A DNA stretch of 64,000 bases from a bacterium (GTDB lineage: Bacteria; Vulcanimicrobiota; JABDET01): the NCBI GenBank assembly GCA_021800275.1, contig JAJYZB010000006.1, positions 62,001-126,000 on the forward strand, given 5' to 3'. Position 1 is the stretch's first letter; every line of letters starts with the position of its first letter. A model generated the notes under the pieces. The model worked only from the letters and a program-made list of their open reading frames with translations, ran no database searches and was not told where the DNA came from. This document shows positions 1 through 64,000 of this stretch, in pieces. A program made the translations under genes and the position numbers.

Positions 1-611
1 TAATTCCTGTTGAAGTTCAGCAGAGTGGCCCTTCTGTCTTAAGTTTAGACCGCATCAAAACGACCCTTGTCACGTCAGATGAAAACCCTAGAGATGGTGT
101 AACAGCTGCCGCATTAAACAAACTTCCCCCTGCTTTCAAGAAGAATGGAACAGTCCATCCCGGAAATTCTTCAGGAATCACAGATGGAGCAGCAGCCATT
201 ATTTTAATGTCTGAAGAAAAAGCGGCAGAACTGAAAACCCCAATTTTAGCTCGAATTGAAAATTATGCAGTGACAGGCGTGGATCCAACCTTAATGGGGC
301 TTGGTCCGATCAAAGCCGTTCGTCTTTTGGAAAAAAGAGCTGGTGTTTCTGCTCTAGAAGTGGATTTAATTGAACTGGGCGAGGCATTTGCAGTTCAGGT
401 TTTAGCCTGTAATCAAGAGTTGAAACTGGATAGGGCAAAACTCAATGTGAAAGGCGGATTTATTCCTTTAGGTCATCCTATCGGATGTTCAGGAGCCAGA
501 ATTATCGTTACTCTTGTTCATGAAATGAAAAGAAGAAAAGCTTTAACAGGGCTTGCAGCTCTTTGTGTCAGCGGAGGGATGGGAGCAGCCCTTATGTTGA
601 GATTAAATTAG
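1..611 (+). CDS. Thiolase-family acetyl-CoA acyltransferase, 3' part
   Basis: C-terminal ~200 residues of a thiolase; the gene enters from the left edge in frame 3. Thiolases condense or cleave acyl-CoAs through an N-terminal Cys (outside this window), a His and a second Cys. Visible signatures are KNGTVHPGNSSGITDGAAA (thiolase loop), GHPIGCSGAR with the catalytic His, and the C-terminal CVSGGMG with the acid/base Cys. The usual NEAFA motif reads LGEAFA, so the Asn that normally helps hold the oxyanion-hole water is Gly; the family call stays firm but the activity could differ. The gene ends in a strong hairpin and is convergent with the cytochrome gene to its right. Whether it serves biosynthesis or beta-oxidation cannot be told from this fragment. 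Confidence 0.9.
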   Translation, partial: IPVEVQQSGPSVLSLDRIKTTLVTSDENPRDGVTAAALNKLPPAFKKNGTVHPGNSSGITDGAAAIILMSEEKAAELKTPILARIENYAVTGVDPTLMGLGPIKAVRLLEKRAGVSALEVDLIELGEAFAVQVLACNQELKLDRAKLNVKGGFIPLGHPIGCSGARIIVTLVHEMKRRKALTGLAALCVSGGMGAALMLRLN

Positions 612-661
612 AGAAGCCCTTCTTGGGAAGGGCTTCTCTAATTCTGTCACAGTGTTTTTTT
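609..661 (+). terminator. Hairpin terminator of the thiolase gene
   Basis: A perfect 14-bp stem with a 4-base loop (609-640) starts on the thiolase stop codon. A run of eight T follows at 653-660, about 12 bases beyond the stem. The long stem supports termination; the offset T-run makes efficiency uncertain. The convergent gene on the other strand ends at 661. Confidence 0.6.
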
Positions 662-2562
662 TACCGTTTAATCGCTTTTTCAAGAGCTCCTAGACCTGCT
701 GCCATAGCGGCTGAGGTTTTAATGCTGTTCCACCACATGATTGGTTTTCCTTCTCTCATGGTATGACATCTCTGGCAGTAAGGGATATTAGGATTGTCTT
801 TATAAGCCCACATTTGCCCTTTGACTCTTCCCATCAGAAAATCTTTTAAAGTGGCTTGATTGGGCCACCAGATATGATTGGGGTTGTGGTCCTTAACAGA
901 GTAAATGGAGTTGCAGGGGGAAGGTATCCGATCACAAATATGAGGGGGATTATTTAAGTTTTTAATCAGAATATCACCTGTCATCGCATGATAAGCGCTC
1001 CAGGACAAACCAGGAACTCTGCCAGGAGGAGGAACAACAGCAGAAGGGGGAACTGCTTTAAGAATATACACCACATTGGCGATCAGATTGAATTCGCTGG
1101 CAAGAACTCGGGAATCTTTATGAATTTTCTGCAGATCACTTGAAGCGCTTCCTAAAAGAGAAGAGAGTTGGCTTTTACTGGAAGGCGCAGGATGGAGCTG
1201 CTGCACAATTTGCTGAAAATTTTGATCTGTGGATTTGATATTTTTCATCTTTTGATCCCAGACAGAAAATTTCTGAGTGAAAAGGGAAGTCATATAAAGT
1301 TCTCGGAGTTGACTTTTAAGTCTAAACATGGTTGAATTGAGAGTATTGAGTCTCTGAGGCAGCAGCCCACCTAATTTATAAATTTTATAGGTTAATAGTT
1401 TTAACATATTGGGACCATAATGAGAAAGATTATTCGCTGTTTGTTGGGTTGAGCCGGATAGAGCTGCTGTAAAGGAGAGAAGATTTTCATGGAGAGAGGC
1501 AGCAGTTGAAGCAGTTTGAAAAGTAGAGCGAAGTTCATCTTTAATGGCAGCGATTCTTGAAGGGGGAAGGAAAGCTAACTGGATCGGCTTTTTAGCCACC
1601 GGTTTTTTCTTGATGATGGGTTTGTGTTTAATAGCCACTTTGACAGGCTTATGAGTAATGGGTTTTGGTTTAATAACCACCGGTTTTTTCTTCACTGAAA
1701 CTTTGATAGGTTTTGGGGAAACCTTTACAGGTTTATGGACCGGTTTGAGTTTTACAGCCACTTTCTGTTCTGCAATCCATTTTTTAGCAAAAGTTTCCGT
1801 TTTTCTGTTTCTGTCAAACCAGTAGAAGCCGACCCCTTTTCTGGCAGGATGACATCTCAAACAGTAAGGGACCCGAATGGTATTTTTATAAGGGAACTGC
1901 TGTCCTTTCACTTTTCCTAAAAGAAGATCTAAAAGAGAGGCTCGATCAGGCCAAACAGTATGGGCGGGGTTAGTGTCTTTTCGAGAGTAAGCAGGCCGCG
2001 CAGGAGGTACAAATGCCAGAGGAACTGGATGATGCACTCCGTTTTTCACAATATCTAACACATCATTGATGACCATAAAATTGATGACCATGGCATTGGT
2101 TATTTTATGCAGCTGCCAGGCAGCTGAAGAGGTTAAAGCATGATTCGCTTTTTTGAATTCTTTTTTGAAAGCAGCAGTATGTTTTTTCCATAAATGAAGT
2201 CGTCCTTTAAAAATGGGATAAAACCCTAAGGCTGCAACTTCTTTTTCAAATTCAGTCATGGCTGCATGAAGAGAACGGCTGAGAGCAGGCAGATGGCGAA
2301 AAATCTGCTGCGCTCGTTTAGATTTAGGGGTTCTGTTAAGTATGTGCGCTAACATCAAGGTTTTTCTAAACAACTGCAGCTGATTTCGAGTTATTTTTCG
2401 AGCTGATTTTAAAAGGGCTCTTTCTCCTTTTCTTTTCTGGAGTCTTGCTCTGGAATAAGAAGAAGCATGAGAAACTAGAATGAGAACTGTCAGAAGAGGG
2501 ATCACCAGGAGAGCAAACAGGAATATTATTTTTTTTCTAGATTTAACTTCAAATAACTTCAT
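661..2562 (-). CDS. Membrane-anchored diheme c-type cytochrome with Lys/Pro-rich tether
   Basis: 633 residues, no family recognised. An N-terminal transmembrane segment (about residues 11-31) is followed by a helical region and two homologous heme modules. Module 1 ends in YCLRCH (C234, C237, H238) and module 2 in YCQRCH (C596, C599, H600). Each CxxCH is preceded by a matching stretch: D-x-N-P-x-H, WP, L-x-D-x-L-x-G-x-V-K-G-Q. Between the modules, residues 271-326 are a strongly basic KP/KPV repeat tract that resembles the periplasm-spanning linker of TonB. Topology suggests inner-membrane anchoring with the hemes in the periplasm. It follows a DUF1848 gene by 4 bases and lies downstream of mtrA-mtrB-like genes, so a role in moving electrons to that conduit is inferred, not shown. 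Axial ligands beyond the CxxCH His are not evident. Confidence 0.7.
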   Translation of the reverse strand: MKLFEVKSRKKIIFLFALLVIPLLTVLILVSHASSYSRARLQKRKGERALLKSARKITRNQLQLFRKTLMLAHILNRTPKSKRAQQIFRHLPALSRSLHAAMTEFEKEVAALGFYPIFKGRLHLWKKHTAAFKKEFKKANHALTSSAAWQLHKITNAMVINFMVINDVLDIVKNGVHHPVPLAFVPPARPAYSRKDTNPAHTVWPDRASLLDLLLGKVKGQQFPYKNTIRVPYCLRCHPARKGVGFYWFDRNRKTETFAKKWIAEQKVAVKLKPVHKPVKVSPKPIKVSVKKKPVVIKPKPITHKPVKVAIKHKPIIKKKPVAKKPIQLAFLPPSRIAAIKDELRSTFQTASTAASLHENLLSFTAALSGSTQQTANNLSHYGPNMLKLLTYKIYKLGGLLPQRLNTLNSTMFRLKSQLRELYMTSLFTQKFSVWDQKMKNIKSTDQNFQQIVQQLHPAPSSKSQLSSLLGSASSDLQKIHKDSRVLASEFNLIANVVYILKAVPPSAVVPPPGRVPGLSWSAYHAMTGDILIKNLNNPPHICDRIPSPCNSIYSVKDHNPNHIWWPNQATLKDFLMGRVKGQMWAYKDNPNIPYCQRCHTMREGKPIMWWNSIKTSAAMAAGLGALEKAIKR

Positions 2563-2566
2563 TTTT

Positions 2567-3574
2567 TCACATCCTTTCTTTTAAATAACCTGCTGCGTTC
2601 TGATAAGCTGGATCATGTTTTGGGGTCCAGTCTTTTAAAAATCGAGCCGGGTCGGGAAGAGAGAGAGAAGATTTAAGGTGTTTTCTTTTTCTTTCCAGAG
2701 CAAGCTCTCTGTTTTCTGTCGCAAAACAGTAAACACAGCCGTGAAGACAGGTGTCATAACTTCCAATATCAATCATTTCACTGCAGGCGCAGGAAACTTC
2801 TCGCCCATGGTTCTGCTCTGCATACGTAGAGACAATGGGAGCCGCCGCAGCAGGCAGGGGAAGATGTTTTTCTCCACCTTCTAAACAAGAAGCTGATTCA
2901 ATGATAAAAGAGGAAGAATCAGATGCAGATGGGGAAGCGTACTCTATTCTTGAAGAGATCAACCTGATATTGGCTTGATTCGCGATCCATTTCAATGAGA
3001 GCAGAAAAGTCTTCAATTCTTCTTCATGAAGTTTTAAAGGAAGAGATGGAAGTTTGGAAGCGCTGGTTTCAGATTCATAAACTCCAAAATCAAAAAAACA
3101 TTTGTAAGTATATCCGCTTAAAGCCTGCGCAATTTTAGCAAATTGTTCTAAAATAAATGATGGCGGGGTTTTCTCCGTAAAGACAATGGGATCAAATCTC
3201 CAGTGAACCTGATGAATGGAAGTGCGAAGAGCCAGTTCTTTAAACGTTTTTAAACTGGTTTCCAGAGATTGAACACAGGGCTCAAATTCTGTGGGCAGCC
3301 CTGTAATGGTATAATGGAAATCCGCATGGAAATTATTTTTCCCCAGAAATTCAACGCATTTGAAAAAAGGCTGGTAATTTCTAGACCAGAAAAGGAATCT
3401 ATCCACATCGTCTTTGCGAAGAGATACAAGAGTCGAAGTTCCTGTATAAGGATCCCAAACTTTAACTTTCCCTTCTTTCAGTCTTTCATAAAACCAGGGA
3501 GAATAAAAACCAGGGATATCGGTCCTCATACTGGCTGAAACAATCTTGTGTTTTTTCAAACAACTTTCTTCCAT
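2567..3574 (-). CDS. DUF1848 family protein with CX3CX2C motif
   Basis: 335 residues, recognised as DUF1848 from the N-terminal VSASMRTDIPGFYSPWF, the WDPYTG stretch and HWRFDPI. Near the C terminus, C276-LHG-C280-VY-C283 has the CX3CX2C spacing of radical-SAM [4Fe-4S] sites, as in spore photoproduct lyase-like enzymes; C262 and C264 lie just before it. The substrate is unknown. Residues 211-247 look like a low-complexity Ser/Ala insertion. It begins after GAAGAGGAG, 31 bases beyond the mtrB terminator hairpin, and its stop is 4 bases from the diheme-cytochrome start. The two are therefore probably co-expressed, possibly by readthrough from mtrAB, and a role in cofactor or protein modification for the cytochromes is only a guess. 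Confidence 0.8.
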   Translation of the reverse strand: MEESCLKKHKIVSASMRTDIPGFYSPWFYERLKEGKVKVWDPYTGTSTLVSLRKDDVDRFLFWSRNYQPFFKCVEFLGKNNFHADFHYTITGLPTEFEPCVQSLETSLKTFKELALRTSIHQVHWRFDPIVFTEKTPPSFILEQFAKIAQALSGYTYKCFFDFGVYESETSASKLPSLPLKLHEEELKTFLLSLKWIANQANIRLISSRIEYASPSASDSSSFIIESASCLEGGEKHLPLPAAAAPIVSTYAEQNHGREVSCACSEMIDIGSYDTCLHGCVYCFATENRELALERKRKHLKSSLSLPDPARFLKDWTPKHDPAYQNAAGYLKERM

Positions 3575-3605
3575 TTTATATTCTCCTCTTCAAAGTTCTT
3601 CTCTT

Positions 3606-3643
3606 CAAAAAATTATCCCCCACAAAGGGGGAATAATTTTTTG
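3606..3643 (-). terminator. Terminator after the mtrB-like gene
   Basis: On the minus strand a GC-core hairpin (CCCCC/GGGGG flanked by A/T pairs, loop of 5, one bulged base) ends in a T6 tract 22 bases after the mtrB-like stop. The next gene on the strand starts only 31 bases further, so incomplete termination would let it be transcribed at a reduced level. Confidence 0.65.
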
Positions 3644-3665
3644 AATTTAATCCATAAAACCGATC

Positions 3666-6500
3666 TTAAAATGAAAGGGAATAATAAACTGACTCAGACC
3701 AGACATGACCATTCATCAGGTTGGGAGAATAAACATAAGAATTGAATCCACCTGGAGAAGTAATATACCCTGATGGACAGGCAGGAAGAGGCATTGGGGC
3801 AGAGGCTCCACATTCTGCCGCAATATCAGGAACATTGTTTGAAAACTCATTATACTGAACCGTCAATCCTAAAGAAGCATTTTTCTGGAGCATTCTTTTG
3901 ACATTTAGAGCATAATCATTCTCATTTCCATCAATTCTAGTCATGACTTGAAGATTTGGGAGATCATTGTAAAAGTTAGCAGGAATATTGATATAGCCAA
4001 CCCCTGGGACAAAACTAAGGGCGGGACTGGAAAGATATGGATTCTGAAAAGTCTGGGGCCTTGAATGAGTGTAATTAACCCCTAGATTCCAGTTTTTCCC
4101 TGGAGTCCAGTTAATTCCAGCGTAAATTTCCTGATCTTGAATATTGACTTGATCAATTAAATTATCAGGAACCCCTCCTAGAACAGAACTAGAAGTAACA
4201 GCCCACTGTGCCCACGGCTCAAAAAGCCCAACCCAGAAAGCTGATCCAACTGCTGGAAGACAAGAAGTCGGACTTGGGGCTCCTATACAGGTAGGAAAAG
4301 GAACAGCATAATTCACTGCTTCTGTATCATAAACAGGAGAAACTGACTGCTCCTTATTGATCGTATTGGTGTACCCTGCAAAAAGGGAGAAAGCGCTGGA
4401 AGGGATATAGTTCGCATTAAAACTTAAAGTGCTGGTATTGTCAGAATAAGGATATACCCAACTGGAGTTCGTTTTATCCGCTTCATTCGTATAAGAAAGG
4501 CTCATAAAAACTTGAGAATTCGGACTGTAATTCAAATTCCCATAATATTTCCAGTTATCCATAGGATCTGTTCTGAGCCAGGCATTGTTCGCAAATCTCC
4601 GAAGCACACTGAGGCGATAAGTTAACCCACTGAGAATTGGGCCCCCGATCTTTGCCTGCCAGCGGTATTGATCAAAGGAAAGGGACTCTAGTCCAACAGG
4701 CATTCCAACTGGCCAGCCGGTTGGAGTCATCCCTGTTAAAGCATTGTAGGCTGCAAAAGGATTAAATCCTCCAGCAGGTCCTGCTTCCCCAACAGGATAA
4801 TATCCAGGGACAGTTGGAGGGACATTCACAAACCCATAAACAGGATAAGTAATGGTATTGGTGCCGCAGCCGATCAAAGCTGCTAAACCAGCAGGGAACC
4901 CTGCAGAATTACAGGGAGAAATTAAAATTGGAATAACCTCTGTTGGACCAGCAGCTCCATTAGGAGTATAGGTTACCACATAGCCATTCGAAACTGCTGT
5001 TCCTAATTGATCTCCCTGGAGAGCTGTATTCACAAGAGGATTGAAAGCTGTAAAAATTCGAAGATCATAATAATCTAAGAGCTGGGAATCAGTTTCATGT
5101 TCCCAGCCACCTGATAAGCTGAGGTACTGATTCCCAAAAATTAAATCATACCCAGCAATTAAATTTTCGTCTTTTCTGTGCATGGCATCTAAAATACTAG
5201 AATCAGGAGTTTCATCCCAGTAATCATAATCTAAATAACCATGCCCTGCCTGGCGAAAATTAAAATTAAAAGTTCCTCTCACCTCTTCATTGGTGTATTG
5301 AGGAGAAAGATTCGTAGGGGGCTGCTCAGCAGAAAGCATTGGAGGAACATAAGGAAAAGAAATCGCATCCTGAGTGCCGTAGCTGAAAATCCCTGCGGAT
5401 CGTTTATTCCACTGTTTCCAGTATCCTGAAATTGAATAATTGCTGCTGAATGGAATTCTTAATCCTGCTTGATTTTCACTCCAAAAGGTATCTGCAGCAG
5501 TAGTGGGTAAATCTTCTGATTCAGCACTAAATCCATTGGCAGGAGAAGGGGTTATTCCTGCGGGTCCAGAAGCTGCCAGAAGGTTTGCTTCAGTATAACC
5601 CACCTGTTTATTATCCCAACTGGTAGAAGTGGTGGCAGCATATCCCTGAACAAGGCTGTCTGTATAATTCACTCCAACAGTAGTTCGGGAAAGATTGTTG
5701 TCTCTTCCTACCATTCCATTCCAGTCCCCTGCTGCTGATCCTAAATAATATCCCTGGAGTCCAGTCTGGCTTCTCAAAACATTGGAAAGATAAAACCCAA
5801 GTCCGGAATTTTCAGTATATCGAAGAGAATTTACAATATAATCATCCAGTCTTGGATAATAAGGAAAATTTTGGATATACCCGGGGAGGTACCAGGCTCC
5901 AAGTGGAGCCACAAAAGACCCAGAAGGATACCCAAATAAAGGGGAAAAATCAGCCAACTCTGGATTTGGATCAAATCCATAAAAAACATCTCGATTTAAA
6001 ATTTTCGCGTATCTCAAATTATAAGTCAGATTAGGATCCTGATACCTGACCCTTAACGCTTTATGGAAATCATCTTCATTCATGGCATATCCATTAAAAA
6101 CCCCTCCTGATTTAAGGCGGGCGCCGAACCGCAAACTGTTAATATAAAATCCGTTTTCTAAAGGAGCATAGGGATCTTCTACTGCTGGATTTCCAGAGAT
6201 CGAATTCACATTAAAAGATTCATTGATGCTCACCCCAGGAATTCCTGTTACAAGAGCCGCTAAAAGGGCATTAAAACTGGAGGTTCCGATCCCCCAATTC
6301 GGATCTTTCGCTAATCCTGGAATCCCAAATCCATAGTTTGGATTAATAGGCTGAATAGGGGGAAGTACCTGCGGCTGATAAACCGGACCCCCAGCGGCAG
6401 CAAAACTGGCGAGCGGCAGCGCCAGAATTGAGCTTAGAAAAGCGCACAGAGTCAAGATTCGAGCTAACTTTTGAGTCATTTTTTTGATCATCCTTTTCAT
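3666..6500 (-). CDS. mtrB: MtrB/PioB-like outer-membrane beta-barrel
   Basis: 944 residues with a Sec signal peptide (MKRMIKKMTQ, hydrophobic core to about residue 30, ASFAAA cleavage region). The rest alternates aromatic and polar residues typical of a large beta-barrel, is rich in Tyr/Asn/Gly, and ends in YYSLSF with a terminal Phe, as expected for outer-membrane assembly. It lies 13 bases after a decaheme cytochrome gene, the arrangement of mtrAB/pioAB electron conduits, in which the barrel sheathes the decaheme protein across the outer membrane. ATG at 6500 is chosen because AAAGGGGGGG sits just upstream; an in-frame start at 6545 would overlap the decaheme gene and spoil the signal peptide. 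No N-terminal CxxC, as found in Shewanella MtrB, is seen. A generic porin is the alternative. Confidence 0.75.
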   Translation of the reverse strand: MKRMIKKMTQKLARILTLCAFLSSILALPLASFAAAGGPVYQPQVLPPIQPINPNYGFGIPGLAKDPNWGIGTSSFNALLAALVTGIPGVSINESFNVNSISGNPAVEDPYAPLENGFYINSLRFGARLKSGGVFNGYAMNEDDFHKALRVRYQDPNLTYNLRYAKILNRDVFYGFDPNPELADFSPLFGYPSGSFVAPLGAWYLPGYIQNFPYYPRLDDYIVNSLRYTENSGLGFYLSNVLRSQTGLQGYYLGSAAGDWNGMVGRDNNLSRTTVGVNYTDSLVQGYAATTSTSWDNKQVGYTEANLLAASGPAGITPSPANGFSAESEDLPTTAADTFWSENQAGLRIPFSSNYSISGYWKQWNKRSAGIFSYGTQDAISFPYVPPMLSAEQPPTNLSPQYTNEEVRGTFNFNFRQAGHGYLDYDYWDETPDSSILDAMHRKDENLIAGYDLIFGNQYLSLSGGWEHETDSQLLDYYDLRIFTAFNPLVNTALQGDQLGTAVSNGYVVTYTPNGAAGPTEVIPILISPCNSAGFPAGLAALIGCGTNTITYPVYGFVNVPPTVPGYYPVGEAGPAGGFNPFAAYNALTGMTPTGWPVGMPVGLESLSFDQYRWQAKIGGPILSGLTYRLSVLRRFANNAWLRTDPMDNWKYYGNLNYSPNSQVFMSLSYTNEADKTNSSWVYPYSDNTSTLSFNANYIPSSAFSLFAGYTNTINKEQSVSPVYDTEAVNYAVPFPTCIGAPSPTSCLPAVGSAFWVGLFEPWAQWAVTSSSVLGGVPDNLIDQVNIQDQEIYAGINWTPGKNWNLGVNYTHSRPQTFQNPYLSSPALSFVPGVGYINIPANFYNDLPNLQVMTRIDGNENDYALNVKRMLQKNASLGLTVQYNEFSNNVPDIAAECGASAPMPLPACPSGYITSPGGFNSYVYSPNLMNGHVWSESVYYSLSF

Positions 6501-6513
6501 GTTTTCCCCCCTT

Positions 6514-7461
6514 TTATGGTGTAAAGAAGTTTCTGCTGGTGTCACTGCCGTGAATTGCAGGATGGCAGGCAGAGCAGTCTTGAGCTGTTACAGACCACTG
6601 CAGCGAAGAACCTGTATGGCAGCGGATGCAGAGGGCTGGCTGCGGGAGTCTCCATAAAAATTCTTGGGGAGACCCGTGTGGACTGTGGCAGGCTAAACAC
6701 CCTGCAGTTGTGGAATGAGAGAAAACAAAAGGTCCTGCTTCAGCAGGATGGCAGGCTCCGCAGGATTCAACAGAACGCCTTGCTCCAAAAACCTGGGGGG
6801 CATTTTTCAACATGGTCAGTCTTGAACTAAAATGAGGTTTATGGCAGTCTGTGCAGGTCATTAACCCTTCATTGACTGGGTGGTGGGAAAATTCGTTAAA
6901 CTCTGCTTTTATTCTTAAGTGGCACTGATAGCAGACATCCCTTTCAACAGCGTATTTTAAAAGATACTTATTTTGAGTTGGGACCGCATGAAAACTGTGG
7001 CAGTTCAGACAGTCTAAATGGGCTCCTGCATGGAGAACAGACTGCCCTCTAAAATGGCAGGTCTCACAGAGAGCATTGATTTTAGCGGGGGGCCATGCTG
7101 CAATATTATTGATTTCAGTTGGAGCATTGTCAGCCACATGAAGACTGGCATTTCCATGGCAGTATTCACAGTGGGATGTTCCTTGAATCATGGAATGGAT
7201 GTTCATTTTCCATTCCTTGGGTGTTAACCCAAGTTTGTCGGCATCAACTGGCTGCGGGTGGCAGTTCCAGCAAGCTGAATTTCCAACCGGTTTTGCCCCA
7301 GGGATTAAAATCAGAGATTTTGCAATCTTTCCATTGTGATTAGGGGCAAACCCTGGATTCGTAGGGGTAATATACCCCGCATTTCCTTTCTTCCATAAAA
7401 ATAAGAGGCAGCACAATACTGCCGCCGCAAAAATAAGAAGCTTTTTACTTCTCCTCTCCAT
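6514..7461 (-). CDS. mtrA: Periplasmic decaheme c-type cytochrome, MtrA/PioA/DmsE type
   Basis: 315 residues with a signal peptide (hydrophobic core about residues 8-22) and exactly ten CxxCH motifs: CWNCH, CEYCH, CETCH, CLNCH, CYQCH, CTDCH, CGACH, CLACH, CIRCH and CSACH. Length and heme count match the MtrA/DmsE/PioA family, whose members carry electrons across the outer membrane inside an MtrB-type barrel, either outward to metals or electrodes or inward from Fe(II). The barrel gene follows directly. The start has a strong GGAGGTGG. Upstream lies a promoter with an FNR-like site. No outer-surface cytochrome of the MtrC/OmcA type lies in the window, so the conduit may be the two-part Pio type or may use a distant partner; direction of electron flow cannot be read from sequence. 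Confidence 0.9.
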   Translation of the reverse strand: MERRSKKLLIFAAAVLCCLLFLWKKGNAGYITPTNPGFAPNHNGKIAKSLILIPGAKPVGNSACWNCHPQPVDADKLGLTPKEWKMNIHSMIQGTSHCEYCHGNASLHVADNAPTEINNIAAWPPAKINALCETCHFRGQSVLHAGAHLDCLNCHSFHAVPTQNKYLLKYAVERDVCYQCHLRIKAEFNEFSHHPVNEGLMTCTDCHKPHFSSRLTMLKNAPQVFGARRSVESCGACHPAEAGPFVFSHSTTAGCLACHSPHGSPQEFLWRLPQPALCIRCHTGSSLQWSVTAQDCSACHPAIHGSDTSRNFFTP

Positions 7462-7602
7462 GAACCACCTCCAGGTTAAACTTTAATGATTTATATTTTT
7501 GTTTTATGCGACAATACTACTTAACTATGCATATCCCCTTCTAAGTGAGTGTGGAGCTGCTGCGAAAAAAGTTAAGTAATACAAAGTGCCACGACAAAAA
7601 TC

Positions 7603-7644
7603 ATATTAACATGAAAGAAAAACTTCTGCAATGATCTGGATCAT
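7603..7644 (-). promoter_or_regulatory. Putative promoter with FNR/CRP-type site for mtrAB
   Basis: The 300-base gap between the BNR gene and mtrA holds, on the minus strand, TTGCAG (7626-7631), a 17-base spacer and TAATAT (7603-7608). The palindrome ATGATCCAGATCAT (7631-7644) abuts the -35 element and carries the TGAT-N4-ATCA core of FNR-family sites. Counting from a start 7 bases beyond the -10, its centre falls at -41.5, the classic class II activator position. The leader would be about 135 bases. No regulator gene is in the window, so FNR-type control is inference. Confidence 0.5.
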
Positions 7645-7761
7645 GTATTTAGATTGTTGTGCTAAATTAGGTGTGAATCAGCTTAAATTATTTATGAAAG
7701 TTTTTCTCGTCTTTGGAAGGGTGGCGCTGGAATGTTTTCAGAGTTTCAAGAATTATTCAGG

Positions 7762-8955
7762 TTAGGAGTGTTTTGGTTGAACAGGAGCATTGGGAAAAAA
7801 GGCGGCTTTTATGGAAAATATTTTAGGGAGATGACTGAATAGTTCTATCCAATGGTTCCCTTTATCCATGCTGGCAAAAAGGGATCCCCCTGTGGTGCCA
7901 AAAAATAGGTGGGACGGGTTTGACCCATTGATCCACAGTCCTTCCCTCAATATTTTGACGTAAGCTGGATAAGGTAGTCCGTGAGAAAGCTCTTTCCAGG
8001 TTTTTCCTCCGTTTTTCGTGCGATAGACCGCCAGTTTTCCTTTTGGAGCCGTTCGCATTTCCGGGCTTTCATGGGGAATGACGTAAACTTCATCTGGATT
8101 TTCAAGATGAGAGGTAAGAGTAAATCCATATCGGCTTGGAAGCCCTTGATCAATAGGCATCCATTTTGAGTCCTCTGAATCCCTTCTCCATACTCCTAGA
8201 TGATTTTGTTGATATAATCTTCCTGTTTTTCCTCCCGCAAAAATTAATTTGTGGACACAGGATGTTCTGGGATCGGATGGGATTCCATCATTTGTCGTTT
8301 TCCAGGTTTTCCCACGGTTGAATGTTTCAAAAACTCCTGCTGCTGAGATTCCAACAATAAGATGGTTTGGATTTCTTGGATCCACAAGAATTGAATGCAG
8401 ACAAAGCCCGCCTCTGCAGGGTTTCCAGGAGCTTCTGGTCTCATGTTGAGTTAATCCTTTTATTTCATGCCACGTTTCTCCGCTGTCATCACTTCTGAAT
8501 AAAGCAGCTGGGGAGACTCCAGCATAAATAGAACCAGGATATTCTGGTGAATCGGGCTGCATTTGCCAAATTTCTTTTACGCATAATTTTATTTTTTTCG
8601 AAAAACGAGGAGAGTCTTTTGATTCCTGCCAGGTTTTTCCCAGATCACGGCTTCTAAAAATGGTCGGTCCCCAATGGCTGCTGCTGCCTCCTGCATAAAG
8701 GGTTTGGGGAATAGTTCTAGAGTCAAATGCAGAACAGAAAATATTGAATCCGGTTAGAAACGGCCCCTTTAAATCCCAATCTGGGAATTTTTTGGGAAAA
8801 GCCGCTGCAGAATCTGAGTCATGATAAAGTTTTTTGCCAGGAAGAGATTCTGCCACAAAAAGGCCTGACTCGGTTCCAATCAGTAAAATGCTGCTGGAAC
8901 TCAAAGGATTTTCTTTCTGCTGCTTATGTTGTTGTGGTCTATTCGTGAAAAACAA
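7762..8955 (-). CDS. BNR/sortilin-like beta-propeller protein
   Basis: 397 residues with at least five Asp-box/BNR repeats spread along the chain: SRDLGKTW, SDDSGETW, FNRGKTW, TKNGGKTW and SMDKGNHW. Such repeats form beta-propellers in sialidases, Ycf48-type assembly factors and many proteins of unknown role. No signal peptide or catalytic sialidase residues are evident, so no enzyme activity is claimed. The open frame begins at a TTG (8955) without a convincing Shine-Dalgarno; a downstream TTG or GTG start is possible and the first ~20 residues are uncertain. It ends 100 bases upstream of the mtrA promoter. Confidence 0.75.
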   Translation of the reverse strand: MFFTNRPQQHKQQKENPLSSSSILLIGTESGLFVAESLPGKKLYHDSDSAAAFPKKFPDWDLKGPFLTGFNIFCSAFDSRTIPQTLYAGGSSSHWGPTIFRSRDLGKTWQESKDSPRFSKKIKLCVKEIWQMQPDSPEYPGSIYAGVSPAALFRSDDSGETWHEIKGLTQHETRSSWKPCRGGLCLHSILVDPRNPNHLIVGISAAGVFETFNRGKTWKTTNDGIPSDPRTSCVHKLIFAGGKTGRLYQQNHLGVWRRDSEDSKWMPIDQGLPSRYGFTLTSHLENPDEVYVIPHESPEMRTAPKGKLAVYRTKNGGKTWKELSHGLPYPAYVKILREGLWINGSNPSHLFFGTTGGSLFASMDKGNHWIELFSHLPKIFSIKAAFFPNAPVQPKHS

Positions 8956-9213
8956 GTTCGATAATATTCAATATTTCCCTTGTAAATATTAGTATTTTTT
9001 TGTCTTTTTGGGAGCATTTTTTCCGCGGATAATCTCTATGAAGATTCGGCTTCCATATAATTCGAAAAATGAGAAAAAGGCAGCGGCAGGGCAAATTGCA
9101 GCTGGTATGGTACGAGGTGCGCGCTGCAGAAGGGATCAAAAAATTGATCCTTCACTTCGAAAAAAATCACCAGAATAAGAGGGATGAAACACTTTTAAAG
9201 TGAAAAATTGAGG

Positions 9214-11355
9214 ATGAAAATTGTTGGCAGAAATCTCCTTCGCAAAGAGGGGATGAAAAAGGTATCAGGGAAAGCCCAATATATTGATGATTTCTCTTTT
9301 CCGGGAATGATTTATGGGAGAACCATCCGTTCTTCCATTCCCTGTGGTGAGGTTGCAGCCATTGAATTTAAGTTTGACAAAAAGGGTTTTACTACTTTAG
9401 ATTATCGAGATATCCCTGGGAAGAATGTAGTTGCTCTGATTGAGGATGACCAACCCTGCCTGGTGGAAAAGAAGGTCCAACATCAGGAGGAGCCGATCCT
9501 TCTTCTGGCTCATCCGGATCGGGAAAAACTCCTTCAGGCAGAGGTGAAAATCTCATACAAACAGGAAACTCCCATTTTTGATTTCGAAAAGTCTCCTAAG
9601 GTTTTTAAAAAAATTTTGATTGAGAAAGGAGATCTTCAAGTCGGTTTTGCGGAGTCCGATTTAATTTTAGAAGGTGAGTATCGTACAGGCCATCAGGAAC
9701 ATCTTTATATTGAAACCAATGGAGTTATTGCCATTCCTGAAAATGGCGGAATCACTATTTATGGTTCAATGCAGTGCCCATATTATGTGCATAAAGCCTT
9801 GAAAGTTCTATTGAATTTGCCGGATGAAAAGGTGAGAGTTATTCATGTTGAAACAGGAGGGGCGTTTGGAGGGAAAGAGGAGTACCCTTCAATGATTGCC
9901 TGTCATGCCGCTCTTTTGGCAGTGAAATCAGGGAAGCCCGTTAAAATGATTTATGATCGAGCCGAAGATATGGCTGCAACAACTAAAAGGCATCCTGGCA
10001 TTATACGGCATAAAACTGGAGTTCGTAAGAATGGAGAACTTACTGCAGTGGAGATTGATTTTCTTCTGGATGGAGGGGCTTATGCGACTTTAAGCGCTGT
10101 GGTTTTATCTCGTGGAGCCATTCATGCTGCAGGTCCTTATTTTTGCGAAAACATTCAGATCACAGCCAGGGTTGTGATGACTAATACCCCTCCTAACGGC
10201 GCTTTTCGAGGTTTTGGAGCTCCTCAAACTCAGTTTGCCATGGAAAGTCAGATGGATCGAATGGCAGAAGCTCTTTCTCTAGATCCTGTCAAAATTCGAG
10301 AAAAAAATGTTCTTAAAAAAGGGCTGACAACAGCCACAGGTCAGGTGATGGAAGACGACTGCAGCGCTCTAACTGTTTTACAAGAGGCAGTTAAGAGATC
10401 AGACTATTATCGAAAGGTTCGCACATACAAAGGAACCAATAAAGGGATTGGCCTTTCTCTCGTTTTTCATGGTTCTGGTTTTACGGGGAGTGGGGAAGTC
10501 TATCTTGCTTCTAAGGCTGCATTGGAATTAACAAAAAATGGCGCGCGAATTCTTGTTTCCAGCACAGAGATCGGTCAGGGGACCAGAACCATGCTGGCGC
10601 AAATTGTGGCAGAAACTATGGGGATTCATTATGAGCAGGTTGAAGTGCAGGAAGCCGATACAAATTTGGTTCCTAACAGCGGTCCAACAGTTGCTTCTAG
10701 GACCTGCATGATCATTGGGAAACTGCTCCAAAGATGCGCTGAAGAGATGAGAGAAAAGTTAGGCAAGAAATCTCCGAAAGAGTATCTGAAAAAATATGGA
10801 CCTCTTGTGATTACAAAACAGTATGAAAAACCGCCGGAAATTGAGTGGGACGATGAACATTATCAAGGGGCTGCGTATGGAACTTATGGATATGAATGCA
10901 GTATTGCAGAAATAGAGGTCAATCCCATTATTTATGGGATCAGAGTGAATCGCGTCACCACTGCTGTAGATGTCGGGAAAGCGATTCATCCAATTTTGGC
11001 TAAAGGACAGATTGAAGGCGGCATGGTTCAGGGATTAGGTTATGCGCTGCTGGAGCAAGTGGAGATGAAAGATGGGAAAATGACAAACTCTCAGCTTACA
11101 AATTATATTATTCCAACGACTTGTGATACTCCAATTTTGGATGTCGTTCTTTTAGAAAAGTCTTATCGTCATGGACCTTTTGGGGCAAAAGGACTTGCAG
11201 AACTCCCCCTGGATGGCGCTGCTCCTGCTGTGGTCAATGCTTTAAGAATATTAGGACATGACATTAGGGAACTTCCAGCAGCCCCTGAAAGGGTTTTAGA
11301 GTCCCTTCTTTCAAGGTCGAATATTGATCAGCGCGCTCTGTCGATCGGCAGGTAA
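9214..11355 (+). CDS. Xanthine dehydrogenase/aldehyde oxidase-type molybdenum-binding subunit
   Basis: About 713 residues, clearly the large molybdopterin subunit of the xanthine oxidase family, which hydroxylates purines, aldehydes or aromatic acyl-CoAs. Signatures are GKAQYIDDF near the N terminus, GGAFGGKEEYPS, GAFRGFGAPQTQFAME, GQGTRTMLAQI, PNSGPTVASRT and the C-terminal GAKGLAELPLDGAAPAV, whose Glu is the expected catalytic residue. The family normally needs a 2Fe-2S subunit and often an FAD subunit; neither is adjacent, so this copy is orphaned. ATG 9214 is used; a TTG two codons earlier is the alternative and neither has a clean Shine-Dalgarno. Its stop lies 3 bases from that of the convergent helicase gene. 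Substrate unknown. Confidence 0.9.
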   Translation: MKIVGRNLLRKEGMKKVSGKAQYIDDFSFPGMIYGRTIRSSIPCGEVAAIEFKFDKKGFTTLDYRDIPGKNVVALIEDDQPCLVEKKVQHQEEPILLLAHPDREKLLQAEVKISYKQETPIFDFEKSPKVFKKILIEKGDLQVGFAESDLILEGEYRTGHQEHLYIETNGVIAIPENGGITIYGSMQCPYYVHKALKVLLNLPDEKVRVIHVETGGAFGGKEEYPSMIACHAALLAVKSGKPVKMIYDRAEDMAATTKRHPGIIRHKTGVRKNGELTAVEIDFLLDGGAYATLSAVVLSRGAIHAAGPYFCENIQITARVVMTNTPPNGAFRGFGAPQTQFAMESQMDRMAEALSLDPVKIREKNVLKKGLTTATGQVMEDDCSALTVLQEAVKRSDYYRKVRTYKGTNKGIGLSLVFHGSGFTGSGEVYLASKAALELTKNGARILVSSTEIGQGTRTMLAQIVAETMGIHYEQVEVQEADTNLVPNSGPTVASRTCMIIGKLLQRCAEEMREKLGKKSPKEYLKKYGPLVITKQYEKPPEIEWDDEHYQGAAYGTYGYECSIAEIEVNPIIYGIRVNRVTTAVDVGKAIHPILAKGQIEGGMVQGLGYALLEQVEMKDGKMTNSQLTNYIIPTTCDTPILDVVLLEKSYRHGPFGAKGLAELPLDGAAPAVVNALRILGHDIRELPAAPERVLESLLSRSNIDQRALSIGR

Positions 11356-11358
11356 GAA

Positions 11359-12519
11359 TCAGATCCCTGTGAAAGCAAGTTTTTCTCCCAGGATTTTTTC
11401 AATTCGCGTAATGGATTTTTGCTCTAGAGGAGTAACAAATGTAAGGGCTTCCCCTGTTTTTCCTGCTCTAGCAGTTCTTCCAAGTCTGTGGATATAGTCT
11501 TCGGGTTCTCGAGGAACATCGTAATTGACAACAAGAGCGACATCATCAATGTCCAATCCCCGGGAGGCTAAATCAGTTGCCACTAGAATAGAAAGTTCTC
11601 CCTGCCTGAATTTTCGTAAAACAAAATTTCTATGAACTTGCTCTTTTCCTCCATGAATGGCTTCTGCCAGATAACCTGACTGCTTGAGAAGTCTTGCAAG
11701 GCGGTCCGCTTCTCCGCGTGTTTTGCAGAAAATCAGGGTGGACATTTTTTTGTGTTTAATGACTTTCAAGAGCGCTTTGAATTTTTCCCTAACGGCAACT
11801 TTGTAACATTTTTGCGTGATTTTTGGTTTATCCGAAACAAGTTTTTCTAATCTGATGTAAAATGGATCCGGGACATGCTGCTCAGCAATTTGCTGGATAG
11901 GGCCAGGCATAGTGGCTGAAAACAAACCGAACTGAACTTTGTGCTGCAGGCAGCTTAAAATGAATTTGATGTCCTCGATAAAACCCATTTCAAACATTCG
12001 ATCAGCTTCATCCAGAATAACAATTTTCACGGTTTCAAAATGGATCATTCCTTCCCAGATAAAATCAATTAGACGACCAGGGGTTGCGACCAGAACCTGG
12101 CAACCCTGTTTCATTGAGTCCTTTTGGAGGTCCTTCGGGCTTCCCCCATAAATTGGGACCACTCTCACTTCAGATGAATCAGGTCTGATTTCCCAAAAAA
12201 CTTCACTGATTTGGAGGGCTAACTCGCGGGTTGGGACCAGGATCAAGGCTTGAAATGCCTTGCTGTCAGGATCAATTTTTTCCAGAATAGGGATTGTAAA
12301 AGCGAGCGTTTTCCCGCTGCCTGTTTGTGCCAGAGCGATGACGTCTTTTCCTTTTAGGAGGGCAGGAATGCCCTCCTCTTGAATAGGGGTAGGGGTAACA
12401 ATCCCTGCAGCAGTCAGTTTTGCGGCTTGAGCTTCGCTGACACCAATAACACAAAAACCACTATTGTTATCTTTTGGAGATGTAATTTTAATACCGGTGC
12501 CTGCTGTTACCTTTGAAAT
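11359..12519 (-). CDS. DEAD-box RNA helicase without a standard start codon
   Basis: All core helicase motifs are present in one frame: Q motif TPTPIQ, motif I AQTGSGKT, Ia PTRELALQ, Ib TPGR, DEAD, SAT, ATDLASRGLD and HRLGRTARAG. RhlE/DeaD-like enzymes remodel RNA duplexes and often act in the cold. The frame is open from a stop at 12567, but no ATG, GTG or TTG occurs before a TTG at 12246, which lies after motif I and would remove the ATPase P-loop. Homology reaches back to about residue SGFCVIGVSE (12454). Candidate starts are ATT at 12519, just after GGAGGAGG, or ATT at 12492, which overlaps the TAA stop of the RRM gene. A frameshift joining it to the RRM gene, or an assembly indel, are alternatives. 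Coordinates use 12519 as a working start. Confidence 0.8.
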   Translation of the reverse strand: MSKVTAGTGIKITSPKDNNSGFCVIGVSEAQAAKLTAAGIVTPTPIQEEGIPALLKGKDVIALAQTGSGKTLAFTIPILEKIDPDSKAFQALILVPTRELALQISEVFWEIRPDSSEVRVVPIYGGSPKDLQKDSMKQGCQVLVATPGRLIDFIWEGMIHFETVKIVILDEADRMFEMGFIEDIKFILSCLQHKVQFGLFSATMPGPIQQIAEQHVPDPFYIRLEKLVSDKPKITQKCYKVAVREKFKALLKVIKHKKMSTLIFCKTRGEADRLARLLKQSGYLAEAIHGGKEQVHRNFVLRKFRQGELSILVATDLASRGLDIDDVALVVNYDVPREPEDYIHRLGRTARAGKTGEALTFVTPLEQKSITRIEKILGEKLAFTGI

Positions 12520-12787
12520 GTCCTCCTCCGCCAGAAGGATTTTTATCTTTTGCCATGCTGACCTTTAAAGAACGGGATTGAAGCTCTTTTCCATTCAAAA
12601 CGTCAACCGCATTATTTGCCTCCTGTCTAGTGGCAAAAGTAACAAACCCAAAACCTTTAGATCGTCCAGTATCTCGATCTTGAATGATTAAAACTTCCTT
12701 TACCGTTCCTGCTGAAGAAAAAAATTGCTCCAAATCTTCTTTTGTCGAGTCGAGCGACAGATTTCCTACATAGATCTTATTTTTCAT
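12488..12787 (-). CDS. Single-RRM glycine-rich RNA-binding protein
   Basis: 99 residues forming one RNA-recognition motif: RNP2 is IYVGNL at the N terminus and RNP1 is KGFGFVTF, followed by a short SGGGGHFKGN tail rich in Gly and basic residues. Bacterial proteins of this type bind single-stranded RNA and are often cold-inducible chaperones. The start has GGGAGG six bases upstream. The gene overlaps the open frame of the DEAD-box helicase, a functional neighbour, since RRM proteins and helicases both remodel RNA. The two are likely one transcript with coupled translation. Confidence 0.92.
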   Translation of the reverse strand: MKNKIYVGNLSLDSTKEDLEQFFSSAGTVKEVLIIQDRDTGRSKGFGFVTFATRQEANNAVDVLNGKELQSRSLKVSMAKDKNPSGGGGHFKGNSRHRY

Positions 12788-12865
12788 GAATCCTCCCTAA
12801 TTCGGATTATGTTTAAATATTAGAGAATTTAAAAATTACTCCTTTAAAGCGGCAGCTATTTTATG

Positions 12866-12898
12866 AAAAACTGATTCGCGGACACCGATTCAGTTTTT
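12866..12898 (-). terminator. Hairpin terminator of the coiled-coil gene
   Basis: A stem of about 13 bp with one T-T mismatch and a 7-base loop lies 9 bases after the stop at 12907. It has T tracts on both strands (T5 on minus, T9 on plus), so it can work in either direction; on the minus strand it separates this gene from the RRM gene. Confidence 0.6.
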
Positions 12899-12906
12899 TT
12901 TTGCGC

Positions 12907-14166
12907 TTAAAATTCCTGTGTTTCAGGCGTATGGGGAGGATTGGAATTGAGATGGGTTTTGACTAGTGAGGTTGCCTCCTGGATTTTCTTGGCTCCTTCC
13001 AAAAAGATTTCCATTCCAGTGGTTCGGTCCTCTAAAAGCTCGGAATTTCCCCATTGGTAAAGAAGAGAGAGTCCATCTTTAGCTTCTTTAATTCCTTTTG
13101 AATATTGATCCATCGCAAGCGTAAAAATTCTACTTTTTTCTTCAGTTGGAAATGGATCGCTTTCTGAAGACTTTTCAGTTATTGGAGTAACAGCTTTTAA
13201 AGCGGCTAGTACCTGATCCAGCTTTTTGTTTATCCAGTCCAGAGCAGCGTTAAATGAGTCTTGTGTGATGATTTTGTCTTCAAGGTCTTCAATCGCATTT
13301 TTTAGTTTTTCGAAAATTTCTCCAAAAAGAGGGACTTTTGCAGATTCTTCGGATATGTCGAACTGGAATTCTGAAGCTTCTATCGGAGGAAACAAAAAGG
13401 AACAGGAATGGCAGTTTTGGGCTAATAGATGGTTTTTGACATGGCATCTGGGGCAAATTTTGCCCTGCTGTTCAAGGGTTCGATCCAGTTCGTTTTTTTG
13501 TTTCAAAAGATCGTGATAATGGTTCCAGCATACTTGCAGAGTCTGAAATTTTTCGGATAGATTTTGATAAGATTTTTGCGAAATATCCGTCATGATTTGA
13601 CGAAGTGCCGCTGAGGCATCAGGCAGCCTCTGGTTCACTGCGTCCAGCATGGGGGAAAGTTGAAATTGCAGGTTTTGATTTTTGGTCAGTTTTCGAAGAT
13701 GACGTTCCATTTCAACAAAACGGGTTTCATGCAGGTGAGCCATTTCTTGAAATGCGTCTTCTCCGCATTTTCCTTCCTGGAAAAATCGGAAATAATTAAA
13801 CATGAGGTTGAATGACTTTTCTTGAGAGGGGTTAAGCCCATTTTTTTTCAGCGTGAATTTTACTGCGCCTGTTTCCATTTCTTGAAGTGAATGTTGGATT
13901 TCTTTAATCCCATCATTGAGAAAGTTCTCGTTGCCATGGATAATATATTTTTTTATTTGGGCAGTCCCTGCTTCAAAAAGGAGCAGGGAAGATTCAATCT
14001 GTTCCACTTCTGAGGACAGTTCAGGTTGAGTTTCATTTTGAAGTTCCTGGCGAGCTTTTTGGACCATTTCTTCAAAAGATAAAATGAGGTTTTCAAGTTC
14101 ACTTAATGGAGCAGTTTCGTTTTTAACTGCTGTGGCAATTTTCAGCAGTGAATCAAAGAGAGACAT
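12907..14166 (-). CDS. Coiled-coil protein with central zinc ribbon, unknown function
   Basis: About 419 residues, mostly predicted helix rich in Glu, Lys, Leu and Gln with heptad-like spacing. A treble-clef or zinc-ribbon motif CPRCH...CHSC lies in the middle (C238, C241, C252, C255 counted from this start). No signal peptide or membrane span is visible, so it is probably cytoplasmic. I do not recognise the family. ATG at 14166 has AAGAGGG upstream; an in-frame ATG at 14190 would add eight residues. Both ATGs lie inside the arms of a 15-bp inverted repeat, which may affect initiation. It follows a glycine-rich small gene on the same strand and ends in a terminator. Confidence 0.7.
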   Translation of the reverse strand: MSLFDSLLKIATAVKNETAPLSELENLILSFEEMVQKARQELQNETQPELSSEVEQIESSLLLFEAGTAQIKKYIIHGNENFLNDGIKEIQHSLQEMETGAVKFTLKKNGLNPSQEKSFNLMFNYFRFFQEGKCGEDAFQEMAHLHETRFVEMERHLRKLTKNQNLQFQLSPMLDAVNQRLPDASAALRQIMTDISQKSYQNLSEKFQTLQVCWNHYHDLLKQKNELDRTLEQQGKICPRCHVKNHLLAQNCHSCSFLFPPIEASEFQFDISEESAKVPLFGEIFEKLKNAIEDLEDKIITQDSFNAALDWINKKLDQVLAALKAVTPITEKSSESDPFPTEEKSRIFTLAMDQYSKGIKEAKDGLSLLYQWGNSELLEDRTTGMEIFLEGAKKIQEATSLVKTHLNSNPPHTPETQEF

Positions 14167-14200
14167 GCCCTCTTTTCGTTCAGCAGGCATGTCTCTCTTT
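14155..14200. repeat. 15-bp perfect inverted repeat over two start codons
   Basis: Arms 14155-14169 and 14186-14200 pair perfectly around a 16-base loop, with T8 following on the plus strand. On the minus strand both candidate ATGs of the zinc-ribbon gene are paired in the stem. It could be a terminator for the glycine-rich gene upstream, a translation-controlling hairpin, or both. Confidence 0.6.
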
Positions 14201-14265
14201 TTTTTATTTTTTTTCTGTTTCCTTTATTTCATCAAAAACAAAAGCTTGGTTCAGTTAGCGGCAGT

Positions 14266-14511
14266 TTATAGGAAAGCCAAAACTGCGGGAAGAACATCAG
14301 AGAGGATACCCCCAGCTCCAGCGGCAGCTCCCCCAGCTCCAGCGGCAGCTCCTGCTCCTCCTAACACGTCTCCTGCAACCCCAGCGACAGCCCCTAATCC
14401 AGGAAGCCCGGCTCCTCCTCCTCCTCCTCCTGATAGAAGCTGTAAAGGAGCTTCAGCTATTTGAGTAACACTACTGGTTAGACTTCCAACTATATTGGCG
14501 ATACCACCCAT
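14266..14511 (-). CDS. Glycine/alanine-rich small protein
   Basis: 81 residues with no recognised family. After MGGIANIVGSL comes a Gly6 run and an Ala/Gly tract (AGAAAGAGGAAAGAGG). No charged residue other than a single Asp or Glu here and there, no Cys and no clear signal peptide. Reality is supported by GGAGGTG eight bases before the ATG and a plausible promoter upstream. Its MGG start, low complexity and very strong Shine-Dalgarno resemble the 215-aa repeat protein at 30.6-31.3 kb, so both may belong to one class of abundant self-associating or secreted proteins. This is inference only. Confidence 0.6.
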   Translation of the reverse strand: MGGIANIVGSLTSSVTQIAEAPLQLLSGGGGGGAGLPGLGAVAGVAGDVLGGAGAAAGAGGAAAGAGGILSDVLPAVLAFL

Positions 14512-14547
14512 GACACACCTCCGTTGATAATTTTTTTTCTTTATGTC

Positions 14548-14575
14548 ATTATCCCTTGAAAAAAGAAACTGTCTA
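14548..14575 (-). promoter_or_regulatory. Putative sigma-70-type promoter of the glycine-rich gene
   Basis: On the minus strand TAGACA (14570-14575), a 16-base spacer and GATAAT (14548-14553) lie about 36 bases upstream of the ATG. Each element departs by one or two bases from consensus. Confidence 0.4.
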
Positions 14576-14771
14576 GTGACAAATGAGAGAATTTACAATC
14601 ATTTAACAGAAAGGCAGCGAGTTGTTTAAGTTTTGGGGTTCGAAGTGAGCGTAGAGCTTCCATGAGAAGGTAAAGGTCGTTTGGATGACCAGAGGCTGGC
14701 TCAGAAGGAGCACATTTTTGAGATGGAAAAGGAATAGAACAAATCTTAAACGAACTGACTTTATTGACAAT

Positions 14772-16022
14772 ATGTCGGATAAAAGAGTAGTGATTACAGG
14801 AATGGGGGGAGTGACCCCCATTGGAATAGGAAGAGAAGCCTTTTGGGAGAGCTTGATATCAGGCAGAAGCGGGATAGGTCCAATTACTGCTTTTGATGCC
14901 TCAAAATACCCATCTCGAATTGCCGGAGAAGTCAGAGATTTTGATCCTCTTCAGTATTTGTCAAAAAAAGAGGCGCGAAAAAACGATCGATTTGTCCAAT
15001 TTGCAATAGCGGCTTCAAAACTGGCTGTTGATGACGCAAAACTGACAATTGATGACAGCAACAGGTATGATGTTGGCGTTTTAATAGGTTCAGGAATTGG
15101 CGGCATCAATACGATTGAGGAGCAGCACAAAGTGCTGCTTCAGAATGGACCTGATCGAATGTCTCCATTCTTTATTCCTATGCTGATTACAAACATGGCA
15201 AGCGGGGTTGTTTCTATTTTGCTTGGAGCCAAAGGACCTAACAGTTGCGTTGTGACAGCCTGCGCCACTGGCTGCCATGCTGTCGGGGATGCATATCTGA
15301 TGATAAAAAGAGGAGATGCAAAAATGATGCTCGCGGGAGGAGCTGAGGCTGCGGTTGCTCCATTAGCGATTGGCGGATTTTCAGCCATGAAAGCTCTTTC
15401 CACAAGGAATAATGAGCCAGAAAAAGCTTCGAGGCCCTTTGATAAAACGCGGGATGGTTTTGTTCTGGCAGAAGGAGCAGGTATCCTTGTTCTTGAGGCT
15501 TTAGAGCACGCTTTAGAGCGTAAAGCAGCGATTTATGCCGAGGTTGTGGGATATGGGATGACTGCTGATGCTTATCATATTACAGCCCCTGATCCGGATG
15601 GCAGAGGAGCTTCTGATGCCATGATGAAAGCATTGTCCAGCGCAAAATTGAGACCTGAAGAGGTGGATTACATCAATGCCCATGGAACATCAACCGAGAT
15701 CAATGATAAAGTTGAAACAAAAGCCATAAAAGCGGTTTTTAAGGATTATGCTTACAAAGTAGCAGTCAGCTCTATTAAAAGCATGACAGGGCATGTTTTA
15801 GGGGCAACTGGAGCCCTTGAACTTATTGCCACTGCATTGACGATTAAACATGACATTATTCCCCCAACCATTAATTATGAGTACCCTGATCCTGAATGTG
15901 ATTTGGATTATGTCCCGAACAAGGCAAGAGAACAAAAAGTCAAGATTGGAATAAGCAATTCATTTGGGTTTGGTGGACATAATGCAGTGGTCGTGTTGAA
16001 GAAATTTAATGAAAATGGATAA
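14772..16022 (+). CDS. fabF: 3-oxoacyl-[acyl-carrier-protein] synthase II
   Basis: 416 residues from [12 protein letters not shown], the usual length for KAS II, which elongates acyl-ACP with malonyl-ACP in fatty-acid synthesis. The active-site Cys is in [11 protein letters not shown] (C164); the two His lie in [11 protein letters not shown] and [12 protein letters not shown]. The frame is open to an ATG at 14685 but the extra 29 residues look non-native, so 14772 is preferred although no clear Shine-Dalgarno precedes it. It overlaps rnc by 14 bases. The order fabF-rnc is common in bacteria, but acpP, which often precedes it, is absent here. Confidence 0.95.
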
Positions 16023-16752
16023 GACTTCCCGCAGAAAAGAGCAAAAGCCAGGCAAACCAGCGGCTTTATCTGTTCTGGAAAAAAAGTTAAATATTAATTT
16101 TAAAAACAAAAAACTTTTGAGTTTAGCTTTGACTCACCCCTCTTTTGCGCATGAAAACCAGCAAGGAAATAAAAAAGAGGCGCATAACGAAAGACTTGAG
16201 TTTCTTGGAGACTCGTTTTTGGGGCTCGCGATCAGTCATCTGCTTTATGAAAAGAATCCACACGTCGATGAAGGGGTTTTGAGTCGGATGAAAAGTCATC
16301 TGGTAAGCACAAAATTTTTAGCAGAAGTCGCTGAAAAATTAGATTTCCGCGTTTTTTTGCAGATCGGAAAAGGCAGATCTGTCGGGCTTCCTACTTCCAG
16401 CATGATGGCTGATGCCCTGGAGGCTTTCATTGGCGCTCTTTATTTAGATCAAGGATATGAGAAGGGATTTGCCTGGATTAAGAAAATATTTAAGGTTTAT
16501 TTTAAGGAATCTGAAGAAGAAGATAACAATTATGATAATCACAAGGGACTGCTCCAGGAGCTGCTTCAACGCAAGTATAAATCACAGCCAGTCTATTGTC
16601 TGGCTGCAGAGTATGGGCCTGATCATTCCAAGACTTTTGAAGTCAATGTTTTATTTCGCGGGAAAATTTTTGGAGTGGGAGTAGGAAAAAGCAAGAAAGA
16701 GGCAGAAATGAAAGCTGCACACCAGGCTTTGTCTTTAATAGCCAGAGAGTGA
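16009..16752 (+). CDS. rnc: Ribonuclease III
   Basis: 247 residues: an N-terminal endonuclease domain with [15 protein letters not shown] and the Mg-binding [14 protein letters not shown], then a C-terminal double-stranded-RNA-binding domain (GLLQELLQ to [13 protein letters not shown]). It cuts rRNA precursors and other duplex RNA. It overlaps the fabF end. Its TGA stop (16750-16752) is followed with no gap by the first base of tRNA-Ile, so if they share a transcript, RNase P would cut right at the stop codon. Confidence 0.96.
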
Positions 16753-16831
16753 GGGCCTTTAGCTCAGATGTGGTTAGAGCGCGCCCCTGATAAGGGCGAG
16801 GTCTGTGGTTCGACTCCACAAAGGCCCACCA
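16753..16831 (+). tRNA. tRNA-Ile (anticodon GAT), CCA encoded
   Basis: Acceptor GGGCCTT pairs with AAGGCCC. D-arm AGCTC...GAGC, anticodon stem-loop CCCCTGATAAGGG with GAT, and T-arm TGTGGTTCGACTCCACA are all present, and CCA is encoded. It directly abuts the rnc stop codon. Confidence 0.96.
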
Positions 16832-16832
16832 T

Positions 16833-16908
16833 GGCCCCATCGTCTAGAGGCCCAGGACGTCGGGTTCTCAGTCCGAAGACACCGGTTCGACTCCGGTTGG
16901 GGCTACCA
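16833..16908 (+). tRNA. tRNA-Glu (anticodon CTC), CCA encoded
   Basis: Acceptor GGCCCCA/TGGGGCT (first pair G-U), the ATCGTCTAGAGGCCCAGGAC D-arm typical of tRNA-Glu, anticodon stem TCGGG/TCCGA around loop TTCTCAG (CTC), T-arm ACCGG/CCGGT, then A and encoded CCA. One base separates it from tRNA-Ile. Confidence 0.95.
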
Positions 16909-16949
16909 GAGGAATCTCCATTATTAAACTCGAAAGTGGGTTGTGAGAA

Positions 16950-18386
16950 ATGCAAGTGATGAGCTGCCTGAGAAGCCTGTTCAAGAAGTTTTCGAAATCA
17001 GCCCATAGGTTTACCGCTTTTGGGATCTTGTTTGTCTGTTTGTCTTTTTCTAAGACTTTTGCCGCTGCATTAACTTTTAAAATCCATCGTTATCCTGATG
17101 GATTTACTTTAATCACGAAAGTAGTGAAGGATTATCCTGTGACTGCCTGCCGCCTTTTGGTTAGAGTTGGATCTGTGGATGAAAAACACAAAATCAATGG
17201 GATTTCTCATCTTTCTGAACATATGTTTTTTAGAGGAACAACCACCATGAATGACCTTCAGATGAAGTCTTACATTGAAAATTACGGAGGGCAGATCAAT
17301 GGAGAGACTTATCAGGATTACACTGAATTTATCGCTAATATTCCTTCTATTTACACCTCTAAAGCTGTCAAGTATTTAATGGATGGCTTTTTACATGCCA
17401 CTCTTCTTCAGAGCATGCTGCATCTGGAACGAAAACCGGTTCTGGACGAGGTAACTTTAGACAAGGCAAACCCGCAGCGTCAGTTAATCGAATTATTTCA
17501 AAAAGAGATGTTTACGGATTTTCCTTACAGCATGCCTGTTGAGGGATTCCCTTCTACGGTAAAACATATCACCCGATTAGATCTTTTAAAGTGGCACAAA
17601 AGGTTCTATGTCCCCGAAAATGCAGTTCTGGTCGTGGTTGGAGATATTGACCCGGAAGCCATTCGAAATCAGGTGGCTGAACTTTTAAAAGGTGTTCCTG
17701 ATCAACCTTTCAGCCCACCCGTTTTTTCTCCCCAGACTCCTCATACTCGCCCTTTAGTTGTGGAAAAAGTAAAGAAGGACGTGGAACATCCCTATTTACT
17801 GATTGGATATCTGGTTCCTGGGTTAAATACCCCCAATCAAATTTATCCTACCGATGTTTTGACTTTTTTGCTTGGGTACGGGCAGTTCAGCTTGTTGAAT
17901 AAGCAGTTGAAAGAGAAAGATCATCTGGTCAAAAGCATCAGCGCAAATTTTTTAACCCAGCCCTATCCTGGAACACTTCAGATTGTCGCTGTTTGTGATC
18001 GAGGAAAAGTGGAGCAGTGTAAAAAGGAGATCCTGAGTTTGATTGATAAAGTCAAAAGAGGAGAAGTTACTCCTAAGGAATTGAGACTTGCTAAAAGACT
18101 GCTGGTGGGAGTCTATAATTTAGGAAATGAAAACGATTCTGGAGTTGCTTCAACAATTGGTTTTTATGCGATCATGGGGAATCCTGAGTTTGCCGCGACG
18201 TATGCGGATCACATTAAAAAGGTGACATTGCAGCAGGTTCAGAAGATTGCCAGAGAGTATTTGAAAAACAATTATGTTGAAGTGCTTTTTTATCCTTTTA
18301 AAAAAGCGGCGAAAAAGCATATTAAACACGCGAAAGTGGTGAAAAAGAAATCAAAAATGCAGTCTCCTAAGGGGAATTCTCCATGA
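16950..18386 (+). CDS. M16 family zinc peptidase, catalytic partner
   Basis: 478 residues with an N-terminal signal or anchor (hydrophobic stretch about residues 22-40, ending KTFAAA), so exported. The inverted zinc motif HLSEH (H87, E90, H91) plus a downstream Glu in the KPVLDEVTLDKAN region define an active M16B (pitrilysin/processing-peptidase-like) protease. The C-terminal half carries the usual second M16 domain, then a Lys-rich tail. A gene for an inactive-looking partner overlaps by 4 bases, as in heterodimeric M16B pairs that degrade peptides. Confidence 0.92.
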   Translation: MQVMSCLRSLFKKFSKSAHRFTAFGILFVCLSFSKTFAAALTFKIHRYPDGFTLITKVVKDYPVTACRLLVRVGSVDEKHKINGISHLSEHMFFRGTTTMNDLQMKSYIENYGGQINGETYQDYTEFIANIPSIYTSKAVKYLMDGFLHATLLQSMLHLERKPVLDEVTLDKANPQRQLIELFQKEMFTDFPYSMPVEGFPSTVKHITRLDLLKWHKRFYVPENAVLVVVGDIDPEAIRNQVAELLKGVPDQPFSPPVFSPQTPHTRPLVVEKVKKDVEHPYLLIGYLVPGLNTPNQIYPTDVLTFLLGYGQFSLLNKQLKEKDHLVKSISANFLTQPYPGTLQIVAVCDRGKVEQCKKEILSLIDKVKRGEVTPKELRLAKRLLVGVYNLGNENDSGVASTIGFYAIMGNPEFAATYADHIKKVTLQQVQKIAREYLKNNYVEVLFYPFKKAAKKHIKHAKVVKKKSKMQSPKGNSP

Positions 18387-19693
18387 GAACAAAAGCCGCC
18401 CTATTGTTTTTGTTTGTTTGGTTCTGGTGCTGCCTTGGTTTTCCAAAAGCTTCTCCAAGATTATCACTGCATTTATCTCCAATCATTCAAGTTATTTTTC
18501 CGAATGGACTGAGACTTCTTGTCGTTAAAAGGAACCATACGCATAATGTTGCTGTAACTTTGATGATTGGAGCTGGTCAGATAACAGAAGGCGAGAATGA
18601 CACAGGGATAACCAATTTCATGCAGCATTATTTACTCGACATTCCTGTGGATCATTATCATGATGCAGCCTCTGCAGTGGAGGAAAAAGGAGGACTGGCT
18701 GGATCTGAAACTGGGCCCGATAATTCTTCAATTAATATATTGATTTCTCCCAAGGTTTTTCCGTTTGCAGTGCGAGTCTTGTCTTCTTTGGTTCAGCCCC
18801 AAAAAATTTACCCTAATCGTTTTAAGCGCATAAGAAAAGAGATGCTGCTCGACATTAAAAGTTCTAGGGATAATGCGTTTCAGGCTCTTTATGGGATTTT
18901 CCTTCGTCAATTTTATGCTTTTCACCCTTATCGCGAGCCTATTTCAGGAACTTCTGTGGCTGTAAAAGATATTACCCCTCAGAAGCTTGAAAAATATTTT
19001 AATTCTTATTATGTTCCTAACAATATGGTGATAGCAGTTGTCGGAAATGTCAGCGCTGACAGGGTTATACATGATGTGAGTCAGGGATTTTCAGATTTAA
19101 AATCAAAACCTCTTCCTTCCCAAAATATTTATTATCAACCTGTTTTATCTTATGGCAAGCAGATTAACTTGAATGCCCCTGGAAATATCGCCTGGCTTTT
19201 TGCAGGTTTCTCTGCGCCCCGATTGAGCAGCGCAGATTATGCTTCCATGCAGGTGATCAATGCTGTCCTTGGAGCAAGTATTGGATCAAGACTTTGGAAC
19301 GCGATACGCGAAAAAAGAGGACTGGCTTACGAATTGAGTTCTCACTATTCAGCCAGGGAAGGTCCCAGTCATTTTATCGCCTATGTGATTACTCGCCCTA
19401 CTGAGTTGAATAAAAGCCGGTTTCATTTTCTCAGGCAGATTTCTCTTATGCATCAAAAAACTTTAACTGAAGAACGCTTGTCTGAAGCTAAAAGAGAGGT
19501 CATTGGGCATTTTATATTAAAACTTGAGGCAAATTCCGCGCAGGCTAAATATCTGGCATGGTCTGATTTGATGGGAAAAGGAATTGATTTTTATAAAAAA
19601 TACATTTCTGCGATCCGGGAAGTGACACCAGCCATGGTTCAGAAGACAGCCAGGAAGTATCTTCAGAATTATATTTTGATTTCTGTGCAATGA
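18383..19693 (+). CDS. M16 family peptidase-like protein, non-catalytic partner
   Basis: 436 residues with an N-terminal signal peptide (hydrophobic segment about residues 5-20). The overall M16 fold is evident (FPNGLRLLVVKR, YYVPNNMVIAVVGNVS, REKRGLAYELSS), but the place of the HxxEH zinc motif reads NFMQH, so zinc binding is lost. Such proteins pair with a catalytic M16 subunit, supplied by the gene just upstream (ATGA overlap). It overlaps der by 4 bases, so the exported protease pair is co-transcribed with housekeeping genes. Confidence 0.9.
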   Translation: MRTKAALLFLFVWFWCCLGFPKASPRLSLHLSPIIQVIFPNGLRLLVVKRNHTHNVAVTLMIGAGQITEGENDTGITNFMQHYLLDIPVDHYHDAASAVEEKGGLAGSETGPDNSSINILISPKVFPFAVRVLSSLVQPQKIYPNRFKRIRKEMLLDIKSSRDNAFQALYGIFLRQFYAFHPYREPISGTSVAVKDITPQKLEKYFNSYYVPNNMVIAVVGNVSADRVIHDVSQGFSDLKSKPLPSQNIYYQPVLSYGKQINLNAPGNIAWLFAGFSAPRLSSADYASMQVINAVLGASIGSRLWNAIREKRGLAYELSSHYSAREGPSHFIAYVITRPTELNKSRFHFLRQISLMHQKTLTEERLSEAKREVIGHFILKLEANSAQAKYLAWSDLMGKGIDFYKKYISAIREVTPAMVQKTARKYLQNYILISVQ

Positions 19694-21003
19694 CCTTTCA
19701 ATTTGAAAACAAGCTGCCTAAAGTGGTTCTTGTCGGGCCTACGAACGTTGGAAAATCCACTTTGTTCAATCGTTTTTTAGGCAAGCAGAAGAGCATTGTT
19801 GAGAAAGAACCGGGAGTCACTCGAGATTTCCTGGAAGCGGTTTGTTTTTGGAGAGGAATTCCATTTATTCTTATTGATACTGGAGGCATTTCAAAATCCA
19901 AGCTTCCGCTTCGTGAAAAAGTGATGGAGCAGGTGGACAGCGCCCTTCATCAAGCCAGTTTAATTCTTTTTATTTTGGATGCGAAAAAAGAGATTGGAGT
20001 CGAAGAAGAGGAAGTCGCTTCCCATTTGAGGATAAAATTTAAAGGGAAACCCGTTTTGCTGGTCGCAAACAAAGTGGATCTTCCTAAAGATGAAGCAGCT
20101 ATCTCTGATATGTGCAGACTTGGATTTGATTTTCCTTATCCTGTTTCTGCCATTCATGGAACAGGCTCAGGGGACCTTTTAGATGTTGTTGCATCTCATC
20201 TGGAAAAAAGAGATGTTGAAATCCCTGAACCTGCTATTAAACTTTGTTTGATTGGCCGTCCTAATGTCGGGAAAAGTTCGATTTTAAATCGCCTTTTAGG
20301 AGGGTCAAGAGTTATCGTTCATGATGAACCAGGGACTACAAGAGACTCTGTGGATATACTTTTTAATGACGGTGGCGAGGAATATTTTTCCATTGTGGAT
20401 ACAGCAGGATTAAAGAAACGCTCTAAAGTAGCTCAAAATGTCGAGTTTTATTCAAGAACAAGGACCATTCAATCCTTGAAGAAATCCCAAATTGCTCTCT
20501 TGATACTTGCCGCTGATGAAGGAGTAACGACTCAGGACAAAAAAATTGCGGGTGAAATTTCAAAATTTGGGAAAGGAGTTGTCATTATTGCAAATAAATG
20601 GGATCAAATTGACGCAGAAAAAAAACGGGAGATAGAAAAATTCAGATTGTATGTGCAGCGAGAGCTTTATTTTATCTCGTATGCTCCCGTGCTGCCTGTT
20701 TCAGCTTTGACCGGTTATGGATTGAATAAAATTCTCCCTACTGTTCAACATGTTTTTAGATGTTTTAATCAAGAATTGGATGATAAAAAAATAAAAAAAT
20801 TGGCTCAAGATTTTCAAGTTTTCTATAAAGAAAAGTTCCAGAGTTTTCAGGTCTTAGGGAACTCTCCTCCCTCTATAAGAATAAAGAGCAGGGGCAGCAA
20901 GGATGTCCATTTTTCACTACAGAGATCCATCGAAGCCAAGATTCGAGAAGTATTCGATTTAACAGGAACTCCTCTTAAAATCAAATGGTTGAAAAGTTAT
21001 TAA
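19690..21003 (+). CDS. der: Ribosome biogenesis GTPase Der
   Basis: 437 residues with two tandem GTPase domains and a C-terminal KH-like domain, the Der/EngA layout required for 50S subunit maturation. Domain 1: GPTNVGKST, DTGG and NKVD. Domain 2: GRPNVGKSS, DTAG and NKWD. The first P-loop has GPTN where GRPN is usual, a minor change. Overlaps its neighbours by 4 and 19 bases. Confidence 0.96.
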   Translation: MTFQFENKLPKVVLVGPTNVGKSTLFNRFLGKQKSIVEKEPGVTRDFLEAVCFWRGIPFILIDTGGISKSKLPLREKVMEQVDSALHQASLILFILDAKKEIGVEEEEVASHLRIKFKGKPVLLVANKVDLPKDEAAISDMCRLGFDFPYPVSAIHGTGSGDLLDVVASHLEKRDVEIPEPAIKLCLIGRPNVGKSSILNRLLGGSRVIVHDEPGTTRDSVDILFNDGGEEYFSIVDTAGLKKRSKVAQNVEFYSRTRTIQSLKKSQIALLILAADEGVTTQDKKIAGEISKFGKGVVIIANKWDQIDAEKKREIEKFRLYVQRELYFISYAPVLPVSALTGYGLNKILPTVQHVFRCFNQELDDKKIKKLAQDFQVFYKEKFQSFQVLGNSPPSIRIKSRGSKDVHFSLQRSIEAKIREVFDLTGTPLKIKWLKSY

Positions 21004-21602
21004 TTTTTTGTTTGCTCGCTTATTTTATCGGTTCAATCCCTTTTGGCATCATTGTTGGAAGATATATTAAAGGAATTGATCTGCAGAAGGAAGGAAGCGG
21101 AAATATTGGGGCTGCCAATGCTTTTCGAGTCATGGGTCCAGTTTGGGGAGCCATCGTTTTGTTGGGGGATTTTTTAAAAGGGGTTGTGTCTTTAATGCTC
21201 GCGCAGCATTATTTTCTTGTTTCTGTTCCTCCCTTGTTTTTTATTCTGGTCGGCCTATTTGCCATATTAGGACATAATTATTCCATTTATTTAAGATTTA
21301 AAGGAGGGAAAGGAGTCGCTACTACAGCAGGAGTCTTTTTCTTTATTTCATGGAAAGCTGCTTTGACCGCTTTCAGCTTCTGGGCAGTGATTATTTTTTT
21401 TACAGGGTTTGCATCTTTAGGATCATTGGCAGCTTCTTTAGCTCTGCCTGTTTGCATGCTGTTGTTCAAGGAGCCTTTTCCCTATATGATTTTTGCCGCC
21501 GCCGCGTTTCTTTTGATTGTTTATACCCATCGTTCCAATATTGTCCGTTTGCTAACTGGCAGAGAAAAAAAATTGCAATTTAAAAAAACGGTAAAGAGCT
21601 AG
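20985..21602 (+). CDS. plsY: Acyl-phosphate:glycerol-3-phosphate acyltransferase
   Basis: 205 residues, about five membrane spans, with the PlsY signatures GSIPFG, the glycine-rich GSGNIGAANAFRVMG and GHNYSIYLRFKGGKGVATT. It acylates the sn-1 position of glycerol-3-phosphate from acyl-phosphate, the first step of phospholipid synthesis. The der-plsY pairing is common. plsX is not in the window. Confidence 0.96.
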   Translation: MVEKLLIFCLLAYFIGSIPFGIIVGRYIKGIDLQKEGSGNIGAANAFRVMGPVWGAIVLLGDFLKGVVSLMLAQHYFLVSVPPLFFILVGLFAILGHNYSIYLRFKGGKGVATTAGVFFFISWKAALTAFSFWAVIIFFTGFASLGSLAASLALPVCMLLFKEPFPYMIFAAAAFLLIVYTHRSNIVRLLTGREKKLQFKKTVKS

Positions 21603-21628
21603 CTGCTTGACTTTGTATCAGCTCTTGT

Positions 21629-22486
21629 TTGGAGAGGAATAAACTGAAAAACCTGGTTCTTTACCACCTTGAGCGGATTCTGGATGAAAACGGATTTGAT
21701 GTGAGAGCTTATCGTCCTTCTTTTTTAATGCGTCATATCGAATCCAGAGTGAAGTGGCTTGGAATGAAAAGAGTTGAACAGTATCCTTTGTATCTCGAGA
21801 GCCATTCCGAAGAACTTCAAAATTTTCTAGATTCCATTTTCATTAAGGTTACTTCATTTTTTCGAGATTCGACTCTTTTCAGGGATTTGGAAGTTCTGGT
21901 TTTTCCTGAACTTTTAAAGAAAAAGGGAAGATATTTGAGGATTTGGAGCGCTGGATGCGCTACAGGTCAAGAGGCGTTTTCTATTGGAATTCTGCTCTGG
22001 GAAGCTTTAAAGAGCGCACACAATCTTTGGGATGTGCAAATTTTAGGGACTGACATCAATGAAAAATTTTTAGAAAAAGCAAGAGATGCGAAATATTCCT
22101 TTAACGAGATAGAAGGGGTTAATCCCGCCATTCTTGAAAAATTCTTTAAAAGCATAGATGGGAGGAATTTTGAGATAAAGCCTTTTTTAAAACAGTGGAT
22201 GAAGTTTGATAAGCATGATTTTCTTAAAAATGAAGGATTTCCAGGACAGGATATTATTTTTTGTAGAAATGTCTTGATTTATTTAAATCAAGACGCTCAA
22301 AATAATCTGGTTTTTAAGTTTGTCAGGAGCCTCTCCGATTCTGGTTATTTGATTTTGGGCAAAAGCGAAATCATGCTCAGTGAAGCAGCTTCTTTATTCA
22401 CTCCTGTTAGCTTTTCAGGCAGGATTTATCGGAAAAGAAGCGCGGCAAAGGGGGTGAAAAGTGGGAAAACGAGTTTTAGTTATTGA
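21629..22486 (+). CDS. cheR: Chemoreceptor methyltransferase CheR
   Basis: About 280 residues: an N-terminal helical domain (YRPSFLMRHIESR), then a SAM-dependent methyltransferase domain with RIWSAGCATGQEAFSI, LGTDINEKFL and IIFCRNVLIYL, all diagnostic of CheR, which methylates glutamates on chemoreceptors. The first possible common start is TTG 21629 with nothing upstream. A good GGAGAGG instead points to CTG at 21644, giving a protein that starts MKNLVLYHLER; this non-standard start is likely. The gene overlaps cheY. CheA, CheW, CheB and receptors are not in the window. Confidence 0.94.
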   Translation: MERNKLKNLVLYHLERILDENGFDVRAYRPSFLMRHIESRVKWLGMKRVEQYPLYLESHSEELQNFLDSIFIKVTSFFRDSTLFRDLEVLVFPELLKKKGRYLRIWSAGCATGQEAFSIGILLWEALKSAHNLWDVQILGTDINEKFLEKARDAKYSFNEIEGVNPAILEKFFKSIDGRNFEIKPFLKQWMKFDKHDFLKNEGFPGQDIIFCRNVLIYLNQDAQNNLVFKFVRSLSDSGYLILGKSEIMLSEAASLFTPVSFSGRIYRKRSAAKGVKSGKTSFSY

Positions 22487-22820
22487 TGATGCGATGTTTA
22501 TGCGCTTGATGTTAAAGGATATTCTGACCAAGCACGGATTTGAAGTGATTGGGGAGGCTGAAAATGGCGTTCAGGCCATACAAAAATATAAAGAATTGAA
22601 GCCTGATATTGTGACCATGGATATTGTGATGCCAGAAATGGATGGAATTACTGCTGTCAAAAGTATTATGACTTCTGACCCAAACGCGAAAATTGTTATG
22701 TGCACTGCAATGGGACAGCAGGCTTTAGTGATTGAAGCCATGGGGGCTGGAGCAAAAGATTTTATCATAAAACCATTTTCTCCCGCTAAAGTGGTGGAGA
22801 CGTTAAGAAAATTGACTTAG
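22461..22820 (+). CDS. cheY: CheY-like single-domain response regulator
   Basis: 119 residues, receiver domain only: acidic pair D9-D10, phosphoryl acceptor D54 in TMDIVMPEMDG, the Thr of MCTAMG and the Lys of IIKPF. GTG start with GGGGGTG upstream. Lying between cheR and cheC, it is most likely the CheY that CheA phosphorylates and CheC dephosphorylates. Confidence 0.93.
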   Translation: MGKRVLVIDDAMFMRLMLKDILTKHGFEVIGEAENGVQAIQKYKELKPDIVTMDIVMPEMDGITAVKSIMTSDPNAKIVMCTAMGQQALVIEAMGAGAKDFIIKPFSPAKVVETLRKLT

Positions 22821-22829
22821 GAGGTCATT

Positions 22830-23435
22830 TTGGAACAGGCATCTTTTTCACAAATTCAGTTAGATGCTTTAAAAGAAGTTGGCAATATCTCAGCCGGTAA
22901 TGCTGCCACTGCATTTTCACAATTTGTTGGCAGAAAAATCAACATGACAGTTGCTCATGTTTCAATTTTTTCGATTTTGGAATTGGAGAAAAATCTTGAA
23001 GATCAAGATGTTAAAATAGGGTTGTATCAAAAGATTTTGGGACAGGCATCAGGGAGTATTTTAGTCGTGTTTCCGAAGCAGAGCGTCTTAGATCTGGTCG
23101 AATTGGTGTTTCCTGACAGAGAAGGAAGCGGCAAAATGCTGGAGATCCAGGATGAAGATCTGTTAAAAGAGCTAGTCAACATTACTTCCGGAGCTTATTT
23201 TACCACTCTTGCAAAAATGACAAATCTCTTTTTCATGCCGTCTGTTCCCCATTTAACCATTGATTTTACAAATTTAATGATCCATCATCTCTTGAAGGAG
23301 AATCCGAAGTTAACACAGGCTTTGTTTGTTTTAAATGAGTTGAATATTGAGGAGACCAGGATTTCTTTTCAGGTCATTCTTCTCCCTAATCCAGAAACTC
23401 TCCCTCTTATTTTAACCGCTATTGGCGCTTCTTAA
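22830..23435 (+). CDS. cheC: CheY-P phosphatase CheC
   Basis: 201 residues with the CheC/FliY layout of two pseudo-symmetric catalytic helices: LKEVGNISAGNAATAFS and LKELVNITSGAYFTTLA, each carrying the E-x-x-N active pair. The Pro that normally closes the first site is not seen (VAHV) while SVPHL is present after the second, so the second site may dominate. TTG start at 22830 with AGGAGGT. CheC occurs in Firmicutes, Thermotogae, spirochaetes and archaea rather than in enteric bacteria. Confidence 0.88.
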   Translation: MEQASFSQIQLDALKEVGNISAGNAATAFSQFVGRKINMTVAHVSIFSILELEKNLEDQDVKIGLYQKILGQASGSILVVFPKQSVLDLVELVFPDREGSGKMLEIQDEDLLKELVNITSGAYFTTLAKMTNLFFMPSVPHLTIDFTNLMIHHLLKENPKLTQALFVLNELNIEETRISFQVILLPNPETLPLILTAIGAS

Positions 23436-24749
23436 ATGAGCCGATCATGGCTTTCTTCTATTGAAAAACTGCGGGACCATCCTGTTTTTTTTAGTCTGAG
23501 ATATGGGGTTATGTGGAGCCTGCTTCCAGTGGTGCTTACGATGGTTCCTCTTTATTTCTTTTTTGGCACAGAGAAAGACTGGGGTTTAAGAGTGATGAAT
23601 GTTTATCTGGCATCTCTAGGGATGATGGGTCCTGCTTGCGCTTTACTGATTGGACAATATCTTTCTCGAGCCTATCGCATTAAAAGTTTTGCGGGTTGGG
23701 TTGCTCTGGCTGTTTATTTGTGTCTCCTGCCTTTTTTACCCCATCATTTGAGTCAGGTTGTGGCTCTTTTACAGGATACTTTTGTGAGCGGCTCTTTTGT
23801 TGGATTTTTCCTCGCTCTATTCTTAGGGGGAGGAATTATTGCTTTGAAGATTAGGTTTCCTCGTTTAAGCTGGGGGGCAGAGGGTTTTGGACTTTTAGTT
23901 GGATTTTTTATGATTGCAGCAGTTCGATGGTACCATTTTGATCTGCATCGAGCGATTCGGACCTTTATAGGCGCTCATATCTCAACGGCTGATAGTCTTT
24001 ATGCAGGAATTATGATTGTTTTATTGACCAATCTTCTCTGGTTTTTTGGGCTCCAGGGCTCAGCCATTATTGGGAGTTTTACAGCAGGGGTTTATGCTCA
24101 GTTGATCTATGACAATATGCAGGCTGCCCAACTCGGACATCCTCTCCCCCATATTGTGACCCTTGCCTTCTTCAACTATGTATTTATTGGCGGCGCGGGA
24201 ACGACCATTTTACTCCCATTTTTCATGCTGAGGTCAAAGTCAAAAAGAATTCGAATTCTGGCTAAAGTCAGTTTATTTCCCTGTTTTTTTAATGTTAATG
24301 AGACTTTAATCTATTTTTTGCCACTGGTGGCTAATCTGGAATTAGCGATTCCTTTTTTCTTGGGACCTTTGTTTACTGTTATCTCTACTTATTATGCCAT
24401 TAAATTGGGGTTAATGCCTAATTTTTCTTATTTTATTCCTGGAGTTTACTATCTGCCTTCTCCACTGCTTGGAATTGTGGCTACCACTCCCGGATTTTTT
24501 TTCCCAAAATCTTTGTTGGGGATTAAGCGCCTTATTGATCTGGTTGCCGCTTCTGGTTCCTGGAAAAGCGGCATCGCAGCTTTGGTTCAAATAGCTATTT
24601 TAGGACTACTCTATTATCCTTTTTATAAAGCTTTTGAGAGACATGTTATTGAACAAGAAAAAGAAAGTGAGGAAAAGGAGAGGGTGGAGAAAGATTTAAA
24701 CTTTAACCTGTTGGATTCGAGATGGTCAGAGGAAACACAGCCCTCCTAG
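23436..24749 (+). CDS. PTS EIIC-like membrane permease (lactose/cellobiose type), orphan
   Basis: 437 residues with about ten membrane spans. It matches EIIC of the lactose/cellobiose PTS class in WFFGLQGSAIIGSF, NYVFIGGAGTTILLPFFML and, most strongly, FNVNETLIYFLPLVANL followed by AIPFFLGPL, which corresponds to the FNINEP sugar-site segment (with NET here). No EIIA or EIIB is adjacent and no HPr or EI is in the window, so phosphotransfer is doubtful. It starts immediately after cheC and overlaps the next gene by 28 bases. A role as a sugar sensor or transporter linked to chemotaxis is possible but unproven. Confidence 0.75.
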   Translation: MSRSWLSSIEKLRDHPVFFSLRYGVMWSLLPVVLTMVPLYFFFGTEKDWGLRVMNVYLASLGMMGPACALLIGQYLSRAYRIKSFAGWVALAVYLCLLPFLPHHLSQVVALLQDTFVSGSFVGFFLALFLGGGIIALKIRFPRLSWGAEGFGLLVGFFMIAAVRWYHFDLHRAIRTFIGAHISTADSLYAGIMIVLLTNLLWFFGLQGSAIIGSFTAGVYAQLIYDNMQAAQLGHPLPHIVTLAFFNYVFIGGAGTTILLPFFMLRSKSKRIRILAKVSLFPCFFNVNETLIYFLPLVANLELAIPFFLGPLFTVISTYYAIKLGLMPNFSYFIPGVYYLPSPLLGIVATTPGFFFPKSLLGIKRLIDLVAASGSWKSGIAALVQIAILGLLYYPFYKAFERHVIEQEKESEEKERVEKDLNFNLLDSRWSEETQPS

Positions 24750-25981
24750 AAAAAGAGTGGGGAATTCCCCAGCATCTCCTTGATCTGGCTGTTTTGTGCG
24801 AGCAAGAAATACAGCCGCAGGTAGAGAAAATTCAGGCTGCTGCTGAAGAAAGATTGTTAAAAGTTTTAACCGCTTTTCGCTCAGCAGAATTGAAAGAATT
24901 TCATTTGCAGGGATCTTCAGGTTATGGATATCATGATCTGGGCAGAGATGCTGCAGATAAGGTTTTTGCCCTCTGTTTTGGAGCCGAGGCAGCTCTTGTT
25001 CGGCATCAATTTGTTTCGGGAACCCATGCTCTTAAAACAGCTCTGTTTGGATTACTCAGGCCTGGAGATGCGGTTTTGGCAGTTCCGAGCTCTCCTTATG
25101 ACACTCTCCATCCACTTTTTGGACTTCGGAAAACTGAAGGTTCTCTGCATGACTGGGGTATTTCAGTTCTGTACGCTGACCCTGGGGATATTTTGCAGGG
25201 GAAAGTTGACTTGAATTCTAAAATCAAAGTAGGTTTTATTCAACGATCAAAGGGATATGTGTGGAGAGATTCAATTTCTGTTAAAACAATAAAAAATTTG
25301 ATCGAATTTTTGAGAGAAAAACAGCCGGACATACAAATTGTTGTTGATAATTGTTATGGAGAGTTTGTTGAAGAAAAAGAGCCCAGTGAGGTTGGAGCAG
25401 ATTTAATTGCTGGCTCTTTAATTAAGAATCCAGGGGGGGGCATGGCTTTAACAGGAGGGTATCTTGCAGGCCGATCTGAAGCGGTCGAGAAAGCAGCTTC
25501 TCAGTTTACAGCACCAGGACTGGGAAAAGCAGTTGGAGCAACCATGGGAATGACGAGAGCAATCCTTATGGGAATTTTCTTGTCTCCGCGCATGGTCGCT
25601 GAAACTTTAAAAACCGCTGTTTTTGCCAGCAGCCTTTTTAAAGCATTAGGATATAGAGTTTTACCCGAATCCCATGCTGAAAGAACAGATATCATTCAAG
25701 CCATTGAATTAAAGTCGCCGGGGAAAGTGCTGGCATTTGCAAAAGGGCTTCAAAGTGCAGGTCCTCTAGACCATGTTTCGATCCCTGAGGATTCTCCAAT
25801 GGCAGGGTATCAGGATAGGATTCTGATGGCAGGTGGGTCCTTTGTGCAGGGGGGAAGTTTAGAATTGTCCTGTGATGCCCCTATGCGCCCGCCTTATGCT
25901 GTTTATCTGCAGGGAGGACTTTTTTCTGCTCACGGAATTTTAGGAGTTTTACGAGCTGCAAAAGAAGTGCTGTCAGTCTAG
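24722..25981 (+). CDS. Methionine gamma-lyase / aluminium-resistance family PLP enzyme
   Basis: 419 residues of the fold-type I PLP family found in Bacillus and clostridia as YnbB or aluminium-resistance protein. Signatures are HLQGSSGYGYHDLGRD, RHQFVSGTHA, VDNCYGEF with the PLP-stacking Asp, and GSLIKNPGGG with the Schiff-base Lys. Likely a C-S lyase acting on sulfur amino acids; the true substrate is unsettled. Translation is coupled to the EIIC-like gene. Confidence 0.88.
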   Translation: MVRGNTALLEKEWGIPQHLLDLAVLCEQEIQPQVEKIQAAAEERLLKVLTAFRSAELKEFHLQGSSGYGYHDLGRDAADKVFALCFGAEAALVRHQFVSGTHALKTALFGLLRPGDAVLAVPSSPYDTLHPLFGLRKTEGSLHDWGISVLYADPGDILQGKVDLNSKIKVGFIQRSKGYVWRDSISVKTIKNLIEFLREKQPDIQIVVDNCYGEFVEEKEPSEVGADLIAGSLIKNPGGGMALTGGYLAGRSEAVEKAASQFTAPGLGKAVGATMGMTRAILMGIFLSPRMVAETLKTAVFASSLFKALGYRVLPESHAERTDIIQAIELKSPGKVLAFAKGLQSAGPLDHVSIPEDSPMAGYQDRILMAGGSFVQGGSLELSCDAPMRPPYAVYLQGGLFSAHGILGVLRAAKEVLSV

Positions 25982-26082
25982 GAGTTAATATTTTATTGGA
26001 TCATTATTGAATTTTAAGAGATGTGAAAAGGGAATTCTCAATTTTCCCTGAATATCTATTTTTGTTCGCTTGAACATGAATC

Positions 26083-27864
26083 ATGATTGAATATGAGTTA
26101 AAGATTTCTAACCCCGGATCTCATCTGGTTGACATCGCGGTAGTTGTTCGGGATTTTCAAACCGATAAACTTGATCTTATTCTTCCTTCCTGGTCCCCCG
26201 GTTCTTATTTGATTCGAGATTATGCTAAAAGTGTTGTAAAAACAGAAGCTTGCGATGAAAAAGGCAGAGTTTTGGAGTGTCGAAAAATGGCTAAAAATAT
26301 ATGGCGGTTAGAAGGGCTGAAATCTAACTACTGCCGTTTTGTCTATCAGGTTTACTGTTATGAAATTGGGACAAGTTCCAGTTTAGTGGATGACCAACAT
26401 GCCAGCCTTCATGGGCCTTCTCTTTTTGTTTATCCTGTGGGAATGGAAGAGTCTCCGTGTCAGCTCTCTCTTAAATTTCCTTCGACTTGGACAGAGGTTT
26501 CAACAGGACTTGAGCCTGTTCCAGGTGCTGAGCAAATTTTTAAAACGGAGAGCTATCATCAATTGCTTGATTGTCCCATAGAGATTGGGAATCATCAGGT
26601 TTTGAATTTTGAGGTTCAAGGAGTTCCTCACAGTATTGCTCTTTATGGGAAAGGAAATGTGGATGTCGAGAAATTAAAAAAGGATGTCCAGTCCATCGTG
26701 CGACAGGAATTACTTGTGTTTGACCATATTCCTTACAAACATTACACCTTTATTATCCAACTGCTTTCCCGAAGAGGGGGAGGATTAGAGCATCAAAATT
26801 CCACGTTGATTCAGGTTAGTCGCTGGAAATTTTCTCCAGAGGAAGAGTATAGAAAAACACTTTCTCTGATTGCGCATGAGTTTTTCCATCTCTGGAATGT
26901 CAAAAGACTGGCTCCAAAACCACTGGTGCATTTCGATTATACAAAAGAAAATTATACGGATCTGCTGTGGGCTGCTGAAGGAATTACCAGTTATTATCAG
27001 GATTTGCTTCTTTTAAGATGCGGACTTTATACTCCTGCTCAGTATTTTGAAACCATTATGGATTTTTATAAAGAGTATTTGCAGAGTCCTGGCAGAGGAG
27101 TGCAGAGTCTCTGTGAATCCAGCTTTGATGCCTGGATAAAATTTTACAAGTTAAGACTTGAGGAATCTTTTCGAAATTTAACCATTTCTTATTACAATAA
27201 AGGGGCTCTCATTGGATTAGCTCTCGATTTGCTGCTCCGCCATTCAACTGGAAACCGAATAACTCTTGATCAGGCGCTTCGTGAGCTGTATCATCAGACT
27301 TATCTTAGCAGTTTTACGGGTTACACACTGCAAGACTTTAAAAATGTCTGTGAGAATCTATCAGGGAAGTCTTTTGAAGATTTCTTTGCGGATCATATAC
27401 AGGGTAGAAAAGAGCTTAATCTTGGAGAATACCTCAACCTGGCTGGATTGAAGTTGGTACCAAAAAATGATAAAACTTTAGGATCAGGATATCTCGGGGT
27501 TGAATTGAGGAAGAACGAAAATCAAGCTGTTATCACATCGGTTTCATGGAACACTCCCGCTTTTGCAGCAGGGATCTCTCCTGGAGATGAAATTGTGGCG
27601 TGGGACGGACATCGAGTGTTTGCGCATACCTTGCCTGAAAGGATAAAAGAGGCAAAACCAGGGAGTGAACATCATGTTAGCCTTTTTCGGGACGAGGAAT
27701 GGAGAGAGGTTAAAGTTTCAGTTGGAGAAAAGCCAGCAGAATGGAGGATCTGTAGAGTTGAGAATCCTGGTACAGAGGCTGTTGATCTTTTAAAATCCTG
27801 GATAGGAACAACTGAACTCAATGAAGAAAAGAAACATCCTGATACAGTTGCTGCCGTACAATGA
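26083..27864 (+). CDS. M61 family aminopeptidase with PDZ domain
   Basis: 593 residues. The N-terminal beta domain is followed by the thermolysin-like catalytic domain with zinc motif HEFFH (265-269) in the M61 signature HEFFHLWNVKRLAPK, and the third ligand in WAAEGITSYY. A PDZ domain (GYLGVELRK to ISPGDEIVAWDG) lies near residues 465-560. M61 enzymes are glycyl aminopeptidases. No signal peptide is seen, so a cytoplasmic location is likely, unlike the exported M16 pair. It overlaps a JAMM peptidase gene by 4 bases. Confidence 0.93.
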   Translation: MIEYELKISNPGSHLVDIAVVVRDFQTDKLDLILPSWSPGSYLIRDYAKSVVKTEACDEKGRVLECRKMAKNIWRLEGLKSNYCRFVYQVYCYEIGTSSSLVDDQHASLHGPSLFVYPVGMEESPCQLSLKFPSTWTEVSTGLEPVPGAEQIFKTESYHQLLDCPIEIGNHQVLNFEVQGVPHSIALYGKGNVDVEKLKKDVQSIVRQELLVFDHIPYKHYTFIIQLLSRRGGGLEHQNSTLIQVSRWKFSPEEEYRKTLSLIAHEFFHLWNVKRLAPKPLVHFDYTKENYTDLLWAAEGITSYYQDLLLLRCGLYTPAQYFETIMDFYKEYLQSPGRGVQSLCESSFDAWIKFYKLRLEESFRNLTISYYNKGALIGLALDLLLRHSTGNRITLDQALRELYHQTYLSSFTGYTLQDFKNVCENLSGKSFEDFFADHIQGRKELNLGEYLNLAGLKLVPKNDKTLGSGYLGVELRKNENQAVITSVSWNTPAFAAGISPGDEIVAWDGHRVFAHTLPERIKEAKPGSEHHVSLFRDEEWREVKVSVGEKPAEWRICRVENPGTEAVDLLKSWIGTTELNEEKKHPDTVAAVQ

Positions 27865-28409
27865 ATGTTTATATCCTTGAGAACGCTTTTTTTACGCTTT
27901 TAATGTCCTCCATAGAGGTCTATCCTAAAGAGTGTCTTGGACTGCTTGTCGGTTCAAAAGGACGAGAAAAGTTTGTGGTGAATCAAGCTGTGGTTTTCCA
28001 AACTGCAGAAAGAACAACCAATGAAGTTTTTTATCCCAGAAATAAGGTTTATAAAGAAATGGAGCGTTTTTTGAAGGAGTACATGCCTTATTTAAGCACC
28101 CTTGGGGATTTCCATTCCCATCCTTACCGTAAATTGGAAAGGGATGGCTACAGACCCAGTGATGGGGATATCGAGTTAATGGAATATGCAAACATTTATA
28201 TTATCGTTCAGATTCATAAAAAGAGAAAAAGGATGATCTGGAATTACAATCCTTCTGAAAAAACAATTTCTGGAACGATTGGAGATAATTTTATTAAAAT
28301 ATCAGCCTGGACCAGGAGCCGGGATAATGAAACTCGATCCGAACAGGCGAATATTATCTGCAGACCTGCAGTTGGGCTCCTTGGAATTCCAGAATGGCTT
28401 TCTTCTTAA
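27861..28409 (+). CDS. JAMM/MPN+ metalloprotease
   Basis: 182 residues with a complete JAMM site: E24 in YPKECLGLLVG, then H85-S86-H87-P88 and S100-x-x-D103 (RPSDGD). MPN+ enzymes cut isopeptide or C-terminal peptide bonds; bacterial versions act on ubiquitin-like proteins, cysteine-synthesis carriers or phage tail proteins. No ThiS/MoaD-like or E1-like gene lies in the window. Translational coupling to an M61 aminopeptidase suggests joint peptide processing. The C-terminal 45 residues are not typical of the domain. Confidence 0.88.
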   Translation: MNVYILENAFFTLLMSSIEVYPKECLGLLVGSKGREKFVVNQAVVFQTAERTTNEVFYPRNKVYKEMERFLKEYMPYLSTLGDFHSHPYRKLERDGYRPSDGDIELMEYANIYIIVQIHKKRKRMIWNYNPSEKTISGTIGDNFIKISAWTRSRDNETRSEQANIICRPAVGLLGIPEWLSS

Positions 28410-28414
28410 GCGAC

Positions 28415-28574
28415 TTATTCTGCAGCTTTAGCATCTGGATCCACAATCCAGTATTCTTTGACTCCATACTTCTCATAAATCGTTTTTTTAGTGATGGTAT
28501 CACGGTTTTTGTCTTTTGATGAAAGAATTTCAATAATTAAATCAGGAGCCCCCTGTACATTAGCTTCTGTTAAA
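28415..28574 (-). pseudogene. Decayed Uma2-family gene fragment
   Basis: Reads in frame on the minus strand as the C-terminal half of a Uma2 protein (GAPDLIIEILSSKDKNRD, then KKTIYEKYGVKEYWIVDPDA, stop). It is 93% identical over 144 bases (10 differences counted by eye) to the intact Uma2 gene at 31567-31710. Only three differences change an amino acid. The N-terminal half is missing because of a 388-base deletion joined at AAA. Confidence 0.85.
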
Positions 28575-28602
28575 TAAATTACAGCAGTGAAAAATGCTCT
28601 GA
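28572..28602. repeat. Copy of the Uma2 upstream region, fused to the remnant
   Basis: Bases 28572-28602 match 32096-32126, the region upstream of the intact Uma2 gene, with one difference. Together with the pseudogene this marks a direct duplication of about 0.57 kb that later lost its middle. Confidence 0.75.
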
Positions 28603-28641
28603 TTCACCGCAATCTATATAAAGCATGAAAAGGTGAAGCCG

Positions 28642-30450
28642 CTAGCGCGATGTAAAAGTTGGAACGACGTTGGGATTGTTTGGATTTCCACTGATGGTTG
28701 CTCCTGACATTTTTGGAGCTGTTATCGTGGGAATTTTTACGAATTGATTCAATAAATTGTAAACCTGGGGCATTTTTTTTGTCACCACACTTTCTGCTGA
28801 AACAGGTTTGTCAAGGGTTAATTTTCCCTGGATTTGCTTCAAGTTTCCTCTTAATTCGAGATTTCCATTTCCAAGGCTGATCCCTTTATAGATTAAGTTT
28901 AAGGCTCTTCCTTGAAATGAAAAATTAGGTGAATGGGTTAACCCTTGAATTTTGAGCGGACCGAGAAGTGTTCCTGTTAAGTTGGTTTTGCTGCTGCCTA
29001 GCAGGCGAAAAATTTCCTGGAAGGACTGCCCCTTGAATGTTCCATTCAATTGTATGGATTGGCTTTGAATATTTTCATTTCCATAGAGATTCAGAGGTGG
29101 GGAAAGAGAACTCAGGGTGAGCGGAGAAAAACTTGCCACAGGAGAATTCCATCTCATTTCTCCTGTTAAATTCGGCAGGGCTTTTTTCCCTAAAGTTCCG
29201 TTTGTGAAAGAAAATTGAATGCCCTGTGGGTGACTTCCAATCAGCAGCAGACTAACAAATAGATTTCCTGAAATCCCAGGAATTTCTTTTTGAAATGCGG
29301 GAACCTGTGAAACAGAGAGTGCGCTTTTTAGATGACCATTATATCCTGTTTTAGAAGGGGAGAACTCGGCATCAATTTTAGCGGTTCCAATTTTCTCCCC
29401 AGAAACTATTAAATTTCTGCCTGTTCCCGAAAAATTAAAAGAAAAACCTCCTGGTTTTCCCTTAAGAGCACATTCTCCATAGAGATTTCCGTCCACTGAC
29501 TGAACTTTCCCGTCGAAAAGTTGAAGCAGTTTTGAAATTTTTTCCCCGTTTAATTCTGAAACAAGATGTGCTCTTTTATCTGTCAAGTTTACTGTTCCAT
29601 GTATAAAAAGCGATTGATTTGAAACAGGAAAAAAGATTCTGCATTCTAAAAGATGAGGCCGCTGTTCAGTGATGGTGCCTTTAAGATCTTTGAGTTTTGT
29701 GTGGTTGAGGATAGTGGATGGAAACTGAAAAGAGAGGTTCGTCATCAAGGGATGCACTTTGACATAAAATTTTATGTTTCCTGTTACTTTTATGGGCAGA
29801 TTTGGAAAGGAACTCAAACTTAGATTTTTTGCGATTTCATTCAGAGAGACATTTGTAAGCGCGCCTTTTAATTTTATCGTTTTACTTCCTATCATGCCTG
29901 AAAGTCTGTATTTTCCCCCTTTTAAAATCTGAAACTGCAAATCAACCTCTGCTTCTCCGTTTGCAAGATTTAAATTTCCGAATACTCCTTGAACATGGAT
30001 CATTTTTCCATTAGAGAGACGATAAAACAAGGTTCCATTTGAAACAAATAGAGGAAGAACTTGGGCGCTGGAAGGGCTTTTCTTCAGTTTCTTTGAAATT
30101 TCGCTGAGTATTTTAGAATTCAAGTTAAAAATGGGAGAGTAAAGAGTTAAACTGTCAATTGAAGCTCGGCCGCTGAAAAGGATTTTTAAGAGATTGAACC
30201 CTGCCTGCAGTTCTTTAATTTTCAAAAAAACTTCCTTATTTTCGGAAATTTTCAGGTTTTTCAATTCTACTTTGCCATTCCATGAAAAATTTATTTTTTG
30301 TGCTTTTATTTGAAATCCAATCCTTTGAGAAACTTCACGCAAAACAACCTGGGGTTTAAGGATAGAATGAATTTTATAGGTGAGGACTGCAAGCAGTCCA
30401 AAAATCGCTATTAAAAAAAACAGGATAAGCGCGGTCTTTCTTTTACTCAT
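28642..30450 (-). CDS. AsmA/TamB-like protein with N-terminal anchor
   Basis: 602 residues. A single membrane span (about residues 6-26) is followed by a long, beta-rich chain with repeated patterns such as SGNLFVSLLL, GNLYGECALKG, GTLLGPLKIQG and GNLELRGNLKQIQGKL, the hallmark of AsmA-clan proteins. These span the periplasm and carry phospholipids between membranes or affect outer-membrane assembly. Placement in the clan is by pattern, not by a specific motif. It has no obvious Shine-Dalgarno (AAATTTAAATA before the ATG). It lies between the two Uma2 copies. Confidence 0.65.
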   Translation of the reverse strand: MSKRKTALILFFLIAIFGLLAVLTYKIHSILKPQVVLREVSQRIGFQIKAQKINFSWNGKVELKNLKISENKEVFLKIKELQAGFNLLKILFSGRASIDSLTLYSPIFNLNSKILSEISKKLKKSPSSAQVLPLFVSNGTLFYRLSNGKMIHVQGVFGNLNLANGEAEVDLQFQILKGGKYRLSGMIGSKTIKLKGALTNVSLNEIAKNLSLSSFPNLPIKVTGNIKFYVKVHPLMTNLSFQFPSTILNHTKLKDLKGTITEQRPHLLECRIFFPVSNQSLFIHGTVNLTDKRAHLVSELNGEKISKLLQLFDGKVQSVDGNLYGECALKGKPGGFSFNFSGTGRNLIVSGEKIGTAKIDAEFSPSKTGYNGHLKSALSVSQVPAFQKEIPGISGNLFVSLLLIGSHPQGIQFSFTNGTLGKKALPNLTGEMRWNSPVASFSPLTLSSLSPPLNLYGNENIQSQSIQLNGTFKGQSFQEIFRLLGSSKTNLTGTLLGPLKIQGLTHSPNFSFQGRALNLIYKGISLGNGNLELRGNLKQIQGKLTLDKPVSAESVVTKKMPQVYNLLNQFVKIPTITAPKMSGATISGNPNNPNVVPTFTSR

Positions 30451-30551
30451 TATTTAAATTTTATATATTATATTATGAATTACCTTTAAGGTGCTGCAGT
30501 CAGAAGCTACCCACAGAAATTTCGAAATGCTGTCTGGCAGGGAAAAACCCA

Positions 30552-30582
30552 AACCCCCTTGATGAAACTCGTCAAGGGGGTT
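30552..30582 (-). terminator. Terminator of the 11-residue-repeat gene
   Basis: An 11-bp perfect stem with a C5/G5 core and a 9-base loop begins 28 bases after the stop codon on the minus strand and is followed by TTGGGTTTTT. It is also a plausible plus-strand structure. Confidence 0.7.
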
Positions 30583-30609
30583 ATTTTGTGCAGATTTATT
30601 AAGGTCTGG

Positions 30610-31257
30610 TTAAGCGACTTGGGGCTGTCCAAACCCGCTCGGCAGAGCGCTTTGTATGATCTGTGTCATGACGCCAATCCCTCCCAATCCCCCATCGCAG
30701 GCATATTCGCCAATGTCAGCCGCATCTGTTGCAATAGCCCCACCATCACTCGCAAGCCCAGGGAGATCACCACTTAATCCATCTCCTACAGCGCTGAGCC
30801 AGTTCCCCGCAGAACTTAAAGCATCTCCTCCGTCACCGCCTATGGTCTCTCCAACACTGTCCATTCCCATTCCTACGATGCTTGCTCCATTTTCAATAGT
30901 ACCTCCCCATGTATCCACGGCATTTCCTGCTGTGTTCAGTCCGCTGCTCACGGCGTTTCCTGCTGTGTTCAGTCCGCTGCTCACGGTATTTCCTGCTGTG
31001 TTCAGTCCGCCGCTCAGTGCATTTCCTGCTGTGTTCAGTCCGCTGCTCACGGTATTTCCTGCTGTGTTCAGTCCGCCGCTCACGGCATTTCCTGCTGTGT
31101 TCAGTCCGCTGCTCACGGTATTTCCTGCTGTGTTCAGTCCGCCGCTCAGTGCATTTCCTGCTGTGTTCAGTCCGCTGCTCAGTGCATTTCCTGCTGTGTT
31201 CAATCCGCTGGAAATTGATGATCCGATATTATTTAATGTGCTTCCTACTCCACCCAT
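30610..31257 (-). CDS. Protein with nine tandem 11-residue repeats
   Basis: 215 residues, family not recognised. After MGGVGSTLNNIGSSI come nine perfect-length repeats (residues 16-114) of consensus S-S/G-G-L-N-T-A-G-N-A/T-L/V. A C-terminal half rich in Gly, Asp, Ala and Ser (GDGGDALSSAGNWLSAVGDG and on) follows, with one Cys. An 11-residue period suits amphipathic 11/3 helices as in synuclein or LEA-type proteins, or a stacked beta structure. There is no Sec signal. The start has AAGGAGGAG. Expression looks strong: excellent Shine-Dalgarno, an upstream inverted repeat and a good terminator. It resembles the Gly-rich protein at 14.3 kb in its MGG start. Confidence 0.75.
   Translation of the reverse strand: MGGVGSTLNNIGSSISSGLNTAGNALSSGLNTAGNALSGGLNTAGNTVSSGLNTAGNAVSGGLNTAGNTVSSGLNTAGNALSGGLNTAGNTVSSGLNTAGNAVSSGLNTAGNAVDTWGGTIENGASIVGMGMDSVGETIGGDGGDALSSAGNWLSAVGDGLSGDLPGLASDGGAIATDAADIGEYACDGGLGGIGVMTQIIQSALPSGFGQPQVA
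30916..31212 (-). repeat. Coding tandem array, 9 x 33 bp
   Basis: Nine 33-base units encode the 11-residue repeats. Units alternate SSG/SGG and AL/TV/AV so that a 66-base super-repeat is partly visible, showing duplication of pairs. Phase is kept throughout. This is not a CRISPR array because there are no unique spacers. Confidence 0.95.
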
Positions 31258-31346
31258 TGTTTTCTCCTCCTTAATTCTGCTTCAATTTTTGCTGAATTCT
31301 AACTTTAGGATACCATCCTGCGGACGAAGAATATATCATAAAATCA

Positions 31347-31371
31347 CTTAACACGTGAATAAAATGTTAAG
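31347..31371. promoter_or_regulatory. Inverted repeat upstream of the repeat-protein gene
   Basis: CTTAACA and TGTTAAG separated by 11 bases, 90-114 bases upstream of the start. It could be an operator. A similar TGTTAA-N7-TTAACA pair occurs at 61682-61700 upstream of another unknown gene. Confidence 0.3.
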
Positions 31372-31427
31372 GTTTTGTAAAAAAAATGTGAACTTACTGG
31401 AAAAGAAGTAAAAATGAGTTTAATGTC

Positions 31428-31991
31428 TTATTTCACAGCTTTAAAAATTTCTTCCAGCATCAGGGAAAAACCTGGCAGAAAAGCTGATTTTAGTATCTGA
31501 TTCCTGGTGTAGATTTCTCTCTTTTTGAAAACGTCCCCCTCCAAAATAAACACTGAAACCACTTCAGCATCCGGATCTACAACCCAGTACTCTTTGACTC
31601 CATACTTCTCATAAATCGCTTTTTTAGTGATGGTATCACGCTTTTTGTCTTTTGACGAAAGAATTTCAATAATTAAATCAGGAGCTCCCTGAACATTGGC
31701 TTCTGTTAAAAGTTCTTGTCTCTCCTTTGAAATGTAGAGAAGATCAGGCTGCACTATATTATGCGGCGACAGGACCACATCAAAAGGGGCATCGTAAACC
31801 TCTCCTAAATGATGTTTTTCCACCCATTGGCAGAGTCGAAATTCTATTTCTCTTGAGATTCTTTGATGTTTTCTGAAAGGGGAGGGAGACATTACAAGTT
31901 CTCCTTCCAGAATTTCTGCTCTGACCTCTTTTGGGAGTTGACAGTAGTCCTGATAAGTGTATTTCTTTTTTTCATAAATAAGAGCCATCAC
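31428..31991 (-). CDS. Uma2 family (DUF820) putative restriction-like nuclease
   Basis: 187 residues with the PD-(D/E)xK core of Uma2: EILEGELVMSPSP near the N terminus, VQPDLLYIS, and PDLIIEILS with D and E, then KYGVKEYWVVDPD. The family has spread widely in cyanobacteria and other phyla and has no settled function. The frame opens at GTG 31991 followed by ATG 31988, with AAGGAGATG upstream. A truncated relative lies 3 kb to the left in the same orientation. Confidence 0.9.
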   Translation of the reverse strand: MMALIYEKKKYTYQDYCQLPKEVRAEILEGELVMSPSPFRKHQRISREIEFRLCQWVEKHHLGEVYDAPFDVVLSPHNIVQPDLLYISKERQELLTEANVQGAPDLIIEILSSKDKKRDTITKKAIYEKYGVKEYWVVDPDAEVVSVFILEGDVFKKREIYTRNQILKSAFLPGFSLMLEEIFKAVK

Positions 31992-32010
31992 AATTCATCT
32001 CCTTTACACT

Positions 32011-32039
32011 TTAACAGGCGCTGGTCAAAAATCTGTCAA
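32011..32039 (-). promoter_or_regulatory. Putative promoter of the Uma2 gene
   Basis: Minus strand TTGACA (32034-32039), 17-base spacer, TGTTAA (32011-32016). The -35 is perfect and the -10 poor. A start 7 bases downstream would put the Shine-Dalgarno at the very 5' end of the message. Confidence 0.35.
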
Positions 32040-32043
32040 AAAA

Positions 32044-32072
32044 TTTCACTTTTATCACCTCTATCATATCAT
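32044..32072 (+). promoter_or_regulatory. Putative promoter of yebC-ruvCAB
   Basis: TTTCAC (32044-32049), 17-base spacer, TATCAT (32067-32072), about 120 bases upstream of the yebC ATG and divergent from the Uma2 promoter. Confidence 0.3.
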
Positions 32073-32194
32073 AAAAGAGAGGAAAACTCAATGACAAATA
32101 AATTACAGCAGTGAAAAATGCGCTGACAAAGATTCTGTTTCTGCGGAAAGAAAGATTTCCATCATGGATGAAGAAAAGAAAGGGGAGGTGTTTT

Positions 32195-32947
32195 ATGTCA
32201 GGTCATTCTAAATGGCACAATATTCGCGAAAAAAAATCTAAAGTGGATGCGGTTAAAGGGAAGGTTTTTACTAAAGTCGCTCGGGAGATTATCATGGCTT
32301 CCCGTCAAGGTGGACCTAATCCTGATGCCAACTTCAGGCTCAGGTTGGCGCTCCTGAAAGCGAAAGAAATCAATATGCCTAAAGATAACATTGAAAGGGC
32401 AATTCAAAAAGGGAGTGGTCAGGGATCTGATGAGGGATATGAAGAAATGCTTTATGAAGGATATGGTCCAGGGGGAGTGGCTGTTTTAATGGAGATTGCC
32501 ACTAATAATCGGAACCGGACCGCAGGGGATCTTCGTTCCATTTTCTCGAAACATGGGGGTAATTTAGGTGAATCAGGGTGTGTTGCCTGGATGTTCGAGA
32601 AAAAAGGAATTTTAGTTTTTGATTCTGAAACCACGAATGAAGATGAATTGTTCTCTGCAGCTCTTGAGGCAGGGGCGCTGGATTTGAAAAAAGAAGGGAA
32701 ATTTTTTGAAGTTTATACTCTGACTTCTGATTTTGAAAAAGTGAAAGCAGAACTAGAAACAAAAAAGTTTATCCCTTCAAGCTGCGAGATGACCATGGTT
32801 CCACAGTCCTCTATCAGTTTGAATCGTCAGGCTGCTGGACAGTTGATTAAACTTTTAAATGTCCTTGAGGAACATGAGGATGTTCAAAAAGTCCATGCAA
32901 ACTTCGAGATAGAAGATGCTCTTTTGGAAGAGCTTGTTTCTTCATGA
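32195..32947 (+). CDS. yebC: YebC/TACO1 family protein
   Basis: 250 residues beginning MSGHSKWHNIREKKSKVDA, the family hallmark, with KAKEINMPKDNIERAI and YEGYGPGGVA further on. YebC proteins are DNA-binding regulators in some bacteria and help ribosomes through proline-rich stretches in others. ATG 32195 is chosen over an open-frame start at 32111 because of AGGGGAGGTG and the conserved N terminus. It overlaps ruvC by 4 bases; yebC-ruvCAB is a common arrangement. Confidence 0.97.
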   Translation: MSGHSKWHNIREKKSKVDAVKGKVFTKVAREIIMASRQGGPNPDANFRLRLALLKAKEINMPKDNIERAIQKGSGQGSDEGYEEMLYEGYGPGGVAVLMEIATNNRNRTAGDLRSIFSKHGGNLGESGCVAWMFEKKGILVFDSETTNEDELFSAALEAGALDLKKEGKFFEVYTLTSDFEKVKAELETKKFIPSSCEMTMVPQSSISLNRQAAGQLIKLLNVLEEHEDVQKVHANFEIEDALLEELVSS

Positions 32948-33417
32948 CCAGGATTTTGGGAATTGATCCTGGAGTTGGACGAGTCGGATTTGGCATTATT
33001 GAAAAAGCATCAGAGTGTCTGGTGGTTGACTATGGAACGATCACGACTCCTAAAGTGGAACGCCAGGAAAGACTTTCCAAAATTCACTCAGAGATTTTAA
33101 ATCTGATTCAAACTCATAAGCCTGATTTGATGGCATTGGAAAAACTTTTTTTTAACAAAAATCTTAAAACAGCCATGTCTGTAGGAGAAGCGGTTGGAGT
33201 TATTCTTCTGGCCGCCCATCAAGAATCTCTCCCTATTTATGAGTACACTCCACTTCAGGTGAAAGAGGTTCTGGCAGGAAGCGGAAGGGCTAAAAAAAGC
33301 GAAATTAAAGGAATGCTGGAGCTTTTTTTTAATCAAAAAATAAAAGGGCATGATGATGCCTCAGATGCTCTGGCTGTTGCTTACTGTCATTTAAGTTTTG
33401 AGTCTCTAGGTTTGTGA
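32944..33417 (+). CDS. ruvC: Holliday junction endonuclease RuvC
   Basis: 157 residues with the RuvC catalytic acids: the Asp of ILGIDPG, the Glu of LMALEKLFF and the Asp pair in GHDDASDALAVA. It resolves Holliday junctions as a dimer with RuvAB. Coupled to yebC upstream; ruvA starts 1 base after its stop. Confidence 0.97.
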   Translation: MTRILGIDPGVGRVGFGIIEKASECLVVDYGTITTPKVERQERLSKIHSEILNLIQTHKPDLMALEKLFFNKNLKTAMSVGEAVGVILLAAHQESLPIYEYTPLQVKEVLAGSGRAKKSEIKGMLELFFNQKIKGHDDASDALAVAYCHLSFESLGL

Positions 33418-33418
33418 T

Positions 33419-33985
33419 ATGCTGGCAGGAATAAAAGGGAAAGTTATCTTTCATGAACCCGGTAAACTTCTGCTGGAAGTTGGACCTGTGATTTTTGAAA
33501 TTTTAGTTCCTTTATCTTTACATCCCTCTGTTAATTCGGAAATTAATCTTTTTACAGCGCTTTTTATTCGAGAAGAAAACGTTGTTCTTTTGGGGTTTGC
33601 TTCAGAGATTGAGAAAGTGTTTTTCTATCTAGTTCTAACTGTCCCAGGAGTTGGACCTAAACTTGCCCTTTCTATTGTTGGATTTATGCCTGTGCCCGAT
33701 CTAGCGGCTATGATTGAATCAGGCAGCTCCAAATCTCTGGAGAGGATTCCAGGAGTGGGCAAAAAATTAGCGCAGCGACTGATCGGTGATTTAAAGGGTA
33801 AAGTTTCAAAATTTGCGGCAGAGAGTCTTGGTGGACCGGAGTCTCAAGCCGTGGAAATTTTAGTGGATCTGGGGTTGGAACAGGGAAAGGCATGGGAAGC
33901 GGTTAAAAGCTTTCACTCAGAGCAGCATTCTGTGGATGAGCTGGTGAATTTGAGCTTAAAACGTCTTGGAGAAACTTCTAGATGA
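33419..33985 (+). CDS. ruvA: Holliday junction DNA helicase subunit RuvA
   Basis: 188 residues: an N-terminal OB domain (MLAGIKGKVI), two helix-hairpin-helix motifs (VPGVGPKLALSIV and IPGVGKKLAQRLI) and a C-terminal domain that contacts RuvB. Binds the junction and loads RuvB. Overlaps ruvB by 4 bases. Confidence 0.97.
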   Translation: MLAGIKGKVIFHEPGKLLLEVGPVIFEILVPLSLHPSVNSEINLFTALFIREENVVLLGFASEIEKVFFYLVLTVPGVGPKLALSIVGFMPVPDLAAMIESGSSKSLERIPGVGKKLAQRLIGDLKGKVSKFAAESLGGPESQAVEILVDLGLEQGKAWEAVKSFHSEQHSVDELVNLSLKRLGETSR

Positions 33986-34968
33986 GCGAAACTCTTTTAA
34001 GCAGAGAAACGATTTCAGGCGAAAAACCTTTTGAAGAAAAGATCAGACCTCAGAGTTTGAATGAATATAAAGGACAGTCTAAAATAAAAGAACAATTGTC
34101 GGTTTTTCTTCAAGCCGCGAGAAAGCGAAATGAACCTTTAGATCATATTCTTTTATATGGACCTCCAGGACTGGGAAAAACGACGCTTGCCTGCGTTATC
34201 GCGCATGAGTTAGGAGTAAACTTAAAAGTTACTTCTGGACCAGCATTAGAAAGAGGGATTGACCTTTTGATTGTTTTGAAATCATTGAAGCCCAATGACA
34301 TCTTGTTTATAGATGAAATTCACCGAATGAGGCGCCCGATCGAAGAGATTCTTTATCCTGCCATGGAAGATTTTGTTTTTCATCGAGTGATTCAAAAAGG
34401 GCTTGCATCTTCTGCTGCAGTGATCCAGCTTCCGCGATTTACCTTGATCGGAGCAACCACAAGAGCAGGACTGATCGCTCCTCCTTTAAGGGATCGGTTT
34501 GGAATTATTTTTCATCTGGATTTTTATTCCAAAGAAGAGCTTTTTGAGATTTTAGTGCGCACGGCTCGTATTCTGGGGGTTCAATCAGAGGAAGCTGCTT
34601 TAATTGAGATTGCCTCTCGCTCAAGGGGAACGCCTCGTATTTGCAATCGCCTTTTAAAAAGGGTTAGAGATTTTGCGACTGTCCAAAAAGCAGAAATTCT
34701 CACTGAAGACATCTCTAAAAAATCTTTGACTGCCTTATCTGTGGATGCCCAAGGTTTGGACGATCTGGATCGGAAATATTTAAATTTTTTAATAGAGAAG
34801 TTTGGCGGTGGACCAGTTGGTCTTGAAACAATAGCAAGCGCTCTTGGAGAAGATTCAGAAACACTTGAAGAGATCTGTGAACCTTATCTTCTGCAGCAGG
34901 GATTCCTGCAGAGAACTCCAAGGGGAAGAATGGCGACTGGATTAGCTGAGGCATACAGGTTGACTTAG
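33982..34968 (+). CDS. ruvB: Holliday junction branch-migration ATPase RuvB
   Basis: 328 residues: Walker A GPPGLGKTT, Walker B LFIDEIHRM, the sensor region GATTRAG and a C-terminal winged helix (GGGPVGLETIASAL to RTPRGRMAT). Drives branch migration. The family usually reads DEIHRL; Met here is a conservative change. Last gene of the yebC-ruvCAB unit; no clear terminator follows. Confidence 0.97.
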   Translation: MSETLLSRETISGEKPFEEKIRPQSLNEYKGQSKIKEQLSVFLQAARKRNEPLDHILLYGPPGLGKTTLACVIAHELGVNLKVTSGPALERGIDLLIVLKSLKPNDILFIDEIHRMRRPIEEILYPAMEDFVFHRVIQKGLASSAAVIQLPRFTLIGATTRAGLIAPPLRDRFGIIFHLDFYSKEELFEILVRTARILGVQSEEAALIEIASRSRGTPRICNRLLKRVRDFATVQKAEILTEDISKKSLTALSVDAQGLDDLDRKYLNFLIEKFGGGPVGLETIASALGEDSETLEEICEPYLLQQGFLQRTPRGRMATGLAEAYRLT

Positions 34969-35078
34969 TTCAGGAAATTTCTTCTGTCAGTTAATCTTTT
35001 AAAGTTGAAATTCAGGAAACGGAATGTCGAAGTAATTTCCAGAAAGGAATTTTTTAGGCTGTTTGGAATGAATTTTTT

Positions 35079-35537
35079 ATGGCGAAGTGTTCATGCGGAA
35101 CTACTATCCCTGAAGGGGCGGGATTTTGCCCTGAATGTGGAAAAAATGCAGCTGATTCAAAGGGTCGTGTTTCTTCCCAGGGTCAATCTGGTGTTTCGAC
35201 CCATACAGCTGCTGCTTTGACTTATTTTACATTCATTCCCGCCCTTGTTTTTCTTGTATTGAAACCGTATAATAAAAATTCATTTATTCGGTTCCATGCC
35301 TGGCAGTCGCTGTGCCTAACGTTAGGATATGCAGCAGTTTATTTTGTGGTTTCTTTTCTTTTATCTCTTCTTGGCATGACCATGTCCAGTCGCATTTACA
35401 ATTTATATATTGATTTTATTGATGCCGCTTATTTTATTCTGTCAGTTGTCTGCATGATTCAAGCCCATTACGGCAGGAGATTTAAACTTCCAAGAATTGG
35501 GGATATCGCTGAAAAATTAGCGCAGATCGAGATATAA
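35079..35537 (+). CDS. Zinc-ribbon membrane protein, DUF4870-like
   Basis: 152 residues. An N-terminal zinc ribbon (CSCG...CPECG, four Cys in residues 4-20) is followed by three or four membrane spans with FIRFHAWQSL, as in the DUF4870/Tic20-like family. Function unknown. A longer ORF in another frame (35005-35220) overlaps it and is not credible. The start has no strong Shine-Dalgarno. Confidence 0.75.
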   Translation: MAKCSCGTTIPEGAGFCPECGKNAADSKGRVSSQGQSGVSTHTAAALTYFTFIPALVFLVLKPYNKNSFIRFHAWQSLCLTLGYAAVYFVVSFLLSLLGMTMSSRIYNLYIDFIDAAYFILSVVCMIQAHYGRRFKLPRIGDIAEKLAQIEI

Positions 35538-35588
35538 AGATGGAAACCAGGATGTAAGTTTTCTGCTCCTGTTTTCACAGGGAAAATT

Positions 35589-37154
35589 TTACATTCGTTT
35601 TAGGAGATTTTCGCTGACTCGAAGGGCATTGGCAATAATCGTTAAACTGGGATTAACGGCTCCTGAGGAGACCATGAAACTTCCATCTACCACATAAAGG
35701 TTATCCAGATCATGAGCTTTGCAGTTTAAGTCAAGAGCCGAGGTTTGAGGATCAGTTCCAAATCGAATCGTTCCACATTGATGGGCTGTTCCCGCAATCG
35801 GGATTTTCTGTCCCATGTAAAGAGCGTGGCGGAAAAGCTCGGTTCTGCAGCCGGCTTGTTTTAAAATTTCTTTCAGCTTTTCAGTTAATCTTTCATGTTC
35901 TTCTAAATTGGTTTCTTTTAAATGCAGAACAACTTTTCCATCTTTTTTAAGTTCAACTCGATTCTCTGGCAGAGGAAGATCTTCTGTGGTGAGCCAGAAA
36001 TCAATCGCGTGTTCCGCGACTTCTTCAAGGGCAAATTCTGGAGCCATAGAGGTTAATATTCCTCTCCATCCCGAAGCTTCTGCCCGAATCATTTCTCCAT
36101 CGGATTTTCCCAGCATTTGAATGGAACCCATGGGATACTCCCAGTCTTTTGTTCCAAAATAAAAGTCTGTCAGAGCTAAGGTTTTCTGGAAAACCGTTAG
36201 ATTGGGTTTAATAGAAACTGCCATGAAAGCTGAGTTTGTATGTCTCAGATAATGCCTTCCGACAACTCCTGAACGATTTGCCAATCCGCTCGGATGCTTT
36301 TCATTCGCTGACCGCAGCAGCAGGAGAGCGGAATTAATAGCACCACAAGAGACCACGATAAGATTCGCGGAATAAACTTCTGAAGTTCCGTTTCTTTGAA
36401 CATGGACAGATTTAATTGATTTTCCAGATGGATCGGTTTCTAGAGTTGTGACATAAGCATGGGTTAAAAGGGTAACATTGGGGTAGGTGAGGGCAGTGTT
36501 AATGCCGATAATGTGCGAGTCCGCTTTAGCATTGACAAGACAGGGAAACCCATCACAGGTACTGCATCTGATGCAGGAAGATTCAGGAGTTGGTTTTCCG
36601 TTTTCTTCGTTCAGCAAAATTCCCATTGGAAGAGGAAAAGGGCGGCAGTTAGTTTTCTTCAATTCTTCTTCAAGTTCTTGAATTCGTGGTTCATGGCTGA
36701 TGGGGGGATAGGGATAAGATGAGCTTCGAGGGGGTTCAGTTGGATCTAAGCCGGCTTTTCCATGGACATGGTATAAAGATTCAGCTCTTTCGTAGTAGGG
36801 TTCGAAATCTTCGTAAGAAAGGGGCCATGCGGGAGAAATTCCATCTTTGTGTTTAATCTCTCCAAAATCTTCTTTTCTAAGACGAAACAGAGCAGCTCCA
36901 TAAAATTTTGTGTTTCCTCCCACGAAGTAATGGATTCCAGGATGAAAAGGGCTTCCCTGTTCGTCGTACCAAGTTTCATCTGCTTGATATTTAGCGTTGA
37001 TGAAGACCGCTTTTGAGTTCCAGTTGTCTTTTTCTCGAGGCAGAAATCCTCCTCTTTCAAGGATTAAAATTTTCTTTCCCGAAGGGGCGAGCTGGTAGGC
37101 TAAGGTTCCGCCGCCAGCTCCTGTTCCAATGATAATGACATCGTAATGATCCAA
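35589..37154 (-). CDS. GMC-family FAD oxidoreductase
   Basis: 521 residues. FAD site IIIGTGAGGGTLAYQL at the N terminus; the second signature VSCGAINSALLLLRS; the C-terminal catalytic region with HQCGTIRFG and NLYVVDGSFMVSSGAVNPSL. The His of AHQCG fits the conserved base. A Cys cluster (SSCIRCSTCDGFPC) mid-protein is shared with some bacterial GMC dehydrogenases and could bind metal. Acts on an alcohol or sugar; the substrate cannot be told. No signal peptide. It is convergent with the zinc-ribbon gene. Confidence 0.93.
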   Translation of the reverse strand: MDHYDVIIIGTGAGGGTLAYQLAPSGKKILILERGGFLPREKDNWNSKAVFINAKYQADETWYDEQGSPFHPGIHYFVGGNTKFYGAALFRLRKEDFGEIKHKDGISPAWPLSYEDFEPYYERAESLYHVHGKAGLDPTEPPRSSSYPYPPISHEPRIQELEEELKKTNCRPFPLPMGILLNEENGKPTPESSCIRCSTCDGFPCLVNAKADSHIIGINTALTYPNVTLLTHAYVTTLETDPSGKSIKSVHVQRNGTSEVYSANLIVVSCGAINSALLLLRSANEKHPSGLANRSGVVGRHYLRHTNSAFMAVSIKPNLTVFQKTLALTDFYFGTKDWEYPMGSIQMLGKSDGEMIRAEASGWRGILTSMAPEFALEEVAEHAIDFWLTTEDLPLPENRVELKKDGKVVLHLKETNLEEHERLTEKLKEILKQAGCRTELFRHALYMGQKIPIAGTAHQCGTIRFGTDPQTSALDLNCKAHDLDNLYVVDGSFMVSSGAVNPSLTIIANALRVSENLLKRM

Positions 37155-37418
37155 AAGTTTCTCTCCTGAGATTTGCTGTGCTTCTTTGTTTTCTTTTTTT
37201 TGTGCAATTTTCCTTTACGGAAACCGAGTGGTTATTCAGAGTGTTACTCAGAGAGGACAAGACACCTACAGTGAAGAATTTCATAACCGAGTAGGCGGAG
37301 AAGGATTTTGCTCTCTTTTCCTTATTTAAGTGATGGAAAATAGCATCAGGGTCGGTGGGTAGAGTGAGCACTTCAGTGCAGAAATTTGAAAGTACGAATG
37401 ATGAGTTAAACTTTCCTG

Positions 37419-38441
37419 ATGAGTCTCGTTGACAAGGAGGCAAACCTACCCGTTGCCAACAGGAATACCTGTCCCCATTGTGGAAAAGTCTTGACATTCC
37501 ATGTGGAAGATCCCACTCTTAGTATAGTTATCCCTATCTATAATGAAGCTGCAAGTATCCCGGCACTTTATTCGCGTTTAATGGATACTCTGCATAAAAC
37601 TGGGGTCTCCCATGAAATAATTTTCGTCAATGACGGCAGTACGGATGAATCCCTTCAGGCTCTAGTTGAGATAAGTCGCATAGACGCAAGCGTGAAAATA
37701 ATTGATTTTTCCAGAAACTTTGGGCACGAAATGGCTTTGGCGGCGGGTTTAGATTATGCAGCAGGAGAAGCGGTCATTCCAATAGATGCTGACCTCCAAG
37801 ATCCGCCTGAACTTATAGTGGATTTAGTGGCGAAATGGAAAGAGGGGTATGACGTCGTGTATGCCACGCGCAGCGAGAGAAGTGGTGAGACGGGCACAAA
37901 GCGCTTCACCGCTGCGTTTTTTTATCGTTTTTTCGGAAAAATAGCCAGTATTCGTATTCCGAAGGATACAGGAAATTTCCGCCTCATGTCTCGTCGAGTT
38001 GTGAACGTGGTCAAGAATCTCCCTGAACGGCACAGGTTCATGCGGGGACTTTCGAGTTGGGTGGGCTTCCGCCAGACTTCAGTTTACTATCGACGTGGAC
38101 CCCGGTATGCAGGCAGAACCAAATACAGCTACCTGAAAATGTTAAACTTTGCTATTGAAGGCATCACTTCGTTCAGCTATATTCCCCTTCAATTGGCGAG
38201 CTATCTAGGATTATTGGTATCTGCTGCTGCATTCCTCTACAGCATTTTTTTGATTGTTTATAAGTTTTTTTATGGACATATGGTTCCAGGTTACGCGTCT
38301 ATTATGGTTGTTGTTTTATTCTTTGGCGGGGTACAGATGTTGACAATGGGACTCCTTGGCGAGTATATTGGCCGCATTTATGACGAATCCAAACATCGCC
38401 CTCTTTATGTTGTCAGAGAGACGTTCAATTTTGATCGGTGA
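37419..38441 (+). CDS. Family 2 glycosyltransferase with two C-terminal membrane spans
   Basis: 340 residues. The GT2 domain (LSIVIPIYNE, FVNDGSTD, DADLQDPPE) resembles DPM1/GtrB enzymes that transfer a sugar to polyisoprenyl phosphate, and the C terminus has two membrane spans as in GtrB. The first ~30 residues include a CPHC pair and may reflect a start further downstream; no good Shine-Dalgarno supports 37419. Its wording is more GC-rich at third codon positions than most neighbours, shared with the next gene. Coupled to a methyltransferase gene by 4 bases. Confidence 0.9.
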   Translation: MSLVDKEANLPVANRNTCPHCGKVLTFHVEDPTLSIVIPIYNEAASIPALYSRLMDTLHKTGVSHEIIFVNDGSTDESLQALVEISRIDASVKIIDFSRNFGHEMALAAGLDYAAGEAVIPIDADLQDPPELIVDLVAKWKEGYDVVYATRSERSGETGTKRFTAAFFYRFFGKIASIRIPKDTGNFRLMSRRVVNVVKNLPERHRFMRGLSSWVGFRQTSVYYRRGPRYAGRTKYSYLKMLNFAIEGITSFSYIPLQLASYLGLLVSAAAFLYSIFLIVYKFFYGHMVPGYASIMVVVLFFGGVQMLTMGLLGEYIGRIYDESKHRPLYVVRETFNFDR

Positions 38442-39184
38442 TGGAAACTGAACTTTTTTATCAGATAGAGAAGGTGGAGAACGTGCACTGGTGGTTTTCT
38501 GCCAGAAAAGAGATTATTCTTTCTGTAATTCGAAATCAGCTAAGGCTCCCGGCTCAGGCACAGATTTTAGACGCTGGATGCGGCACCGGCGTTAATTTGG
38601 AAATTCTATCCAGACTGGGCATTGTCACAGGCATGGAGACGGACCCAACGGCGCTCCAGATGGCGGAATGGAAGCATGTGGGCAAAGTCGTGAAGGGATC
38701 TCTTCCCGACAAAATTCCGTTTCCCGAAAACTCCTTTGATTTGGTGACCTTGTTGGACGTCCTGGAACATCTGGAACAGGACGTAGAATCCCTTACTGCT
38801 TTAAGGAAACTTTTGAAACCGACTGGCTGCTTGTTAATCACGGTGCCAGCGTTTCCTTTCCTGTGGAGCAGTCATGATGAACTTAACCATCATAAACGAC
38901 GATACCTCCTTCCCGAGCTTGCTGAAAAAATTCAAAACGCAGGCTTAAGTCTGATGTATATCAGTTACTTTAACACATTGCTATTTCCATTAGTGGCAGT
39001 GATGCGCTGGCTTAAAATAAAGGTCGGATGCGGTGAAGGGGCAAATGATCTGTGGCTTCCCCCAAAAATTGTAAACACTCTGATGCGAAAGATCTTTGCG
39101 AGCGAAAAATACTGCATTGGCAAGAAGGTATTTCCGTTTGGTGTCTCCATCATTGCCTGCGCACAAAAGCCCCTGACGTGCTAG
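38438..39184 (+). CDS. Class I SAM-dependent methyltransferase
   Basis: 248 residues. SAM motif ILDAGCGTGVNLE, acidic motif METDP, then LVTLLDVLEHLEQD and LLITVPAF. It starts at GTG followed by ATG, over the stop of the GT2 gene. The partner GT2 suggests methylation of a glycan or lipid-linked sugar. Codon wording matches the GT2 gene, so the pair may have been acquired together. Confidence 0.88.
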   Translation: MMETELFYQIEKVENVHWWFSARKEIILSVIRNQLRLPAQAQILDAGCGTGVNLEILSRLGIVTGMETDPTALQMAEWKHVGKVVKGSLPDKIPFPENSFDLVTLLDVLEHLEQDVESLTALRKLLKPTGCLLITVPAFPFLWSSHDELNHHKRRYLLPELAEKIQNAGLSLMYISYFNTLLFPLVAVMRWLKIKVGCGEGANDLWLPPKIVNTLMRKIFASEKYCIGKKVFPFGVSIIACAQKPLTC

Positions 39185-39222
39185 AATGTTTGAGCGAGCA
39201 GCGTTGAAGTTTACAAGTCAGC

Positions 39223-42045
39223 ATGAGAAGAGTTAAAGATTTAAGTCGGTTGAAGTTTTTACTAGTTTTTCTTTTGTATTTATTTTTAGCGAGTCTTTGT
39301 TTTTACCGGGATCTTTTTGATGGAAAATTAATTGCTTCAGGGGATGCTCTGTTATATTATTATCCTTTAAAATTGTATTATGCAGAGAGTTTCTGGAGGC
39401 ATGGATTTCACTGGTGGCTTCCATATCAATATTTAGGGCTTCCCTTTTTAGGGACGCTTCAGACAGGGATTTTGTATCCCCTGAACTGGTTTTATTTTTT
39501 TCTTCCTGCGCGATATGTGCCTTATGGTTTCAATTGGAGTTTGATTGTTCATTATGCTCTTGCCTGTTATTTTACTTATTTATATGTTCGACTTTTAGGA
39601 TTAAAAGAGATTCCCGCGTTTTTGTCAGGGGTTGTGTTTGGATTAAGTGGTTTTATGATGGCGCATCAGCAGACAATCAACATGCAGAATGCTGGGGTCT
39701 GGCTGCCGCTGCTGTTGTATTTTTATGAGAAGATACGGAGAGATTTAAGAGTTCGAGATGCGCTTTGGGCGGGAATCACTGCTGGGATTCAGCAGTTAGC
39801 TGGTCATACACAGATTTGTGTTTATACGACTTTTATTTTAGGATTGTTTGCGCTGTTTTTTGTGTTTTATCAGGAAAGAGGGAAGAAGTTCAGGTTTTTG
39901 GTTCTCTGCGCTTTACCTGTTGTCCTTGGAGTTTTAATTGCTCTTCCGCAGATTGTTTCTACAGCGCAGCTACTGTTCCGTTCTGTTCATTCTCGTCTTC
40001 CTTTTGCCGAAATTGTTGGTTGGTCTTTTCCTCCTTTAGCTATTCCCATGATGGTTTTCCCTTTTATTTTTGGGGGAGGGTACAGCTCAGGTCCAGTATG
40101 GGGAATTACTTATGTATTAGAGGAATCTGGCTTTATTGGAGTGCTTCCTCTTGTGGTTTCTGCCTGGATTTTGCTTTATAAAGGCGGGAAAAACCTTCAA
40201 ATTCGTTTTTGGGGAACGACTGCATTAGCAGCTCTTTTCTTAGTGTTTGGAAAATATAATCCATTAGGCAAGTTTTTATTTCATTTTCCTGTCATGAGCT
40301 TATTCCGTGCGCCTGATCGAAATTGGTTTGAGTTTGACTTTGCCGCTGCAGTGTTATTTGCTTTTGGAATGGAGGAACTTATTTGTTGTTCGGAAGATAG
40401 AAAAAAGTGTTGGATTCCCGCTGCTTTAGGGATGGGATGCATTTTTGTTTTAGGATTTCTGCTTTTATTCACCAAAAACGATTATTTATCCGTTCATCTC
40501 TCTTCTTATTCACATCTCGAAATGCGGCAAATTCTACATTCTTTCCGTTTCTCAAGCCCAGTTTTTTTTGTTCCCATGTTATTTATTTTGTGTGATTTGA
40601 TTTTTATTGTGATGCTCAATTTTTCCTCTGGCGTCCGTAAGATAGCAATTGGGCTTCTGGTGATTTCAATTTGTATGGAGTGTTTTTCTTTTAGTTTTTT
40701 TGCTCATGATAAACGGTTTGAAATTTCGGACGTAAAGCGATTTACACAAAACCCTGTTTATCAATTTTTAGCCACTAGATCCAATTTCAGCCGCTTTTAT
40801 TTGCTCCAGGGCTACTCTTCTCATGTCCTTAAGATATGGCCTGTTTTGAATATACCCGATCATTTAGGTGAGTTGGACGGATATGATCCATTGATTCCAA
40901 ATCGTTTTTTTAAGTTGTTAGGAATGGTAAGGCATAAATCTAATTATTCTCCATGGAATTTTTTATTGAAAAACAACTTGATTTTAGATCTGCTCAATGT
41001 TAAATATTTAATTGTGCCTCCTTGGGTAAAGCCTAAGTTTTATCGGATGAAGTTCAGGTTAAGTTCCAGTGGTTTAGAAGGAAAAGTTATGACTGGACCA
41101 TGGATGTTAGGAGGAGCTGGAAAAGTTGGGAAAGTTTATGTGCTGAGGTCCTCCGGGAAACTGCAGGCAAGTGTTATAGCGAAAAGAATAAATTTGAAAG
41201 CTAGAAGACATTACGTATTTGTTTTTAAAATTAAAGCTCCTCTTAGCCCGTCTTCGAAATTGAATTTAGAAGTCTATGTTCCTGGGAAACCGCTTCCAAT
41301 TAATAAAATCATTCTGCAGATAGATCCTGGAAAGATCAAGTCTTATTTTAAAAGATTTTTTACTTTATATGCTGGAAATGTTCATGGAAGAGCTTATGTT
41401 CGCCTTTATACGTTTTCAAAAACTCCTGTTTTAATAAAAGATCCTAGAGTCTATTTTTATAATAAATATCGTCCTATTTTTGGGAGAAGAAAGAGGAACC
41501 TGGTCAATAGGAATCGCCCCTTGTTACTTTACACTAAGGTTTTTCATTGGAACGGATATTCAATTTATGAGAATTCCAATGTTCTTCCAAAATTTTTTTC
41601 GGTGCGGAAATTAGCTTCGGTTCAAAATTTAGAGCAGCTCAGGGAGAAGATTTTTCTTCTAAGGTTTATTCCTTCTCAAACAGCTTATGTTTCTCCCCGA
41701 AATTTTTCTAGAATTGGACGGATTCAGTTTTCGCAAGGAAGAGTCGTTATCTCCCATTATGGAACAGATCGAATTGTCGCTGAAACAAAATTTCGCAGGA
41801 CTGGATTTGTTGTGCTTTCAGACCAGTATTATCCTGGCTGGAAGGCATACCTTGACGGGAAAAGAGTCCCCATTTATAGAACTGATGGACTATTAAGAGG
41901 TGTCATGATTCCTCCTGGTTCTCATCTTCTTGAGTTTCGATACAATCCCATGATGATAAAAGTTTGTCTTCTTTTTGCTGCAGTTTTTACTGCCTTATGT
42001 TTTATCTGCCTTTTATTATGCTACAGAGGCTATGAGAAGTTGTGA
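39223..42045 (+). CDS. YfhO-family large polytopic membrane protein
   Basis: 940 residues with about a dozen membrane spans in the first ~530, then a soluble region and a last span near the C terminus. GDALLYYYPLK in the first extracytoplasmic loop, the early FLGTLQTGILYPLNWF, GLSGFMMAHQQ, and the late VVLSDQYYPGWKAYLDG match the YfhO/GT-C-like family implicated in glycosylating lipoteichoic acid or other surface polymers. First member of a run of surface-glycan genes; overlaps the next gene by 4 bases. Confidence 0.85.
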   Translation: MRRVKDLSRLKFLLVFLLYLFLASLCFYRDLFDGKLIASGDALLYYYPLKLYYAESFWRHGFHWWLPYQYLGLPFLGTLQTGILYPLNWFYFFLPARYVPYGFNWSLIVHYALACYFTYLYVRLLGLKEIPAFLSGVVFGLSGFMMAHQQTINMQNAGVWLPLLLYFYEKIRRDLRVRDALWAGITAGIQQLAGHTQICVYTTFILGLFALFFVFYQERGKKFRFLVLCALPVVLGVLIALPQIVSTAQLLFRSVHSRLPFAEIVGWSFPPLAIPMMVFPFIFGGGYSSGPVWGITYVLEESGFIGVLPLVVSAWILLYKGGKNLQIRFWGTTALAALFLVFGKYNPLGKFLFHFPVMSLFRAPDRNWFEFDFAAAVLFAFGMEELICCSEDRKKCWIPAALGMGCIFVLGFLLLFTKNDYLSVHLSSYSHLEMRQILHSFRFSSPVFFVPMLFILCDLIFIVMLNFSSGVRKIAIGLLVISICMECFSFSFFAHDKRFEISDVKRFTQNPVYQFLATRSNFSRFYLLQGYSSHVLKIWPVLNIPDHLGELDGYDPLIPNRFFKLLGMVRHKSNYSPWNFLLKNNLILDLLNVKYLIVPPWVKPKFYRMKFRLSSSGLEGKVMTGPWMLGGAGKVGKVYVLRSSGKLQASVIAKRINLKARRHYVFVFKIKAPLSPSSKLNLEVYVPGKPLPINKIILQIDPGKIKSYFKRFFTLYAGNVHGRAYVRLYTFSKTPVLIKDPRVYFYNKYRPIFGRRKRNLVNRNRPLLLYTKVFHWNGYSIYENSNVLPKFFSVRKLASVQNLEQLREKIFLLRFIPSQTAYVSPRNFSRIGRIQFSQGRVVISHYGTDRIVAETKFRRTGFVVLSDQYYPGWKAYLDGKRVPIYRTDGLLRGVMIPPGSHLLEFRYNPMMIKVCLLFAAVFTALCFICLLLCYRGYEKL

Positions 42046-43184
42046 AAATGAAAAAAAATTGGAATTTCTATATCATTGGATTTCTTGCTTTTTTTTTTCG
42101 AATTTTATTTCTTTCCCACCAAAGCTTGTGGATGGATGAGGGATTTAGTGTGTGGATGGCTGCTCATCCTGTTTCAGATTTGATGAGATTGATTCGATAT
42201 GATGCCCATCCATTGGGTTTCTATTTATTTCTCCACTATTGGATGAAGTTAGGAAATTCTGTATTTTTCCTTCGACTCCCATCTGTTGTTTGCCGGGTGG
42301 TAAGTTGTCTTGCTGTATATAGTATTGGAAGGGAATTATTAGGAGAAAGAGCTGGTGCTGCCTCTGCGGTTTTTTGGACCTGTTCTATGACAGCGTTAAA
42401 TTCAGATACAGATATTCGCATGTATGCCTATGCCACTTGTTTTTCTTTAATATCCACTTTCTGGTTATGGAGAGCCTATAAATATGGAGGAAGGAAAAAT
42501 TGGATTTTTTACTATCTATTTGCTGCTTTGTCCTTATATACCCATTATTATACGGGTTTTATTATCATGGCTCAGTGGCTTTTCCTTTTAACGGAGAAAA
42601 GGTGGGAAGAGTCTGTTTGGGTTCCTCTTATTTTAACTTTAATTTTTTCTCCCTGGACTTTCATTTTTTTCTTACAGTTTTTCCATGCTATTGACAAGGG
42701 GATGCCAAGGGCAACCTGGCATGCCTCTTTTCATTTTTTTGCGGAATTTTTAGGAGCAAAGCGCTATTTCAGTGGGAAGCCGCTTCTCATTAATCTCAGT
42801 TCAATTTTTTCGATTGGAGTGCTGGTGTATGCTCTTTTTGCATTAGTGAAGAGACGGAAGGAAGAGGGGGTATTTCTGCTGCTGTTATTTGGGATTCCTT
42901 TTTGTGTTCCTTTTATGATTTCTCATTTTTCATCAAGACATATTTTTATTTTCAGGTATGCGATATTATTTGCTCCTTATTTTGTTCTTCTTTTTACTTA
43001 TGGACTTTTCAGCCTTCCTAAGCCAGCAGCCTATCCCATTTACGGCTCAATCATTTTCATGAATCTTTCGATTTGGTTTTTATTTCTTACGAGCCCTGCA
43101 TTTCAGAGACAGAATTGGCGAGAAGCTGTGAAAATTATGTCGGCTCAGATGAAAGATGTGCAAGGTTATTTTTGTGGAGTCTAA
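42042..43184 (+). CDS. GT-C glycosyltransferase, copy 1 (frameshifted)
   Basis: 380 residues of a GT39/ArnT-like membrane glycosyltransferase with WMDEGFSVW in the first loop (catalytic Asp-Glu), RMYAYATCFSLIS, and about ten spans. Compared with copy 3 (45032-46567), homology breaks after MKDVQ and resumes in another frame at 43164. One extra G near 43163 would explain it. It is therefore either a recent pseudogene or a sequencing error; the intact protein would have about 504 residues. Confidence 0.8.
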   Translation: MKMKKNWNFYIIGFLAFFFRILFLSHQSLWMDEGFSVWMAAHPVSDLMRLIRYDAHPLGFYLFLHYWMKLGNSVFFLRLPSVVCRVVSCLAVYSIGRELLGERAGAASAVFWTCSMTALNSDTDIRMYAYATCFSLISTFWLWRAYKYGGRKNWIFYYLFAALSLYTHYYTGFIIMAQWLFLLTEKRWEESVWVPLILTLIFSPWTFIFFLQFFHAIDKGMPRATWHASFHFFAEFLGAKRYFSGKPLLINLSSIFSIGVLVYALFALVKRRKEEGVFLLLLFGIPFCVPFMISHFSSRHIFIFRYAILFAPYFVLLFTYGLFSLPKPAAYPIYGSIIFMNLSIWFLFLTSPAFQRQNWREAVKIMSAQMKDVQGYFCGV

Positions 43185-43557
43185 TATGTCAATTTATCCC
43201 TTATGGTATTATCTGGCTCGACTCTACACAATCCACTGGGTGGGAATTGAACACCGCTATTACATTATTCAAATGCCAGACAAGACTTTTATCCCTGTCT
43301 ATCCAGTTTCTGGGGCTTTACTCCCAGGAGTGAAGTATAATGTGAAGCAGAGTGAAAAAATTGGCGGCAGGGAATGGCTTGTTCTCTGTCAAGCTGAACT
43401 CGGGGATAGACATTTAAGAATTTTAAAGTGGCTTTCTGCTCATGAGAAGGTAATGCTCTCATATACATTGCCTAGTATCGCGAAGATAAATCTGATTTAT
43501 CTTTTTCTTTTTGTGGCTAAAAACGCACAATTATTGTCAGGAGGTGGTAAAAAATAA
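43156..43557 (+). pseudogene. Frame-shifted C-terminal part of GT-C copy 1
   Basis: Continues the homology to copy 3: VIFVESNMSIYPLWYY against VFVEQGMSIYPLWYY, then GGREWLVLCQAELGD against GGREWLVLCQPYLVD. An internal ATG (MSIYPLWYY) could allow separate translation but no Shine-Dalgarno is evident. Confidence 0.8.
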
Positions 43558-43568
43558 AACTGCCCAAT

Positions 43569-45035
43569 ATGAAAAGATTTTTAAATTTTTTCTGCATCGT
43601 CACTGCTGTTTTTATTTCACGTTTCCTTTTTCTAGGGAAACAAAGTTTTGGGTTAGATGAATCTTTCAGTTACTGGGTTGCTCTGCATTCCTTATTTCGA
43701 ATTGTAAATATTCTGCATTATGATGCCCATCCTCCTTTGTTCTATATGTTTCTTCATTTTTGGGAAATGGGAGGGAGTTCGGCCGCTTATTTGAGGATCC
43801 CTTTTGCTTTGTGTGGAGTCATTAATATCGTAATGCTTTATTTTTTAGGTGAAGAGTTTTTAGGAAAAGGGAAGGGGTATTTTACTGGAGGACTGTGGGC
43901 TGTTTCTTTTTATGCTTTAGAATATGAGTCCTGGTGCCGCATGTATGCTCTTGCTCTAACTCTCTCTCTCCTGGCGACCTGGTTTTTCTGGCAGGCGTTT
44001 AAGCGGCCTTCTATAAAAGCCTGGGCGAAATATTTTATTTTTGCGGTTTTATCTATTTACACTCATTATTACACAGCTTTCATTCTGCTTGCTCACTGGA
44101 TTTTTCTTCTTTTTTATAAGCGATGGAAAGAAGCGCTGTGGGGACTTGCTGTTACTGCACTTGCCTATCTCCCCTGGTTTCCTGTCTTTTTTTTCCAGAT
44201 TGCGCACAAAGTTTCTCAAACCTTTCCCAGCCCTTCTATCACCACTCCATTTATGATATTAACAGAGGCATTTGCCACAACCCATTTTTTCCTTCAGAGG
44301 TATTGGTATTTTATTCTCGGTTCTCTCAGTTTGCTGGTGTGGCTTATCGGAATAGGGCTGTGGCTGAAAAGCGAGAAAGAGAAATCTATTTTTTGCGCTT
44401 TGTTATTCAGTATTCCTTTTCTGCTGCCTCTGGTGGTGACAGTGGCAACACCACTGCACATTTATTCAGCTCGGTACGCCATTATTTTTCTGCCCTATCT
44501 TTTTTTCCCTATTGTTAAAGGGCTCTCTAAGCTGCCATTTTCCATCTGGGTTCCTCTATTATCCTTTTCCCTGGCGATTAATTTATTTGTTTCAAGTTTA
44601 TATTTTACCAGCCCTGTTTACCAGAAACAGAACTTCAAGCTGGCTTCCCAAAAAATTCAAGAATCTTTAAAACCTGGGGATTTTCTTTTGGTGGAGCAGC
44701 TCCCTTCTTTATTCCCTTTAGCGTATTATCTTCCCGAAGATCTGAAAATAAGATGGCGTGAAAACATGTACATAGATCCCGTGGATCCAGGATATTCGCA
44801 TTTAACCTGGTACGGTGTTTCCGGAGCTCCACCGATTCCTCTTGTTCGGAAAATCACGGCGGATTCAAGAAGAATCTGGTTGATTATGTGTCAGTATCAA
44901 ACCTATGATCCCGATAAAATGATTTATGCTTATTTAGGAGAACATGATCAATTAGTTCAATCTTATAAAATTCGGGATTTAGGAAAATTTGAGAGTATTG
45001 AGATTTTTCTTTTCAGGAAACGTGATTTAAAATGA
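43569..45035 (+). CDS. GT-C glycosyltransferase, copy 2
   Basis: 488 residues; diverged relative of copies 1 and 3 with LDESFSYWVALHSLF in the first loop (Asp-Glu pair), the W-x-R-MYALALTLSLL segment, an alternating aromatic spans region and the C-terminal soluble part with DFLLVEQLPSLFPLAYYLP. ATG 43569. It overlaps copy 3 by 4 bases. Confidence 0.85.
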   Translation: MKRFLNFFCIVTAVFISRFLFLGKQSFGLDESFSYWVALHSLFRIVNILHYDAHPPLFYMFLHFWEMGGSSAAYLRIPFALCGVINIVMLYFLGEEFLGKGKGYFTGGLWAVSFYALEYESWCRMYALALTLSLLATWFFWQAFKRPSIKAWAKYFIFAVLSIYTHYYTAFILLAHWIFLLFYKRWKEALWGLAVTALAYLPWFPVFFFQIAHKVSQTFPSPSITTPFMILTEAFATTHFFLQRYWYFILGSLSLLVWLIGIGLWLKSEKEKSIFCALLFSIPFLLPLVVTVATPLHIYSARYAIIFLPYLFFPIVKGLSKLPFSIWVPLLSFSLAINLFVSSLYFTSPVYQKQNFKLASQKIQESLKPGDFLLVEQLPSLFPLAYYLPEDLKIRWRENMYIDPVDPGYSHLTWYGVSGAPPIPLVRKITADSRRIWLIMCQYQTYDPDKMIYAYLGEHDQLVQSYKIRDLGKFESIEIFLFRKRDLK

Positions 45036-46567
45036 AAAAATATGTGAACTATTTATGGATTGGGCTTCTGGCTTTTTCTCTGCGCATCATGTTTCTTGGG
45101 CATCAGAGCCTTTGGATGGATGAAGGATTTAGTGTATGGATGGCATCCCACAGTTTGCCTGCCCTGATGAGATTGATACCTTTTGACGCCCATCCTTTCA
45201 TTTTTTATACTTTTCTGCATTATTGGATGAAAGGGGGGAACACAGAAGCCTATCTTCGATTTCCATCTGTTATCAGCGGAGTTATAAGCTGTCTATTTGT
45301 TTATGCCCTTGGGAAAGAATTATTGGGAGAAAAGAAAGGGCTTCTGGCAGCGATTTTATGGACCTGTTCTATGGAAGCTCTCAGCGCAGACACAGAAGTT
45401 CGGATGTATGCTTATGCCACTTGTTTTTCTTTAATATCCACTTTCTGGTTATGGAAAGCCTATAAATATGGAGGAAGGAAAAACTGGATTTTTTACTATC
45501 TATTTGCTTCTTTGTCCTTATATACCCATTATTATACGGGTTTTATTATTATGGCTCAGTGGCTTTTTCTTTTAACTGAGAAAAGGTGGGAAGAGGCTGT
45601 CTGGGTTCCACTGATTTTAACTTTAATTTTTTCTCCCTGGACATCTGTTTTTTTTCTGCAGTTTTTCCATGCTATTGACAAGGGAATGCCGAAAATCACC
45701 TGGTACGCGGCTTTTTCCTATTTTGGGATGTTTTTAAATTCTCGCCGCTTTTTTGAGCAGAAGTATTTCTTGATGAATCTGTTCGCGTTTTTTTCCATCT
45801 GCATGCTGCTCTGGAGTTTTTTCAGTATGTTTAAAAACAAAAAACAGGAAGCTGTTTTTTTAGCTCTGCTTTTTTGGATTCCTTTCCTTATCCCTTTTTC
45901 TATTGCTCGATTTACCCCAAGACATATTTTTAATTTTCGATATCTTGTATTATTTGCCCCTTATTTTTCTCTCCTTTTTACTTATGGACTTTTCAGCCTT
46001 CCTAAGCCAGCAGCCTATCCCATTTACGGCTCCATAATTTTTATGAACCTTTCGATCTGGATTTTGTTTCTTACCGGACCATCTTTTCAAAGACAAAATT
46101 GGAGAAAAGCAGCCTTGATTATGGAAAAGAACATGAAAAAAGTCCAGGCTGTCTTTGTAGAACAAGGAATGTCCATTTATCCTTTATGGTATTATTTTTC
46201 ACAATATTTTCCTTATCGCTGGATAGGTGGAAGTCATTTTTCTTATTATATTGAAAAACGGAATAAGCATTTTATTCCTGTTATCACTCTTGGTGGTTCT
46301 TCCATTTCCCTTATAAAAAATTATGTCAATAAAGAAGAAAAAAAAGGAGGGCGTGAATGGCTTGTGCTGTGTCAGCCTTATCTGGTTGACCACCACTTAA
46401 AAGTTCCCAAGTGGTTTTTGACCCATCAAATTGTGCTGCAGCGCAGCAAACTGCGCAGCATAACAAAAATAAGTGTTATTTATCTTTACCTTCTTACTTC
46501 TCCAGGGGGGAGCACCAAAACACAAGAGCAGGTGGAACATTCAAAAGGACATAAGAAACCTTTTTAA
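45032..46567 (+). CDS. GT-C glycosyltransferase, copy 3
   Basis: 511 residues, intact. WMDEGFSVWMASHSL in the first loop, the VRMYAYATCFSLIS region, about ten spans and a soluble end. Two blocks are nearly identical at the DNA level to copy 1 (about 95% over 240 bases at 45405-45641, and again near 45981-46060) while the rest has diverged, suggesting gene conversion. GT-C enzymes use polyprenyl-phosphate sugars on the outer face of the inner membrane. The 3' end overlaps the convergent pmtA gene by 74 bases. Confidence 0.87.
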   Translation: MKKYVNYLWIGLLAFSLRIMFLGHQSLWMDEGFSVWMASHSLPALMRLIPFDAHPFIFYTFLHYWMKGGNTEAYLRFPSVISGVISCLFVYALGKELLGEKKGLLAAILWTCSMEALSADTEVRMYAYATCFSLISTFWLWKAYKYGGRKNWIFYYLFASLSLYTHYYTGFIIMAQWLFLLTEKRWEEAVWVPLILTLIFSPWTSVFFLQFFHAIDKGMPKITWYAAFSYFGMFLNSRRFFEQKYFLMNLFAFFSICMLLWSFFSMFKNKKQEAVFLALLFWIPFLIPFSIARFTPRHIFNFRYLVLFAPYFSLLFTYGLFSLPKPAAYPIYGSIIFMNLSIWILFLTGPSFQRQNWRKAALIMEKNMKKVQAVFVEQGMSIYPLWYYFSQYFPYRWIGGSHFSYYIEKRNKHFIPVITLGGSSISLIKNYVNKEEKKGGREWLVLCQPYLVDHHLKVPKWFLTHQIVLQRSKLRSITKISVIYLYLLTSPGGSTKTQEQVEHSKGHKKPF

Positions 46568-47063
46568 TTCTAAATTGTTTCAAAAAAATGGGAAGCATGA
46601 GAGGAGTGTATTGAAAAAAAACAAAAAGACTGTCCTGTTTCATGCATTTTCGTATTTCTGTCAATATTTTAGTTGTCTTTTCTCTGCCCATGGTAGCAAA
46701 AGGAAGACTGCAGACAATACATTCAGAGGTATGGAGATGAAAACGATTTAGAATCATTTTCAGATTTTCAGCTTTTTCTTTCAAAATGGTTGTTTTTCTG
46801 TCGTTTGAGTATTTTTTTTCAAGAAAAATAAAAAATTGTTCATCAGGTTCCAGAACTAGCAGTCTTGTTTTTTTTTCCTTTTTATTAATCAGAGCATGGG
46901 TGATGGCTCCAGTTCCTCCTCCCAGTTCTACCAGAGTTTTCACTTCGTGAAAAGGGATGGAGTTTGTTATTTTTTTGACTAATGGCAGGGAACTGGGCAT
47001 CACAGACCCAATTTCTCCTCTCTTGGCTATAAATTTTTTAAAAAACAAGGAGTTTTCTTTCAT
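46494..47063 (-). CDS. pmtA: PmtA-like phospholipid N-methyltransferase
   Basis: 189 residues. EIGSVMPSSLPLVKKI followed by LVELGGGTGAITHALI is the signature of the rhizobial PmtA class, which converts phosphatidylethanolamine to phosphatidylcholine with SAM. It is third in an operon whose first two genes make PE (psd, pssA), each coupled by 4-base overlaps, which strongly supports the assignment. The related rRNA adenine methyltransferases are the alternative. Confidence 0.85.
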   Translation of the reverse strand: MKENSLFFKKFIAKRGEIGSVMPSSLPLVKKITNSIPFHEVKTLVELGGGTGAITHALINKKEKKTRLLVLEPDEQFFIFLEKKYSNDRKTTILKEKAENLKMILNRFHLHTSECIVCSLPFATMGREKTTKILTEIRKCMKQDSLFVFFQYTPLMLPIFLKQFRIKKVSYVLLNVPPALVFWCSPLEK

Positions 47064-47566
47064 CTGACAGCCTCATTTTTTATAAAAATGGGAAGGACCA
47101 TGGCGAAGAATGAAAGAAGAAAAAAACTCAAGAAAATTTTTCGATCTGCATGGAAGAAAAAAAGAGCGGGGAAAATAAGTCCATTGACTGTAATAGGCAT
47201 TCCAGGGGGTCTTTCAGGTTTATTCCACTGGAGAAAATAAGCCAGTCTCCAGATTCCCGCTAAAACAAACAGGGTTAAGATAAGAAAAACCCAGATGGAA
47301 TGTTTTGAAAAAAGGGAGCAGCCTAAAACCGCAGGGGCAATTCCAAATGAAGTGATGTCAGACAAAGAATCCATGCCTTTCCCAAAAAGGGAATCCTGCT
47401 TAAAAAAACGGGCTGTTTTTCCATCTAAAAAATCAAATCCGACAGCAGCTGCAATAAAAAAAGAGGCAGGGGTGAATTTTTGGGAAAAACTTAACATAAC
47501 ACTGATAAATCCACAGGCAGCATTCCCAAGAGAGAAAAGATTTGCCAGTGTCCAGTAAGTTTTCAT
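47060..47566 (-). CDS. pssA: CDP-diacylglycerol-serine O-phosphatidyltransferase
   Basis: 168 residues, several membrane spans. The CDP-alcohol phosphatidyltransferase motif DGx2ARx8Gx3Dx3D is exact (DGKTARFF...GKGMDSLSD). ANLFSLGNAACGF is typical of PssA. It makes phosphatidylserine, the substrate of Psd. Shorter than Bacillus-type enzymes but complete. Confidence 0.92.
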   Translation of the reverse strand: MKTYWTLANLFSLGNAACGFISVMLSFSQKFTPASFFIAAAVGFDFLDGKTARFFKQDSLFGKGMDSLSDITSFGIAPAVLGCSLFSKHSIWVFLILTLFVLAGIWRLAYFLQWNKPERPPGMPITVNGLIFPALFFFHADRKIFLSFFLLSFFAMVLPIFIKNEAVR

Positions 47567-48201
47567 GATTCTCTGACTCTTTCTGGAAGAGGATTTATGA
47601 ATCCCAGGATGGTTTCCCCTCCTCTGACTCTATCTCCAGGTTTTATTTTTAAAGTAACTGATTCTGGCAGAACAAGGGAGACCTGGGAACCCAATTTTAT
47701 CATTCCAATTGCCTCTCCTCGGTCAATATTCTGGTTTTCTTTAACCCAGCATTCAATTCTTCTGGCAAAAAAACCGGCTATTTGAATCATTTTCAAGGAA
47801 TATTTATCCGTTTGTATTAAAACTTCATTTTTTTCATTGGACAAGCTTGACCAGGTGTTTGCAAAAGCAAACTTTCCTGGTTGATGCCGGATTTTGAGTA
47901 TTTTTCCAGAAACAGGGCTCCAATTGACATGAGCATCTAGAGGAGACATAAAAATAGAAAGGATAATTCCCGCGTTTTCCACATCTTTTAAAAAGGTCTG
48001 AACCTCACCTAAAAATCGTTTTGGAATTCTTGTCTGGTTCTCATCTCTAACATGGATAATCTGCCAGATTTTCCCATCAGCAGGAGAAAGGATTGCATGG
48101 GGTTCAATGGGAGGGGTTCTTTTGGGAATTCGATGAAAATAACGATAAAAAAAGTAACCTGCAGACAAGGTTAGTAAAAGCGTCAGAACTGCAGAAAACA
48201 T
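47563..48201 (-). CDS. psd: Phosphatidylserine decarboxylase
   Basis: 212 residues with an N-terminal membrane segment, AILSPADGKI, MSPLDAHVNWSP and the self-cleavage region KLGSQVSLVLPE, where Ser becomes the pyruvoyl group (PSD-A type). It forms PE from phosphatidylserine. GGAAGTGAG lies before the ATG. Divergent from the pilin gene. Biochemically it acts second though it is first in the operon. Confidence 0.93.
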   Translation of the reverse strand: MFSAVLTLLLTLSAGYFFYRYFHRIPKRTPPIEPHAILSPADGKIWQIIHVRDENQTRIPKRFLGEVQTFLKDVENAGIILSIFMSPLDAHVNWSPVSGKILKIRHQPGKFAFANTWSSLSNEKNEVLIQTDKYSLKMIQIAGFFARRIECWVKENQNIDRGEAIGMIKLGSQVSLVLPESVTLKIKPGDRVRGGETILGFINPLPERVRES

Positions 48202-48291
48202 ATTTTTCTCACTTCCTTAAAAAAAGGGTTTTCCCTTTTTGTCTAAAAAATTAACAATTGGGTAATAAAATAGATGAAAGGAGGTGAAAAC

Positions 48292-48759
48292 ATGAAAAAG
48301 TATTTTAAAAAGGGAATCAAAGGATTCACATTGATTGAGCTGATGATTGTGATTGCTATTATCGCCATTCTTGCCGCTATTTTAATTCCAAATTTCATTC
48401 GAGCAAGAGCAGAAGCTCAATATTCAGCCTGTGTATCCAATGAGAAAAATGTAGCCACAGCCCTTCAGATGTATTCCACGGATTGGAATGGAGTTTATCC
48501 CGACCAGGGAGCCAGCACAACCATAAATTCTAGTTTTGGTTCCACTTATTCCTTTACCCCTACTTACATGCAGAACATCCCTACCTGTCCAACCAATCAA
48601 TCCAACTACCTCTATTTTGAATCCACTCTAAGCGGAAATGAGTTTACCGTTGATCAGAACGGAGATGTCCATACAACTGAGCCAGTTCCAAATACCACCA
48701 CTTTCCCAGATTGCGCCAATGCTCCTTGCTATGGCAGTGGCTCTGGAATTGTAAACTAG
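48292..48759 (+). CDS. Type IV pilin / type II pseudopilin-like protein
   Basis: About 155 residues. Class III signal peptide KKGIKGFTLIELMIVIAIIA with cleavage after Gly and Glu at +5, then a hydrophobic helix and a globular domain with paired Cys (C near QYSACVS; CPTN; DCANAPC). ATG 48292 is preferred over 48274 because AAAGGAGGTGA precedes it. A weak upstream promoter (TTGTCT, 18, TAATAA) is possible. No prepilin peptidase or pilus motor gene is in the window. Next to a ligase-like gene that may glycosylate it. Confidence 0.9.
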   Translation: MKKYFKKGIKGFTLIELMIVIAIIAILAAILIPNFIRARAEAQYSACVSNEKNVATALQMYSTDWNGVYPDQGASTTINSSFGSTYSFTPTYMQNIPTCPTNQSNYLYFESTLSGNEFTVDQNGDVHTTEPVPNTTTFPDCANAPCYGSGSGIVN

Positions 48760-48770
48760 TTAATACTTTA

Positions 48771-50630
48771 ATGCAGGCAGGGGAGTTTGTTAAAAAGCTC
48801 CTGCCTGTTTTTTTTGTTTGTGCTGTTGTTCTGGTCTTTTCGACGATTTTCCAGAAAGATTTCTATGCCCCTAAATTCTTTTTTTTTCAGCTTGGGGTTT
48901 TAACCTGTTTTTCGGTTTTCCTTTGGGGTTTGTTTGTTAAAAAAAAATCTGAGCTTGCAGAAAGTTTTATTCCGATTCTCACTCTGCTCTTTCTTTTATG
49001 GCTGGCAATAAGCTCAGTTTTCTTTTCTGTTCCATTTTTATCTCAGCAGAAATTTTTCTGGTACTTGACCTGGGGTTGTTTTCTTCTGATTGTCTGGCTG
49101 CTCAATCTGGATCTCGCAACTCTGGAATTTTCTTTTTTAATTTTTGAGTTTCTTGCTGTTCCAATCCTTTTGTATGGGTTTATCCAGCATTTTGGTCTGG
49201 ATCCGATTCACTGGAGTCCTGGAGGGTATCGAATTTTTTCAACCCTGGGGAATGCGGACCAATTTGGAACATTCTTAGGAGTTCTTATCTGTATTTCAAT
49301 GGTTAAATTTTTAGAAAAACCTAAACTGCTAAGATTTATTTTAATAGAGATGGAATTGATCGTCTTATTCTGGAGTTATACAAGAGCTCCCTTTATCAGT
49401 CTTTTTCTGATTTTCGTGGTTTTACTGGCTGTAGCAGCAGGAGTTCCTTCTCTAAAGCTTGTATTTCCGAGACTTTTCTTTCTGGCAGCTTGTTTTGGAG
49501 CAACTCTTGCTATCCTTTTTTATGTTAATTCCTCCCCAGCTGCAGGAGGAAGGTTCCTCCCTGCGGCTCTTTCTAAAAGCCCTGGAGTTGTCGGCAGGCT
49601 TTTTTTATTAAAAAAAGGGATTGAAGTACTGGCTCTTCATCCCTTTATAGGTGTTGGTCCAGGAAATTTCTCTTATGCGTACCTGCCGCTGACCCGAAAG
49701 CAGCCTTCCTTTTACAGGAATCGCATGGCAGTCGCTGAAAGCACTCATAATGAATTTCTAGATGTTTTGGATGAAGCAGGATTTCCTGGTGGACTGTTTT
49801 TTTTATCCCTGTGGGTTGTGTCCATGATTCAGGCTCTTTCAGGGATAGAGACTTGTGAAAAGAAAGAGGCTTTTATAAGGCTTGCTGTTTTTGCTGTTCT
49901 TTTGTCCTCATTTATTTCTCTTCAATTTCTTTATTTTGGGGTCTCTCTTGGAGCTTTCATTTCTTATTTTATGGGGGCTTCAACTTCATTTTCGAGGCGG
50001 AAATTTAGCCTGATGCTCACCCCGAGAGAGTCAGGGGTCATTTTAGCAATTCTGTCAGCAGGGATTGTTCTCTGGGGGGGATATTCAGTAAGGATTCTTA
50101 TCGGGGATTTCTATCATCATTCAGGAGCTGTCAGAATGAAGGAACAGAATTGGAAAAGAGCGGGCGAGGATTACTCCACAGCCATTTTTTGGGATCCCTG
50201 GAATCCTTTTCTTTATGATAGGCTTGGGAAAGTTTTTGAAGCCTCAGACCAATCAAATTTAGCTTTGAAGAATTATTCTAAAGCGCTTTTGGGATTTGAT
50301 ATAAACCCTTATTTCTGGGCTGATTTAGGAAGGCTGTCCGCGAAAAAAAACTGGAAAAACTTAGCTCTGGCAGCCTATGAACAGGCTGTTGACCTTGATC
50401 CTTACAATTCTTTTTTTTGCCATGATGCCGCTTTAACTGCTCTGAAATTTAAACTTTACCGTCTCGCCTATTTTTATGCTAGACAGGCGCATAAACTGAA
50501 TCCTGATAATGCTTCTGATGTTTATTATATGATGATTTCTCTCCTGAGAATGAATCGAAGAAAATCAGCTCTGCATTATCAAAGGATTTATCAGTTTTTA
50601 CAAAAGAAACAACTGATGCAGAGAAACTGA
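48771..50630 (+). CDS. O-antigen ligase-like membrane protein with TPR tail
   Basis: 619 residues from ATG 48771. About ten spans with the Wzy/WaaL-family features IFSTLGNADQFGTFLG, SYTRAPFISLF and PFIGVGPGNFSYAYLP in the large loop, then tetratricopeptide repeats from about residue 460 (AGEDYSTAIFWDPWNP, ALKNYSKALLGFD, ALAAYEQAVDLDPYNS). Such proteins polymerise or transfer lipid-linked glycans; PglL/PilO relatives attach glycans to pilins. Adjacency to a pilin supports that role by inference. The start is uncertain because the first codons form a terminator hairpin; the ORF also opens upstream at 48711. Confidence 0.87.
   Translation: MQAGEFVKKLLPVFFVCAVVLVFSTIFQKDFYAPKFFFFQLGVLTCFSVFLWGLFVKKKSELAESFIPILTLLFLLWLAISSVFFSVPFLSQQKFFWYLTWGCFLLIVWLLNLDLATLEFSFLIFEFLAVPILLYGFIQHFGLDPIHWSPGGYRIFSTLGNADQFGTFLGVLICISMVKFLEKPKLLRFILIEMELIVLFWSYTRAPFISLFLIFVVLLAVAAGVPSLKLVFPRLFFLAACFGATLAILFYVNSSPAAGGRFLPAALSKSPGVVGRLFLLKKGIEVLALHPFIGVGPGNFSYAYLPLTRKQPSFYRNRMAVAESTHNEFLDVLDEAGFPGGLFFLSLWVVSMIQALSGIETCEKKEAFIRLAVFAVLLSSFISLQFLYFGVSLGAFISYFMGASTSFSRRKFSLMLTPRESGVILAILSAGIVLWGGYSVRILIGDFYHHSGAVRMKEQNWKRAGEDYSTAIFWDPWNPFLYDRLGKVFEASDQSNLALKNYSKALLGFDINPYFWADLGRLSAKKNWKNLALAAYEQAVDLDPYNSFFCHDAALTALKFKLYRLAYFYARQAHKLNPDNASDVYYMMISLLRMNRRKSALHYQRIYQFLQKKQLMQRN
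48774..48815 (+). terminator. Terminator of the pilin gene, inside the next coding region
   Basis: Stem CAGGCAGG/CCTGCCTG plus two inner pairs around a 2-base bulge, loop about 12, followed by eight T (48808-48815). It starts 14 bases after the pilin stop and covers codons 2-15 of the ligase-like gene. Readthrough would be needed for ligase expression unless that gene has another promoter or start. Confidence 0.7.
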
Positions 50631-50653
50631 AAATAGGCGCTGGAACTGTCATC

Positions 50654-50962
50654 TTATTGGCTGGGCCAGGATTGTTCTAAAGCTGCGCTGAAAAATCGAA
50701 TATCATGAATGATATTTTCTCCAATTTTATTCGCAATTTTTTTTAGAATTTTTGGCTTTTGAAAGTCCAGTTCACTGCACCAGGAACTGGAAGAAACTGA
50801 CACATAAAGGATTTTATTTTCAGCCCGGACAGGCTTTGAAATCCGAGCAATCTTTTCGCCAACGATTTCATCCCAATGATGAACTGCTTCCCATTCGCGC
50901 GCTGGCTTTTCGAGTTTCAATTTTTTGAGTGTTTTTTCTATAAGATTATCCAGAGATTCCAT
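50654..50962 (-). CDS. dciA: DUF721/DciA-like protein
   Basis: 102 residues. The DUF721 pattern of a short alpha/beta domain with VHHWDEIVGEKIARISKPVR and LYVSVSSSSWCSELDFQK is clear. DciA helps load the replicative helicase DnaB in bacteria lacking DnaC. It follows recF with a 17-base overlap; recF-dciA pairs are frequent near replication origins, though dnaA and dnaN are not here. Confidence 0.88.
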   Translation of the reverse strand: MESLDNLIEKTLKKLKLEKPAREWEAVHHWDEIVGEKIARISKPVRAENKILYVSVSSSSWCSELDFQKPKILKKIANKIGENIIHDIRFFSAALEQSWPSQ

Positions 50963-52073
50963 AAGTCACAGTCTCTTTGCCAGAATTTGTAAGTTTAATG
51001 CTGGGGAATAGTTTCAAATCAGGAGTAGGTTCTTGCGACAGGGTTAAAATAGTCTGAGTGTTTTTAAAAAAGAAGTCGCAGAAGTCATGCTGTCTGTCTG
51101 AGTCCAGTTCTGAAAAACAGTCATCTAAAAGATAAACAGGCGGTTCTTCTTCCATTTTTTCAAAAAACATTCCTTCTGCTAATCGCATTGATAGAGCAGC
51201 TGTTTTTTGCTGCCCCTGGGAAGCAAATAATCGAGCATCCAGATTGTTAATAAAAATTTTCATATCATCCCGATGCGGTCCAACAAGAGTTATTCCTCTT
51301 TTTTTTTCTTCTTGAGCTGTTTCAGCCAATGCTTTTTCAAAAGACTCCTGGATGGTTTCAAGATCACGTTTGTGCTGCTCAGGAAGAGGGAAAGATGACA
51401 GGTATTGAAGTTCCAAAGATTCGCTCTGACAGAGAAAGTGATGCGCTTTTTGAGACAGAACAGAAAGTTCAGGCAGAATTTCCAACCTTTTAAGGAGCAG
51501 CTGGCTTCCGGATTCAATTAGTTTTGAGTTCCAGGGGAAGAGCTCTGCGGAACTGTGGGTCTGCTTGAGCAAGCTGTTTCTCTGATCTTTGACTCCCTGA
51601 TATTTCATGTAGGAATGGAGATACATTTTGGAAGTTTGACACAGCATGAAATCTAAGAATCGTCTGCGGTAAAAGGGTTCTCCCTGGACAAGAGACTGAT
51701 CTTGAGGAGAAAATAAAACCGCTTTAAATTCTCCCATCAGTTCTGAAACTCTGCGTATCGGATTTCTATTCAGCTTCAGGATTTTTCTTGTAGAATTTCC
51801 TTCTATTCTTTCTAAAGAAGCCTCTAGGATAAATTTTTTTTTCTTTTTTTCAACACAGGTTTCAATTCTGGCATAAGGAAGACTGAACTGAATGAGTTCG
51901 TCTTCTTTTCCTGCTCGGGAAGGCTTGCCTGTTAATGAAAAATAAATGGCTTCTATCAGGTTGCTCTTTCCAGTTGCATTTTTTCCCCAAAGTACATTAA
52001 TTCCATTTTCAAAGTGGAATTCTTTTTTGGTGAAATTTCGAAAATTTTCCAGACTCAGGCGGGATAAAAACAC
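50946..52073 (-). CDS. recF: DNA replication/repair protein RecF
   Basis: 375 residues. SMC-like ATPase: Walker A GKNATGKSN, signature region AAALSMRLAEG, Walker B YLLDDCFSELD. Binds single/double-strand junctions and helps load RecA. GTG start at 52073 supported by the N-terminal MFLSRLSLENFRNF, although no Shine-Dalgarno is seen. The gene is separated from the usual dnaA-dnaN neighbours. Confidence 0.96.
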   Translation of the reverse strand: MFLSRLSLENFRNFTKKEFHFENGINVLWGKNATGKSNLIEAIYFSLTGKPSRAGKEDELIQFSLPYARIETCVEKKKKKFILEASLERIEGNSTRKILKLNRNPIRRVSELMGEFKAVLFSPQDQSLVQGEPFYRRRFLDFMLCQTSKMYLHSYMKYQGVKDQRNSLLKQTHSSAELFPWNSKLIESGSQLLLKRLEILPELSVLSQKAHHFLCQSESLELQYLSSFPLPEQHKRDLETIQESFEKALAETAQEEKKRGITLVGPHRDDMKIFINNLDARLFASQGQQKTAALSMRLAEGMFFEKMEEEPPVYLLDDCFSELDSDRQHDFCDFFFKNTQTILTLSQEPTPDLKLFPSIKLTNSGKETVTYGISG

Positions 52074-52130
52074 GTTTTATTGTTTCTTTAGGAGAAGCGC
52101 GCTTCCTTTTTATGAGAAGTGGGCGAAAAA

Positions 52131-52185
52131 CCCCGCATGTTAAAGCGGGGATGTAAGCGAACGAACAGATAGCGCCTTTGGCGCT
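52131..52185. other. Two GC-rich hairpins; possible IS200/IS605 right-end scar
   Basis: CCCCGC-N8-GCGGGG (52131-52150) is followed by ATGTAAGC, then AGCGCC-TTT-GGCGCT (52171-52185). The first hairpin with its trailing GGGGATGTAAG resembles right ends of IS200/IS605-type elements. No TnpA or TnpB gene lies nearby. It is in the 182-base gap between recF and the SIS gene and could equally be a leader RNA. Confidence 0.3.
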
Positions 52186-52255
52186 CTATTTAATTTGGTT
52201 TTTGATGGACAAATTCTTAAAGGAAACGAAACGCGAGTTAAAGAAATGAATTTTT

Positions 52256-53224
52256 ATGTCAGTCAACCTTGCTGAGAATTCAAAATTTGAAAAAAACATT
52301 TTTCTGCAGCCCTCTGTTATTACCGAAATATTAAATGCGCCAAGACCTGATTGGATGGATCCATGTTTGAGAAAGCCTGTTTTTTTTGTTGGAACAGGAA
52401 CCAGTTATCATGCCGCTGAAATTGCAAAATTTCTCTGGAGGCAGTCTATTTCACCAGAGGCTTATGCTGTTCAAAGTTTCGATTTTGTCCGCATCTCTCA
52501 GCCTGTGAGAAAAGGGGATCTGGTTGTTCTCTTTTCCCACAGAGGGACAAAAACTTTTACCGTTCAAGCCGCAGAAAAAGCCTGTCAGCAGGGAGCAGTG
52601 ACCCTTGGGATTACAGCTAAAATGAGCTCCTGGGAAAAGGGCTTAACATATCGCCTTGAGACTTGTGAGCCTGAAGAAATAGGGGTGTTCAGCAAATCTT
52701 TCACTGCTGCTTTAGCCTGGATCATCCGATGGATTGACAATCAAATTCTTAGAGAAGATATTCAAACTGCAGTTCAAAAAATTCATACCCGCATTAATTT
52801 TCCATTGATTCAGGATCATTCTGACGTGGTTTTAATCGGAGATTTGATTCGAGAATGGGTGGCTAAAGAGACTGCTCTTAAACTGCAGGAAGCCGCATAC
52901 CTTCCTGCTCGTGCTTTTGGTTTGGAAGAGTTTCTCCATGGACCCAGACTTTCACTCCATGAAAATACGATGGCTGTCGGATTTATTAATCCTGAAGAGG
53001 AACGATGGAACGATGTTTATCAGTATTTTACAACCATTGGGCTCCCATTTTATCAGGTTCGCGTAGATGGTCCTGAACTGTTTCCTTCTGCAGCCTGGCT
53101 CTGGCAGATTTTTTGGGGACAGAGGTTTACTCTTGAAGCATGTCGGCAGCTGGGGATTAATCCTGACACTTCAAGAAACCAGGAACCTGACTATAAAATA
53201 GCGAGAGAACATTTAGCATTATAA
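52256..53224 (+). CDS. SIS-domain phosphosugar isomerase-like protein
   Basis: 322 residues with two SIS domains. FVGTGTSYHAAEIAKF and LVVLFSHRGTKTFT in the first, ALKLQEAAYLPARAFGLEEFLHGPR in the second, as in the isomerase half of GlmS and in AgaS/FrlB enzymes. The glutaminase domain is absent, so it does not use glutamine. A role in amino-sugar metabolism fits the surrounding surface-glycan genes. It ends LGINPDTSRNQEPDY, an unremarkable tail. Confidence 0.85.
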   Translation: MSVNLAENSKFEKNIFLQPSVITEILNAPRPDWMDPCLRKPVFFVGTGTSYHAAEIAKFLWRQSISPEAYAVQSFDFVRISQPVRKGDLVVLFSHRGTKTFTVQAAEKACQQGAVTLGITAKMSSWEKGLTYRLETCEPEEIGVFSKSFTAALAWIIRWIDNQILREDIQTAVQKIHTRINFPLIQDHSDVVLIGDLIREWVAKETALKLQEAAYLPARAFGLEEFLHGPRLSLHENTMAVGFINPEEERWNDVYQYFTTIGLPFYQVRVDGPELFPSAAWLWQIFWGQRFTLEACRQLGINPDTSRNQEPDYKIAREHLAL

Positions 53225-53260
53225 GGAGTTTCTTATTCTGGATTTTTTTCGAGTAAAGTT

Positions 53261-55384
53261 TTGGGAAACTACTCATATAAATCAGTGGGTTGTAAATTGA
53301 AGATTCGATTTCGATGGGCTGAGTTTTTTCTCGTTTTTTTGTTAGGGGCTGTGATGACGATTTTAGTCACCTGGCCCTTTACGAGAAAGGTTGGAACTTA
53401 TTATCAGGATTATAACGATTATCCTTTAAATGGATGGATTTTGTGGTATGACTCTACGGCCATTAAAACAGGGAGGATCTTTCATCAGCAGCAGTATTTT
53501 GATGCTCCTCAAATGTATCCTCTTCCAGATACTCTTTGTTATTCGGAGAATATGTTTGTTCCTTCTTTGTTTTTTTCTCCGATTTACTGGGTGACCCATG
53601 ATCTAGTATGGTCGGTCAATAGTTTTGCTCTTTTGACGTTGGTGTTAAGTTTTCTTTCTGCGTATTACTGCATCAATTATTTTGTGAGGGACTGGAGAGC
53701 GAGTTTAGTGGGGGCAGCGATTTATGCGTTTAATCCGATTACTTTGTCCAGTTTTCCTTTTCATATTCAGTTAATGAACAAGTATTTTCTTCCCCCGCTC
53801 TTTCTATTTGGGTATCGTTATTTCAAGGAGCCGAACTGGAGAGATGGATTTTATTTCTGGTTATTTTTTGTGTTGAATGGGTTGTCAGTGATTTATTTTG
53901 AGGTTTTTGCGATTGTTCTGCTACCCTTTTTTCTGCTGCCGCTTATCCTTGACAGGGTTTCAAAAAAAGACTGGCTGTATTTTTGGAGGGTGGTGAAAGA
54001 AGGATGGACAGGTGTTTTTCTGCTCCCCGTTTTATTCTATTTTTATTTCCCCTACTTGAGCTTTTCGAAAAAAGAAGGTATTGACAGGTCATTAGATGTA
54101 GATCGTCATTATTCAGCCCGAATGATAAGCTGGCTCTCTTCATCCACTCACAATCTGATTTATGGACATTTTGCCAGAGAGATTAACCGAGTCTGGTCAT
54201 TAACCGTATCTGTGCTTCCCCCTCATCATGTTCTTTTTCTTGATCTTATCCCTTTCTTTTTATGTATGTTGGGACTTTATTTCTTGTTTTTCAAAAAGAA
54301 AGCAGATGTTTTTTTGAATGATCCGTTCTTGTCGGTAAGCTTTCTGGTCCTGATGATTTTTGCGGCTTTTTTCTCTTTTGGCCCTTTTTTTCTAGGTTGG
54401 AATCATAGTTTTGGAACTTTCAGGCTGCCTTTTTATTACTTTTATAGAATCAGTCCTGCCTTGGATGGGATTAGAATGCCAGCACGATTTCAATATTTAT
54501 TTTATCTCCCTTTTTCTTTTTTTGCTGCCTGTGGAGCGGATTTTATTTTTAAAATTTCGATAAAAAAAACGCTCTTTGCTGAAAGTGTTTTAATGCTTAT
54601 TTTGGCTTTTATTTTACTTGAAAATTATAATTTTAGAGCATTTCATTCTCGCTCTTACATTTTGAGGTATCTAACTCAACAGAAGAAAAAACAGTTCGCT
54701 TTTTTAAGCCATCAGATTGTTTTTCACTATCCTACATTTCCGCAAGTTGTTGGAGGATATTTTTACCGTGAAGCTGTTTATCTAAACTGGCAGACGGCAT
54801 TAGGAGGAACCATGATCAATGGATTTTCTGGTTATTCTCCCCCGGATTGGATGAAACTCATGCATCGTTTTAGACGCAGTCTTGGCAGGCAATCATTGAG
54901 AGAATTAAGAGTTTTAGGGGTAAATTATGTGATTATTCATAAAAATTTGATGCCCCTTTCCAGTTTTAAAGCATTGTGGATTCAGCATGGTGAGTTGTAT
55001 AAGAGGGGACTTATTTATCATGGATTGAATACACTTGTTTTAAGTTTGAAGAGATACCATTTTCATTATCATCACTGCGATTTCCCGGAAGGTTTTCTTG
55101 ATAAGGGGATTCGGGTTTATGCCTTGAATGGGATGCCGTCTTACTACAGGCTGATTTTGCAGAATACAGGCAATTGTTATTTAACAAGCCCTTTCAACAC
55201 GCGGTATCATTCTTTAACTTTTATGATTGGTGGTGAAAAATACAGTTCTAATTTAAAATTTCCTCTTTTGATCGAACCTTATCAAACTGTCCATTTAGTA
55301 GGGTATTTTAACTCCATTAAAAATGCGATTATTCCTGTTCCAAGATTTACAACTTCCTTAACCCTTCCTATGGCTTCGAAATAG
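53261..55384 (+). CDS. Large polytopic membrane protein, GT-C candidate, copy A
   Basis: About 700 residues, ten or more spans then a soluble C-terminal domain. The first loop has DYNDYPLNGWILWYD, whose acidic residues would suit a GT-C glycosyltransferase. TTG 53261 opens the frame; comparison with copy B (56272) suggests a start near TTG 53297 (LKIRFRWAEFF). I do not recognise a named family. Stretches of copy A are almost identical at DNA level to copy B (for example 53500-53590). Confidence 0.75.
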   Translation: MGNYSYKSVGCKLKIRFRWAEFFLVFLLGAVMTILVTWPFTRKVGTYYQDYNDYPLNGWILWYDSTAIKTGRIFHQQQYFDAPQMYPLPDTLCYSENMFVPSLFFSPIYWVTHDLVWSVNSFALLTLVLSFLSAYYCINYFVRDWRASLVGAAIYAFNPITLSSFPFHIQLMNKYFLPPLFLFGYRYFKEPNWRDGFYFWLFFVLNGLSVIYFEVFAIVLLPFFLLPLILDRVSKKDWLYFWRVVKEGWTGVFLLPVLFYFYFPYLSFSKKEGIDRSLDVDRHYSARMISWLSSSTHNLIYGHFAREINRVWSLTVSVLPPHHVLFLDLIPFFLCMLGLYFLFFKKKADVFLNDPFLSVSFLVLMIFAAFFSFGPFFLGWNHSFGTFRLPFYYFYRISPALDGIRMPARFQYLFYLPFSFFAACGADFIFKISIKKTLFAESVLMLILAFILLENYNFRAFHSRSYILRYLTQQKKKQFAFLSHQIVFHYPTFPQVVGGYFYREAVYLNWQTALGGTMINGFSGYSPPDWMKLMHRFRRSLGRQSLRELRVLGVNYVIIHKNLMPLSSFKALWIQHGELYKRGLIYHGLNTLVLSLKRYHFHYHHCDFPEGFLDKGIRVYALNGMPSYYRLILQNTGNCYLTSPFNTRYHSLTFMIGGEKYSSNLKFPLLIEPYQTVHLVGYFNSIKNAIIPVPRFTTSLTLPMASK

Positions 55385-55459
55385 GCTTTTTTAGAGCAAG
55401 ATCTCGTTCGCGCTCGCGGCACGCTGATGAGATTTTCTCATCCCTGCTTCTTAACAAGC

Positions 55460-56140
55460 CTAATTCCAGAGCCAAAATCGGAAAAGGGCGAAAATGGCTG
55501 CAATACCATCTCTCCATGTTATTTTTTTGCCTTCAGCATAATCTCTGCCGTAATAGCTGATAGGGACTTCATAAATTTTTATATTTTTTTTGGCAATTTT
55601 AATCGTAAATTCTGGCTCGAAACCAAAGCGATTGGACTTCAGTTTGAGTTGATTTAAAACCTCTTTTTTGAAGACTTTATATCCTGTTTCCATGTCGGAT
55701 AGATTTAAATTGCTTAACATATTTGAGAGGAGAGTTAGAAATTTGTTGCCCACATAATGCCAGAAATACAGGACTCGATGAGGTCCGCTTAAAAATCGAG
55801 ATCCATAAACAACATCCGCTTTCCCTTCTAAAATGGGTTGCAGTAAGTTTTGGTAATCCTGGGGATCATATTCCAAGTCAGCGTCTTGAATAAGAATAAT
55901 ATCTCCTGCAGCTTTACTGAAACCTGTTCTTAAAGCAGCTCCTTTCCCTTGATTTTTTTCGTGTTTTAGCACAATCAAAGAATTCTCCTGAAGGGAAGAG
56001 AGTATTTCTGCCGTTTTGTCTGTGGAGCCGTCATCAACCGCGATAATTTCTTTTTCAAAAGGGATTTGTTGAATTTTTTGGATCACTGCCTGAATTGTTG
56101 GTTCTTCATTATAGACAGGGATGACAATAGAGATTTTCAT
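55460..56140 (-). CDS. DPM1-like family 2 glycosyltransferase
   Basis: 226 residues: ISIVIPVYNEE, VDDGSTDKT, GKGAALRTGF and QDADLEYDPQDY with the DxD-type acid cluster, then GSRFLSG and SDMETGYKVF. It resembles dolichyl-phosphate mannose synthase without C-terminal spans. It likely makes the polyprenyl-phosphate sugar donor used by GT-C proteins. Placed on the minus strand between two paralogous membrane-protein genes. Confidence 0.92.
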   Translation of the reverse strand: MKISIVIPVYNEEPTIQAVIQKIQQIPFEKEIIAVDDGSTDKTAEILSSLQENSLIVLKHEKNQGKGAALRTGFSKAAGDIILIQDADLEYDPQDYQNLLQPILEGKADVVYGSRFLSGPHRVLYFWHYVGNKFLTLLSNMLSNLNLSDMETGYKVFKKEVLNQLKLKSNRFGFEPEFTIKIAKKNIKIYEVPISYYGRDYAEGKKITWRDGIAAIFALFRFWLWN

Positions 56141-56271
56141 TTTCGTTTATTATAAAAATTTTGCATATTTTAAATTAAAACCTCCTCTGAACTCAATTTT
56201 GAAGATAAACTTTAAGGATTTTACATATTCCTTCCAGGAGTGTTAAAACTCGACTAGAAGATGGAGACTCT

Positions 56272-58356
56272 ATGAGTTTTAAATTAAAATCTCGATTTCG
56301 CTTTTTGGAGTTTTTTCTGATTTTGTTCTTAGGAATTGGGATGACGATTTTAGTGACCTGGCCCTTGGCCAAGAAGACAGGGATTTACTACAATGATGCT
56401 CAAGACTATCCTTTAAATGGATGGATTTTGTGGTATGACCAGATGGCCATTAAAACAGGGAGAATCTTTCATCAGAAGCAGTACTTTGATGCTCCTCAAA
56501 TGTATCCTCTTCCCGATACTCTTTGTTATTCGGAGAATATGTTTGTTCCTTCTTTGTTTTTTTCTCCAATTTACTGGATAACCCATGATTTAGTATTATC
56601 TGTTAATTGTTTTACTCTTTTGACGTTTGTGTTAAGTTTTCTTTCAGCGTATTACTGCATTAATTATTTTGTGAGGGACTGGCGGGCGAGTTTAGTAGGG
56701 GCAGCGATTTATGCGTTTAATCCCCTTACTTTGTCCAATTTTCCATCTGAGATTCAATTGATGAATAAGTATTTTCTTCCATTAATATTTTTGTTTGCTT
56801 ATCGTTATTTTATGGAGCCGAACTGGAAGGATGGATTTTATTTCTGGCTGTTTTTTGTATTGAACGGGTTGTCTGTGATATATTTTGAGGTTTTTGCGGT
56901 TGTTCTGCTGCCCTTTTTTCTGCTGCCAATTTTTATTCACAGAGTTTCAAAAAAAGACTGGCTGTATTTTTGGAGGGTGGTAAAAGAAGGGTGGGCAGGT
57001 GTTTTTCTGCTCCCAGTTTTATTCTATTTTTATTTCCCCTATTTACAGTTTTCCAGAAAACAAGGCATAATTCGGCATTTGAATACCCTGAGACGTTATT
57101 CGGGAAGAATTTCGCAGTGGTTTTGTCCTCAGCGAAGGAACCTGCTTTATGGTCCTCTGAGTGGTAATATTCTGAGTTCACCACCCCATAGGATTCCTTT
57201 TGGATATTCACTTTTTCTAAATTTTCTGCCGATGATTTTATTTTTGTTTGGTTTTTCTTTTTTGTTTATTGGGTATAAGAAAAATGCAGTTGGAACAAAA
57301 AAAATCTTCTCTTGGTGCTATTTGTTTTTATTGTTATCTTCTTTTGTTTTAAGTTTTGGTCCTTTTTTTCTGGGCTGGAAAACAGATTATGGAAAATTGA
57401 AACTTCCTTTTTATTATCTTTATCGTTTGACTCCTCTTTTAAATGGAATTCGTTCTCCTCTGAGGTTTCAGTTTGTTTTTTACATCCCTTTTGCTCTTGT
57501 CGCGGCTTTTGGCGCCAGGTTTATTTTTAATCGAATTAGAGTGACAAAGCCAGGTTTTTTAGTCGCTTTTTTTCTATTTTTTATTCTTCTTGAGAATTAT
57601 TCAGTGAGGCAGTATCGCGTCAGGTCCTTTATGCTCCAGTATCTTTCCACCAGGAAATCCAGGTTTCAGTTTTTGAGGCATCAAGTTACTTTACATTATC
57701 CTACTTTTATTTCTATTCTTCATCATTATAGGGTTAGAACTTTATTTGGGTTCGAGCCTATGTATTTAAATTGGGACACAGTAACAGGGGAGGTAATGAT
57801 GAATGGATATTCCGGGTTTGCTCCTAATGACTGGTTGAATTTCATGGCCGCTGCGGAGAAAAATCTAGGAAAGGGAATTTTTAAAGAATTGAAAGCTTTA
57901 GGGGTGAATTTTGTGGTTATCCATAAGAATTTTATGCCTCCAAAAGAATTTCAATTATTTTATCAGAGGCATCGGTTACTGTACAAGCAGGGTTTAGTTT
58001 ATCGAGGTAAAAATACGCTTGTTCTCAGTTTAAAAAAATATCATTTCAAGATTCATCTCTGCGATTTTCAAAAGGATTTTGTCAATGAAGGGCTGAGGCT
58101 TTATGCGATTAATGGAGAGCCCGCTTATGTTGTGGCAGATCTTAAGAATGAAGACAACTGCTATCTTGTGAGTAAATTTAACAGCAGTTATTATCCTTTA
58201 ACTGTTTGGACAGGGGGGCTAACCTATCATACCCATCTGATTCTGCCCTTTATTGTTCTCCCTTATCAGAAAATACAAGTTTATGGATATTTGAGAACTT
58301 TCAAACTTTCAACCAATCCTATTGGAAAATTTAAAGTTAATCTCAACTCTTTGTAA
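56272..58356 (+). CDS. Large polytopic membrane protein, GT-C candidate, copy B
   Basis: 694 residues, same layout as copy A: DAQDYPLNGWILWYD in loop 1, PLPDTLCYSENMFVPSLFF, DWRASLVGAAIYAFNPLTL, then a C-terminal soluble domain with LGVNFVVIHKNFMPP. ATG 56272 with TGGAGA upstream. Probable glycosyltransferase fed by the GT2 next door; no family assigned. It is convergent with leuS, 10 bases away. Confidence 0.78.
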   Translation: MSFKLKSRFRFLEFFLILFLGIGMTILVTWPLAKKTGIYYNDAQDYPLNGWILWYDQMAIKTGRIFHQKQYFDAPQMYPLPDTLCYSENMFVPSLFFSPIYWITHDLVLSVNCFTLLTFVLSFLSAYYCINYFVRDWRASLVGAAIYAFNPLTLSNFPSEIQLMNKYFLPLIFLFAYRYFMEPNWKDGFYFWLFFVLNGLSVIYFEVFAVVLLPFFLLPIFIHRVSKKDWLYFWRVVKEGWAGVFLLPVLFYFYFPYLQFSRKQGIIRHLNTLRRYSGRISQWFCPQRRNLLYGPLSGNILSSPPHRIPFGYSLFLNFLPMILFLFGFSFLFIGYKKNAVGTKKIFSWCYLFLLLSSFVLSFGPFFLGWKTDYGKLKLPFYYLYRLTPLLNGIRSPLRFQFVFYIPFALVAAFGARFIFNRIRVTKPGFLVAFFLFFILLENYSVRQYRVRSFMLQYLSTRKSRFQFLRHQVTLHYPTFISILHHYRVRTLFGFEPMYLNWDTVTGEVMMNGYSGFAPNDWLNFMAAAEKNLGKGIFKELKALGVNFVVIHKNFMPPKEFQLFYQRHRLLYKQGLVYRGKNTLVLSLKKYHFKIHLCDFQKDFVNEGLRLYAINGEPAYVVADLKNEDNCYLVSKFNSSYYPLTVWTGGLTYHTHLILPFIVLPYQKIQVYGYLRTFKLSTNPIGKFKVNLNSL

Positions 58357-58366
58357 ATTTCAACAT

Positions 58367-61273
58367 TCACACCACAATATTAATCAGTTTTTTCGGAATA
58401 ACAATCACTTTTTTAATTTCTTTCCCATCGGTTTGACTTTTAATTTTGGTGAGATTCAAAGCTTTTGTTTTAATCTCTTCTTCTGGCAGATTGGCAGGAA
58501 TGATCAGATGGTCTTTCACTTTCCCATTGATCTGCACCACGAGTTCTACTTCTCCTTTTAAAGCAGCTCGAATCTGTTCTGCGGTTACAGGTTTGGCAGT
58601 GACAGAGGCTCCCTCTTTGTTTTGAGTATTTGCTGTGATTGTAACATCGGATGGAATTGAAATAGACGCACTTTTTAATATCAGCAGGGCTTTTTCATCA
58701 GGGGTGGGCCAGGGGGATTCAAAGATACTGGGAGGATTTTTTAACTTTTCCCAGAGTTCTTCAGCAAAATGGGGAGCAAAGGGACTCAATAGATGGGCAA
58801 AGATTTCGATGCATTTTTCTGCCTGCAGCTTTGAGACAGCTCCATTTTTTGTTTCTTCTTCCATGAGATTTAAAAGTTCCATGAGAGCAGCGACTGCTGT
58901 ATGGAAAGAGAATCGTTCAAGATCCTCAGTTGCTTTTTGAATAGTGGCATGAAGTTTTATGTTTAATACTTCGGAATCAGAACCAGAGTATTTGGATAAT
59001 AGCTCTTGAGATGGACTTCCTGTCTGTCTGGATGTATCTTCTGACTGTCTGGCATTCTCTTCAGAAGTTTCCAGGACTGATTCTGCATATCTCCAGATTC
59101 GGTTTAAGAATCGGACCGCTCCTCCGACTCCTTCTTCATTCCATAAAAGTTCTTTTTCAGCAGGGGCTGCAAAAAACATGGCGATTCGAGCAGCATCTAC
59201 TCCGAATTTTTCCATCAGATAAGCAGGACTGACCACATTTCCTTTGGATTTGCTCATGACCTCTCCGTGTTTGTCTAAAACCATGCCATGATTGAAGAGT
59301 TTAAAAGCAGGTTCTTCAACAGAGACATATCCCATGTCATGAAGGACTTTAGTGATAAAACGGCAGTAAAGAAGATGACCTGTGGCATGTTCAACTCCTC
59401 CAATATATTGATCCACAGGCATCCACTGATCAGCTTTTTCAGGTGTAAAAGGGAGTTTATTGTTTTTTGAATCTGTGTAGCGGAGAAAATACCAGGAAGA
59501 ATCCACAAACGTATCCATGGTATCTGGATCTCGATGTGCCTGTCCACAACACTTTGGGCAGACTGTGACAAAAAATTCTTTAACATCTTCTAATGGAGAT
59601 CTTCCCTGGGGAATAAAATTTTGAACGTTTTCAGGAAGTTTAACGGGGAGTTCTGATTCTGGAACAGGGACTGCGCCACAGGAAGAACAGTGAATAATCG
59701 GAATCGGGGTTCCCCAATATCTCTGTCGAGAAATGAGCCAGTCCCTCAATTTATATCGGATTTCGAAATCTCCGAGTTTTTTCTCTTTCAGTTTTTCAGT
59801 GACTTTTTTCTTTCCTTTTTCACTGTCAAGTCCACTGAATTCTCCCGAATTTATCATGATTCCAGGCTCTTCATAAGCCTGGGTGAATGGTTCATCAGTC
59901 TGCGTGGGTGGGTTTAACACTTTATAAGGAGATTCTTTAGACAGTTGTTTGAACAGTCGTCCAGGGATAGACTCACTAAGAGTTTCAGGGGAATAAGCGC
60001 TTTCAGTCTTTGGCTGATTGTCAGAAAGGAGTGTTTGCATAGAAACTTGTTCACGAGGAAGAATGACAGATTTAATCGGAAGCCTGTATTTTTGAGCAAA
60101 CAAAAAATCTCTTTGATCATGGGCTGGAACCCCCATCACAATTCCTGTGCCGTATCCTGCTAAAACATAATCCGCGGTCCAGATTGGAACTTTTTCTCCA
60201 GTTAAAGGGTGCAGCGCATATCTTCCTGTGAAAACCCCATTTTTATCTCCTGCCGCTGTTCTCATCATTTCTGATTCCAGCACCGCTTTTTCAATAAAAT
60301 TTAGAACTCCTTTTTCCTGTGGGAGATTTTTTGCCAATTCACGGGTCAGTGGATGTTCAGGGGCGATGCTGATAAAAGTTACTCCAAATAAGGTGTCTGG
60401 TCTTGTGGTAAAAACAGGAAGTTCGATCCCATCAGGGTCCAGTTTAAAAACAATTTTTGCTCCTTCACTTTTTCCGATCCAGTTTTTCTGCATAGATTTA
60501 ACATGTTCAGGCCATTCAATGGGCTTTCTTATCGGCGGGCTAACTCCATCGGAGTTCTGATCCTTCTGTTTTCTGCTTGATGCAGCATCGGGCACTGCTG
60601 TTGATTCCGAATCAGAATGATGTTCTGTTTCAAGAAGGGGATCTGGTTTCTCCCATTTTAAAGGCTTGTCCAGATCATTCAGCAGTCTTTCAGCATATTC
60701 TGTAATTTTAAAAAACCACTGCAGCAGCTCTTTTTTAGTTACCTGCTGATGGCATCTCCAGCAGGTTCCTTCTTGAACCTGCTCATTGGCTAAAACAGTT
60801 TTGCAGCCAGGGCACCAGTTGACAAGACTTTTTGCCTGATAAGCAAGCCCTTTTTCGAACATTTTTAAGAAAATCCACTGATTCCAGCGGTAGTAATCAG
60901 GCAGACAGGTGATGATCTCGCGATCCCAGTCATACGAAATTCCAACCTGTTTTAAAGTGGTTCGTGATACAGAGATATTGTTTAGGGTCCATTCCTGCGG
61001 ATGGATTTTCCGTTTAATGGCTGCTTCTTCTGCTGGCAGCCCAAATGCGTCCCATCCAAAAGGATGTAAAATATCATATCCCTGTTTTTTCTTGAATCGA
61101 GCAATCGCATCCCCAATGGTATAATTCCGAAAATGCCCAATATGGATATCTCCTGAAGGATAAGCAAACATTTCCAGGACATAATATTTTTTCTTTGGAG
61201 CGAGAGGAGTGGCAAAGATCTTTTTTTCTTCCCAAAAGCCCTGCCATTTTCTCTCTGCTTCTTGGAAATTCAT
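58367..61273 (-). CDS. leuS: Leucyl-tRNA synthetase with low-complexity insertions
   Basis: 968 residues against roughly 800-880 in most bacteria. HIGH motif H44-H47, editing-domain TTRPDTLFGV and GVPAHDQRD, catalytic VMSKSKGN (672-679) and zinc-type Cys clusters (CPGC, CWRC) are all present, so it should be active in charging and editing. Extra segments rich in Ser, Glu, Asp and Gln lie at about residues 213-248, 409-455 (inside the editing domain), 735-768 and 868-895. No T-box or leader hairpin was found upstream. Confidence 0.97.
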   Translation of the reverse strand: MNFQEAERKWQGFWEEKKIFATPLAPKKKYYVLEMFAYPSGDIHIGHFRNYTIGDAIARFKKKQGYDILHPFGWDAFGLPAEEAAIKRKIHPQEWTLNNISVSRTTLKQVGISYDWDREIITCLPDYYRWNQWIFLKMFEKGLAYQAKSLVNWCPGCKTVLANEQVQEGTCWRCHQQVTKKELLQWFFKITEYAERLLNDLDKPLKWEKPDPLLETEHHSDSESTAVPDAASSRKQKDQNSDGVSPPIRKPIEWPEHVKSMQKNWIGKSEGAKIVFKLDPDGIELPVFTTRPDTLFGVTFISIAPEHPLTRELAKNLPQEKGVLNFIEKAVLESEMMRTAAGDKNGVFTGRYALHPLTGEKVPIWTADYVLAGYGTGIVMGVPAHDQRDFLFAQKYRLPIKSVILPREQVSMQTLLSDNQPKTESAYSPETLSESIPGRLFKQLSKESPYKVLNPPTQTDEPFTQAYEEPGIMINSGEFSGLDSEKGKKKVTEKLKEKKLGDFEIRYKLRDWLISRQRYWGTPIPIIHCSSCGAVPVPESELPVKLPENVQNFIPQGRSPLEDVKEFFVTVCPKCCGQAHRDPDTMDTFVDSSWYFLRYTDSKNNKLPFTPEKADQWMPVDQYIGGVEHATGHLLYCRFITKVLHDMGYVSVEEPAFKLFNHGMVLDKHGEVMSKSKGNVVSPAYLMEKFGVDAARIAMFFAAPAEKELLWNEEGVGGAVRFLNRIWRYAESVLETSEENARQSEDTSRQTGSPSQELLSKYSGSDSEVLNIKLHATIQKATEDLERFSFHTAVAALMELLNLMEEETKNGAVSKLQAEKCIEIFAHLLSPFAPHFAEELWEKLKNPPSIFESPWPTPDEKALLILKSASISIPSDVTITANTQNKEGASVTAKPVTAEQIRAALKGEVELVVQINGKVKDHLIIPANLPEEEIKTKALNLTKIKSQTDGKEIKKVIVIPKKLINIVV

Positions 61274-61559
61274 GCCACTCTTTTCGTCTTTTAACAGACT
61301 GCTTCCTTTGTTTGTTTATTATTGTTATTGTTCATTCCATTGAGTTCTCCATTTTAGTTTTTCCACCATTTTCGGTTACAAAAGTTTAACACCTTGTGCA
61401 TTGATTAAAAGATTAAAAGATGTTAGGATCAGGATAGATGTTGAAGCAAAAAATAAAGGGCACTTTTAGGAGACCCCTGTGATAGGGCAGCCATAGAACA
61501 GATGCTGAATGCTGCGAACTTCCCGCGGGGGGAGGAGAGAAAAAAGGAGAGAGGAGAAA
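61274..61559. other. Gap upstream of leuS, no gene found
   Basis: About 290 bases, AT-rich near leuS. It contains two copies of GATTAAAA in tandem near 61405 and a G/A-rich tract at 61528-61558. I see no T-box, no tRNA and no convincing promoter for leuS. Confidence 0.4.
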
Positions 61560-61664
61560 ATGAAAATAAAAGCTGAATTTCTAATTGGTCCATCTAATAT
61601 TTTTGAGTCGTTAGCTCTGGCTTCTTATTGTTTGATGACAAGGCTGACATTCTCGCAGCAGTAG
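61560..61664 (+). CDS. Possible small ORF of 34 codons
   Basis: ATG AAA ATA AAA GCT..., 34 residues with a weakly hydrophobic middle (ESLALASYCLM). GAGAGGAGAAA lies directly before the ATG, inside a purine-rich tract, so the match could be accidental. It would be a leader or small membrane peptide. No promoter is recognised and no homologue is known to me. Confidence 0.25.
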   Translation: MKIKAEFLIGPSNIFESLALASYCLMTRLTFSQQ

Positions 61665-61719
61665 AACGCCACCTGGCTAAATGTTAACAAATTTTTAACA
61701 AGGGGCTTTTAGATCCCTC

Positions 61720-61748
61720 TGGACACATTCTTCTGATCATGCTAAAAT
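61720..61748 (+). promoter_or_regulatory. Putative promoter of the 158-aa protein gene
   Basis: TGGACA (61720-61725), 17-base spacer, TAAAAT (61743-61748), about 32 bases before the ATG at 61781. A TGTTAA-N7-TTAACA pair (61682-61700) lies just upstream of the -35. Confidence 0.5.
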
Positions 61749-61780
61749 GTACCTGATAATTAAATAAGGGGGCATTTAAA

Positions 61781-62257
61781 ATGACGGACATCAATCGGAT
61801 TCCTGGATCTGCAAATAGAGTTCAAATAGGGCAGACGAATGCAGGACAGTCAAAGTCTGCAGCCAATATCGCGAGAAAAAAACAAATAGAAGATATCTGG
61901 AAATCAGCCACAGACGCTGTTGTAAAAGGAGAGCCTCAGAGCGGTCAAAAAAATGACATTAAGTCCTTTAAATCAGATATTGCGGGCAAACCCGATCATG
62001 AGTTTACATACAAAACATTTATTAAAAACGGCACTTCATTCACTCCTATAGTTCTCCAGGGTGGATTTGCGGCTCCTTTGACAGCAGCTTTAATGGCAAG
62101 GGCACATATTCTCTCTTCTTCAGCTTCTCTTCAGTCAAAAGCTCCAGGAAAACCAGTTTTTGGCGCGCCGCAGTCTGCAGCAGGATTGACAGATGAAGGA
62201 CTTGCTAATCTCCGCAGCTATGTTGATGGTGGAGCCAGCCTGACAAGCGCTTTATAA
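61781..62257 (+). CDS. Unknown 158-residue protein
   Basis: No family recognised. The N-terminal third is rich in Asn, Gln, Ser and Lys (RVQIGQTNAGQSKSAANIAR), the middle has KPDHEFTYKTFIKNG, then a hydrophobic stretch (about residues 91-109) and a Ser/Ala/Gly-rich end (GAPQSAAGLTDEG). No signal peptide. GGGGG nine bases before the ATG and a good promoter indicate real expression. Followed by a 134-base gap with no evident element, then an NHL-repeat gene. Confidence 0.65.
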   Translation: MTDINRIPGSANRVQIGQTNAGQSKSAANIARKKQIEDIWKSATDAVVKGEPQSGQKNDIKSFKSDIAGKPDHEFTYKTFIKNGTSFTPIVLQGGFAAPLTAALMARAHILSSSASLQSKAPGKPVFGAPQSAAGLTDEGLANLRSYVDGGASLTSAL

Positions 62258-62391
62258 TTTTTTGATTTTATCTATCAAATAGTTTTGGGGGCGGTCCCTG
62301 CTTCTATTTTGTCTTTGAGATTGAAGGGATTTGCTCTCAGTCCAGCTAAAAAAAGGAAACTGGCTTTCTTAGGGAATGATCAAGAGCAGAT

Positions 62392-63366
62392 ATGAGTCAA
62401 AACCCTGAGTGGCTGGATTGGCTGAAAGAAAACTCAAGTTGGGTTTTTCCTGTCTCATTTTTAGTTATTTTCGTGGTTTTAGCAGGGTACTATGTCTGGT
62501 ATATTTCAGGGGAACGCCCCCCAACTTATTCCAGTTCTCTGAATCAAATTCCATTGAAACACCCCGTTTCTGTGGCGACCACTTCTTCAGGCAATTTGTA
62601 TGCTGCTAATACAGGAGATAATCAAATAGATGAATTCTCTTCGACTGGGGTTCTTTTAAACAAGTGGGGGAGAACAGGATCTGCTCCAGGAGAATTTGAG
62701 CAGCCTTTTGGTTTAGCTGTCAGCCCGAATGGGAATCTTTATGTGACTGATAGAAACAATGATAGGGTTGAAAAATTTGCTCCGAATGGCAAATTTCTCC
62801 TGCAGTTCGGAGGGCTGGGAATTCATCCCGGAGAATTTGATTCTCCCATTGGGATTGCAGTTTCGGCAAGTGGCAGCGTGTATGTGGATGATATGGGCAA
62901 TAATCGGATCCAAAAGTTTGACTCTCAAGGACAATCCCTTTTAACCTGGGGGGGACCAGGCGACTCTCCCGGACAGTTTCAAAATCCCTGGGGCATTGCT
63001 GTCAGCCCGAAAGGAAATGTTTATGTGTGCGATACTTACAATAACCGAATTCAAGTTTTTACTCACAAAGGAAAATTCATTAGAGATTTTGGTTTTAAAG
63101 GGAAGCTGCCTGGAGAATTTGATTTGCCTACGTTTATTAAGATTGACTCTTCAGGGAACCTGTACATTGCTGATACTGGAAACTATCGGATTCAGAAATT
63201 GACTCCAGAAGGACAGGTTGTCTGGACCTATGGAGGAGATAAAAGCTCAGGTATGATTTACGGACTATCTTTATTGGATCGGCATTTTTTATTCGCGGCT
63301 TATTATTCTCGTTCTCAAGTTGTCAAGCTTAGACTCCATAACCTTGGAGATTTGATCCCGTTTTAA
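62392..63366 (+). CDS. Membrane-anchored NHL-repeat beta-propeller protein
   Basis: 324 residues. One N-terminal span (about 17-37) places the rest outside the cytoplasm. At least five NHL repeats follow with the cadence GIAVSxxGxVYVxDxxNNRIQKF and WG..G..PGxFxxPxGI. NHL propellers bind proteins, RNA or ligands; here a periplasmic or surface interaction role is likely. The gene stands alone and the next one starts 236 bases on. Confidence 0.88.
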   Translation: MSQNPEWLDWLKENSSWVFPVSFLVIFVVLAGYYVWYISGERPPTYSSSLNQIPLKHPVSVATTSSGNLYAANTGDNQIDEFSSTGVLLNKWGRTGSAPGEFEQPFGLAVSPNGNLYVTDRNNDRVEKFAPNGKFLLQFGGLGIHPGEFDSPIGIAVSASGSVYVDDMGNNRIQKFDSQGQSLLTWGGPGDSPGQFQNPWGIAVSPKGNVYVCDTYNNRIQVFTHKGKFIRDFGFKGKLPGEFDLPTFIKIDSSGNLYIADTGNYRIQKLTPEGQVVWTYGGDKSSGMIYGLSLLDRHFLFAAYYSRSQVVKLRLHNLGDLIPF

Positions 63367-63436
63367 GAAGGCATTGTTCTGCTGAGAAATAAAAAGTTTA
63401 AAATAGGGAGCTATCCAGCATTTGTGACAAAAGTAC

Positions 63437-63465
63437 TTTCAATTAAAAATAGTTAATGATATAAT
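63437..63465 (+). promoter_or_regulatory. Putative promoter of the TolC-family gene
   Basis: TTTCAA (63437-63442), 17-base spacer, perfect TATAAT (63460-63465), about 138 bases before the chosen ATG. Confidence 0.45.
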
Positions 63466-63602
63466 GATTTGGATCTTGATTTTGGATTTTTGGTCAGTGA
63501 TAAAAAAAGTTAGATTGGTGTTAGAACAGAACAGGATTGGTTAGAAAGCGTATGCAGATTGGACTTGAACGAGGTTCTTTGAGAGATGTTGAAGATGCGA
63601 AC

Positions 63603-64000
63603 ATGAATAAAGTTCTTAAAGGTTTGGCAGCTCTTGTTTTTTGCTTTCTTGTGCCTCGATTTTTTTGGGGAGCGGAGATTCAGAGAGTTTTGACGCTTTC
63701 TCAAGTGCTGAAAAGAGGAATCTCTTCGAATCCAGGATTAAAAGCGTTTAAAGCTGAATCTCAATCCGCTTTTTATCGCTATCGTTCTCTAAAATCGCTT
63801 CCAGGAATTATTTTCGCGGGAAGCTATTCCAATGGGAATAATGGAAATTTTACTCAGAGTGGGGTTCCACAAGATTTGAATGTTGGACTCTCTGAATCCT
63901 TTGGTCCTTTTGGCAGCATCTCTCAGGCGGGGAAAATTGGATTTCAAAGATATAAAATCACCCAGCAGAATTATGCTCTTGCAGACCTCTCTCTCGAGCA
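63603..64000 (+). CDS. TolC-family outer-membrane efflux protein, 5' part
   Basis: First 132 residues of a gene running off the right edge. Signal peptide (MNKVLKGLAALVFCF..., ending FFWGAE), then LTLSQVLKRGISSNPGLKAFKAE, the classic first helix of TolC/OEP proteins (xLtLxqvixxAlxxNPxlka), and a short beta stretch with GSYSNGN. It would form the outer-membrane duct of an efflux or type I secretion system. ATG 63603 matches the signal peptide; an in-frame ATG at 63552 would add 17 charged residues in front. Confidence 0.87.
   Translation, partial: MNKVLKGLAALVFCFLVPRFFWGAEIQRVLTLSQVLKRGISSNPGLKAFKAESQSAFYRYRSLKSLPGIIFAGSYSNGNNGNFTQSGVPQDLNVGLSESFGPFGSISQAGKIGFQRYKITQQNYALADLSLE

Follow-up and report, generated by a model that had tools for sequence, protein, structure and literature searches.

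Genes for an MtrA-homologous decaheme cytochrome, a putative outer-membrane partner, a DUF1848 protein and an anchored diheme protein form a conserved unit in two sister species

The passage of electrons through the periplasm that links inner-membrane enzymes with outer-membrane conduits has been worked out in only a few model bacteria. The locus described here bears on this problem: on one strand, the genes for an MtrA-type decaheme cytochrome and a large barrel-like protein are followed by those for a DUF1848 protein and a membrane-anchored diheme protein, and the initial annotation proposed the last two as new dedicated partners of the conduit. The window, that is the whole stretch of 64,000 nucleotides analysed, corresponds to positions 62001-126000 of contig C30 in a host genome (G000) of 2.46 Mb that is 98% complete. 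Open reading frames confirmed the four genes, which run from 7461 down to 661 (Table 1), with intergenic gaps of 13, 91 and 4 bases in this order, in agreement with the 13, about 92 and 4 first annotated.

Table 1. Coordinates of the features of the locus, in window positions
Feature	Position	Strand	Details
MtrA-type decaheme c-type cytochrome	6514..7461	-	315 aa, ten CXXCH, signal-like N-terminus
Large putative outer-membrane beta-barrel partner	3666..6500	-	~944 aa, C-terminal Phe
Terminator-like hairpin and flanking T run, between barrel and DUF1848 genes	3604..3645	-	
DUF1848 protein	2567..3574	-	335 aa, PF08902 E 3.3e-63
Anchored diheme protein	661..2562	-	633 aa, two CXXCH
N-terminal hydrophobic anchor, residues 12-30	2473..2529	-	19-residue mean hydropathy 3.28
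Heme tail 1, residues 177-253	1804..2034	-	NPAH residues 198-201; CLRCH at 1849-1863
Lys/Pro-rich linker, residues 254-328	1579..1803	-	24 K, 11 P in 75; net charge +22
Heme tail 2 and C-terminus, residues 506-633	664..1047	-	NPNH residues 560-563; CQRCH at 763-777
12-base inverted repeat, 4-base loop	611..638	.	Read directly from the sequence

The 91-base gap does contain the terminator previously annotated between the barrel and DUF1848 genes: its hairpin reaches -22.8 kcal/mol (z -3.4), and no shuffle was equally stable. This strong terminator argues against full co-transcription of the DUF1848 and diheme genes with mtrAB in the window species. At the other end of the unit, the inverted repeat lies where the thiolase and diheme genes converge; it was not flagged by the terminator scan, and is probably the transcript end.

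All four genes recur, with order and strand unchanged, in the only other available genome of the genus (G001, the MAG 'bacterium isolate YP4.bin17'), where the gaps are 12 and 12 bases followed by an overlap of 4 (-4), and where the terminator between the barrel and DUF1848 genes is absent. Identity to the sister species amounts to 89% for the decaheme protein, 84% for the barrel, 80% for DUF1848 and 71% for the diheme protein, and the respective dN/dS values (0.07, 0.10, 0.14 and 0.14) indicate that purifying selection acts on all four genes. The flanks differ. In the window, the unit converges on a thiolase that ends a bzd-type benzoyl-CoA reductase cluster, whose BzdN, BzdO and BzdQ score above the NCBIfam cut-offs; in the sister species, the convergent neighbour is an enzyme of three subunits that resembles 4-hydroxybenzoyl-CoA reductase and whose alpha subunit scores 784.8 bits, below the cut-off. 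Specifically, the bzdO gene of the sister species lies on another of its contigs (C32), away from the mtr unit, and the closest counterpart of the alpha subunit in the window genome lies on contig C28, also away from the unit. The four genes thus stay together while their neighbours change; on the same observations, a conserved link of the mtr unit to aromatic-degradation genes was rejected. In conclusion, the decaheme, barrel partner, DUF1848 and diheme genes are one conserved unit in two species, and their arrangement is not due to chance, as both genes and order recur under low dN/dS. So far, this combination has been seen only in the window species and its one available sister. The shared unit and the differing flanks support the proposal of dedicated partners, with n=2 genomes behind the word 'dedicated'.

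The decaheme protein matched chain 6r2q_A of PDB entry 6R2Q with an E-value of 3.8e-25 over residues 58-284. We take chain A of this MtrCAB entry to be MtrA; the molecule label in the result table reads 'Cystathionine beta-synthase'. The best NCBIfam family for the decaheme protein is the GSU2203 family NF041028 (8e-48; 163.3 bits, below the cut-off of 325), and it aligns with the whole model length of the DmsE family TIGR03508 at 157.9 bits, below the curated cut-off of 192.2; against the latter threshold, the decaheme copy on contig C18 of the same genome scores 247.5 bits. Judged by its ten CXXCH motifs and its full-length similarity, the protein is an MtrA homologue, as initially annotated.

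The ATG of the neighbouring gene lies at 6500, and a GTG at 6545 could serve as an earlier start; the barrel analyses were run on 3666-6506, which adds two residues to the ATG version and leaves the results unaffected. The 'MtrB-like' label given to its product remained unproven, as it rests on position, size and the C-terminal Phe, with no sequence match behind it. No Pfam match was obtained, neither PF11854 nor TIGR03509 appeared at E<1, and profile searches found nothing in the PDB for this barrel type. In a profile-profile comparison (hhalign) with the true MtrB/PioB of the same genome, the probability was 1.6%; when the profile was widened, it was 59% over 63 columns. The AlphaFold model, built from six sequences, had a pLDDT of 25, and a home-made counter of amphipathic strands did not usefully separate barrels, true MtrB/PioB included, from shuffles.

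Four decaheme-barrel pairs are present in the host genome, with the barrel gene directly beside the decaheme gene at all four loci (4/4). The barrels on contigs C18 and C33 are true MtrB/PioB proteins (PF11854 at about 2e-52), and each of these pairs adjoins QrcABCD-like genes (as scanned for C18). The window pair and that on host contig C32 share one other barrel type, absent outside the genus among 149 genomes of the phylum; the window barrel is 35-37% identical to its C32 and G001:C28 paralogues. In every pair of this type, the barrel gene adjoins a decaheme gene. Both barrels of this type give weak matches at one common end of the GSU2204 model (NF041027), with E-values of 0.012 and 0.007 over ~70 residues. 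The C32 pair is devoid of DUF1848 and diheme genes, hence barrels of this class can do without the accessory pair. All together, the partner resembles a large outer-membrane protein but is not assignable to MtrB/PioB, and its type may have arisen either by divergence from MtrB or by recruitment of a separate porin. If a decaheme conduit has a barrel outside MtrB/PioB, its porin half would seem to be replaceable or to have diverged past recognition, and surveys requiring an MtrB match would miss such conduits.

The anchored diheme cytochrome of the initial annotation is present, with its two heme motifs and one hydrophobic segment; no second segment of this kind was found in the protein. It is built of two repeats, each of a helix bundle and a monoheme tail of ~65 residues, joined by the Lys/Pro-rich linker, and the two tails match each other with an E-value of 3e-20. 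AlphaFold modelled the helix bundles confidently (at about 40-175 and 335-500), predicted the linker to be disordered (pLDDT about 30) and placed the tails with low confidence. The tails share the motif NPxHxxW...AT..DxLxGxVKGQxxPYK...PYCxRCHxxRxG, in which the conserved NPxH histidine is a candidate second (distal) heme ligand. Between the species, tail 2 is 95% identical, tail 1 68% and the helix bundles 60-73%, a pattern that docking of tail 2 on a conserved partner would explain. In addition, a SHA-S motif follows the hydrophobic stretch and could be a signal-peptidase site, releasing the protein from the membrane.

To what extent is this protein tied to mtr genes? Two short tail peptides scanned against 84,980 species genomes retrieved only the sister genome, in a narrow scan by which diverged tails would be missed. 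With a 69-position tail profile, tails were found in three of the 149 genomes of the phylum, the matches being the four-gene unit, monoheme paralogues on C17 (beside a trpE-like gene, by eye) and C10 (directly upstream of ResB/CcsA-type cytochrome-maturation genes), and a 143-aa frame in genome G004. The searches made found no full-length diheme relative outside the genus, nor the protein in the plasmid records searched. According to these data, the tail is not mtr-tied in general and the tethered double-tail version is: full-length homologues lie next to mtrAB in 2/2 genomes, and it is the single-tail relatives that lie away from it. The tail is an undescribed small heme domain, also present in mtr-unrelated proteins.

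The diheme protein had also been proposed to replace CymA or a soluble periplasmic carrier. No NapC/CymA homologue (PF03264) was found in the 98%-complete host genome, which fits this idea; however, the protein itself, with two CXXCH motifs against the four hemes of that family, gave no PF03264 match, and a CymA/NapC function was rejected on heme count and profile. For a protein with one anchor, two hemes and no NapC domain, direct oxidation of quinol is unlikely, and of the two roles proposed, a tethered version of the carrier fits better.

The DUF1848 protein matches the full PF08902 domain with 214 bits (cut-off 30.5) and carries the annotated CX3CX2C motif, at residues 276-283, together with three further invariant Cys, all invariant residues of the family alignment being kept. 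It shows no obvious export signal and appears cytoplasmic; the radical SAM family PF04055 matched at E 0.12 over 20 residues. DUF1848 is carried by 12 of the 78 genomes searched, and the flanks fetched (about 1.5 kb) contained no multiheme gene except at the mtr-linked copy in the genus. The PADLOC model RTasDUF1848 (PDLC03815) matched with an E-value of 5e-33, but no directly flanking gene is a reverse transcriptase, as would be expected of an RT-associated (DRT accessory) DUF1848. A literature search on DUF1848 found nothing.

These data have to be weighed against other readings of the accessory pair. The two genes might be mere neighbours of mtrAB, transcribed on their own and serving some unrelated function, as the strong terminator that parts them from the barrel gene in the window species suggests, along with the DUF1848 genes of other phylum members and the second DUF1848 copy of the host genome, all of which lie away from multiheme genes. 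The 12-base, terminator-free gap of the sister species and the persistence of the unit despite exchanged flanks speak against this, and we consider it unlikely. A pair that stands outside the electron path and helps to assemble the decaheme cytochrome or to supply it with heme would agree with the apparently cytoplasmic location and radical-SAM-like Cys motif of DUF1848 and with the monoheme tail relative upstream of the ResB/CcsA genes. Heme chaperones, however, do not hold hemes permanently attached as CXXCH motifs do, and the three other decaheme-barrel pairs of the same genome are found without accessory genes, which makes this reading quite improbable.

The helix-bundle architecture of the diheme protein also recalls chemoreceptors, so that it could be a periplasmic redox or ligand sensor, or a regulator of the conduit, using heme as the sensing group. 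Foldseek searches with its model returned only generic or designed helix bundles, none with E < 0.001; a periplasmic histidine-kinase sensor and the Tar aspartate receptor were among these weak, non-significant matches. A weak Tll0287/DUF3365 match (E 0.2) points in the same direction, since NO sensing is a possible function of DUF3365 heme-Cache domains (PMC12889525). Nevertheless, the second transmembrane segment, the HAMP and the cytoplasmic output domain are all missing, and the beta strands of the Cache fold of DUF3365 have no counterpart in the diheme model, which is helical with no beta sheet (its tails being of low confidence). Membership of DUF3365 (PF11845) was rejected on this basis and on the E-value, below the cut-off, and a sensor function seems to us a poor prospect.

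Our preferred reading, for which the chances appear about even, is that of a genus-restricted porin-cytochrome conduit with a dedicated tethered diheme shuttle and a cytoplasmic Fe-S accessory enzyme. Its parts differ in strength: the decaheme-barrel pair is very probably an outer-membrane conduit, a tethered carrier is an evenly balanced assignment for the diheme protein, and a maturation enzyme is a doubtful one for DUF1848. In this arrangement, the decaheme protein would sit inside the barrel and carry electrons across the outer membrane, while the diheme protein would stay anchored in the inner membrane. The linker, which at 75 residues would measure about 23 nm if fully extended and would allow periplasm spanning, would give heme domain 2, which is nearly invariant, the reach to dock on the decaheme protein. 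The diheme protein would then be a periplasmic shuttle on a tether, a role that cytochrome c-y plays in other systems. Another inner-membrane enzyme would have to feed electrons into the diheme protein or take them from it. DUF1848, with its radical-SAM-like motif, would be an Fe-S enzyme of the cytoplasm, whose most likely task would be to mature or modify a partner. The c-heme maturation genes ResB and CcsA-type are present in the host genome. The adjoining bzd cluster and the lack of MtrC at the locus are compatible with outward electron disposal and with uptake alike, and so are the Qrc-like complexes beside the other conduits and the one clear heme-copper oxidase of the host genome.

A comparison with known systems helps to place this architecture. 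In cytochrome c-y, an inner-membrane anchor and a flexible linker carry a mobile c-heme domain. The diheme protein is alike in anchor and linker, but it is unrelated in sequence, has two heme domains, and its partner would be an outer-membrane conduit. TonB-type proteins have an N-terminal anchor and a Pro/Lys-rich, periplasm-spanning linker; here the resemblance lies in the anchor and in a Lys/Pro linker whose length, when stretched out, would suffice to approach the outer membrane, and it is one of composition only, with no TonB domain. A TonB-like periplasm-spanning electron arm, with one heme domain at the inner membrane, the linker taking the second to the decaheme protein in an MtrB-unrelated barrel, and a dedicated radical-SAM-like DUF1848, is a combination that we regard as tentative and rather unlikely. 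A literature search for a proline-rich-linker cytochrome found nothing usable. Such a covalently tethered two-heme arm would differ from soluble shuttles (FccA, CctA, MtoD) as well as from long multiheme wires such as PCC3.

As in MtrAB/MtoAB/PioAB (TIGR03508 with TIGR03509/PF11854), a periplasmic MtrA-homologous decaheme cytochrome is directly followed by a large putative outer-membrane protein, and, as in Mto/Pio, no MtrC is found at the window locus. In contrast, the window decaheme falls below the DmsE-family cut-off, the barrel has no clear similarity to MtrB/PioB, and the accessory genes are not MtoD, PioC, CymA or MtoC. The Geobacter pair GSU2203/GSU2204 provides the best decaheme family and the weak barrel match at one model end; however, the decaheme reaches 163 bits against a cut-off of 325, the barrel match is far below its own, and the window barrel carries no CXXCH. 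With DUF3365/Tll0287 heme-Cache proteins (PF11845, PMC12889525), the diheme protein shares a periplasmic single-CXXCH domain, often stand-alone in that family, and differs in fold and by a match far below the cut-off. Finally, accessory cytochromes encoded beside mtrCAB, such as the periplasmic diheme PdsA and group-specific cytochromes, are thought to carry electrons across the periplasm (PMC8805035). The window protein resembles them as a cytochrome of small heme number encoded next to mtrA/mtrB, but differs in being anchored, in its 633 aa, in its duplicated helix bundle and heme tail, and in its long K/P linker. This kind of conduit is already known, as are accessory cytochromes beside mtr genes (PMC8805035), and what is new here is the accessory pair, together with a barrel not assignable to MtrB.

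The heme tail of the anchored diheme protein, a monoheme domain of about 65 residues present twice in it, also occurs in a 535-aa monoheme protein of the same genome, whose gene is directly followed 3' by genes for ResB and a cytochrome c assembly protein of the CcsA type. The sister species likewise carries this protein. A 356-aa monoheme protein is related to the diheme protein's second half; its gene adjoins a trpE-like gene in both species, and its dN/dS is 0.09.

Loci in the genome of the window (G000) and in another genome of the phylum (G004)
Feature	Location	Sequence stretch
535-aa monoheme protein, ResB, CcsA-type gene	G000:C10:131012-135179	L039:7012-11179
356-aa monoheme protein	G000:C17:6892-7962	L038
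Octaheme protein, at least 523 aa	G000:C16:60432-62000	L037:18432-20000
bzd-type cluster	G000:C30:51354-62611	L033:7354-18611
MtrA-MtrB/PioB pair, downstream genes	G000:C18:41617-50934	L035:9617-18934
MtrA-MtrB/PioB pair, downstream genes	G000:C33:680-9833	L036
397-aa protein, decaheme gene's strand	window 7762-8955	
Two large ten-CXXCH proteins adjoining decaheme gene	G004:C349	L123:3409-10772
22-CXXCH protein upstream of mtrA gene (separate locus)	G004:C328	L121:2840-4465
Decaheme gene, then 869-aa barrel-like protein	G004:C256:2625-6193	L122

The octaheme gene ends an efflux-type operon, and its product gave only weak matches, all to cytochrome c7. In G004, the one ten-CXXCH protein scanned is MtrC/MtrF-like. 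The 869-aa protein, which contains one CXXCH, fails the MtrB_PioB Pfam model, like the barrel of the four-gene unit.

The DUF1848 protein (window 2567-3574) matches RTasDUF1848, PADLOC's DUF1848 model linked to reverse transcriptases (E 5e-33); therefore, unrelated systems recruit DUF1848 proteins.

Just 5' of the decaheme gene lies the gene for the 397-aa protein, which has BNR/sortilin-like repeats and is missing from this position in the sister species. On the other side of the unit, the thiolase of a bzd-type benzoyl-CoA reductase cluster ends at window 611. BzdN, BzdO and BzdQ all score above cut-off, and dienoyl-CoA hydratase-, Oah- and Had-like genes are included; the cluster's role is anaerobic aromatic degradation. 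The sister's bzdO (91% identity) lies on a different contig from its four-gene unit.

True MtrA-MtrB/PioB pairs are also encoded at two other loci of G000. Downstream of each pair lie genes for one monoheme cytochrome, one pentaheme cytochrome and three further proteins: molybdopterin-type, Fe-S and NrfD-like. Of these downstream sets, the one on C18 matches the QrcABC menaquinone reductase families, below cut-off. This is a conduit tied to a quinone module, without CymA.

Follow-up and report, generated by a model that had tools for sequence, protein, structure and literature searches.

A predicted class II promoter of the CRP/FNR superfamily upstream of a decaheme cytochrome operon in an uncultured bacterial order

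Is the palindrome that lies upstream of a decaheme cytochrome gene an operator and, if so, which protein would bind it and in response to which signal? A preliminary description of this locus, which lies in a 64,000-nucleotide stretch of bacterial DNA (the whole stretch is termed the window), had read the palindrome as a class II FNR/CRP activator site and predicted low-oxygen activation of the cytochrome conduit. Direct reading located the palindrome, the -35, the 17-base spacer and the -10 exactly where that description had placed them. The features of the locus are listed below.

7632–7643, minus strand: palindrome TGATCCAGATCA with the core TGAT-N4-ATCA, by direct reading; predicted dimer site of the CRP/FNR superfamily
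7631–7644, minus strand: extended palindrome ATGATC-CA-GATCAT, by direct reading
7626–7631, minus strand: weak -35, TTGCAG, by direct reading (TTGCAA in the congener)
7603–7611, minus strand: extended -10, consisting of TG (7610–7611), one base, and TAATAT (7603–7608); TGTTATCAT in the congener
About 7596, minus strand: predicted +1, placed from the -10 position, with a leader of about 134 bases to the ATG at 7461
6514–7461, minus strand: decaheme c-type cytochrome, MtrA/DmsE-like, with 10 CxxCH
3666–6500, minus strand: probable outer-membrane beta-barrel partner, judged from operon position, a signal-like start and a C-terminal Phe
2567–3574, minus strand: DUF1848 protein, order kept in the congener
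661–2562, minus strand: 633-aa protein with two CxxCH, order kept in the congener; likely operon end

On the minus strand, 5'-ATGATCCAGATCAT runs into TTGCAG, followed by the 17-base spacer and TAATAT. The last T of ATGATCCAGATCAT is the first T of the -35, and the palindrome abuts this hexamer. Given a start 7 bases past the -10, the palindrome centre (7637.5) falls at -41.5, the class II position claimed for it earlier, with the geometry read as far as the -10 and the +1 predicted. Against the sigma-70 consensus, TTGCAG scored 3/6 and TAATAT 4/6, both weak, and the TTGCAG/TAATAT pair was absent from the output of a promoter scan of the window; together, these findings suit an activator-dependent promoter. 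The locus thus combines what defines a class II CRP/FNR promoter: a dimer site, a centre at about -41.5 overlapping the -35 (geometry to the -10), and a regulator of the superfamily in the genome. A protein bound next to the -35 might instead repress by covering it, but the exact -41.5 register, the poor -35 and the extended -10 form an activator arrangement, and 19 of 23 FNR-activated Escherichia coli promoters with a known start have their site at -41.5 ± 4 (PMC3688515). We consider repression improbable.

The bare core gave little indication of function, since TGATN4ATCA occurred 3 times in the window against 1.89 expected (at least 3 in 26 of 100 shuffles), which is chance-like, and the two other sites (15566 and 38952) lay within coding sequence. 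That chance-level count is what a fortuitous palindrome would give, whereas the footprint, recurrence and register tests described below all disfavoured such an origin, which we regard as scarcely credible.

The comparison covered three genomes, the full set available for the family as for the order, namely the source genome (G000), its congener (G002) and G001, which is 67% complete. Family and order searches found the decaheme in 2 of these 3 genomes; the G002 ortholog is 89% identical in protein and belongs to the same genus. A scan of genome contigs for further decaheme relatives returned only the two loci of the congener (MAG YP4.bin17, JAKAVV), and a literature search on the name of that MAG gave no paper. 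In G002, a different gene lies upstream and no alignment is seen in the flanks; even so, 43 of 50 bases were kept across the site and core promoter, in a block running from 9 bases before the site through the end of the -10. Four neighbouring stretches gave 13/60, 17/51, 18/60 and 22/49 identities with G002, and other registers at most 24/50. Conservation of the palindrome in relatives, which the preliminary description had put forward as a check, was therefore confirmed in the congener.

The four-gene order (decaheme, barrel-like protein, DUF1848 protein, two-heme protein) was also common to G002. The decaheme scored 157.9 bits against TIGR03508, below the 192.2-bit cut-off, and matched PDB 6r2q_A (4.6e-27), a chain that bears an unrelated molecule name in an entry that we take to be MtrCAB. 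The 944-aa putative barrel, possibly an MtrB-like partner, had no Pfam or NCBIfam match, and its structure model was unusable (pLDDT 24.6). Both species have a second decaheme-porin operon (L048 in G000:C32:33000-48000, 4760–8637; L052 in G002:C28:180000-198000, 7357–11143), with a cytochrome 49–50% identical to the first. TGAT-N4-ATCA palindromes are present at its promoter in both species, as TGATCTATATCA in the source genome and as the pair TGTGATCTTTATCACATGATTTAAATCAT in G002. These palindromes, including the tandem pair, sit in a region from which an ABC-transporter operon also diverges. No conserved site was found at the third decaheme (L018/L019).

We then searched the three genomes with a pattern that was derived from the window and subsequently generalised. 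The exact form, TGATN4ATCATTG-N20-TAnnAT, occurred 3 times in G000, twice in G002 and once in G001. The reversed pattern gave 0 exact matches, a weak control because CTAG-like words are rare, and the full pattern gave 0 in a 13.1-Mb Markov-4 simulation with the composition of contigs C8 and C30. All 6 exact matches were intergenic, 23–218 bases upstream of a gene; the genes behind them encode the two decahemes, secreted proteins of one kind (two in the source genome, one in G002) and a G001 prepilin. The secreted proteins (L063 and L066; L071 in G002), which share the decaheme switch, carry PWVNTG and GPGGLG-like motifs; a family search of the three gave essentially no match, with a TIG domain in L066 only. 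Allowing one mismatch brought in the enoyl-CoA hydratase orthologs of both species; coxB and an ankyrin-repeat-like gene were added from G002 alone, and two of the new matches (L081, L088) fell within coding sequence. The switch at G002 coxB is not repeated at its homologue on C8 of the source genome (48% identical), near which TGATN4ATCA was absent. When the TTG was dropped and the -10 loosened, 18 exact matches were obtained (9, 7 and 2 in the three genomes), of which 13 were intergenic and oriented towards a gene, 3 were coding and 2 were of unclear placement.

The register was examined on C8 and C30, contigs of 436 kb in total (about 9% non-coding) that were chosen because matches lay there. 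Of 56 site-strand instances, 4 had TAnnAT at an offset of 23 bases past the site, and none of 79 other offsets had it more than once. On the same contigs, TGATN4ATCA was intergenic in 9 of 28 cases (P 4e-4) and RTGATN4ATCAY in 6 of 6 (P 4e-7), the latter grouping having been made after looking. Across the whole source genome, 5 of 11 ATGATN4ATCAT sites were intergenic (P 1.4e-3), one of the five being the site in the window. Among 14 promoters aligned from the same relaxed searches, the flanking bases were A..T in 8, G..C in 4, G..T in 1 and T..A in 1; the search pattern itself partly dictates the right-hand T but leaves the left base free. The functional mark, as predicted from these searches, is [A/G]TGAT-N4-ATCA[T/C] with a -10 at a constant spacing. 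Because the same switch, in the form ATGAT-N4-ATCAT or GTGAT-N4-ATCAC, precedes other genes in the genus, a regulon is suggested. Two further sites were noted. The core TGATCCAGATCA occurs 81 bases before a HesB/IscA-like gene (L006, G000:C8:206041), where it lacks the -41.5 promoter register, and ATGATATAAATCAT lies between divergent TonB-type receptor and fatty-acid desaturase-like genes (L076, G000:C28:132376).

The preliminary description had named the lack of an FNR-family regulator as evidence against its reading, but the genome does have candidates: it encodes five CRP/FNR-superfamily proteins over the PF13545 cut-off, besides one further cNMP-binding protein that is channel-like and not a regulator. 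If an FNR-type oxygen sensor bound here and turned the operon on when oxygen is scarce, this would explain the TGAT/ATCA half-sites and the -41.5 position, both of which E. coli FNR promoters share; FNR is also known to accept sites that match its box only in part (PMC3688515). However, FNR needs four Cys in its N-terminal region (PMC4505428), and an N-terminal CxxC (first 60 residues) was found in 0 of the 5 proteins here and 0 of 7 CRP/FNR proteins of the relatives; only L005 among the five has more than two Cys. The site matches 8 of the 10 specified FNR-box bases, but its outer bases are A..T, so that an A stands at the position where FNR boxes have T and CRP boxes have G. Canonical TTGATN4ATCAA boxes were intergenic in 1 of 10 cases in the source genome, no more than chance, and were rejected as a regulon; likewise, T..A flanks were seen in only 1 of the 14 aligned promoters, against 12 with A..T or G..C. 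Given the missing cysteine cluster, the chance-level boxes and the flanking A, the sequence supports neither FNR as the regulator nor low oxygen as the signal, and we judge FNR unlikely to bind here. The other half of the earlier claim, a class II site of the superfamily, stood, with the conservation in the congener and the same geometry elsewhere behind it. The switch would fit a CRP-type regulator better than FNR, and low-oxygen activation of the operon is possible.

L001, L003, L057 and L058 constitute the only CRP/FNR clade found in all three genomes (48–83% identity, L003 and L057 being 83% identical; G001 is the 67% complete member). The clade has the recognition helix ARETV[ST]R and the nucleotide pocket FGE..PRS. 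L001 and L003 consist of a cNMP-binding domain and a Crp HTH, and scored 99.6 and 77 bits against the PRK11753 CRP equivalog model, below its 266-bit cut-off. Their nearest solved CRP/FNR proteins were PDB 3d0s/3h3u and 4byy, which we take to be Mycobacterium CRP and Corynebacterium GlxR, respectively. When L003 was aligned to 3h3u, GE..PR[ST] and TN motifs were common to both; these are presumably signature residues of cyclic-nucleotide binding, and a literature search on the ligand residues of Rv3676 found no relevant paper. The three genomes encode 5, 6 and 2 class III cyclases, including a CHASE2 cyclase about 2.5 kb from L001. Two GTGAT-N4-ATCAC sites flank L001, and in a check for autoregulation the exact site was found upstream of L001 only among the five regulators. 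The shared clade, recognition helix, pocket, nearest structures, cyclases and GTGAT-N4-ATCAC sites at L001 together favour a CRP-type activator. The likeliest regulator would be the CRP-type L003/L057 or its relative L001, with their cyclic-nucleotide-binding signature, at what we would call even chances. A helix of the CRP-like R..E..R kind would be expected to prefer G to A ahead of TGAT, which leaves the link between this clade and the A..T sites insecure. Around L001, the CHASE2 cyclase, FecR-like proteins, a DUF6600 protein and the regulator itself are clustered (L140, G000:C30:1-20000, 1181–6400).

If the signal is a redox one, the best rival to the CRP-type proteins is the Cys-rich L005/L061, which might bind the site as a redox or Fe-S sensor. 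Its 8 Cys, with CxxC pairs at 126/129 and 225/228, are conserved between two species, the helix GCEPETILR retains the E and R that FNR carries, its PDB matches include FNR-type regulators, and in G002 its gene is situated upstream of the decaheme operon at a distance of 3.8 kb. Nevertheless, L005 is not adjacent to the operon in the source genome, the site is absent upstream of its own gene, and its ortholog was not found in G001 (67% complete), which holds one exact switch; we think this sensor an unlikely occupant, if slightly less so than FNR. L005 and L061 each have one of their two CxxC in a C-terminal extension and may represent a new redox sensor. A DNR/NnrR-like, NO-responsive regulator (L004/L059) seems a still poorer candidate than FNR or a repressor. 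A perfect site, TTGATCTAGATCAA, whose -10 lies at +23, does precede the hemerythrin-DUF2249 gene adjoining L004, but its flanks are T..A, which sets it apart from the other 13 promoters, and an L004 ortholog was not found in G001. This lone intergenic canonical FNR box may belong to a separate NO-type circuit. The TTGATCTAGATCAA site, the hemerythrin-DUF2249 gene and a membrane-protein gene lie beside L004 (L046, G000:C8:236500-256000, 14416–15180) as a possible NO-stress circuit.

Class II control by the CRP/FNR superfamily is, on the sequence, well supported at the decaheme promoter. The palindrome is quite probably the operator of a CRP/FNR-superfamily activator in a class II promoter that drives the four-gene operon, the regulator being likely of CRP type. 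From its sequence, geometry, conservation and recurrence we infer binding, activation rather than repression, a ligand and the extent of the operon. A ligand-bound dimer at -41.5 would overlap the poor -35, contact RNA polymerase and aid the start at the weak extended -10, and transcription would proceed from about 7596 through the decaheme, barrel, DUF1848 and two-heme genes. The signal would be cAMP or a similar nucleotide if the regulator is CRP-type, and anaerobiosis would act, if at all, by way of it.

More tentatively, and with some doubt on our part, a CRP-like cyclic-nucleotide regulon, marked by a box peculiar to it, [A/G]TGAT-N4-ATCA[T/C], might drive two decaheme-porin conduits, secreted proteins, enoyl-CoA hydratase and pilin genes. 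If true, electron export would be tied to nucleotide signalling, not to an FNR oxygen sensor, in an uncultured order of three known genomes, one MAG being the only named relative found for the lineage. A guess from one sequence has become a testable regulon and a search pattern for co-regulated genes, and the question moves from whether oxygen controls the operon to which CRP-type protein and ligand do so.

A literature search on CRP/FNR control of decaheme conduits gave nothing on this lineage among the papers listed, and comparison was made with systems known elsewhere. Mycobacterium CRP and Corynebacterium GlxR bind TGTGA-N6-TCACA, whereas the sites here are mostly ATGAT-N4-ATCAT. Class II promoters of E. 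coli FNR have the same TGAT/ATCA half-sites and a centre at -41.5, but their consensus flanks are T..A, and FNR carries a four-Cys Fe-S cluster that is absent from the five regulators here (PMC3688515, PMC4505428). In Shewanella oneidensis, omcA and mtrC are under CRP control from sites of class I, located at -61.5 and -60.5, and cAMP-CRP itself serves anaerobic respiration (PMC4417206). There, too, a CRP-family protein activates an Mtr-type conduit, with cAMP as the signal, but the class of site, the organism and the site sequence differ (PMC4417206). The nearest precedent, by analogy, is FixK at pioABC of Rhodopseudomonas palustris TIE-1, a CRP/FNR-superfamily class II promoter before a decaheme-porin conduit operon, in which the site is centred at -44.5 with a 177-base leader and measurements cover the start, the binding of FixK and induction under anaerobic conditions (PMC3050613). 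The box flanks and the regulator differ, and a second conduit operon, present here, is not discussed in the part of that paper drawn on (PMC3050613). The decaheme promoter described here is thus a further case, in a distant and poorly sampled order, of the known control of decaheme conduits by the CRP/FNR superfamily, and not a new kind.
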